DNA from: an uncultured bacterium
Lineage (GTDB): Bacteria > Bacillota_I > Bacilli_A > RF39 > UBA660
DNA: 34,421 nt
Assembly (NCBI GenBank): GCA_949296705.1
Contig: CASFOW010000063.1
Location: 1 to 34,421 of the forward strand
Direction: 5' to 3'
The notes under the pieces: generated by a model
What the model saw: the letters and a program-made list of their open reading frames with translations, nothing else
Told to the model about the DNA's origin: nothing
Databases searched by the model: none
Translations under genes and position numbers: made by a program
In this document: positions 1 to 34,421 of the stretch, one piece after another
How the letters are laid out: each line of letters opens with the position of its first letter
Position numbering within the stretch: position 1 is the first letter of the stretch

Positions 1-485
1 CCTTCATTATAATTCTTTGTATGAGTAGTATCTTCATATAGTTCATAGTTTACAACAAAGTTTCCACTAAATCCCTTACAATATAGAGGAATACCTCCTT
101 CTGCTTCGTGAACAACTTTACCCTTCTTATCTTTACAAGTTAAGTAGGCTTGATATTCATTTCCTTTACCACTTGTATTATCGATAATAATGTTTCCTGT
201 ACAGTTGATATCCTCTTCTTCAATTAATCCTTCATTTAGAAGTGTATCATAAGGCACATTAAAACAATCACTACTCGCATTCGTCATTTCTCCTCGATAG
301 TTCTTTACATATAACTTACTTGCTTCATAGGCTAACTTTTCTAATGACTGGTATTTCTTTTCACTACTTCCATAGGTTAAATTTCTAACCGCAGGTAAAG
401 CTATTGCCATCAATACTCCTATTAAGATAATAACCACTAATAATTCAATTAATGTAAAACCCTTTTTGATATATTTCTTTTTCAT
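1..485 (-). CDS. Type IV pilin-like prepilin (partial, C-terminus beyond window)
   Basis: About 161 residues are visible before the gene runs off the left edge. The N-terminus is a short Lys-rich leader (MKKKYIKKG) followed by FTLIELLVV and a hydrophobic helix to about residue 31. This is the class III prepilin signal: cleavage after Gly9 by a prepilin peptidase, N-methylation of the following Phe, and Glu5 of the mature protein. The rest is a hydrophilic globular region with four visible Cys residues that could form disulfides outside the cell. The start is ATG at 485, with GGAG eight bases upstream. The family covers type IV pilus subunits and ComG or type II secretion pseudopilins. Which subtype this is cannot be decided from the visible part. 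Confidence 0.85.
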   Translation of the reverse strand, partial: MKKKYIKKGFTLIELLVVIILIGVLMAIALPAVRNLTYGSSEKKYQSLEKLAYEASKLYVKNYRGEMTNASSDCFNVPYDTLLNEGLIEEEDINCTGNIIIDNTSGKGNEYQAYLTCKDKKGKVVHEAEGGIPLYCKGFSGNFVVNYELYEDTTHTKNYNE

Positions 486-518
486 CTTTACGACTCCTTC
501 TATTCTTCTTATACCACA

Positions 519-548
519 AGTATACCCCTCTCTTAGTAATTTTAGCAA
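519..548 (-). promoter_or_regulatory. Candidate sigma-A promoter of the prepilin gene
   Basis: On the minus strand TTGCTA (543-548) is followed after 18 bases by TATACT (519-524), about 35 bases upstream of the prepilin start. Both hexamers are near consensus. No experimental support. Confidence 0.4.
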
Positions 549-549
549 G

Positions 550-582
550 AAAAAAATCCGCCAATTTTTTTGACAGACTTCT
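550..582 (-). terminator. Possible terminator after the zinc-ribbon gene
   Basis: On the minus strand a 9-bp stem containing several G-U pairs (arms 572-580 and 554-562) is followed by a run of T. It lies downstream of the 64-residue zinc-ribbon gene and upstream of the prepilin promoter. The wobble pairs make it weak. Confidence 0.4.
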
Positions 583-661
583 TTTTTTATGAGAAAAGCA
601 ATTTATTCTTTAAGACTAAGAAAAATAAGCGAATCATGCCATATAATATTAATAACTTCCA

Positions 662-856
662 TTATTCATTATTGCTTATATTTTCCACTTGAAGACGATT
701 ATTTCTTTCAGCTTTTCTTTTTTCGCGACAATCTTTGCATCGTTTTGGTTCGTTATTAAAACCTTTTTCTGCATAGAATTCTTGATCTCTAGCAGTGAAT
801 ATAAACTCTTTTCCACAATCTAGACACTTGATGGTTTTATCCTTGTATTCTGACAT
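662..856 (-). CDS. Small zinc-ribbon protein (zf-trcl type)
   Basis: This 64-residue protein has two Cys pairs, CLDC (residues 11-14) and CKDC (about 40-43), separated by the stretch KEFIFTARDQEFYAEKGF. That arrangement matches the 'probable zinc-ribbon domain' family common as short proteins in Bacillota, in which four Cys bind one zinc. The tail is basic and then polar, so nucleic-acid or protein binding is possible, but no specific function is known to me. A strong AAAGGAGG lies just upstream of the ATG. It appears to be a single-gene unit, divergent from the radical SAM gene. Confidence 0.8.
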   Translation of the reverse strand: MSEYKDKTIKCLDCGKEFIFTARDQEFYAEKGFNNEPKRCKDCREKRKAERNNRLQVENISNNE

Positions 857-1092
857 TTTACTTCCTCCTTTAACTTTTTTGGATCTTTTTATACGACTGG
901 TTATCTATCCTTTATTTAAAGTTAATTAAAGAAGGAAATCAAATAATAGTTTTATAATAAAGATCTGTGATTTCTCATCACACTTACATTATATCATATG
1001 TTTTTTTAAAAGTATATATCACCTTTTTGTTGTTTTCGTTGCTTTTCTCTATTACATTAGGTATTATATTATTATTTAGGGAGGTTAAAATA

Positions 1093-1986
1093 ATGGTCTG
1101 GAAGTGTAGGCTTTGTCCTAGAAAGTGTAACGTAGATCGAGAAAAACAATTAGGAGTATGTGGGGCTACTACTACAATAAAGATTGCTCGAGCAGCTCTT
1201 CATTTTTGGGAAGAGCCTTGTCTATCTGGAGAAAAAGGGTCCGGTACTATTTTCTTTTCCCATTGTTCATTGCAATGTATTTATTGTCAAAACTATCGAC
1301 TTAGTCATGCTCATCCTCTCGGTGAAGAAATTACGATAAGTCAATTTGCAGATATCTGTTTAGACTTACAAAAACAAGGAGCGAATAATATTAATTTAGT
1401 GACCCCTACTCACTATGTTCCGTGGATTGTAAAGGGAATCAAGTTAGCGAAAAAGCAAGGTCTTCACTTACCTGTTGTTTATAATACTAGTGCTTATGAG
1501 AGTGTTGAGACTATTAGAATGTTAGATGGTATTGTCGATATTTATTTACCAGATTTAAAGTATTTTGATGATCAATATGCTATTTTGTATTCGCATGCAC
1601 CCAACTATTTTTCCTATGCGACTGAAGCCATTAAAGAGATGATTAAACAAGTTGGAGAACCTATTTTTAATGAACAAGGAATTCTACAACGAGGGGTAAT
1701 TGTCCGCCATTTATGTTTACCCGGCTTGAAAGAAGATTCTAAGAAAGTATTAAACTACCTCTACACAACCTATCATAATCAGATTTATATTAGTATTATG
1801 AATCAATATACACCAGTTCGTCGCTTTAAACGTTTTCCTAATTTAAACCAAACTTTATTAGATGAAGACTACGATGAGATAATCGACTACGCTTTAGATA
1901 TTGGGATTACTCAAGCCTATCAACAAGAAGGAGAAACACAACTAGAAAGTTTCATTCCTGAATTTAAAAACAAAGTAACCGAATAA
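1093..1986 (+). CDS. Radical SAM protein, PflX-like (COG1313)
   Basis: The 297-residue protein carries the radical SAM iron-sulfur motif CSLQCIYC (Cys58, 62, 65). It is preceded by a Cys-rich N-terminus (Cys5, 8, 12, 23) seen in homologues of pyruvate formate-lyase activating enzyme of the PflX type. Such proteins hold a [4Fe-4S] cluster that cleaves S-adenosylmethionine to a radical; the substrate of this subgroup is unknown. I chose ATG 1093 because AGGGAGG sits nine bases upstream and the Cys-rich domain starts there. The frame is open back to 967, but that extension is a hydrophobic stretch without a ribosome site. No glycyl-radical enzyme gene lies nearby, so it is not paired with a substrate here. 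Confidence 0.88.
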   Translation: MVWKCRLCPRKCNVDREKQLGVCGATTTIKIARAALHFWEEPCLSGEKGSGTIFFSHCSLQCIYCQNYRLSHAHPLGEEITISQFADICLDLQKQGANNINLVTPTHYVPWIVKGIKLAKKQGLHLPVVYNTSAYESVETIRMLDGIVDIYLPDLKYFDDQYAILYSHAPNYFSYATEAIKEMIKQVGEPIFNEQGILQRGVIVRHLCLPGLKEDSKKVLNYLYTTYHNQIYISIMNQYTPVRRFKRFPNLNQTLLDEDYDEIIDYALDIGITQAYQQEGETQLESFIPEFKNKVTE

Positions 1987-2001
1987 TGTACTTTGTTTTC
2001 T

Positions 2002-2199
2002 TTATTTTTGAGATTCTTCTATCATTTTATTCAAATCTAATAGTTTTTCTGTTAATAGTTCTTTTACAATTCGTAATTCAATTTCTTTTTTATGGCGAAA
2101 AAAACGCTTACGGGTTAATTCTTCTTCTAGCTTTCTCATCTGCATTTCTAATGGTTTGATGACGTATTGGCAATATAACTCTATACTTTTATCCTCCAT
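2002..2199 (-). CDS. Small helical, coiled-coil-like protein of unknown function
   Basis: The product has 65 residues and is almost entirely charged and helical. A Leu-rich heptad-like stretch (about residues 17-60) suggests a coiled coil or dimer. I do not recognise the family. AGAGAGGA precedes the ATG. It is convergent with the radical SAM gene, whose stop lies 16 bases away, and divergent from the tandem-XRE regulator, so the two may share the intergenic control region. Confidence 0.6.
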   Translation of the reverse strand: MEDKSIELYCQYVIKPLEMQMRKLEEELTRKRFFRHKKEIELRIVKELLTEKLLDLNKMIEESQK

Positions 2200-2230
2200 T
2201 TTGGTATTCCTCTCTATGTTTCCATCTAGT

Positions 2231-2239
2231 AGTATAACA
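2231..2239 (-). promoter_or_regulatory. Extended -10 element for the 65-residue gene
   Basis: The minus strand reads TGTTATACT, an extended -10 box (TGnTATAAT type), about 30 bases upstream of the ATG at 2199. No convincing -35 is visible, which is usual for extended -10 promoters. Confidence 0.4.
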
Positions 2240-2310
2240 TAAAATATCGTATTTACGCATCAATTTTCCACTTATTTTTATTAATTGGGAAAATAGTATT
2301 AGGTGATAAT

Positions 2311-2787
2311 GTGATTGCGAATGATAACAGGATATTTAAACGATTAGCAGATATTCGTCAAGATAAGGATTTAAATCAATACCAAGTAGCTCATTTTCTT
2401 GGCGTTAATCAAGCAACTTATTCAAAATGGGAAACAGGAAAAGAGATTATCCCGCTTCCTATGCTACATAAATTTTGCATGTTAATGAAATGTAGTATGG
2501 ACTATGCGCTTGGATTTCAAAAAGAAAATTCGCCACTTCTTCATGTATCTGCTAATTTAGATAAAAAAGAAATCGGAAAAAGATTAATTGAATTTCGTGA
2601 TGAGAATCAACTTACTCAATTACAATTGGCACAGATTTTAAATACTACTCAATCGACAATTAGTGCTTATGAAAATGGTAAGACAATGATACTAACTGCC
2701 TTTGTCTATCAAATTGCAAGAAAGTATGGGGTTTCTACCGATTATCTTTGTGCAAGAGAGAAGTCTAAAGAGGCTGTTATACAATAA
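2311..2787 (+). CDS. Transcriptional regulator with two tandem XRE helix-turn-helix domains
   Basis: The 158-residue protein has two complete HTH_3/XRE domains in one chain, about residues 8-65 and 86-148. Each shows the family pattern: R-x-D or E-x-x-L-x-Q, a turn around LGVNQ or LNTTQ, then S-x-W/Y-E-x-GK. The recognition helices differ (ATYSKWETGK versus STISAYENGK), so the two halves may read different half-sites. The start is GTG at 2311 with AGGTGAT upstream. XRE proteins usually repress nearby genes. Its own leader contains a 7-bp inverted repeat (2263-2269 with 2288-2294) that could be an operator. Its target is unknown. Confidence 0.8.
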   Translation: MIANDNRIFKRLADIRQDKDLNQYQVAHFLGVNQATYSKWETGKEIIPLPMLHKFCMLMKCSMDYALGFQKENSPLLHVSANLDKKEIGKRLIEFRDENQLTQLQLAQILNTTQSTISAYENGKTMILTAFVYQIARKYGVSTDYLCAREKSKEAVIQ

Positions 2788-2798
2788 AGGATAAAATA

Positions 2799-2859
2799 AA
2801 AAAGAAGTAGTTTGAGATTCTTGATTAAACGATCAATTCGCCTTCTACTACTTCTTTTT
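2799..2859 (+). terminator. Possible terminator at a convergent gene end
   Basis: A perfect 13-bp inverted repeat (2799-2811 and 2847-2859) with a 35-base loop lies just after the XRE gene and ends in five T. Its right arm lies inside the 3' end of the convergent 73-residue gene. The long loop lowers confidence. Confidence 0.4.
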
Positions 2860-3046
2860 CTCTTTTTCTTTTTGGAGAATTAAATCTCTCATTAGTCGTA
2901 TTGGTAGGAGTTACTTTCTTTTGGCGGCGAATAAATTTACTGATTAGGAAAATAAGTAAAATGGGCGCCACAACAATAAAACAGATAACGGATAAAATAA
3001 TTCCAATAATTGCGATACAAATTGTTTTTAAACTTAATTTTTTCAT
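2825..3046 (-). CDS. Small single-pass membrane protein, unknown function
   Basis: The 73-residue product has a short basic N-terminus, one long hydrophobic segment (about residues 9-37) and a basic tail (KFIRRQKK, KRKREKE). It is likely a membrane-anchored protein with a cytoplasmic basic tail. AAAAGGAAGAG precedes the ATG. It is the last minus-strand gene after the VanZ-RDD gene (about 60 bases away), so it may be co-transcribed. I do not recognise the family. Confidence 0.55.
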   Translation of the reverse strand: MKKLSLKTICIAIIGIILSVICFIVVAPILLIFLISKFIRRQKKVTPTNTTNERFNSPKRKREKEVVEGELIV

Positions 3047-3110
3047 TGATCTCTTCCTTTTCTTTTTACTATTATAACATATTTACTCTTTATTTTGCCT
3101 TACAAAATTG

Positions 3111-4238
3111 TTAGATATCTTTCTCGTTATAATCGGAAGTTCCAATAGTACTAACTAATTTTGTTTTACTTAAACATTCATAATATGGTTTTTTCTTTCT
3201 AATTAATCGGAAGAAGCTACTAAATAGATAGCCAAATACGATTAGAATAACCAGTAAAGAAGCTACAGTACGGATACTTCTTGGTAATGGCAAGCTGGCG
3301 GTGATACCTCCCCCAAAAATCAAAATGCCAATGGGAAGAACAAAATAGCCAATATAAAATAAGTGTTGTCTAAGAAATAAAGCAAAGAGTATAGAATGAT
3401 TAGGTTCTACTTCGATTTTTACATTGAGAAAACTACCGGCAAGAGTTTTTCCTTTTCGCCAATATGGGTATAATACATAATAGAAAAGGAAAGTAAGATA
3501 TAACGATAAGTTACCAGCTAGGAAACAACCTTGAATGAAAGATGCGAAAATGGTGAAGAAAAATAAATCAAGGAAAAAAAAGGTTGTTCTTTTTAGCCAA
3601 GAAACTTTCTTTCCTAGTTCGTATGCTTTTTGATCGATTTTTTCGCGACTAGGGAGAATTTTTCTAATTCCAATTGAACATAGATAACCTATTAAACCAC
3701 CCAATGTGTTTAAAATTAGATCATCGACATCAAACAATCGATATCCTCGGGGATAAATTCCATATAGTCCACTTAATTGGGTAAGTTCAAAAAATAAACT
3801 AAGGCAGAAGGTATAAAAAACACACTTTTTTAAACTATATTTAAAATAATAGCCTAAATAAATACCAAATGGTATCGTTAGTAATACGTTATAGATTACT
3901 ACATAACAGTATGGCTCCATCAGCGCTTTTATATAAGTAGAAATGTCTTGAATTTGAAAACTACTATGTTCTATAAAGTCTCGAACAAAAGAAAGTGGGA
4001 TTAATTGGGTTGTTGGGCTAGTCATTTGGCTAACTTCTTCAAAAGATGGAAGTGGCAAGATAACTAAGAAATAAGCACTAATTAAATAAAGAATAAAAGA
4101 GTAGATAATTAACACCCGTAAATAATAAACGGAACCGTATTTATGATATTGATGAAGAATATAAGGAAGGGTAAACAAAAAAGCGATAAACGGAAATAAG
4201 ATTATCGCATATTTTATTGGCTCTATATAATTTTCCAT
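3111..4238 (-). CDS. VanZ-like / RDD fusion membrane protein
   Basis: The 375-residue protein joins two membrane domains. Residues about 10-205 form a VanZ-like domain with four to five helices and the conserved ELTQ (151-154) and DVDDLILNTLGG (170-181) patterns. Residues about 215-365 resemble an RDD-type membrane domain. VanZ-like proteins have been linked to teicoplanin and lipoglycopeptide resistance; RDD function is mostly unknown. The frame opens at 4268, but ATG 4238 (MENYIEP) is chosen because AAGGAGG lies directly upstream. It sits 80 bases downstream of the Bce-like permease on the same strand, so it may belong to the same cell-envelope defence module. Confidence 0.8.
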   Translation of the reverse strand: MENYIEPIKYAIILFPFIAFLFTLPYILHQYHKYGSVYYLRVLIIYSFILYLISAYFLVILPLPSFEEVSQMTSPTTQLIPLSFVRDFIEHSSFQIQDISTYIKALMEPYCYVVIYNVLLTIPFGIYLGYYFKYSLKKCVFYTFCLSLFFELTQLSGLYGIYPRGYRLFDVDDLILNTLGGLIGYLCSIGIRKILPSREKIDQKAYELGKKVSWLKRTTFFFLDLFFFTIFASFIQGCFLAGNLSLYLTFLFYYVLYPYWRKGKTLAGSFLNVKIEVEPNHSILFALFLRQHLFYIGYFVLPIGILIFGGGITASLPLPRSIRTVASLLVILIVFGYLFSSFFRLIRKKKPYYECLSKTKLVSTIGTSDYNEKDI

Positions 4239-4320
4239 ATTCAACCTCCTTCCTTTCCCTACGTTCAAGACAGATAGTCATGAACGATATAATTATTCTT
4301 TAGGTTATCCTCTTACTTTC

Positions 4321-6378
4321 TTACTCTTTAATAATATTTTTACTACAAAAGTATGTAATTAGGAAATAGCCACCGTAAATTACCCCTAAGAAACAAGCAG
4401 TCATCACAATCGAAAGCAATAATTTTTCATTACCAAAAGTTTCTAGGATATAATTGCATACTTGAATACCAAAAATAGAATGGATGATAGCAAGAATTAA
4501 TGGTAGTGCGAAAAAAATAGCAATCTGATTAAATAAAGCACGATTTAACATTTTTTCATCTACTCCAATTTTTCTTAGTGCAATAAACTTTTCTTTATTA
4601 TCCGATGATTCAGATAGTTCTTTTAATGCTAAGATTGCGGCTGAAGCCATTAGAAAGATAAGTCCTAAATAAAGACCAATAAAAGTAGCCATGGCACTTA
4701 ATCCGATGCTAGTATCATATAAACTAATTTTACTTGATGCGGATAATAAGGTCTCTTGTTCCATATTAGGATAATTTTGCTCTAAGGCGTTGATTTTATC
4801 TTCGATTTCTCGTTTTCCTTCTTTGGTATCTGCTTTATAATTGGCTAAGACATAAGCTTTTGCTTCAATCAAATTATCTACCGCTTCATCGGGAACCAAA
4901 AGGATTCCAGCATTAATGTGATTAGTGGCAATATCGATAAAACCATTTTGACACTCTTTATATTTCGGATGGTAGTCTTTTCCATTTATCGTGATAATAG
5001 TATTTTCTTCAAGAGCTTTGTTTCTAAGTTCTATCATAGAGTCATAATCAGCTAAAATTAAATATTCATCTTCATCTAAGGTATAGGTAGGATTGTTGTA
5101 AAGTTTAGCTACTCGATTATAGTCACTTATTTTGACAATTTCTTCTTTACTATCCACTAATAAAAATGGGTACTCTTTTTTCACCTCATCTAATGTATTA
5201 CCTAAAGTCTTGGCAAAAGTTAGATCGGCTTGTTGATAAGAAGTTAATTCTGTAACATCTTTCAAATCATCTTTTATATCCAAATTATACTTTTCTAAGG
5301 TGGCCCAAATAGATATTTTAGAATCTTCGTTTTCGCTATCATTTACTACCATATGGTAAGTTTCTCTGGCATTTAGTGGCTTATAAAATTCAATATCGAT
5401 TGGCACTAATTCTTTTAAATTAGCTGACATAGAATTTTTTAAGGATAATGCACTTGAAAAGATACAAATCGTCAAGAATAACATTAAACAAATTACAGTC
5501 ATAGAAAATACTGTTGTGTTGATCTTACTGTTAATTTGACGAATAGTAAAGAGATTTAAACCTTTTAAATAAACTTTTTTTAACGATTGAACTAGTCGTA
5601 AAATCAAACCAGATAGGGACCAGAAAATAAGAAAAGTTCCTATTGCGCCTAAAGCCATTTGAAATAAGATATCGCTAAAATATTGAAGATTATTTATTCC
5701 TATTGTTACATTATAGTAAGCATAGGATAGCATAACTACAGCCACGATAAAAATAATAATACAAAGAATGGGATTTTTTAATTTGACTGTTTCACTTTTT
5801 TTCTTGGCATTTAACAAATCGATTAATTTACACTTACTAACGGAGAAAGTATTAAAAATCATGACAAGTAAATACATAATACCAAAATAGATACAAGTCT
5901 TTATCATTGAACTACTAGAAAAAGTAAAGGTAAATTTGGTCATATCGGCTTCGAACATATTAGCTACTAAGACTGACATTAATTGAGATAAACAAATTCC
6001 TAAAATCAAGCCGGCACCTAAAGATACTAAACCGATAAGGAGTGTTTCCATCAATAAAATCTTAGAAATTTTTCCTTTACTCATTCCTAAAGTCATATAG
6101 ATTCCAAATTCTTGTTTTCGACGCTTCATTAGAAAACGGCTAGCATAGATGATTAAAAATCCTAAAATAAAGGAAACAAAAACACTGACTCCTGATAGCA
6201 CTTGATTCATTAAATTGATTAAGTCGTGGGTAGACTTAGAAACATCTAACATGACCGTTTGACTATCTAAGGCATTAAACACATAGAAGATGGCAACGCC
6301 TAGGATAAGAGTAAAAAAGTAGATGGCATAATCTTTGAAACTTTTTTTGATATTCTTAATCGAGAGCTTAAACAACAT
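4321..6378 (-). CDS. BceB-type ABC transporter permease (FtsX family)
   Basis: The 685-residue protein matches the size and shape of BceB/VraG permeases: about ten membrane helices and one large extracellular domain (about residues 320-540) between the seventh and eighth helices. The first FtsX-like part contains KRRKQEFGIYMTLGMSKG (about 86-103), a signature of this family. Such permeases detect and detoxify cell-wall-active peptides such as bacitracin together with a BceA ATPase, and signal to a BceS kinase. It overlaps the ATPase stop by 11 bases, which implies translational coupling. The exact peptide cannot be predicted. Confidence 0.9.
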   Translation of the reverse strand: MLFKLSIKNIKKSFKDYAIYFFTLILGVAIFYVFNALDSQTVMLDVSKSTHDLINLMNQVLSGVSVFVSFILGFLIIYASRFLMKRRKQEFGIYMTLGMSKGKISKILLMETLLIGLVSLGAGLILGICLSQLMSVLVANMFEADMTKFTFTFSSSSMIKTCIYFGIMYLLVMIFNTFSVSKCKLIDLLNAKKKSETVKLKNPILCIIIFIVAVVMLSYAYYNVTIGINNLQYFSDILFQMALGAIGTFLIFWSLSGLILRLVQSLKKVYLKGLNLFTIRQINSKINTTVFSMTVICLMLFLTICIFSSALSLKNSMSANLKELVPIDIEFYKPLNARETYHMVVNDSENEDSKISIWATLEKYNLDIKDDLKDVTELTSYQQADLTFAKTLGNTLDEVKKEYPFLLVDSKEEIVKISDYNRVAKLYNNPTYTLDEDEYLILADYDSMIELRNKALEENTIITINGKDYHPKYKECQNGFIDIATNHINAGILLVPDEAVDNLIEAKAYVLANYKADTKEGKREIEDKINALEQNYPNMEQETLLSASSKISLYDTSIGLSAMATFIGLYLGLIFLMASAAILALKELSESSDNKEKFIALRKIGVDEKMLNRALFNQIAIFFALPLILAIIHSIFGIQVCNYILETFGNEKLLLSIVMTACFLGVIYGGYFLITYFCSKNIIKE

Positions 6379-7135
6379 CGTTTAAGTCGCCCCCTAACAA
6401 GGTTACCACATCGATGATTTTATCAAAAAATTCTTTTCTAGAATCATTACCACGTACTAGTTCATTGAATAGTTTACCATCCTTGATAAAAATTACTCGG
6501 GATGCATAACTAGCGGTGAACGCATCGTGAGTGACCATTAAAATAGTAGCATTTAGTTCTTTGTTCATAAAGATAAAATTTTCTAGTAGCATTTTAGCAC
6601 TTTTCGAATCTAACGCTCCAGTTGGTTCGTCAGCTAAAATTAATTTGGGATTGGTAATAATCGCTCGAGCTGATGCGACACGTTGTTTCTGGCCACCAGA
6701 CATTTGATAAGGGTATTTAGATAAAATGTCTTTGATGTTTAACTTTTTCACAACATCATTTACCCTTTCTTCTATTTCACTTGCTTTTACTCCTTGAATG
6801 GTAAGTGCTAAGGCAATATTTTCAAAAGCAGTTAGGGTATCTAGTAAGTTAAAATCTTGAAAGATAAATCCTAATTGTTCTCGGCGAAATTTATTTAAGT
6901 TGTTTCCTTTCAAACGAGTAATATCCTCTCCTTCTACATAGATATGACCACTCGTTACTTTATCAATTGTCGAAATACAATTTAAAAGAGTTGTTTTTCC
7001 AGAACCACTTGCGCCCATAATCGCAACGAATTCTCCTTTTTCTACCTCAAAAGAAATGTTATTGATTGCTTTAGTTAAGCTTGCTCGTGTTCCATAGTAT
7101 TTTTCAATCTTTTCTATTTTTAAAATATTGGGCAT
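6368..7135 (-). CDS. BceA-type ABC transporter ATP-binding protein
   Basis: This 255-residue ATPase has Walker A GASGSGKT (41-48), Q-loop FQDFNLL (about 92-98), signature MSGGQ (145-149), Walker B LILADE (165-170) and an H-loop THD near 203. It belongs to the MacB/LolD-like group that pairs with BceB/FtsX permeases. It would power removal of a peptide antibiotic from its lipid target at the membrane. The ATG has AAAGGAAG upstream, and a -10 box and BceR-type box lie further upstream, so it can start its own transcript separate from the regulator genes. Confidence 0.93.
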
Positions 7136-7159
7136 ACTTTTTTCTTCCTTTCAGTAGCT

Positions 7160-7189
7160 ATTATAGAAAAATTCACCAAGTGGTGCCAT
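7160..7189 (-). promoter_or_regulatory. Candidate promoter of the ABC transporter genes
   Basis: On the minus strand a perfect TATAAT (7160-7165) lies 25-30 bases upstream of the ATPase start. The -35 region is poor (ATGGCA at 7184-7189, 18-base spacing) and overlaps a palindrome, CACCAAGTGGTG (7174-7185). A weak -35 fits a promoter that needs an activator such as the adjacent response regulator. Confidence 0.6.
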
Positions 7190-7207
7190 TCATTTTCCTT
7201 ACAAAAG

Positions 7208-7223
7208 CTTACAATTTTGTAAG
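7208..7223 (-). promoter_or_regulatory. BceR-type operator
   Basis: A perfect inverted repeat reads CTTACAATTTTGTAAG, i.e. TTACA-N4-TGTAA. It fits the TNACA-N4-TGTNA pattern I recall for BceR-like regulators. It lies between the kinase stop (7226) and the transporter promoter, about 42 bases upstream of the -10 box. Confidence 0.65.
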
Positions 7224-7225
7224 AA

Positions 7226-8239
7226 TTAACGTACTACATCATAGAATTCATTTTGATAGAAGGTAATGGTAACTTCTGTAAAAGTATTTTCCTCCGAAGT
7301 AATTTCTATTTTATGACCTAATTTTTGACATAATTTTTTAGCTATATAAAGTCCCATTCCAGTAGATGTTGTTACTTTTCTTCCGTTTTGTCCAGTAAAG
7401 GATTTGTCAAACACCCTAGGTAAATCACTCTTAGAAATACCAATACCATTATCCCAAATCTTCAGTTGAACTTCATTGTCTTGTGAAAGAAAACTAACTT
7501 TAATTTTGGCCTCTTTACTCCGATATTTCATACTATTTTGAAAAATCTGACTGAGGATAAATTCTAACCATTTACTATCTGTTAATACTTCTTGCTTGAA
7601 AGGCTCTATCTCTAATTTAATTTTATCGTAAATAAAACGTTCTTTATTTTTGATGATGACTTTATTTACGACATCGCGAGGATTACAGGGCTTGATTAAG
7701 TAATCTTTTTCGGCATTTTCACTTCGTACATAATAAAGAATTTGTTCTACATAGTTTTCAATTCGACTAATTTGATCGACAATTTTTTGAGAATCTTTGA
7801 TTTTATGATTATGAATAATCAGTAAGCTACTCGCAATAGGTACTTTTACTTCATGAATCCATAATTCGACATACTCTTTAAAGTCTTCTACACTGTATTT
7901 ATATTGATTGATTTCCTCCTGATAAGATTTCGTGATTTCCCACAATACTTCTTTAAAAACTTTGGCTTCTAAAAAAGAAGTTTCAGGCACTAATTCACTG
8001 AGTAAATATTTATGATCAAGTTGTTCTAGATTTTTTAAAAGCGAAGAATAGAAAGCTTTCTTCTTATGATATTGACTAAGAAAAAAAGCAATAGGAAAAA
8101 GAAGCCAAATAATGACCAAAAAAAGAATAAATGGTAGAGGACACTTGAACGCAATCGCAAATAATACGAGAAAAGTACCGACAATAACTACACTGATTAT
8201 CCATAAAAGATAGTCTTGAATAAACGAGCGGAATTTCAT
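7226..8239 (-). CDS. BceS-type intramembrane-sensing histidine kinase
   Basis: The 337-residue kinase has two N-terminal membrane helices (about 10-32 and 36-56) with almost no external loop, the hallmark of BceS-like kinases that sense through their ABC transporter. The phospho-accepting His is His129 in WIHEVKVPIAS. The ATPase part has an N-box (IFQNSMKYR, about 232-240), G1 (DNGIGIS) and G2 (GMGLYIAKKL). Its ATG overlaps the regulator stop (ATGA). It should phosphorylate the neighbouring response regulator when the transporter meets its peptide. Confidence 0.93.
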   Translation of the reverse strand: MKFRSFIQDYLLWIISVVIVGTFLVLFAIAFKCPLPFILFLVIIWLLFPIAFFLSQYHKKKAFYSSLLKNLEQLDHKYLLSELVPETSFLEAKVFKEVLWEITKSYQEEINQYKYSVEDFKEYVELWIHEVKVPIASSLLIIHNHKIKDSQKIVDQISRIENYVEQILYYVRSENAEKDYLIKPCNPRDVVNKVIIKNKERFIYDKIKLEIEPFKQEVLTDSKWLEFILSQIFQNSMKYRSKEAKIKVSFLSQDNEVQLKIWDNGIGISKSDLPRVFDKSFTGQNGRKVTTSTGMGLYIAKKLCQKLGHKIEITSEENTFTEVTITFYQNEFYDVVR

Positions 8240-8898
8240 AATAGAATATATCCTTGCCCACGTCTTGTCTCAATACAATCCCCTAAACCAACATCTAAGA
8301 GACGTTTACGAAGGCGATTAATGTTGACAGTTAATGTGTTATCGTCGATAAACTCTTCTGTATTCCATAGATAATTCATAATATCCTCGCGAGTAACTAT
8401 CTTTCCTTGGTTTTTTAATAGGTATGAAAAGATCATCAATTCATTTTTAGAAAGGATAATTTCTTCCGTACCTGCTTCTATAGTCCCCTTCTCTAGATTT
8501 AACTCGATGTGGCGATATCTTAAACGAGAGCTATTTTTTTCTATTCGCTTGAATAATGCTTCGATATGTAGAAGAAGGATGGTGGGATTATAGGGTTTAG
8601 TAATATAATCATCCGCTCCATAGCTCATACTAACGACTTCATCTAACTCAGTATTTCGACTAGTGACCATAATGATAGGTACATTACTAGTTTTACGAAT
8701 TTCTTTTAATAGATATTCTCCGTTTTCGTTAGGAATATTGATATCTAATAGAACAAGATCACTATTATTTTCTAAGATTTGTTGTTTAGTATTGGAAAAG
8801 TCACTAACTATTTCTGCCTGATAGCCATTTTGTTCTAATAATAGTTTTAATTCTTTACTTAGTTCAATATCATCTTCTACAATCAATATCTTTTTCAT
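8236..8898 (-). CDS. BceR-type response regulator (OmpR family)
   Basis: The 220-residue protein has a receiver domain with acidic residues Asp9 and Asp10, phospho-acceptor Asp52 (LVLLDINIP), Thr/Ser at about 79-80 and Lys101 (TKP). A C-terminal winged-helix domain (about 125-220) includes SKNELMIFSYLL and RRGQGY. It is expected to bind the inverted repeat at 7208-7223 and activate the ABC genes. Start and stop both overlap neighbours by ATGA, so GNAT, regulator and kinase are translated as a unit. Confidence 0.93.
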   Translation of the reverse strand: MKKILIVEDDIELSKELKLLLEQNGYQAEIVSDFSNTKQQILENNSDLVLLDINIPNENGEYLLKEIRKTSNVPIIMVTSRNTELDEVVSMSYGADDYITKPYNPTILLLHIEALFKRIEKNSSRLRYRHIELNLEKGTIEAGTEEIILSKNELMIFSYLLKNQGKIVTREDIMNYLWNTEEFIDDNTLTVNINRLRKRLLDVGLGDCIETRRGQGYILL

Positions 8899-9392
8899 AC
8901 TTTTTCTTCTCCTTCTATTTTCTTAATCATGGTTTGCATTCTAGTATGATAACCTTTGTGTTCATAAAAGTTTATAGCCTGATTATTATAGGCAAATACA
9001 TCAACAAGTATATATCTACAGTCCATTTTTAGAAAATACTCTTCCATCTTAGCCATTAACTGTTTACCTAATGCTTTTCCTCTAGCTTTTTTACTGATAA
9101 TTAATTCGGTAATGATACCAGACTTGGGACAAATATAGTCTAGATAGTCTTGCTCTTCATAAGAACGAATCAATCCCATAATTAATCCTACTACTTTTCC
9201 TTCATCGATGGCCAAAAAACATTTTCCCTCATTTTCTTCTAATTCTTTTAAATCATATAAAGCCATTTTTTCACGGTAATCTGGATGAAGTTGATCTAAA
9301 TGATCATGATCAATTTCTAAGATATATTCTTCTAATTCAACGAGTAAATCGCGCACGTTTTCTAAATATTTTTCTTCATATTCAATAATCAT
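8895..9392 (-). CDS. GNAT-family N-acetyltransferase
   Basis: The 165-residue protein shows the GNAT fold: ELIISKKARGKALGKQLMAKME (about 110-131) contains the R/Q-x-x-G-x-A/G acetyl-CoA loop, followed by ILVDVFAYNNQAINFYEHKGY (about 138-158) with the typical AINFYEKxGF ending. It transfers an acetyl group from acetyl-CoA to an amine. The substrate is unknown; modification of a toxic compound would fit the Bce context, but that is inference. It is coupled by ATGA overlaps to both neighbours. Confidence 0.85.
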   Translation of the reverse strand: MIIEYEEKYLENVRDLLVELEEYILEIDHDHLDQLHPDYREKMALYDLKELEENEGKCFLAIDEGKVVGLIMGLIRSYEEQDYLDYICPKSGIITELIISKKARGKALGKQLMAKMEEYFLKMDCRYILVDVFAYNNQAINFYEHKGYHTRMQTMIKKIEGEEKV

Positions 9393-9691
9393 TCTTTACC
9401 TTCTCTTTTCTTACTTGCTTCTGTCTTTGAACTCATCATTATACTTCCGATCCCGCTACCAAGAGCAAGACCAATCGCAATACCAAAAATCATACTAAGT
9501 GGAATCTCGTGAATAAACATTCCGACAATTATTCCTACCACAGATCCAAAACACATCCCTAAAGATATACCTAGAGCGACGTAATCTTCTTTTTCGACCA
9601 ATTTATGTTGAGTTTGTTTTTTCATTTTATCTCTCATCTTTCTACCAACCTTCACCTTTTTCATTTGTACTTTATATTCATCATATATCAT
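9389..9691 (-). CDS. Small glycine-zipper membrane protein, unknown function
   Basis: The product has up to 100 residues. Two membrane helices (about 41-60 and 67-88) are packed with GxxxG-type repeats (ALGISLGMCFG, IVGMF, FGIAIGLALGSGIGS), which favour tight helix packing or oligomers. The tail is charged. The start is uncertain: ATG 9691 has a weak site, while ATG 9637 has AAGGTTGG upstream and ATG 9625 is also in frame. It begins the minus-strand gene string leading to the Bce-like regulators, with an ATGA overlap into the GNAT gene. I do not recognise a named family. Confidence 0.65.
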   Translation of the reverse strand: MIYDEYKVQMKKVKVGRKMRDKMKKQTQHKLVEKEDYVALGISLGMCFGSVVGIIVGMFIHEIPLSMIFGIAIGLALGSGIGSIMMSSKTEASKKREGKE

Positions 9692-9815
9692 TTTTCTAGG
9701 TTCAGGTAGCTTTTTCGGTTATTTTTATTTTTTCCTATAAAATGAGTTATTTTTTTCCTCTTCATCATTGGGATAAAACAACTCGTTATTCAGCATCTTC
9801 ATTGACATGATAACA

Positions 9816-10379
9816 TTAGTTACAACTTCCACCATGTTCTTCAAAATAGGCTTCGATAAAAGCAATCGTCATTTTTCCTTTCGTAAAGTTTTGTTCTTCT
9901 AGAATGTCGCTGATATATTCACTTCCACTTGTTTCTACAATATTATCATCTCGGTCACTTTCAATGGAATAAGTGTATTTTTGTCCATCCAAGCTACATT
10001 CTAAAATAGCAGTTAAGCTTTCTACATTTGAAGTGGATTCAGATACAGTATTGAACAAAAAGAAACCAACTATGGCTAACACTAAGTAAATAAGTAATAA
10101 AATACCAATTACTTTTAATATTTTGATGATAATCCCTGCTAGTTTTTCGGTATTACTAATTTTTTCTACTAATACGTTTTTTTGATCATTATTTAATAAT
10201 TCATCAATACTAACCTGAAATATTTGGGACAATGCTTTCAACTGTTCAGGATTGGGGGAAGTTTCTCCTAATTCCCAGTTAGAAATTGTCTGTCTAGTTA
10301 CCCCTATCTTTTCTGCCAAGCGTTCTTGAGACAATTTATTTTCCTTTCTTAAAACGACTAATTGTTCTCCTAATTTCAT
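9816..10379 (-). CDS. XRE-family regulator with a membrane anchor
   Basis: From ATG 10379 the protein has 187 residues. Residues about 3-57 form an XRE domain (LGEQLVVLRKENKLSQERLAEKIGV, then TRQTISNWELGETSPN), residues about 84-110 a membrane helix, and the rest a small external domain. This architecture is common in Bacillota and suggests a DNA-binding domain tethered to a sensor outside the membrane. The frame opens at 10409, but GAGGTG precedes ATG 10379. A TATAAT (10401-10406) is only about 20 bases upstream, so the leader would be very short. The ligand and targets are unknown. Confidence 0.85.
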   Translation of the reverse strand: MKLGEQLVVLRKENKLSQERLAEKIGVTRQTISNWELGETSPNPEQLKALSQIFQVSIDELLNNDQKNVLVEKISNTEKLAGIIIKILKVIGILLLIYLVLAIVGFFLFNTVSESTSNVESLTAILECSLDGQKYTYSIESDRDDNIVETSGSEYISDILEEQNFTKGKMTIAFIEAYFEEHGGSCN

Positions 10380-10579
10380 TTTTTTATTCACCTCGTTATC
10401 ATTATACAAAAATAAAACTTAGCATTCTATCAAATAACTTTGGAACTTGCGCAAAGATTTTTAACATTTCTATTTTGATGTTTATTTATCGCTAAAAAAA
10501 CTAATTGCCCTTGTCTTTTTTCTAACAATATCTATTTTGATTAAGATCGTCTATTTTATGGGTTACACGGTTTTCTTTC

Positions 10580-10810
10580 TTATTTCATTTTCTCGATTGG
10601 TTCTATTAAATAGAAAGCTACCTTATTATTCTTACCATGAATAGTTTTTTATAATTTCTCATTTCTTCAGGAACGCTTAGCCCTAATAGATAAGTATTTT
10701 CTTCTTGATCACCCAATCCATCCAGCCATCATCATCATTTTTTAGCTGATGTCTATTTAATACCATTTACAGCAATACAGTTTTTTTTGCGTGATTTTAT
10801 TATATTCCAT
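10580..10810 (-). pseudogene. Frameshifted relic of a small gene, about 76 codons
   Basis: This stretch has no intact frame, but four single-base changes, each in or beside a homopolymer, restore one continuous frame of 77 codons from ATG 10810 to TAA 10580. The joined pieces read roughly MEYNKITQKNC-IAVNGIN, then RHQLKNDDDGWMDW, then GDQEENTYLLGLSVPEEMRN, then YKKLF, then GKNNKVAFYLIEPIEKMK. The net length change is zero. Codon choice is normal for the genome. I do not recognise the family. It lies between the XRE gene and an IS200-like element, so decay after insertion is plausible. Sequencing error in homopolymers is the alternative, though neighbouring genes are intact. The remaining gene-free bases (10411-10579 and 10811-10835) are AT-rich with nothing clear. 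Confidence 0.45.
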
Positions 10811-10835
10811 TATTCTTTTTTTCTCTAATGAAACT

Positions 10836-10855
10836 CCCCGCAGCAAGCTACGGGG
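10836..10855 (-). repeat. Right-end subterminal hairpin of the IS200-like element
   Basis: On the minus strand CCCCGTAGC-TT-GCTGCGGGG folds into a 9-bp stem with one T-G pair. The tnpA stop codon TAG (10848-10850) lies inside its first arm. Confidence 0.75.
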
Positions 10856-11321
10856 TATCTTTTCCAGCGATGCTACTCAACGCTAAATGTAACTGCTTAT
10901 ATTCCGTAACTTGTTTACCTTGATTTCTCACGTACTCTTTTATTACCGTTTCGTTTTGATTTTTCCCCACCGTTGCCACAAAATATCCGTCTGTCCAAAA
11001 CTCTCCTCCCCATAGTTTTTTCTTAACCTGAGGACATTCGACAAATATTTGCCTTGCCGTAATACTTTTGATTATTTTTACTATCTGAGTTGGCGCATAA
11101 TTTGGTGTGCTTTGAACTAAGAAATGTACATGATCTTGGTCTGTCCCTATTTCAAGAAATTTTATATAATCATATCGTTTTTCTATTTCAAGGCAAATTT
11201 GTCGAAGATGTGCTTCCACATTTTCATCAAATACTATACGACGGTATTTTGCTGGGCATACAATATGGTAAACAAGATTACTTACATTATGAGACAAGTA
11301 TAAAAATTCACTTTCACTCAT
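10848..11321 (-). CDS. tnpA: IS200/IS605 family transposase TnpA (Y1 HUH enzyme)
   Basis: From ATG 11321 the protein has 157 residues, normal for TnpA. The metal-binding HUH motif is His64-Val-His66 in DQDHVHFLVQ, and the catalytic tyrosine is Tyr130 in VIKEYVRNQGK with Gln134. The enzyme cuts single-stranded DNA at hairpin-marked ends and forms a 5' phosphotyrosine link, giving 'peel and paste' transposition. The frame is open from GTG 11336 and also contains ATG 11327; ATG 11321 is chosen because GTGAGGG then sits at proper spacing. All catalytic residues are present, so it may be active. Confidence 0.93.
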   Translation of the reverse strand: MSESEFLYLSHNVSNLVYHIVCPAKYRRIVFDENVEAHLRQICLEIEKRYDYIKFLEIGTDQDHVHFLVQSTPNYAPTQIVKIIKSITARQIFVECPQVKKKLWGGEFWTDGYFVATVGKNQNETVIKEYVRNQGKQVTEYKQLHLALSSIAGKDTP

Positions 11322-11361
11322 AGGCATCGCCCTCACTTCGTATTTATCATACTACGTTCGG

Positions 11362-11383
11362 CCCTACGCTGCAAGCAGCGGGG
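11362..11383 (-). repeat. Left-end subterminal hairpin of the IS200-like element
   Basis: A perfect CGCTGC-AA-GCAGCG stem (11367-11380) is extended by three G-C pairs across a 2-base bulge. It resembles the right-end hairpin in sequence and loop and lies about 40 bases upstream of the tnpA start. Confidence 0.7.
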
Positions 11384-11394
11384 AAATGCCCTAG

Positions 11395-11423
11395 AATTTA
11401 AACATACACTGTATGTTTAAATT
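11395..11423. repeat. Perfect 13-bp palindrome beside the IS left end
   Basis: Arms AATTTAAACATAC (11395-11407) and GTATGTTTAAATT (11411-11423) are perfectly complementary around the 3-base spacer ACT. No T-run follows on either strand, so a terminator is unlikely. It may be an operator, part of the element's left end, or the insertion target. Confidence 0.8.
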
Positions 11424-11440
11424 TATTATAGTGGAATTTT

Positions 11441-11485
11441 GTTGTATTTATAGGTATTTCTAATTAAATTCTTATTAAATACAAC
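11441..11485. repeat. 10-bp inverted repeat upstream of the DUF1540 gene
   Basis: GTTGTATTTA (11441-11450) and TAAATACAAC (11476-11485) are perfect complements with a 25-base AT-rich spacer. Function is unknown; it could be a binding site in the leader of the gene at 11593. Confidence 0.6.
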
Positions 11486-11592
11486 TTCGTATAATTAATA
11501 TTATGTTAACTTCTTAAAACTAAATAGATGAAAAATTCTTTATTCTGTATAAAATATTACTATTGGGATAATTTATAAATGGAGGTTTTATC

Positions 11593-11769
11593 ATGAGTAA
11601 TAATCAAAAAATTAAATGTCAGGTGGCTTCTTGTAAATATCAAAATAGTGATTATTGTACTTTGAAACAAATACAGATAAGTAACAGTAAGCATTCTAAT
11701 TATGTTACTGATCAAGAAGAAACTATTTGTAAAAGTTTTCACTGTGATGAAAAAAATAGCGCTAAATAA
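11593..11769 (+). CDS. DUF1540 small Cys-rich protein
   Basis: The 58-residue protein has four Cys at positions 9, 14, 22 and 46 plus a final Cys51. The pattern is C-x-V-x-x-C-x-Y, then YC-x-L-x-x-I-x-I, then ETICKSF. This matches the DUF1540 family, short Cys-rich proteins common in Clostridia and Bacilli, thought from Cys spacing to bind a metal, with no proven role. GGAGG (11581-11585) lies seven bases before the ATG. It stands alone on the plus strand and ends in a terminator shared with deoB. Confidence 0.85.
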   Translation: MSNNQKIKCQVASCKYQNSDYCTLKQIQISNSKHSNYVTDQEETICKSFHCDEKNSAK

Positions 11770-11780
11770 CACGCTATTTT
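11753..11780. terminator. Bidirectional terminator between DUF1540 gene and deoB
   Basis: The perfect 9-bp stem AAAATAGCG / CGCTATTTT (11753-11761, 11772-11780) has T-rich tails on both strands, seven T on the minus strand. It overlaps the deoB stop codon. Confidence 0.75.
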
Positions 11781-12940
11781 AATTTATCTAAAAAGCCTTT
11801 ACCAATTAGTGGCTGCATGGTATCAAAATTTTGCGTAATCGTTGCCCCAATATCAGCCATAGAATCTAGAATATCTAATTTCTTTGGTTCTTTCAAGTTA
11901 CGCCCAAAAATAAGAACTGGTACATTTTCTCTAGTGTGGCCATTACCTGGGAAAGTTGGATCACATCCGTGATCAGCAGTAAGAATTAACAAATCGTCCA
12001 TATCAAGTTTATTAATAATCATTGGTATTTCGACATCGAATTCTTCGATTGCTTTAGCATAGCCCTCTAAATCACGTTTATGACCATATTCTTGATCAAA
12101 ATCATTTAAATTACATACACATAACCCGGTAAAATTTTTTCCCATGATATCTGTTAATTTATTGATTGCTTCAGAATTATCTTTTGCTTTAATCTTTTTG
12201 GTAATCCCTTCCCCATCGAAAACATCAGCTATTTTTCCAATAGAGATAACCGAAAAACCCTTTTCACTTAGTAAGTTAAAAATACTTTTTGTTGGTGGTT
12301 TAACAGCAAATTCGCACTTTTCATTAGTAAATTTAAAATTGCCTGGTTTCCCAGTAAAGACACGAGCGATTACTCTACCGACTTTTAACTCTTCTGTTAA
12401 GGTAATTTGTCTAATTTTCGTTGCATATTCATATAATTTCGCAACAGGAATTACATCTTCGTGAGCAGCAATACACAAGTTAGAGCCATTTGAAGTATAG
12501 AGAATTAAAAAACCATATTCTAGTTGTCTTTCGCCAAGTTCATTGATAATATCTAATCCGTTAGCATTTTTATTTCCAATTACACGTCGTTGAGTGATAT
12601 TTTCAATTTGGTCTAAAAGCTCTCTAGGAAAACCATTTTCTGTAAATTGTTTAAATGGTACTAAATTTCTAACTCCCATTAATTCGTAATGACCTGTCAA
12701 AGTATCTTTTCCAGGATTAGTCGGTCTAGCGATAGTATAATAAGCATCAACATTAGGATTTTCGTCCATGTTTAAGGTATTTAAAAAGCCTAATTTTTGT
12801 AAGTTAGGTACAAAAAGATCATAATTTTCTTTAATGTGACCGAGAGTATTGGCTCCTTGATCTTGATAGTTATTGGCATCTAATGCCTCCCCTACTCCTA
12901 AGGAATCCATCACAACTAAAAATATTCGTCTAAATTTCAT
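11774..12940 (-). CDS. deoB: Phosphopentomutase
   Basis: DeoB interconverts ribose-1-phosphate and ribose-5-phosphate (and the deoxy forms), linking nucleoside salvage to central metabolism. It is a cytosolic two-Mn2+ enzyme of the alkaline phosphatase superfamily. The N-terminal metal motif is VVMDSLGVGEA, followed by DQGANTLGH; the C-terminal metal region is LTADHGCDPTFPGNGHTRE. From ATG 12940 the product has 388 residues, the usual length. Upstream ATG 12949 overlaps xerD by 8 bases and is equally possible, since AAAGGA lies between them. Gene order xerD-deoB on one strand is familiar in Bacilli. Confidence 0.95.
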   Translation of the reverse strand: MKFRRIFLVVMDSLGVGEALDANNYQDQGANTLGHIKENYDLFVPNLQKLGFLNTLNMDENPNVDAYYTIARPTNPGKDTLTGHYELMGVRNLVPFKQFTENGFPRELLDQIENITQRRVIGNKNANGLDIINELGERQLEYGFLILYTSNGSNLCIAAHEDVIPVAKLYEYATKIRQITLTEELKVGRVIARVFTGKPGNFKFTNEKCEFAVKPPTKSIFNLLSEKGFSVISIGKIADVFDGEGITKKIKAKDNSEAINKLTDIMGKNFTGLCVCNLNDFDQEYGHKRDLEGYAKAIEEFDVEIPMIINKLDMDDLLILTADHGCDPTFPGNGHTRENVPVLIFGRNLKEPKKLDILDSMADIGATITQNFDTMQPLIGKGFLDKLK

Positions 12941-12941
12941 C

Positions 12942-13844
12942 TTATTCATCGTCCTTTCTTGGGTGATATTCTTCATAATCTTTTCTTACTTTTTGGTTGG
13001 TAATATGAGTATAAATCCTAGTAGTCGCAATATCACTATGACCAAGCATTTCTTGAATTACCCGAAGATCTGCTCCATTTTCTAACAAATGAGTCGCAAA
13101 GCTATGTCTTAAAGTATGGGGAGAAACATTAGAATTCAGATTCTTTTTGATTAATAATTCTTTTAATATTTTAAAGAATCCTTGACGGGATATTGGTTTT
13201 CCATGATTGTTTAAGAATAACTCTGAGTAGCTATTACTTTTTCTTTTTTCTAAAAGAGGCCTTTTCTCTAAGTATTCAGAAAGAGAGATGATAATGTAAT
13301 CATTAATTGGAACAATTCTTTCTTTTCTTCCCTTCCCAGTACATCTTACTGTACAATTTGTAAGATCGATATCATTTAGTGTCAAGCTGAGTAATTCACT
13401 AATCCGGAGTCCAGTTCCGTATAGTAATTCTAACATAGCTTTGTTTCGATAGTCAAATGGTGTATTTAGGGAAATATCTAGTAATTTATCTACTTCTTCT
13501 ACCGTTAGCGTGTTAGGGAGTTGTTTTTTTAACTTCGGCCGTTCAATATTTTTTGAAATATCTTCTTTTAAATAGCCAATCTTTAAAAAATATTTATGAA
13601 AGTTTTTGATTACGGTTATCGCATGAGCGATAGATTGTGGACTTATCTCTTGTTTTTTTAATGTTTCTAAGTACTCAGTAATATGATTTATCTTTACATC
13701 TTTAATATCGGTTATAGTATTTTTCTTTAAGAAATTACAGTATTTTTCTAATTCTAAACGATAGGATTCTTTGGTATTCATTGTTAAATGTTGTTCGATT
13801 AAAACATACTGTAAGTAACTTTCTCTTTCTTTATCTAATTTCAT
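12942..13844 (-). CDS. xerD: Tyrosine recombinase XerD
   Basis: This 300-residue protein has a SAM-like N-terminal DNA-binding domain (about 5-90) and a catalytic domain with all six active-site residues: Arg147 (GTGLRISE), Lys171 (TGKGRKER), His243 and Arg246 (HTLRHSFATH), His269 (LGHSDIATT) and Tyr278 (IYTHI). It would resolve chromosome dimers at dif with FtsK. Size and the deoB neighbour favour XerD over XerC or a phage integrase. An extended -10 promoter lies just upstream, and the stop is adjacent to deoB. Confidence 0.92.
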   Translation of the reverse strand: MKLDKERESYLQYVLIEQHLTMNTKESYRLELEKYCNFLKKNTITDIKDVKINHITEYLETLKKQEISPQSIAHAITVIKNFHKYFLKIGYLKEDISKNIERPKLKKQLPNTLTVEEVDKLLDISLNTPFDYRNKAMLELLYGTGLRISELLSLTLNDIDLTNCTVRCTGKGRKERIVPINDYIIISLSEYLEKRPLLEKRKSNSYSELFLNNHGKPISRQGFFKILKELLIKKNLNSNVSPHTLRHSFATHLLENGADLRVIQEMLGHSDIATTRIYTHITNQKVRKDYEEYHPRKDDE

Positions 13845-13867
13845 AAAACTACCCCCACTACATCTTC

Positions 13868-13876
13868 ATTATACCA
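13868..13876 (-). promoter_or_regulatory. Extended -10 promoter of xerD-deoB
   Basis: The minus strand carries TGGTATAAT, an extended -10 element, 23-32 bases upstream of the xerD ATG. The -35 region is weak. Confidence 0.55.
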
Positions 13877-13989
13877 TATTTTAGCTCTATACGGTTAGTG
13901 AGTTGTAGAAATTCTTTATGTTTTCTGATAAAATAAGTATTGAACTTTTAAGAAAGGTATTTATGAAGTTAAAGAAAGGAAGTTAGCGA

Positions 13990-15228
13990 ATGAATAAACC
14001 TCTTGCTTTAAAATTAACGCCTAATTCTATCGATGAAGTAATTGGCCAAAAACATTTACTAGGGGAAGGAAAAATTCTACGTAATTTGGTGGAAAATAAA
14101 AAGATATTTTCCATGATTTTATATGGAAAGCCTGGTATTGGAAAAACGACTATTGCGCAAGCTATTGTAAAGGATTTAGGCGTTAGATATCGATTTTTAA
14201 ACGCGACAATCAATAATAAAAAAGATTTTGATGTCGTGGTTGAAGAAGCCAAAATGTATGATGGTATTGTTTTAATTATGGATGAAATTCATCGTTTAAA
14301 TAAAGATAAACAAGATCTTTTACTTCCTCAGTTGGAAAGTGGTTTGATTACATTAATTGGAATGACTACGTCTAACCCTTATTTTAAAATTAATCCTGCG
14401 ATTCGTAGTCGTTGTCAAATCTTTGAACTTCATGATTTAGCTTATGAGGATATTGTTGAGGGCTTACATAGAGCAATAAACCATCCGGATTTAGCGGGAA
14501 TTGAGATTCCTGAAGAGGCAATTTCCTATATTGCGCACCTTTCGGGAAATGATCTTCGTTATGCCTATAACCTGTTAGAAATGGCTTTTTATGCGACAAA
14601 AGATAAAAAAGTAACGTTAGAATTACTTAAAAGTATCAATAATAAACCCGTTATGATTTCGGATAAAGACGCATCAGGCCACTATGATTTACTTAGTGCA
14701 TTTCAAAAGTCAATTAGAGGAAGTGATGTCGATGCGTCCCTACATTATTTAGCGCGTTTAATTGCGATCGGCGACTTGGACAGTATTTACAGGCGAATGA
14801 GCGTAATATGTTATGAGGATATTGGTTTAGCAAATCCTGATATGGGGCCTCGAGTGATGGCAGCGATTAAAGCAAGTGAACTAGTAGGTTTACCAGAAGC
14901 AAGAATACCTCTTTCTGAAGTCGTTATCGAGCTTGCCTTATCTCCAAAATCGAATACCGCTCACGTTGCTTTAGATAAAGCAATAGAAGATGTCGAAACA
15001 GGGCGTTGTGGTGATATTCCAGATACCATTAAGATTCACTCTACTATCTATAAATATCCACACGATTATCCCAATAATTTTGTTGTCCAACAGTATTTAC
15101 CAGACAATTTGATAGACAAAAAATACTATTTATCTAAAGATACATCGCCTAATGAGAGAATGCTTGGTCAAATTAGAGAAAAACTAGATCGTTTAAAAGA
15201 AAAAAATAATAATCAGAAAGAAGGATAA
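13990..15228 (+). CDS. rarA: Replication-associated recombination protein A (RarA/MgsA)
   Basis: The 412-residue clamp-loader-like AAA+ ATPase has Walker A GKPGIGKT (46-53), Walker B VLIMDE (94-99), sensor 1 around GMTTSNP and an SRC arginine-finger motif (IRSRC). A C-terminal MgsA oligomerisation domain follows (SDVDASLHYLARLI, CYEDIGLANP). RarA acts at stalled replication forks and assembles as a tetramer. AGAAAGGAAG precedes ATG 13990. Only seven bases separate it from the guanylate-kinase-like gene, so the two form an operon. Confidence 0.95.
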   Translation: MNKPLALKLTPNSIDEVIGQKHLLGEGKILRNLVENKKIFSMILYGKPGIGKTTIAQAIVKDLGVRYRFLNATINNKKDFDVVVEEAKMYDGIVLIMDEIHRLNKDKQDLLLPQLESGLITLIGMTTSNPYFKINPAIRSRCQIFELHDLAYEDIVEGLHRAINHPDLAGIEIPEEAISYIAHLSGNDLRYAYNLLEMAFYATKDKKVTLELLKSINNKPVMISDKDASGHYDLLSAFQKSIRGSDVDASLHYLARLIAIGDLDSIYRRMSVICYEDIGLANPDMGPRVMAAIKASELVGLPEARIPLSEVVIELALSPKSNTAHVALDKAIEDVETGRCGDIPDTIKIHSTIYKYPHDYPNNFVVQQYLPDNLIDKKYYLSKDTSPNERMLGQIREKLDRLKEKNNNQKEG

Positions 15229-15235
15229 GCAAGAA

Positions 15236-15859
15236 ATGGGAAAAATATTTTGTATTATAGGAAAAAGTTCTAGTGGAAAGGATTCGCTTTTTCGGATGCT
15301 TGAACAGGATTATCCTAACATGAGAAGAATCGTTCTTTATACCACTCGTCCAATTCGTACAGGAGAAATAGATGGTATAACTTACCATTACGTTGATGAT
15401 GAGACCTATTATAGAATGAAAGAGGAAAATAAAATCATCGAAGCTAGAAGTTATCATACAGAACATGGAATCTGGACTTATTTTACTTCTAGTCAGGAAA
15501 TTGATTTAGAAAATAATAATTATCTTCAGATCAATACCTTAGAAGGATATCAAAAGTTAAAAGATTATTTTGGAGTAGATAAAGTTGTCCCTATTTATAT
15601 AGAAGTTAAGGATGATGGAGTTCGCCTTCAACGAGCTTTAACTAGAGAAAGGAGCGAAAAGCAACCTAAGTATCAAGAATTGTGTCGCCGTTTTCTAGCG
15701 GATCAAATAGATTTTAGTGAGGAAAAATTGGCAAATGCAGAAATTACTGAAGAAAATCGCTTTCTTAATCATGATTTTATGAGATGCTTACAAGAAATCG
15801 AAGAAAAAATCAATGATCAACTATCTCTTACAAAGGCAAATAAACAGTATCAATTATAA
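15236..15859 (+). CDS. Guanylate-kinase-like nucleotide kinase
   Basis: The 207-residue protein has a P-loop GKSSSGKDS (9-17) and a guanylate-kinase GMP-binding block, YTTRPIRTGEIDGITYHYV (about 35-53). An Arg-rich lid/LID-like region follows (RALTRERSEKQPKYQELCRRF). Guanylate kinase normally reads GPSGxGKxT/S in its P-loop; this one has Asp after the Lys and a Ser-rich loop, and the C-terminus is divergent. It may be a paralogue rather than the essential Gmk. It is co-transcribed with rarA, 7 bases apart. Confidence 0.75.
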   Translation: MGKIFCIIGKSSSGKDSLFRMLEQDYPNMRRIVLYTTRPIRTGEIDGITYHYVDDETYYRMKEENKIIEARSYHTEHGIWTYFTSSQEIDLENNNYLQINTLEGYQKLKDYFGVDKVVPIYIEVKDDGVRLQRALTRERSEKQPKYQELCRRFLADQIDFSEEKLANAEITEENRFLNHDFMRCLQEIEEKINDQLSLTKANKQYQL

Positions 15860-15892
15860 AGATAGTCCCCTACTCTTCGAATTAGAATATAG

Positions 15893-15924
15893 AAAAAAGC
15901 AGTGCTAAAAATAGTACTGTTTTT
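15893..15924 (+). terminator. Terminator of the rarA operon
   Basis: The stem has arms 15893-15906 and 15913-15924 with one bulged G and one G-T pair, a short A-rich loop, and ends in five T. It lies 33 bases after the guanylate-kinase-like stop. Confidence 0.65.
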
Positions 15925-15936
15925 ATTAGGAAAAAA

Positions 15937-15963
15937 CTAAAAAAGCTACTCACTTAGAGTAAC
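15937..15963 (-). terminator. Terminator of the heat-shock operon
   Basis: On the minus strand GTTACTC-TAAGT-GAGTAGC folds with one wobble pair and is followed by six T. It lies just after the dnaJ stop. Confidence 0.7.
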
Positions 15964-15967
15964 TTAA

Positions 15968-17092
15968 TTAATGATTTTCTTTGACAAAACGAGTAAATTT
16001 TTCTAGTTCTTTATCACTTAAATCGGTATCGGCAAGCATTTCGATTAATCGTTTTTGTTCTTTCGATAGTTTCTTTGGTGTAACTACTTTCAAGACGATA
16101 TACATGTCTCCTTTGCGATGGGTACTGTCGTTATGAATGCCTTTTCCTTTGATTCGTTGTTTATCACCACTTTCGCTACCAGACGGAACGGTTAGATTTA
16201 CATTTCCATATAGGGTTGGAATTTCTTTTTTACAGCCTAGAATCGCCTCTGTTAAAGTAAGTGGAACTTCTAGATAGATATCATCTTCATCTCGAACATA
16301 GAAGTCGTGGTCTTTAACGGTAAATTCGATGTATAAATCACCATTTGGCCCCCCATTTGCGCCAGCAGAACCTTTACCAGATAGACGAAGTCTGTTACCT
16401 GTATCGACTCCAGCAGGTACTTTAATCTCTAATTCTTTTTCTACTCTTATCTTTCCTGTACCGTTACATTCACTACATTTACGTTTGTAGCTTTTTCCTT
16501 TACCACCGCAGTGAGGGCAAGTAGTTTTCGATAAGAAACTACCAAAAATAGTATGCTGCTCACTAGTGATTGTACCGCTACCATGACAATGTTCACAAGT
16601 AGTTTCATCAAAACCACCTTTTCCATGACATTCATCACAGGTTTCTGTTACTTCTAATTCGATTTCTTTCTTTGTACCATAGACTGCTTCTTCGAACGTT
16701 AATGTCATTTTAACGAGAGAATCATTACCTTTGGTTGCTCGATTACCTCCTCTTCTTGAGCTTCCGCCAAAGCCACCGAAACCACCAAAGATATTATCAA
16801 AGATATCGTCATAGCTAAAACCTGAAAAATCAAAGCCACCGAAACCACCGCCAGATGCACCGGCACCACCTTGGAAGGCGGCATGACCAAATTGATCATA
16901 TTGTTTTCTTTTTGTCTCATCCGATAATACCGCATAGGCTTCCTGTACTTCTTTAAATTTTGCTTCGGCATCAGGTTCTTTACTAACATCCGGATGATAT
17001 TTCTTGGCTAGTTTTCGAAAAGCACTTTTGATTTCATCTTGAGATGCACTTTTTGATACACCTAGCACTTCATAATAATCTTTTTTATCCAT
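15968..17092 (-). CDS. dnaJ: Chaperone DnaJ (Hsp40)
   Basis: The 374-residue type I J-protein has a J domain (1-68) with HPD at 33-35 that stimulates DnaK ATPase. A Gly/Phe-rich linker follows (about 73-120, [15 protein letters not shown]). The zinc domain has four CxxCxGxG repeats ([32 protein letters not shown]; about 143-220), then C-terminal substrate-binding domains. It delivers unfolded protein to DnaK. It is the last gene of the operon, 16 bases after pepF, with its terminator directly downstream. Confidence 0.97.
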
Positions 17093-17108
17093 TACACTTC
17101 ACCTCTTT

Positions 17109-18902
17109 TTACTGATCTAGTTTTTGATAAGAAGAAATTAATTCCTTGAACATATCCATCGCTTTGGCGAAGACTTCTTCACCCGTAATGTCAACACCTG
17201 CTACTTTTAATTCTTCAACTGGATCCATACTATCTCCTGTTTTCAAGAACTTTAAGTAGTCAGCTACAGCATTTTCTTCATGAGATAAAATTCTATTTAC
17301 AATGTAAGAAGCAGCAATTAAACCAGTTGCATATTGATAAACGTAGAAGTTATAGTAAAAGTGGGGAACTCGTGCCCATTCATATTTAATTTCTTCGTTA
17401 ATGATTACATCTTTTCCAAAATAGAACTCGTTTAAGGCATAGTATTTTTCTGATAGAACATCACTAGTTAGGGTTTTCCCTTGTTCTACTTTATCATACA
17501 TAAACTCTTCAAATTCACTAAACATGGTTTGCCGAAAGATCGTTGCTTTAAATAACTCCATCATCTCACTTAAGATGAATTTTTTCTCATTATTGTCATT
17601 AGAATGCTCTAACATGTAGTAATTTAACAACATTTCATTTACAGTAGATGCAACTTCCGCAACAAATATTTTATAACTACTATATAAGTAAGAATTGTTT
17701 TTATTTGAATAGTAGGTATGCATCGAATGCCCTAGTTCATGGGCAAGAGTAGATACATCATGATACTTTCCTTGGAAGTTTAATAACATAAATGGTTTAG
17801 TGTCGTAAGAACCTGCGGAATAAGCTCCTCCTCGTTTTCCTTTGTTTGGATAAACATCGATCCATCTATCCTGAAAAGCTTTTTCAGCTATACTTTTATA
17901 TTCTTCTCCAAAGATAGAAATCACATCAAGAACAATTTTCTTAGCTTCCTCATAAGAGTATTCATGTTCATCCTGTGCTAAATTTACTCCCGCATCATAT
18001 AAGCAAAAATCATCTAGTTTTAATACCTCTTTCTTTAATTTAAAGTAGTCGTATAAAACATCGATATGCTTATGTACTTCTCTAATTAAAATATCGTAAA
18101 CAACAGGATTTACACGATTACATATTAGACTTGCTTCTTTACTGTTCGGGTATCCTCTTAGCTTGTTCTCCGTCACAATTTTAGAAACATTTCCCTGTAG
18201 GGCTTCTGCTAGAGACTGTTTATGTTCTTGATAGGCACGGTATAATGCTTGAAATGCATCACGTCGTACTCTTCTATCTTTACTTATAATATAATTTTGA
18301 TAAGTCTCATTATTAATTTCTACTTCTTTTTTCTGCTCATCCTTAATGGTATAGAACTTAATTTCCGCATTACGAAGAATACCAGCTATATTTTCTGAAG
18401 TATTTAAAGAATTAGAAAAAGCAGAAATTATTCGTTCTTCTTGTTCTGATAAGACATATTTTTTCTTCGCGAATAAGCGTTTAAACCATAAAGCATACTT
18501 TTCTAATTCACTATTTTCCTTTAGGTATTTTTGAATAATTTTTTCGTCTTGATGAAGTAATTCAGGAACAATAAAGGAAGTTTTTTCTAGATAATCAGTA
18601 TAAATATTCGTGATTTCTCCTTTTTGGCGATTAGCTTCGTCATTAGTTAAATCTTCATCATAACGGCGATAGGTATAAGTAAATAGCTTTTCAATTACTC
18701 GTTCTGTTTCAAAAGAAGTATCTAATACATAAAGTAAATTACTAGCTGATGCTAAGATTTTTCCTTTATAATTTTCTAGTTTGGTTGTATTTTCTTTTAC
18801 TAAATGAATATCTGTATCTAGTTTTTCTTTAGTTGAATAAATACTTTCTAAATCCCAAGTATCTTCTTTTTTTTGCTCACTTCTAGGTTTTATTTTTATC
18901 AT
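17109..18902 (-). CDS. pepF: Oligoendopeptidase F (M3 metallopeptidase)
   Basis: The 597-residue cytosolic zinc peptidase has HELGH at 388-392 (zinc ligands His388 and His392, catalytic Glu389) and a downstream glutamate (Glu416 in FVAEVAST) as third ligand. It cleaves short peptides of roughly 7-17 residues. It sits between dnaK and dnaJ, where these two are normally adjacent, and would be heat-induced with them. AGGAGA precedes the ATG, and a strong hairpin (18926-18955) separates it from dnaK. Confidence 0.93.
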   Translation of the reverse strand: MIKIKPRSEQKKEDTWDLESIYSTKEKLDTDIHLVKENTTKLENYKGKILASASNLLYVLDTSFETERVIEKLFTYTYRRYDEDLTNDEANRQKGEITNIYTDYLEKTSFIVPELLHQDEKIIQKYLKENSELEKYALWFKRLFAKKKYVLSEQEERIISAFSNSLNTSENIAGILRNAEIKFYTIKDEQKKEVEINNETYQNYIISKDRRVRRDAFQALYRAYQEHKQSLAEALQGNVSKIVTENKLRGYPNSKEASLICNRVNPVVYDILIREVHKHIDVLYDYFKLKKEVLKLDDFCLYDAGVNLAQDEHEYSYEEAKKIVLDVISIFGEEYKSIAEKAFQDRWIDVYPNKGKRGGAYSAGSYDTKPFMLLNFQGKYHDVSTLAHELGHSMHTYYSNKNNSYLYSSYKIFVAEVASTVNEMLLNYYMLEHSNDNNEKKFILSEMMELFKATIFRQTMFSEFEEFMYDKVEQGKTLTSDVLSEKYYALNEFYFGKDVIINEEIKYEWARVPHFYYNFYVYQYATGLIAASYIVNRILSHEENAVADYLKFLKTGDSMDPVEELKVAGVDITGEEVFAKAMDMFKELISSYQKLDQ

Positions 18903-18925
18903 TATATTTCTCCTATTATACGTTG

Positions 18926-18955
18926 AGAGAAGTCCTAGTTACCTAGAACTTCTCT
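18926..18955 (-). other. Intergenic hairpin between dnaK and pepF
   Basis: A 13-bp stem (arms 18926-18938 and 18943-18955) with one wobble pair and a 4-base loop. On the transcribed strand no T-run follows, so it is more likely an mRNA processing or stability element, or a partial attenuator, than a full terminator. A TATAAT-like sequence right after it could start a secondary pepF transcript. Confidence 0.65.
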
Positions 18956-18960
18956 TATTT

Positions 18961-20793
<1,833 letters not shown>

Positions 20794-21432
20794 CTAATCC
20801 TCTAATTTATTTACCTTTACTACAGCATGTTTGATGACTTTTTCTTTTAGCTTGTATCCTTTAATCAATACTTCTAAAACAATGCCATCTGGTTTTGTCT
20901 CATCTTTAGCTACCATCATCGCTTCCATATAATTTGGATCAAATGGATAATCCAAAGCTTCGATTTCGACTACACCATATTTATTTAAAATATTTTTAAA
21001 CTGAGTACTAGTCATCTCAATTCCTTTTTTGATTTTCATGGCTTCTTCGCTTTCACATTTTACTTGACTAGCTCGATCTAAATTTTCGATCATATCTAAT
21101 AGATCGACGATCAAATCTTGATTGGCAAATTTTAATAAATTGGCCACTTCTTCATCTTTACGTTTACGATAGTTAATACTATCGGCTTTACTAATCATTA
21201 ATTTTTCTTGAAGATCCATATTGGTAGCTTGGAGTTCTTGAATTAATTTTTTCGCATCTTCTAATTCATGATGTTCTTTATTACAGCACTTTTTATGTTT
21301 TTTATCTCGATGATTTTTTTCATGTTCACAGTGACAAGCATCTGTATCTTCTTGCATTTGATGGCTAGTTACTTCTTGCTCTGTTTTCTCCTCACTAACT
21401 TTAGCTTCTTCATTTATTGTTTCGTTTTTCAT
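20794..21432 (-). CDS. grpE: Nucleotide exchange factor GrpE with a His/Cys-rich N-terminus
   Basis: The 212-residue protein releases ADP from DnaK. The core is typical: a long helix (about 55-135, with ADSINYRKRKDEE), then EEAMKIKKGIEMT and a C-terminal beta domain ending KLKEKVIKHAVVKVNK. Residues 1-60 are a polar extension in which 33-55 hold Cys33, His34, Cys35, His37, His41, His46, Cys49, Cys50, His54 and His55. Bacterial GrpE usually has an acidic, disordered N-terminus without such a cluster. Metal binding is possible but unproven. It sits 12 bases after hrcA. Confidence 0.95.
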   Translation of the reverse strand: MKNETINEEAKVSEEKTEQEVTSHQMQEDTDACHCEHEKNHRDKKHKKCCNKEHHELEDAKKLIQELQATNMDLQEKLMISKADSINYRKRKDEEVANLLKFANQDLIVDLLDMIENLDRASQVKCESEEAMKIKKGIEMTSTQFKNILNKYGVVEIEALDYPFDPNYMEAMMVAKDETKPDGIVLEVLIKGYKLKEKVIKHAVVKVNKLED

Positions 21433-21444
21433 TCATCATCTTCC

Positions 21445-22428
21445 TTATTTTTCAATATTACTTTTGATATATTCTAGTAATGCTACTACTCGATCATAAT
21501 CCATTCGTTTCGGGCCGACAATCGCAATCGTTCCTTCTTCTTGTGGGGTATGATAGGTTGTTTTGATAATCGTTACGTCATCATCCAAGTTATTTTCTTT
21601 TCCAATATAGACTTTGATATCGTTATTATCTGTTTCAATATTGGCAAGTAAATTCTCATCATCTAATTTGGTTAATATTTCTTTAATTTTATCTACGTTG
21701 TTAAATTCTGGCTGTTTTAGCATATTATTTCTACCAACTACATCGACATTTTGATGAGAGAATTCTTGGAATACTTGGTAGAATGTATTATAGATAATTT
21801 CGTGTTCTTTTACGTATCTACCGATGATCGGCTTAATTTCGAACTCTAGCTTACTACTCACTTCGTCAATCGGTGTTCCAACAATTAAATCGTTAATTAA
21901 ACTTACTGTCTTTTTCACTTCTTCTAAGGAAACGTCTTTAATAGTTACTGTCTTATGTTCTACGTGACCTTTATCTGTGATAACGATAATAATCATATTT
22001 TCTTTATCTAAAGGCACAACATTGATTTCTTTTAATTGATTTTCGTGGGATGCTTTTCCTAAGACGATCGAAGTGTAATTCGTCATATCAGAAATCAACT
22101 GTAAACTTTTCTTTAGACAGTCAGATAACACCAAATTTTGGTTTTTGAAAATGATTTGAAGCTTGAGCATTTCTTCGCCGTTCATTTCTTTCGGCTGCAT
22201 CAAGTGATCAACGTAATATCTGTACCCTGCTTCGCTTGGAATTCTCCCTGATGAAGTATGGGTTTTTTCTAGTAATCCTAAGTTTTCTAATTCGACCATT
22301 TCGTTTCTAACTGTCGCACTAGAACACTTTAACTTTTTGCAGATTAGATTAGAACTTACAGGCTTGGCTAGCTCAATATACTTCATAACAATCAATTTCA
22401 AAATATTCTCTTGTCTTTTTGTAAGCAT
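21445..22428 (-). CDS. hrcA: Heat-inducible transcription repressor HrcA
   Basis: The protein has 327 residues from ATG 22428. The N-terminal winged helix (about 1-75) includes RQENILKLIVMKYIELAKPVSS, SSATVRNEMVELE and TSSGRIPSEAGYRYYVD, all diagnostic of HrcA. The rest is the GAF-like dimer domain. HrcA binds CIRCE repeats and blocks this operon until heat stress. The open frame starts at GTG 22437, but AAGG at proper distance favours ATG 22428. It heads the operon, giving feedback control. Confidence 0.96.
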   Translation of the reverse strand: MLTKRQENILKLIVMKYIELAKPVSSNLICKKLKCSSATVRNEMVELENLGLLEKTHTSSGRIPSEAGYRYYVDHLMQPKEMNGEEMLKLQIIFKNQNLVLSDCLKKSLQLISDMTNYTSIVLGKASHENQLKEINVVPLDKENMIIIVITDKGHVEHKTVTIKDVSLEEVKKTVSLINDLIVGTPIDEVSSKLEFEIKPIIGRYVKEHEIIYNTFYQVFQEFSHQNVDVVGRNNMLKQPEFNNVDKIKEILTKLDDENLLANIETDNNDIKVYIGKENNLDDDVTIIKTTYHTPQEEGTIAIVGPKRMDYDRVVALLEYIKSNIEK

Positions 22429-22443
22429 CACTTCCACTACCTT

Positions 22444-22470
22444 CTAGCACTACTATTTCTCAAGTGCTAA
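22444..22470 (-). promoter_or_regulatory. CIRCE element 1 (HrcA operator)
   Basis: CTAGCACTA-N9-AAGTGCTAA matches the CIRCE consensus TTAGCACTC-N9-GAGTGCTAA at 7 and 8 of 9 positions. It lies downstream of the -10 box, over the likely transcript start, just before the hrcA ribosome site. Confidence 0.92.
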
Positions 22471-22474
22471 TAAC

Positions 22475-22503
22475 ATTATATGCAACTTATTAGCAATTGT
22501 CAA
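22475..22503 (-). promoter_or_regulatory. Sigma-A promoter of the heat-shock operon
   Basis: On the minus strand a consensus TTGACA (22498-22503) and a consensus TATAAT (22475-22480) are separated by exactly 17 bases. The promoter is therefore strong and must be held by repression. Confidence 0.93.
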
Positions 22504-22516
22504 CTGTAATTGCTAA
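22490..22516 (-). promoter_or_regulatory. CIRCE-like element 2
   Basis: A perfect inverted repeat TTAGCAATT-N9-AATTGCTAA with the same 9-N9-9 geometry as CIRCE. Each half matches CIRCE at 7 of 9. It overlaps the -35 hexamer, so a bound repressor would hide it. Confidence 0.7.
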
Positions 22517-22605
22517 TTTTTTTAAATATTCTTTTGCCCCATTATTTCTTATCATTCATAGAAAAGAATAATTAGGAAACGAATATAGATCAGTTTATTA
22601 TTTTC

Positions 22606-22634
22606 TTGACTTAGTCCCTACTATTTCTTAAAAT
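22606..22634 (+). promoter_or_regulatory. Candidate sigma-A promoter of the kinase-like gene
   Basis: TTGACT (22606-22611) and TAAAAT (22629-22634) with 17-base spacing, about 85 bases upstream of ATG 22721. The rest of the 283-base gap (22438-22720) holds the hrcA promoter and CIRCE repeats. Confidence 0.55.
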
Positions 22635-22720
22635 AATACTCATCTATAAAGAAAGACGAAGATCATTTAGTCAAAATAAGAAAAGTTTTGTAATACTTTC
22701 GCCAAAAAAAAGGAGTAGAT

Positions 22721-23482
22721 ATGACTTATTATAATAGAGATAATGAAAGATTAGATACTCATAATATGCACTACTTAGATAGTGGTAATTTTGGTTCTGT
22801 CTATTTAAAAGAAGATACAATTATCAAAATATACCATCCAGAATGTATTGATCCTTTTGAAGGGAAAATAACTCTTGAGGTATTTGATATTCTAAAAGAG
22901 ATACATCATCCTAATTTTATAGAGTTATTAGATGTATATAGTAATCTTGATTTACTGACTTTACTTTGTAGAAAATTCAAGCTAATTTATCATTTTCAAA
23001 TTGATGCTTATACCGCTAAATATTATCTAAGTAGTGATATTAATCCGCTATTAGAAAGCAAAGATTATTTACTGGATAATTTAAGGAATATTATGAGTTT
23101 AATGGATATATTTACGAGGAGAAGAATCCGGGTAGATGATTTAAGAAGTGGAAATATAGTTTTAACTAAAGAAAATATGGTTATTATTGATCCAGATTAT
23201 TTCCGCCTTACTATTTTACCATTAGATAAACTTACTATTCATAACAAGAAAAGTGTATTTATTTTATTTAAAGATATTTGTTCTAATTATTTAGAGGAAA
23301 TTCTTCTACAAGAAAATCCTACTTTAACACTACAACAACGAATGATTCGTGCTGATAAAATAGTAAATAGACAGTTTGATGATATCCGTATTACTGACCA
23401 AACAGATATTCCAGCTGTACTTTCCAAACGATTAAAATCTGTAAAGAAGCCAGTAGAACTTTTTGAAGGAGAACAAAATTAA
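22721..23482 (+). CDS. Divergent protein-kinase-like protein
   Basis: The 253-residue product keeps traces of a protein kinase fold. The Gly-rich loop is SGNFGSV (21-27), the ATP Lys is Lys36 in IIKIY, the catalytic loop is VDDLRSGN (138-145, in place of HRDLKPEN, with Asp140 and Asn145), and the metal Asp is Asp157 in IDPDYF, in place of DFG. His and Lys of the catalytic loop are replaced. There is no membrane helix. The kinase core is short, and the C-terminal ~70 residues are of unknown type. AAGGAG precedes the ATG. It is monocistronic, between the heat-shock operon and a convergent unknown gene. It could phosphorylate a protein or small molecule, or be inactive. Confidence 0.65.
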   Translation: MTYYNRDNERLDTHNMHYLDSGNFGSVYLKEDTIIKIYHPECIDPFEGKITLEVFDILKEIHHPNFIELLDVYSNLDLLTLLCRKFKLIYHFQIDAYTAKYYLSSDINPLLESKDYLLDNLRNIMSLMDIFTRRRIRVDDLRSGNIVLTKENMVIIDPDYFRLTILPLDKLTIHNKKSVFILFKDICSNYLEEILLQENPTLTLQQRMIRADKIVNRQFDDIRITDQTDIPAVLSKRLKSVKKPVELFEGEQN

Positions 23483-23553
23483 AAATTTTTTATATTATGG
23501 ATGCTTCTAAAATAGTTTAGATTAACGTTCAATTGATATAAATAATCTTCATA

Positions 23554-24399
23554 CTATTTTTCTATAAACATAATTAACTCTTTTGTAAATATATCTTCGT
23601 TATTTTTTATATCTTCTTTAAGTTCTATTAGCTCATCTTCTATTTTTTTAAATTTTTGTTTGTCTTTTTCAAGGTATCCAGTATTTTTATCGGGATAAAG
23701 AAAATCATTATACTTAGAAAAATCTATATTGTTTTCCTTTATTTTGTTACTTATTTCTATCATCATAAACATAAATGAAAAAGCAATATTTGATAATTCC
23801 AAATAATGTTTTTTATCTGAGGTAAAATATTTTAGGCAATTAAAAAGTAAAAGTTTTAGGGAATAATAATTTTGAAGCATTAATTTTTGGATTATTTCTT
23901 TCTCTTTGGGATTTTTGATTTCGATTATTGTACTTACAATCAATGAGCTATGAGTAAAATTACACAATTTTTCATATAATTCAGTTAATATTTCTAATTT
24001 TTCTTTGCGATTTATATTTTGATATATTTCTGAACAAATTTCATTCATATGGGTTCTAAATTTACTAATTATTTTATTTATTTTTGTTTTATCTTTTTCT
24101 ATTCCAAGAGTAATAAACTCTTCATAGACTTTACCATCAAATTGAATCATCATTCCCGTCATGATATACTCAAAAGCTGATCTTAATAATGTATTAGCAT
24201 CCACTAATCTATTGCATTTTAGATTATTATAAACATTTATTAGTGTTTCATGAGCTTGTGTTAATAAACTTATTGTTTCGTTATGTTTTACTTTCTGATC
24301 GTTATTTAATTTATTTATATTATATTTACATCCAGCATCTAAGGGTTTAATAAATCTTTTTTTTATAGCATCATTAATAGTTTTTTGTGTAATTTGCAT
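23554..24399 (-). CDS. Helical protein of unknown function, DUF5677-like pattern
   Basis: The 281-residue protein is all-helical with two notable blocks: NRLVDANTLLRSAFEYIMTG (about 62-81), and LYEKLCNFTHSSLIV (about 141-155). An Arg-containing helix followed later by a helix ending in (F/Y)xH-(P/S)S resembles the DUF5677/HEPN-like arrangement seen in some accessory and defence genes; this is a pattern judgement only. The tail (230-281) is charged and coiled-coil-like. A very strong GGAGGAGG precedes the ATG. It is convergent with the kinase-like gene. Lower GC and many AAA/AAT codons suggest it may be acquired. Confidence 0.55.
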   Translation of the reverse strand: MQITQKTINDAIKKRFIKPLDAGCKYNINKLNNDQKVKHNETISLLTQAHETLINVYNNLKCNRLVDANTLLRSAFEYIMTGMMIQFDGKVYEEFITLGIEKDKTKINKIISKFRTHMNEICSEIYQNINRKEKLEILTELYEKLCNFTHSSLIVSTIIEIKNPKEKEIIQKLMLQNYYSLKLLLFNCLKYFTSDKKHYLELSNIAFSFMFMMIEISNKIKENNIDFSKYNDFLYPDKNTGYLEKDKQKFKKIEDELIELKEDIKNNEDIFTKELIMFIEK

Positions 24400-24535
24400 A
24401 GAGCACCTCCTCCAAAAGTGTTTAGTTTATATTTTATCCTATTTTAAAAAAATCTTCTAGTCCTTTCCTTATTTTGCAGTTTGGCAAAACATTTATTTAT
24501 ATTTCCCATCAAAAATATTCATAAAAGTGTAACGA

Positions 24536-24573
24536 TGAAAAAAACAGCATACTAACAAAAAGTTGCTGTTTTT
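24536..24573 (-). terminator. Terminator after the 183-residue gene
   Basis: A 10-bp stem AAAAACAGCA / TGCTGTTTTT (24540-24549 and 24564-24573) followed on the minus strand by further T. It ends the ylbF-rsmD gene string. Confidence 0.75.
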
Positions 24574-24582
24574 GGTAAGCAT

Positions 24583-25134
24583 TTAATCATCCCAAGACTT
24601 ACTGAAAGTAGATGCGCTAGAACGGATATACCTTCGTTTAATGAGACGTTCACTTTCTTTTCTTTCTAACATTGCTTGATGATGATTCCCATAGTGAGTA
24701 ATCAAGCGACAAAATCGTTCCATTTTTTCGATCGAAATTTGATCATATGAGACAAGGGTTTCCTCAATTTCCTCTTTAGTAAATTCGACTTGGATTATAT
24801 TTTTTTCAAGATTAAACTTTAGCTCTTTGTTATTTCTCTTTAAATAATCTGAAATAGCTTTCTTGAATTTATCTTCCCAAGCAAGTTGATGTTCATAATA
24901 AGTTCTAAAATCGATAAGTTCCGCAAAATAATAACCGAATTCTTGTTCAGTTAGAATTTTTTTAATACACATTAGATAATCAACTGGTAAATTTGCGAAT
25001 TTCTTTTCTTTTTCTTGTAAAAAGGAAACAATAGGATAAGTACTGTTTGCTAAACAAGTAAGTAATAGTTCTACAAAGTGATCGATATCTACAACTGTCT
25101 CTACTGAATAAAAATAACCACTATCCTCTTTCAT
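24583..25134 (-). CDS. Conserved-looking protein of unknown function
   Basis: The 183-residue soluble protein is helix-rich, without signal peptide or membrane segment. It has no motif I can name; a charged tail (ERKESERLIKRRYIRSS) ends it. It overlaps the histidine phosphatase gene by 14 bases and has AAGGAGGA inside that gene's 3' end, so the two are translationally linked. Position at the end of a ylbF-rsmD operon suggests a housekeeping rather than mobile origin. Confidence 0.6.
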   Translation of the reverse strand: MKEDSGYFYSVETVVDIDHFVELLLTCLANSTYPIVSFLQEKEKKFANLPVDYLMCIKKILTEQEFGYYFAELIDFRTYYEHQLAWEDKFKKAISDYLKRNNKELKFNLEKNIIQVEFTKEEIEETLVSYDQISIEKMERFCRLITHYGNHHQAMLERKESERLIKRRYIRSSASTFSKSWDD

Positions 25135-25690
25135 GGTAAAAGTCCTCCTTTTGAATTTGATATTCCTTACAGAAACAATTAGGAATAGAAAAACCTAATA
25201 GATTCTTTTTTCGATCGCTTTTTTTTAAAATGTGATGAAGACAACGAATAATTGCACTATGAGAAACAATTAAAATGGTAGCTGTATCATCATGTTTAGA
25301 AATAATATCTTCTAAAAAGCTCTCACAACGGCTAAAGATATCTTGGATTTTTTCTACATCGCCATCCCCACTATTTAATGGATAATCCCAATATTTTTTC
25401 GCACTATACTTTTGACGTGGTGCCCCTTCAAATTGTCCCAAATAGCGTTCTATCAATCGCCTATCTTCACTAATTACAGCTCGATCCCCTACTAAGATAA
25501 TGGCTGTTGACCAAGCTCGAACAAGTGGAGAGGTGTAACAAGCATCAAAGGAAATATCTTTTAATTTTTGTTTTAATTTGTTTGCTTCTCTAACACCATA
25601 CGCATTTAATTGTAGATTTTCTTTTTGACCCTGTAAGATTTCATTGGTATTGGCATCCGTTTCAGCATGTCTAACTAAATAAAACTTCAC
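25121..25690 (-). CDS. Histidine phosphatase family protein (phosphoglycerate-mutase-like)
   Basis: The 189-residue enzyme has the RHAE motif at 7-10 (phospho-His8), Arg58 in SPLVRAWSTA, the acid Glu81 in RRLIERYLGQFEG and the second His144 in IVSHSA. All catalytic residues of the family are present, so it should remove phosphate from a small substrate. CobC, PhoE and Gpm-type substrates cannot be separated by sequence alone. It starts one base before rsmD ends. Confidence 0.88.
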   Translation of the reverse strand: MKFYLVRHAETDANTNEILQGQKENLQLNAYGVREANKLKQKLKDISFDACYTSPLVRAWSTAIILVGDRAVISEDRRLIERYLGQFEGAPRQKYSAKKYWDYPLNSGDGDVEKIQDIFSRCESFLEDIISKHDDTATILIVSHSAIIRCLHHILKKSDRKKNLLGFSIPNCFCKEYQIQKEDFYHERG

Positions 25691-26239
25691 TTAAGTATCC
25701 TCCCTTTTGTAAATCGTTATTCGTTTATATCCATACTTGCGATCCTTTATCTGAACTAAATTTTGAACTGATTCTATCAAATTACCCTGTTCGTATTCAC
25801 AAACAACAATCCCGCCTGAAGTTATTTTTTCTTTAGTGACTAAGTCATTTAATAGTTCAGGTAAGACCGTGTACCTATAGGGTGGATCTAGGAAAATTAC
25901 ATCATAGGATTCTTTATCTTGATTTAGAAAAGCTTGATAATCACTTAAAATCACTTTATGTTGATCAGTTGGGATATTCAAGTTATGGATATTCTTTTTG
26001 ATTGTTTGAACAGCTTTTTGGTTATTATCGACAAAAGTACAATGTCTTGCACCATTACTTAATGCTTCTAAACCTAAATTGCCGGTTCCCGCAAATAAAT
26101 CTAATACTTTAGCATCCCCCACTTCATTTTGAATCATCGCAAATAAACTTTCTTTTATCCTATCCTGGGTGGGCCTAGTACCTTCTAATTGATATCCAAA
26201 TACTTCTTTTCCCCTATACTTGCCACTAATAATTCTCAA
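25691..26239 (-). CDS. rsmD: 16S rRNA (guanine(966)-N(2))-methyltransferase RsmD
   Basis: The 182-residue SAM-dependent methyltransferase has an N-terminal RIISGKYRGK, the family start, motif I VLDLFAGTGNLGLEAL (45-60) and motif IV FLDPPYR (116-122). It methylates G966 of 16S rRNA in the small subunit. It overlaps ylbF by four bases. In Bacillus the orthologue ylbH lies next to ylbF/ylbG, matching this order. Confidence 0.95.
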   Translation of the reverse strand: MRIISGKYRGKEVFGYQLEGTRPTQDRIKESLFAMIQNEVGDAKVLDLFAGTGNLGLEALSNGARHCTFVDNNQKAVQTIKKNIHNLNIPTDQHKVILSDYQAFLNQDKESYDVIFLDPPYRYTVLPELLNDLVTKEKITSGGIVVCEYEQGNLIESVQNLVQIKDRKYGYKRITIYKREDT

Positions 26240-26544
26240 ATTTCACCACAATCCTTATTATCTATTAAAGTCTTAAAATGACGATTGATGTCTAATGTCA
26301 GAAAATATAGTTCATTTTCTAATTGTTGGTAACGTACATAGTCTTTATTTTCAAAGATTTTTTTCTTTAAATCCTGCGCTTCTTTACTATTTTTATATTC
26401 AGCTAGTTGATACTTTTCCAGTAGTTCCTTAAATGGTTTATCAGTTAATAGTTTTTCTTTCAATGCCTTTAATTCTATCATCCGAGGATCTTTTTCTAAT
26501 AGTGCAACAATCTCTTCTGTTTTTTTCTGGATTTTTTCTTCCAT
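26236..26544 (-). CDS. ylbF: YlbF-family protein
   Basis: The 102-residue helical protein has the YlbF/YmcA pattern: KTEEIVALLEKDPRMIELKALKEKL, later YQLENELYFLTLDINRHF. In B. subtilis YlbF forms a complex with YmcA and YaaT that works with RNase Y in mRNA processing, affecting competence and biofilm. The ylbD-ylbE cluster upstream and rsmD downstream support the name. AAGGAGTATG precedes the ATG. Confidence 0.85.
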   Translation of the reverse strand: MEEKIQKKTEEIVALLEKDPRMIELKALKEKLLTDKPFKELLEKYQLAEYKNSKEAQDLKKKIFENKDYVRYQQLENELYFLTLDINRHFKTLIDNKDCGEI

Positions 26545-26603
26545 CTTGAATCATACTCCTTGTTTTCTAACCTTATTGTAGCAAAATTTTATCTAAATGA
26601 AAA

Positions 26604-26638
26604 GAAAAAAAGATTTCTAAAATCATCGCTAGAAATCT
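26604..26638 (-). terminator. Terminator after ylbE
   Basis: A 9-bp perfect stem AGATTTCTA / TAGAAATCT (26611-26619 and 26630-26638) followed by seven T on the minus strand. It separates the ylbD-ylbE unit from ylbF-rsmD. Confidence 0.78.
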
Positions 26639-26639
26639 C

Positions 26640-26861
26640 TTATTGAATAATGTCCATAAAGGTTCTAATTTTCTCTATTTTTCTGGTTAAATCATCAATT
26701 TTATCGCTAGGATTTAAATGATAAGTAGCTTTCATTTCTTCTTCCATATCTTTAATTGCTTCAGGGTGGCGATTTAGTACTTTATACCAAGCGGAATTAT
26801 CTCTTAGATAACGATATAAATAAGGATTGTTTCTGACTTTTATTTGGGTTTCAACATTCAT
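26640..26861 (-). CDS. ylbE: YlbE-like protein
   Basis: The 73-residue helical protein has the YlbE-like hallmark LYRYLRDNSAWYKVLNRHPE (14-33). Function is unknown in all species I know. It is one base away from the ylbD-like gene, and both lie just before ylbF, the same order as in Bacillus. Confidence 0.82.
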   Translation of the reverse strand: MNVETQIKVRNNPYLYRYLRDNSAWYKVLNRHPEAIKDMEEEMKATYHLNPSDKIDDLTRKIEKIRTFMDIIQ

Positions 26862-26862
26862 A

Positions 26863-27243
26863 TTAATCCTCTAAATGTTTATATAATGGTCGAGCTTGGT
26901 AGTTGTTTTGTTTTTTATTTGTAGTTAAATCTTGTACTAAAGCTACTGCTTTTGATAAGCCATCTACTCCTTTACGTACAGTTTCTAAATCCATTTGTTT
27001 GACTAGATTAAATAAATCTTTTAATGAAGTATCTCCTACTGTACTAGCGGTTGTTTTAGGCGATTGTTGCTCGGGAGTTGGGTTTACCCTAGAAGACGAA
27101 AAATAAGATTGCCAGATAGAATTATTTTCTCCATACATATCGTATAATTCATAAAATTTTTGCCAGGTCATCTGATTATTGGTTACATAGTGAACTAGTT
27201 CGGGATGACTTCTTACAAACATTTTAAAGTTCTCTTTAGACAT
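26863..27243 (-). CDS. ylbD: YlbD-like coat-type protein
   Basis: The 126-residue protein begins FKMFVRSHPELVHYVTNNQMTWQKFYELYDMYGENNSIWQSYF, split across residues 6-48; 'hHPELhxxVrxxxxTWQxhYExxxhhGE' is typical of YlbD. In B. subtilis YlbD is listed as a putative spore coat protein; in non-sporulating relatives its role is unknown. The C-terminal half is variable, ending with Lys- and Asn-rich stretches. Gene order with ylbE supports the call. Confidence 0.78.
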   Translation of the reverse strand: MSKENFKMFVRSHPELVHYVTNNQMTWQKFYELYDMYGENNSIWQSYFSSSRVNPTPEQQSPKTTASTVGDTSLKDLFNLVKQMDLETVRKGVDGLSKAVALVQDLTTNKKQNNYQARPLYKHLED

Positions 27244-27288
27244 ATGACCACCTAATAAACTATATGTAAAAAGAAGGCTTTTGTTTCC

Positions 27289-27609
27289 TTATTTTTTGGT
27301 TAATTGAAGTGGTTTTTCTTCAGTAGACGCAAGGAGGGCTTCTTTTTCGTCGATAAAGGCTAACAGTTCACAAACTTCTTCTTCACTTAAGGATTCAATG
27401 TATGCTCTTGCTTGTCTCCATTCCTGTTTGGTTGCCGCTATAGTATCGGTGAGTGTTGCCTCTGAAGTAAGAGAAGAAGTAGCACTTGTCGTTACTGAGC
27501 CAAGGGTAGTATTCGTAAGAGCATTTACATCTTCATTTGTAAGAGTAAGAGAGGTATAAGAAGTTAAACTTGTACCCACTGTAGATGGGATAGTAGTCGT
27601 TATAGTCAT
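27289..27609 (-). CDS. Thr/Ser-rich protein of unknown function
   Basis: The first 60 of 106 residues are almost only Thr, Ser, Ala, Leu and Val (TTTIPSTVGTS..., SVTTSATSSLTS), like a low-complexity linker. The end is a compact helical, acidic part (WRQARAYIESLSEEEVCELLAFIDEKEALL, about 63-92). No signal peptide or anchor is evident. It lies between an unknown membrane protein gene (2-base gap) and ylbD (45 bases). AGAAAGGAACG precedes the ATG. I do not recognise it. Confidence 0.55.
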   Translation of the reverse strand: MTITTTIPSTVGTSLTSYTSLTLTNEDVNALTNTTLGSVTTSATSSLTSEATLTDTIAATKQEWRQARAYIESLSEEEVCELLAFIDEKEALLASTEEKPLQLTKK

Positions 27610-27611
27610 CG

Positions 27612-28406
27612 TTATCGTTCCTTTCTGTATAGTTTACCCTCTTGAGTAGAAGAAGATATTTCTTTATTGTCTACTTGATTTAAATAAAGAAGAAGGTTTC
27701 TTAAGTTTTCTAGTTCTTCGCGGGTAGTAAATTTATCTTTTAATGAATGAATAGAAGGGATATCTTCTTGTTTAGCTAAAGATGAAGCAATTATTTTCGT
27801 TGCTGGGCAATACTTTTTCAAATCCCTTGTTTCAATTTTTTCTTCAATTTCTTTTAATTTTTTATTTTGTTTGATGCGAGTTAGATTATATTCTTGAAGA
27901 TTAATACATTCAAAATTGATGAAGGCACTTATTCCTTCCGCAATGAAAATTCCTAAAAAAAGAGGCACTACTACTCCAGTTGCTATAGGAGCTAAACCAA
28001 GTAACAAGCAAATAATCATCACTACCACATTTTGTTTTAATCCTTTTTGATGAATACGTTTATTCCACTCTAAGTAAGGAATAAGTTCTTTAGAATAACC
28101 AAACTGGTAATGATAATTACGGTTCTTTCGACTATGGATTTCTCTTCGAAAGAGTAACTTTTGATACCGAGCGTTTTCTAACAACGCATTTTTCTCGGCA
28201 TCACTATGACATTTTTTTAACTTTTTTGCTGTGTTTTTATTAAGTAAATTTTCATAGTACACCGTGATTTTCGGAAAACACCTAAGTAACAGAGAATATT
28301 TCATTCGCTCTACTCCAAAAACAATTTGTTGAAACCTTCTAGCACCTAAGCGCTCGTATCTTTTTAGCTTCCTTTTTATTTCTTCGCTAGTGTTGTTGTA
28401 TGTCAT
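27612..28406 (-). CDS. Basic protein with two central membrane segments, unknown function
   Basis: The 264-residue protein has a strongly basic N-terminal half (Lys/Arg-rich helices, KKLKKCHSDAEK), then two hydrophobic helices (about 126-165, VVVMIICLLLGLAPIATGVV followed by a second), then a charged helical C-terminus. It may be a membrane-tethered nucleic-acid- or protein-binding factor, but no family is recognised. GAGGG precedes the ATG. It starts the minus-strand string that includes the Thr-rich protein and ylbD-ylbE. Confidence 0.55.
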   Translation of the reverse strand: MTYNNTSEEIKRKLKRYERLGARRFQQIVFGVERMKYSLLLRCFPKITVYYENLLNKNTAKKLKKCHSDAEKNALLENARYQKLLFRREIHSRKNRNYHYQFGYSKELIPYLEWNKRIHQKGLKQNVVVMIICLLLGLAPIATGVVVPLFLGIFIAEGISAFINFECINLQEYNLTRIKQNKKLKEIEEKIETRDLKKYCPATKIIASSLAKQEDIPSIHSLKDKFTTREELENLRNLLLYLNQVDNKEISSSTQEGKLYRKER

Positions 28407-28431
28407 ATTATACCCTCATTTTTAGCTAAGA

Positions 28432-28455
28432 AAAGGAAAATTTTTGTTTTCCCTT
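28432..28455 (-). terminator. Terminator after parC
   Basis: A 9-bp stem with one wobble (28432-28440 and 28447-28455), with a T-rich tail on the minus strand, lying just after the parC stop. Confidence 0.45.
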
Positions 28456-28462
28456 ATCTTTT

Positions 28463-31072
28463 TTATTCATCATCATTTAGAAAATCATCAATTGTCATCA
28501 GGCGGTCATCAATTTCTTTTAAGGAAATACGTTTCGCCTTCGGTGTTTTAGGAATTTCTGCTTCACTCGGTATTTCCTCTACTATTTTCTCGTTCGAAGT
28601 GGTATCTTCTACTTCTATATCTATGCTAGGATTTTCTTCTATATCTATATCTTTTTTCTTTAGAGTTGCGACTAAGAAAATGTCATGTACTTCATTTTTC
28701 ACTAACTGACTTCCAACGGAATAGCGATCCATGAATGGGAAGTCACTTGCTTTTTCTAATTTAATCGCTGAAGTTTTGATTCCAATATGATCTTTGGTCT
28801 TTACAACTAAAGTTTTCAAAACATGGTAAGGATTACTTTTGATTTCACGAAGTAGTAATAAACCACGACGAGCTCTCGTTGATTTTTCGAATTCGCTAAA
28901 TTTTACTCGTTTACCAGTTCCTTTAGTCGTCATGACAAGAATAGCATCATGATATTGCGTACTGAAATTATTGACGCTAACGACATGGTCTTGTTTTAAG
29001 GTAATGGCTTTAACTCCACTCGTCTTTAATCCAACAATTGGAATATCACGACTATCAAACCATAAGCCATAACTATCTGAAGTAGCGATAAAGATTTCTG
29101 GATATTCGATTAAAAATGCTGCAATTAAGCGATCGCCTGCTTTTAGTTTCATACAAGTAATCGGTTTAGAATAACGAGATACCTGAAAATCTGATAGCAC
29201 GGATTGCTTGATCATTCCTTGTTCACTAGCTAGACAAATATTTTTATCTTTACTAAATTCACTAACAGGAATACTAGCAATAATCTCTTCACTTTCTTCT
29301 AGCTTAATTAAATTACTGACATGTTTTCCTAATTCTTTCCATTTTAAATCGGGAATCGTATAAACCGGAATATAAAGATAGTTTCCAAGAGAAGTAAATA
29401 ATAATAATGTATCTTGCGTATTCATCTCATATAAACCAAGCATATAGTCTAACTCTTTTAGCTGTGCTTCTTCATTATTCGAAGCTTGATAACTACGAAT
29501 ACTAGTTCGTTTTACATAACCATCCTTAGTTACGGCAACAATAACATCTTCCTTAGGAATCATAACAGAAGTATCGATTTTAATCTCCGTAATTTCCTCT
29601 TTAATATCCGTTTTTCTAGGTGTAGCATATTCTTTTTTTACTTGTCGAAGTTCATCTTTCATCACTTTCTTCAATAAATTTTCATCCTTTAAAATAGCTT
29701 CTAATCCTTCGACGATTTTGGTTAAATTTGCAAGTTCTTCTTCTAAAAGCGTTACATCGGTATTGGTTAATTTGTAAAGTTGTAAGGTGACAATTGCTTC
29801 TGCTTGTGCTTCTGAAAAATCATATTTAGCAACTAAGTTGTCCTTAGCATCACTTTTATTTTTACTAGAACGAATCGTATGAATCACTTCATCTAAGATA
29901 GAAAGACATTTAATTAATCCTTCAACGATATGAAGCCGTGCTTTAGCATGTTCAAGATCAAATTTCGTTCGCGCTAAAATTACTTCTTTTTGGTGAAGTA
30001 AGTAAGAATCAATAATATCTAATAAACCTAATAATTTGGGGCGCCGGTGATCGATTGCTACCATGTTATAGCTATAACTAATTTTAAGATCAGTATTTTT
30101 TAATAAGTAGTTTAAAACTAAATCACGATTGGCGTCTTTTTTTAAATCAATTGCAATCCTTAATCCGTCACGATCGGATTCATCTCTTACTTCGGCGATT
30201 CCTTCTATTTTTTTATCGATTCTAATTTCATCGATTTTTCTTACCAATTGGGCTTTATTTACTTCAAAAGGAATTTCCGAGACAATAATCGCCACTTTGC
30301 CATTTTTCTCCTCAAAAGAAGTCCTAGAACTAATCATGATTTTGCCTTTTCCGGTTTGGAAGGCACTACGTATTCCGTTTAACCCTTCGACAATTCCCCC
30401 AGTTGGGAAATCTGGTCCTTTAACAATTTCCATAATCGTATCTAAACTGCAATTAGGGCTGTCAATTCGTTTAATCGTCGCATCGATAATTTCTCCTAAA
30501 TTGTGAGGAGGGATATTGGTCGCATATCCTGCCGATATTCCACTTGTCCCATTCACCAATAGATTAGGGAATCTAGCTGGTAACACAGTAGGCTCTAATT
30601 CTGTATCATCGAAATTGGGTGCCCAAGTTATGGTATCCTTATCTAAATCACGAAGTAATTCATTACTGATTTTGGCAAGTCTTGCTTCGGTGTAACGCAT
30701 TGCGGCAGGACTATCGCCATCCATACTACCATTATTTCCGTGCATATCGATATAAGGGGTATTTTGTTTCCACCATTGACTCATTCTTACCATCGCATCA
30801 TAAATACTTGAGTCCCCATGTGGATGATAGTTACCCATAACATTTCCCACAGTTTTCGCACTTTTTCGATATGGTTTATCATAAGTATTTCGGTCGCGAT
30901 ACATTCCATATAAAATACGTCGTTGAACTGGCTTTAACCCATCTCTAACATCAGGAATTGCCCTATCTTGGATGATATATTTCGAATATCTTCCAAAGCG
31001 CTCACCCATAATTTCTTCTAAGGTATATTCAAATATTTTCTCTGTAATTGGTTGTTCTTTTTTGCTTTTCAT
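28463..31072 (-). CDS. parC: DNA topoisomerase IV subunit A
   Basis: The 869-residue subunit cuts and rejoins DNA to decatenate daughter chromosomes. The catalytic Tyr is Tyr127 in AAMRYTEARL. The quinolone region reads HPHGDSSIYDA (83-93), with Ser88 and Asp92 at the positions usually changed in resistance, so no resistance substitution is visible there. The C-terminal beta-pinwheel spans about 490-790. It lacks an obvious GyrA box, and the ParE gene upstream supports ParC over GyrA. The tail (about 795-869) is acidic and variable. Confidence 0.94.
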   Translation of the reverse strand: MKSKKEQPITEKIFEYTLEEIMGERFGRYSKYIIQDRAIPDVRDGLKPVQRRILYGMYRDRNTYDKPYRKSAKTVGNVMGNYHPHGDSSIYDAMVRMSQWWKQNTPYIDMHGNNGSMDGDSPAAMRYTEARLAKISNELLRDLDKDTITWAPNFDDTELEPTVLPARFPNLLVNGTSGISAGYATNIPPHNLGEIIDATIKRIDSPNCSLDTIMEIVKGPDFPTGGIVEGLNGIRSAFQTGKGKIMISSRTSFEEKNGKVAIIVSEIPFEVNKAQLVRKIDEIRIDKKIEGIAEVRDESDRDGLRIAIDLKKDANRDLVLNYLLKNTDLKISYSYNMVAIDHRRPKLLGLLDIIDSYLLHQKEVILARTKFDLEHAKARLHIVEGLIKCLSILDEVIHTIRSSKNKSDAKDNLVAKYDFSEAQAEAIVTLQLYKLTNTDVTLLEEELANLTKIVEGLEAILKDENLLKKVMKDELRQVKKEYATPRKTDIKEEITEIKIDTSVMIPKEDVIVAVTKDGYVKRTSIRSYQASNNEEAQLKELDYMLGLYEMNTQDTLLLFTSLGNYLYIPVYTIPDLKWKELGKHVSNLIKLEESEEIIASIPVSEFSKDKNICLASEQGMIKQSVLSDFQVSRYSKPITCMKLKAGDRLIAAFLIEYPEIFIATSDSYGLWFDSRDIPIVGLKTSGVKAITLKQDHVVSVNNFSTQYHDAILVMTTKGTGKRVKFSEFEKSTRARRGLLLLREIKSNPYHVLKTLVVKTKDHIGIKTSAIKLEKASDFPFMDRYSVGSQLVKNEVHDIFLVATLKKKDIDIEENPSIDIEVEDTTSNEKIVEEIPSEAEIPKTPKAKRISLKEIDDRLMTIDDFLNDDE

Positions 31073-31083
31073 GACGTTCCTCC

Positions 31084-31560
31084 CTAACTAGTAATCAACC
31101 CAATATAGTAATTATCGATATTTTTAGCAATATCATTCATCACTATTTCTTCTTTCTGTTTAAGAAATGGTAAAAAAGATACCATAATTTCTTTATTTAA
31201 AAGTTCAAAAATTTGTTTCGTATAAAAAAGACGAGCCGCCTCTAAGTATAGTTTATCATCTAATACCGATAAAAGAAAATTGTCTAATCGTACGATATCA
31301 CGAACTTCTTTTAAATGATAATATTTGTCTTTGGTATAGGCTAATACATCATCAACAACCGCTAAGCGGGGATATTTTTTTAAGTATTTATCACGATCAA
31401 AAGAGGTATTCGTACAAAAAAAAGCTTTAATACTTTCGTAATCTTTTTCCGATAAAATGTCTTCTAGTTGTTTTGTTTTTCTTATTTTTCCTTTAATTAA
31501 ATCATAGCATAATAAACTATTTTTATAAATTTGATTAAAAGCTGTTTTCCGAGAAATCAT
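31084..31560 (-). CDS. Unknown 158-residue protein inside the parE-parC operon
   Basis: This soluble, helix-rich protein has no Cys cluster, membrane segment or known catalytic motif. It lies between parE (16 bases upstream) and parC (11 bases downstream), so all three are on one transcript. In most Bacilli parE and parC are adjacent. Charged and hydrophobic residues alternate as in a small helical bundle. A role in topoisomerase regulation is possible from position only. Confidence 0.65.
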   Translation of the reverse strand: MISRKTAFNQIYKNSLLCYDLIKGKIRKTKQLEDILSEKDYESIKAFFCTNTSFDRDKYLKKYPRLAVVDDVLAYTKDKYYHLKEVRDIVRLDNFLLSVLDDKLYLEAARLFYTKQIFELLNKEIMVSFLPFLKQKEEIVMNDIAKNIDNYYIGLITS

Positions 31561-31576
31561 ATTTTACGCCTCTTTT

Positions 31577-33487
31577 CTACTTCTTTGCGATCGTATAATC
31601 ATCTTCTAGAGAAAACTCTACATTTTCTTCAATCCAATCTTTACGTGGTTCGACATTATCTCCCATTAAAACACTGACTCTTTTTTCGGCTAGAATTGCA
31701 TCCTCAATGGTCACACGAATTAAACTTCTTGTTTTAGGATTCATGGTCGTTTCGGCAAGTTGGTCGGCATTCATCTCGCCTAATCCTTTATATCGTTGAA
31801 CTTCACATTTTTTTCCAGCGGTTTTTTGTTTCATTTCTTCCATCGTATATGCATATTGATGTTCTTTCCCATTCTTGATTAAAAATAATGGGGGAAGGGC
31901 AATATAAAGACGCCCTGCTTCGATTAATGGTTTCATATAACGATAAAAGAAAGTAAGCAATAAGCACTGAATATGAGCACCGTCATCATCGGCATCGGTC
32001 ATGATAATGACTTTGGCATATTCTGCTTCATCGATATCGAAATTAGGGGCAACTCCGGCACCAATCGTATAGATCATAGTATTGATTTCTTCATTTTTTA
32101 AGATATCTTCCATTCTAGCTTTTTCGGTATTAATGACTTTTCCCCGTAAAGGCAAAATAGCTTGAAAGCGACGATCACGTCCTTGTTTAGCAGAACCTCC
32201 AGCTGAATCTCCTTCGACTAAGAAAAGTTCATTTTTGGTTTTGTCTCGTCCTTGAGCAGGAGAAAGTTTACCGGATAGTGCTCGTTCTTTAGGGTTTTTG
32301 GTTTTCCCTTTACGAGCTTCTTCTCTTGCTTTACGAGCCGCTTCTCTAGCCACTTTACTACGTAAAGATTTTTCAATAATATCGGTTGCGATTTTCTTGT
32401 TTTCCTCTAAGAAAAACTGTAGTTTTTCACTAACCAAATTCTCTACTGCGGTTCTTGCTTGTGGGGTTCCTAGCTTTCCTTTAGTCTGTCCCTCGAATTG
32501 TAGTAGAGCTTCTGGTATTTTTAAAGAAATAATTGCCGTTAACCCTTCTCTCACATCGCTTCCTTCTAGGGCTTTATCTTTTCCTTTAATATAGCCATTA
32601 TTCTTGGCGTAATCATTAAAGGCCCTAGTAAGAGCGGTCTTAAATCCTACTTCGTGAGTACCGCCATCTACTGTTTTAACATTATTGACGAAAGATACAA
32701 TATTTTCGTTATACGTATCGGTATATTGCATTGCGATATCGATTTCCATCTTGTCTTTCATTCCTTCGAAAGAAATTACGTTATGAAGAACATTTTTTCC
32801 TTCATTGAGGTAGCGAACAAACGCAATTAAGCCATCTTCATAATGATATTTTTCCTGGCGTCCATCTTCTTCGTTGATAACTTCGATAGTAAGTCCCTTA
32901 ATTAAAAAAGCAGACTCTTGCATTCTTTCACAAATAGTTGTAAAAGAAAAGTGATTGTTTCCAAATATTTCTTCATCCGGTAAAAAACGAACCGTTGTTC
33001 CGGTTTTGGCGGTCATTCCTAATTGTTTTAAAGGGATTACTTTTTTTCCGCCGTTTTCAAAACGAATTACCCATTCATGCTTATCATTTTTGATTGTTAC
33101 TTCCATCCATTTAGATAAAGCATTAACTACACTCGCACCAACTCCATGTAAACCACCAGAGACTTTGTAGCCACCTTCTTCAAATTTACCACCAGCATGT
33201 AAAACGGTATAGATAACTTCAGGTGCGCTTTTTCCTGATGAGTGCATTCCCGTTGGAACTCCACGTCCATGATCTTCTACACTAATACTTTTATCTTTAT
33301 GTAAGGTGATTTTGATATAATCGCCGTAACCATTTATTGCTTCATCGATGGCGTTGTCGACGATCTCCCATACTAAATGATGAAGACCCCGTTTATCTGT
33401 TGAACCGATATACATACCAGGTCTTTTTCTCACTGCTTCTAGTCCTTCTAATATTTTGATGGAATCTGCATCATATTTTGTTGCCAT
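31577..33487 (-). CDS. parE: DNA topoisomerase IV subunit B
   Basis: From ATG 33487 the protein has 636 residues. The GHKL ATPase has VWEIVDNAIDEA (39-50, Asn45 binds Mg-ATP) and GGLHGVGASVVNA (about 103-115). The TOPRIM domain starts LVEGDSAGGSAKQGRD, with QAILPLRGKVINTEKA and MTDADDDGAHI. The open frame begins at 33547, but GGAAGGAG directly before ATG 33487 decides the start. ParE supplies ATP-driven strand passage for ParC. Confidence 0.95.
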   Translation of the reverse strand: MATKYDADSIKILEGLEAVRKRPGMYIGSTDKRGLHHLVWEIVDNAIDEAINGYGDYIKITLHKDKSISVEDHGRGVPTGMHSSGKSAPEVIYTVLHAGGKFEEGGYKVSGGLHGVGASVVNALSKWMEVTIKNDKHEWVIRFENGGKKVIPLKQLGMTAKTGTTVRFLPDEEIFGNNHFSFTTICERMQESAFLIKGLTIEVINEEDGRQEKYHYEDGLIAFVRYLNEGKNVLHNVISFEGMKDKMEIDIAMQYTDTYNENIVSFVNNVKTVDGGTHEVGFKTALTRAFNDYAKNNGYIKGKDKALEGSDVREGLTAIISLKIPEALLQFEGQTKGKLGTPQARTAVENLVSEKLQFFLEENKKIATDIIEKSLRSKVAREAARKAREEARKGKTKNPKERALSGKLSPAQGRDKTKNELFLVEGDSAGGSAKQGRDRRFQAILPLRGKVINTEKARMEDILKNEEINTMIYTIGAGVAPNFDIDEAEYAKVIIMTDADDDGAHIQCLLLTFFYRYMKPLIEAGRLYIALPPLFLIKNGKEHQYAYTMEEMKQKTAGKKCEVQRYKGLGEMNADQLAETTMNPKTRSLIRVTIEDAILAEKRVSVLMGDNVEPRKDWIEENVEFSLEDDYTIAKK

Positions 33488-33506
33488 AGTTTCACTCTCC
33501 TTCCCC

Positions 33507-33515
33507 ATTATAGCA
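33507..33515 (-). promoter_or_regulatory. Extended -10 promoter of parE
   Basis: TGCTATAAT on the minus strand, 20-28 bases upstream of the parE start. No good -35 is visible. The leader would be very short. Confidence 0.55.
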
Positions 33516-33648
33516 AACTTCAAAACAAAAAAAAAGAAGCATGACACTTTTTGACAACGAAACTTTACTTTTCTTTTTACATTATTTTTTTATTTCTCAT
33601 GATTTTTAATTTAAAAATAATATAAAAAATGACATATTACTTTATTTT

Positions 33649-34188
33649 TTAATTACTACTTTCTACATAATACCAATTTTCATCTAATTCAACAATTTTA
33701 ACTATTTCTGAATTATTCTTTATCTCATATATTAAATTCTTACCACCAGAAGAATAAATTAATTCAACATTTCCACTTAATACTCCTCGATATATCCAAA
33801 AACTAATCACTTGTTCTCTATCGTTTCTATAAACATAAATTTCTCCATCAGAAGAAACATATTTATATATTGGTAATTTTATATTTTTATCAAAATAATA
33901 AGCAAATTCATCATCCTTAACTTTTTCTATTATTCTTTCCCTTTGCTTTCTATATAATGGAAATTCTACGTTAGTTTTAATCCATCTAAAATTACAAAAT
34001 AAGAATAAAATAGAACTAGCCAATAAAATTACAAGTAAAACATTCCCTTTTTTCGCGATTTTATTAAAGTTTTTAATTACTTTAACTAGAAATATAATCC
34101 ATATAATTAATAGAAAAAGCTTGATAAAAAATAAAGTAAATTCCGTGAAATAACCTATAATTAAATCACTATACCAATTACAGAACAA
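33649..34188 (-). CDS. Membrane protein of unknown function
   Basis: The 179-residue product has two hydrophobic helices (about 14-36 and 48-66) and a mainly beta-rich external or cytosolic tail (67-179) with many Tyr and Ile. The only start available in this frame is TTG 34188, with no close ribosome site; GGGAG is about 19 bases upstream, separated from it by a palindrome (34190-34207). An in-frame TGA lies at 34204-34206. The 5' end may have been lost or altered by the adjoining IS-type sequence. No family recognised. Confidence 0.5.
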   Translation of the reverse strand: MFCNWYSDLIIGYFTEFTLFFIKLFLLIIWIIFLVKVIKNFNKIAKKGNVLLVILLASSILFLFCNFRWIKTNVEFPLYRKQRERIIEKVKDDEFAYYFDKNIKLPIYKYVSSDGEIYVYRNDREQVISFWIYRGVLSGNVELIYSSGGKNLIYEIKNNSEIVKIVELDENWYYVESSN

Positions 34189-34189
34189 A

Positions 34190-34207
34190 ATGAAAATAAA
34201 TTTTCAT
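34190..34207. repeat. 18-base palindrome at the TnpB end
   Basis: ATGAAAAT-AA-ATTTTCAT has perfect 8-bp arms. It contains the TnpB stop codon and sits directly upstream of the TTG start of the membrane protein. Confidence 0.6.
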
Positions 34208-34421
34208 CTCCCAGTCGTTACCTCCCGGGCTTTCTGCTTCATTGATAGAGTAACCTCTATTCTCCACAGACTTAACATCCGACAGTCGCTGCAGTAGACT
34301 TTGTTCTTTATTTTTTCTTGATAAATTAACTCTTTCATATATCTCTTTATTCCTTCGAATAATATGTTTTGACTAGCATTGATATCTCTATCGTGGCAAC
34401 TTCCGCATTCTGGGCATATCC
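34204..34421 (-). CDS. tnpB: TnpB / IS605 OrfB, C-terminal end only
   Basis: About 71 residues before a TGA stop at 34204-34206 are visible; the N-terminus is beyond the right edge. The start of this piece, CPECGSCHDRDINASQNI, is the second half of the TnpB zinc ribbon with its DRDxNA motif, a part of the RuvC-like nuclease end. Full TnpB is an RNA-guided DNA nuclease of IS200/IS605 elements (ancestor of Cas12). A second frame is also open here (about codons ending at 34178), so a frameshift in the C-terminus is possible. Confidence 0.75.
   Translation of the reverse strand, partial: ICPECGSCHDRDINASQNILFEGIKRYMKELIYQEKIKNKVYCSDCRMLSLWRIEVTLSMKQKAREVTTGR

Follow-up and report, generated by a model that had tools for sequence, protein, structure and literature searches.

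Does the accumulation of cysteines and histidines near the N-terminus of a bacterial GrpE, mostly within a segment predicted to be disordered, reflect chance, a switch acting on the partner DnaK, or a more general capacity to ligate metal? We addressed this question for the grpE gene of an uncultured bacterium, located in a stretch of 34,421 nucleotides (the window, i.e. the whole stretch of DNA that was analysed), with the following features.

20794..21432, minus strand: grpE, 212 residues from an ATG start, nucleotide exchange factor for DnaK
21289..21432, minus strand: N-terminal tail, residues 1-48, predicted to be disordered (AlphaFold2 pLDDT <50)
21268..21336, minus strand: Cys/His cluster, residues 33-55 (C33, H34, C35, H37, H41, H46, C49, C50, H54, H55)
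21067..21285, minus strand: long stalk helix, residues 50-122, predicted by AlphaFold2 and assigned by DSSP, its first turns holding C50, H54 and H55
21445..22437, minus strand: hrcA, heat-shock repressor, upstream neighbour (Pfam HrcA, E = 1.1e-48)
22444..22470, no strand given: CIRCE-like inverted repeat (HrcA operator) with 3 mismatches, directly before hrcA, found by pattern search
18961..20778, minus strand: dnaK, downstream neighbour (Pfam HSP70, E = 4e-248)
15968..17092, minus strand: dnaJ with the usual CxxCxGxG zinc fingers (Pfam DnaJ, DnaJ_C, DnaJ_CXXCXGXG)

The core of this GrpE is normal, in agreement with the preliminary description of the locus. The Pfam model PF01025 covers residues 51-209 with E = 3.4e-38 and 131 bits, above its curated cut-off of 25.8 (the best NCBIfam GrpE model reaches E = 5e-36, under the curated cut-offs of these models), and the solved GrpE structures 4ani (1.3e-24), 1dkg (4e-15) and 3a6m are matched. 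The AlphaFold2 monomer, built with 31 homologues and assigned using DSSP, is predicted to comprise helices 50-122 and 129-151 followed by beta strands 154-208 (beta wing), most blocks at pLDDT >=90, i.e. the long helix, helical region and beta wing of the GrpE fold. The genes are ordered hrcA-grpE-dnaK-(M3-peptidase-like gene)-dnaJ, all on the minus strand, and the CIRCE-like repeat before hrcA, a single pattern match against 0.02 expected by chance, makes heat-inducible expression of this operon, grpE included, plausible. The acidic C-terminus of DnaK is without a Cys/His cluster. The gene between dnaK and dnaJ (17109-18902, minus strand) is M3/oligoendopeptidase-F-like, named from its HELGH motif only.

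The translation places all ten Cys and His exactly at the positions first named for residues 33-55. Together with H24 they form the complete set of the tail, 4 Cys and 7 His, and the remainder of the protein has just C126 and H202. The assignment of the cluster to a disordered tail holds for the residues up to 48 (pLDDT <50) but not for C50, H54 and H55, which are located within the predicted helix; the cluster thus extends from the end of the tail into the stalk, where it covers the first turns. Cys and His together account for 2.8% of residues (Cys 1.0%, His 1.8%) over 305 genes, 320 kb, of the window's genome, and the binomial probability of at least 10 of them in a given 23-mer is 2e-10. 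Among the 305 sampled genes the GrpE tail is the densest Cys+His 30-mer (10), followed by the DnaJ zinc finger (8). A proteome-wide habit of Cys/His-rich tails was also considered, and rejected in two genomes (G000, 305 genes; G046, 297 genes), in which no 30-mer is denser than that of the GrpE tail and few other proteins come close.

The window's genome belongs to the same genus as Candidatus Scybalousia (record L043), class Bacilli, and probably to the uncultured gut order RF39; RF39 genera are named in PMC8035907, this one not among them. For comparison, we read GrpE from 14 members of the genus, from about 150 other genomes of the family (group code f1) and from 102 elsewhere. The genomes are mostly metagenome assemblies, and the family sample leans to nearer relatives, a bias partly corrected by 20 further genomes. 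Start codons were picked by ribosome-binding-site score, a choice on which the tail counts do not depend since the Cys sit well within the reading frame. Counting tails with at least 3 Cys (or 6 His), the family yields 79 of 166 genomes with a usable start, distributed over 51 of 117 genera; the 166 divide into 77 with at least 3 tail Cys, 2 with 0 Cys but 23-26 His, and 87 with neither. Conservation of the cluster among relatives, the lack of which was named at the outset as a refutation, is found in content, with at least 3 tail Cys in 13 of the 14 genus genomes (the exception being L014), but not in detail, exact positions being kept in the closest species only. Outside the family, 5 of 102 GrpEs reach 3-4 tail Cys (L202, L207, L210, L213 and L252). 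The tails of 168 family genomes contain 7.8% Cys and 4.6% His, compared to 0.5% and 1.0% in the GrpE core, a 15-fold enrichment of Cys, and tails outside the family contain 1.1% and 1.0%. On a tree of GrpE cores the tail state changes about 30 times, against 55 with shuffled labels, and well-supported branches alone force at least 10 changes, gains and losses being indistinguishable on this tree. Judged by this patchy distribution, the tail is recurrent and dispensable, and since about half of the family genomes are without it, it is not essential.

What, then, is kept? The sequence itself is not, and across genera the tail displays no positional conservation. The window GrpE shares 9 of its 11 tail Cys/His with L002 and L003, compared to 23-24 of the 44 other tail residues, and 4 of the 11 with L004. 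Within the family, the number of tail Cys extends from 4 up to 23-25 in about 90-110 residues (L166, L080), with a maximum of 25 in about 108 residues (G091). Across these tails, CxC pairs are observed 223 times, compared to 75 +- 7 when the tails are shuffled and 111 +- 7 when shuffling is restricted to the Cys span, and Cys pairs at distance 6 occur 172 times (69 and 99, respectively), while CC (35 observed; 77 and 114) and CxxC (18 observed; 73 and 108) are depleted; the z-scores of these spacings overstate independence, as the tail sequences are related. Both CxC and CxCxxxCxC reappear in distant genera, the residues in between being different. Hence, a putative metal-ligand content and a spacing grammar persist rather than a sequence, and the spacing is that of a metallothionein-type arrangement, not of a zinc ribbon or a dithiol switch. 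Together with the density in the bacterium's own genome and the enrichment in the family, this non-random spacing leads us to reject chance composition.

The identity of the candidate ligands may also be exchanged. His-only or mixed repeat tails are present in L092, L176, L168, L187 and L175. L092 and L176, with 23 and 26 His and 0 Cys, are located inside a clade of Cys-tailed genera, and the mixed tail of L175 (5 Cys and 18 His) adjoins the His-only lineage on the tree. This arrangement suggests that ligand capacity is kept, not thiol chemistry. The initial proposal that the cluster could ligate metal is thereby well supported, if indirectly, through family-wide recurrence, CxC and CxCxxxCxC spacing and Cys-His interchange. 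The GrpE tails of L168 (G062) and L187 (G195) consist of three near-identical repeats of 12-16 residues (CNCKHEHHQHHD-like), suggestive of recent tandem expansion.

The arrays extend beyond GrpE, which is their commonest host in this analysis. We searched the family using the most Cys-rich GrpE tail as query and, at the DNA level, patterns describing repeated CxCxxxCxC. Similar arrays are carried by histidyl-tRNA synthetase (HisRS) at its C-terminus in many genera, in some cases with CxC repeats of up to about 16 Cys (L345). The HisRS of the window's own genome (TIGR00442, 480 bits; L365:1417-2763:-; G000:C37:6592-7854) has a Cys/His-rich end, ...LATFEEENNECDCDCDCDDCNHEHHHNER, also quoted as ...EEENNECDCDCDCDDCNHEHHHNER and ECDCDCDCDDCNHEHHHNER. 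Arrays are similarly found at the C-terminus of a small ferredoxin (L338, L376 and L377; Fer4 E = 1e-11) and of the aldolase DeoC (L378, E = 2e-15), in an internal loop of a DUF1292 protein (L316, E = 1e-9) and at the end of a RelB/DinJ-like antitoxin (L323, TIGR02384, sub-threshold). One genome (L380, G098) encodes a free CxC-rich protein of 61 residues in an open reading frame of 66 codons, and its GrpE is untailed; the protein gave no Pfam or NCBIfam match and was not found in phage records. The strict pattern, which as with all our pattern searches catches only the longest arrays, is present in 11 of 145 family genomes, against 2 convincing proteins in 172 other Bacilli genomes. With a looser pattern, many matches turned out to be reverse-strand readings of collagen-like or other repeats; these were dropped after frame reading, and the stricter pattern removed most of them. 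HisRS tails, read in about 50 genomes, are present in 13 of 16 GrpE-tailed and 12 of 26 untailed genomes (Fisher p = 0.05, uncorrected for kinship), i.e. the two tails are weakly positively associated, with too few independent pairs for a tree-aware test, and a strict either/or between the GrpE tail and another host was not found. The tail is not linked to heavy-metal HMA domains, matches to which are about as frequent in tailed genomes (25 of 48) as in untailed ones (33 of 64; p = 1).

Based on these comparisons, we propose that the GrpE tail is probably a metallothionein-like metal-ligand array, with GrpE as one of several carriers, which would most likely buffer or sequester Zn or Cu. Arrays on functionally unrelated proteins favour such a generic role over a switch specific to DnaK. 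Metal binding, the identity of the metal and the buffering function are what we infer from the presence, enrichment, spacing, recurrence and interchange of the residues, the several hosts and the predicted disorder. The disordered Cys/His array would ligate soft or borderline metal ions through CxC and His, most likely Zn(II) or Cu(I), possibly Ni(II) or Cd(II). Such arrays would be carried by several abundant soluble proteins of the family, GrpE among them, and the main work of the tail would be metal buffering or sequestration in lineages in which we detected no classical prokaryotic metallothionein. Dimerisation of GrpE would place the two tails next to each other at the N-terminal tips of the stalk helices, so that a cluster might be shared between them, and under heat or proteotoxic, including metal, stress the amount of protein would rise through the hrcA operon. 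Weighing against this reading are the patchy distribution in the family, the missing association with HMA proteins and the window tail, which is far less thionein-like than the extreme ones. For the family as a whole, we give an even chance to the broader proposal of a distributed metallothionein system, in which the metal buffer of these gut Bacilli would consist of CxC/His arrays in disordered termini or loops of abundant housekeeping proteins, namely at the N-terminus of GrpE, at the C-terminus of HisRS and on ferredoxin, DeoC and DUF1292. Both the host and the type of ligand (Cys or His) would have been swapped repeatedly, and the arrays would take the place of a single dedicated protein.

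The likeness to metallothioneins of the SmtA/BmtA type (PF02069) and to the CxC-rich eukaryotic ones lies in short Cys-rich CxC repeats with few hydrophobic residues, and bacterial metallothioneins also use His (PMC10612145). In contrast, the GrpE arrays are without the aromatic zinc-finger fold, have CxCxxxCxC instead of CxxC and form the tail of another protein. A search of 117 family genomes for PF02069 gave 0 hits, with a control detected in Synechococcus, and the model matched none of five GrpE tails, that of the window included. The putative array is hence outside PF02069 by formal test and metallothionein-like in arrangement only. One GrpE tail gave weak sub-cut-off Pfam matches to the eukaryotic models Metallothio_PEC, _5 and _2. 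High Cys content, CxC and low hydrophobicity, which define metallothioneins in the broad sense, are combined in the family tails and weakly so in the window tail, which with 4 Cys and one CxC is far below its extreme relatives.

The alternative that retains most weight is a regulatory switch, as envisaged when a link of DnaK nucleotide exchange to metal or redox state was first suggested. Here, metal would order or cross-link the two GrpE tails, e.g. via C49, C50, H54 and H55 at the stalk tip, and alter substrate or ADP release by DnaK, so that chaperone cycling tracks zinc or copper. The cluster of the window reaches into the predicted first part of the stalk helix, the element that pairs upon dimerisation, GrpE is the most frequent array host, and truncation of the E. 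coli GrpE N-terminus lowers the stimulation of substrate release (PMC12987570). However, arrays on HisRS, DeoC, ferredoxin, RidA and DUF1292 proteins cannot act on DnaK, a similar array also exists as a free small protein, the cluster lies well ahead of the helix in most relatives, and the tail is unresolved in bacterial GrpE-DnaK structures (PMC12987570). Moreover, sister species and genera do without the tail, L014 within the genus among them, and the coupling would need to be dispensable. We regard this reading as unlikely, and a specific metal or redox switch on DnaK as possible but not indicated. Were it to operate, it would be above all in the window GrpE, whose C49, C50, H54 and H55 are located where the dimer chains meet.

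A thiol redox switch or buffer, in which disulphides formed under oxidative stress would cross-link or protect GrpE, is less likely still. It could draw on the many Cys beside the dimer axis, with C50 of the window at the predicted start of the stalk helix, and on the precedent proposed for Cys87 of human GRPEL2, a mitochondrial GrpE with a functional Cys suggested to sense the chemical state (PMC12987570). That residue, however, is a single stalk Cys working through a disulphide and unconserved beyond primates and rodents (PMC12987570), while the GrpE tail is a predicted disordered Cys/His array. Family tails are poor in the usual disulphide motifs CC and CxxC, some have no Cys, two lineages are His-only and many His-heavy, and His forms no disulphides; the His-only tails and the depletion of CC and CxxC speak against a pure disulphide switch.

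Delivery of nickel or another metal, i.e. storage in the tail and handover to one particular enzyme, the role that H. pylori HspA plays towards hydrogenase, appears similarly improbable. HspA, a GroES with a His/Cys-rich extension, binds nickel in vitro, and loss of the extension lowers cell nickel and increases nickel sensitivity (PMC3856676). It is the nearest functional precedent for the GrpE tail, which likewise represents a His/Cys-rich, predicted disordered extension on a (co-)chaperone, and it sets an example of a chaperone cofactor that stores or sequesters metal (PMC3856676). The HspA extension, however, is C-terminal on GroES, restricted to one genus and tied to nickel enzymes, whereas the GrpE tails are N-terminal on an Hsp70 exchange factor, occur in at least 51 genera, follow a CxC grammar and have counterparts on several other hosts. 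The terminal stretch of the folding factor SlyD is His/Cys-rich. SlyD binds nickel (cited in PMC3856676) and resembles GrpE in being a housekeeping folding factor with a nickel-binding terminal stretch, but it is a prolyl isomerase with a dedicated partner, HypB, in hydrogenase maturation. The His-rich tails of L092 and L176 do resemble known nickel-binding His-rich tails; most tails, however, are CxC-dominated, favouring Cu(I), Zn(II) or Cd(II), and the hosts are too varied for a dedicated route.

Least likely of all is neutral low-complexity drift, i.e. repeat slippage in an unconstrained tail with Cys and His codons by accident, because despite the fast turnover, the tandem repeats in L168 and L187, the patchy presence and the missing positional conservation across genera, Cys is raised 15 times over the core, CxC is enriched with CC and CxxC depleted, a similar grammar recurs on unrelated proteins and mostly within one family, and the nearest species retain Cys/His better than other tail residues.

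If the metallothionein-like reading is correct, it would describe a new evolutionary path to metal buffering, namely repeat growth in disordered tails, and would be a sign of metal stress, hitherto unrecognised, on small-genome gut Bacilli. A metallothionein function spread over housekeeping tails would escape annotation, as domain models display only the host, such as GrpE or HisRS. Little is understood of the disordered GrpE N-terminus, which structural studies often truncate, and a lineage that repeatedly turns it into a metal-ligand array would provide a natural test of its importance to DnaK. In a 2025 GrpE review, which does not contain the word metal, the N-terminus is characterised as disordered and variable and as a possible pseudo-substrate (PMC12987570). 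Cys/His-array tails on GrpE and other household proteins seem not to have been described before, as our search of the open-access literature, which is no proof of absence, did not return any publication on Cys-rich tails of GrpE or HisRS.

The array habit may be wider among Bacilli than one family. The two convincing cases outside the family are a RidA (L411) and a DUF1292 protein (L414), both with CxC/His tails. Another family of Bacilli, group f11 (L200, L202, L204, L207, L209 and L210), has GrpE tails with a CC motif (STCCQE) or with SCCGG...CGCHH, which are perhaps of independent origin.
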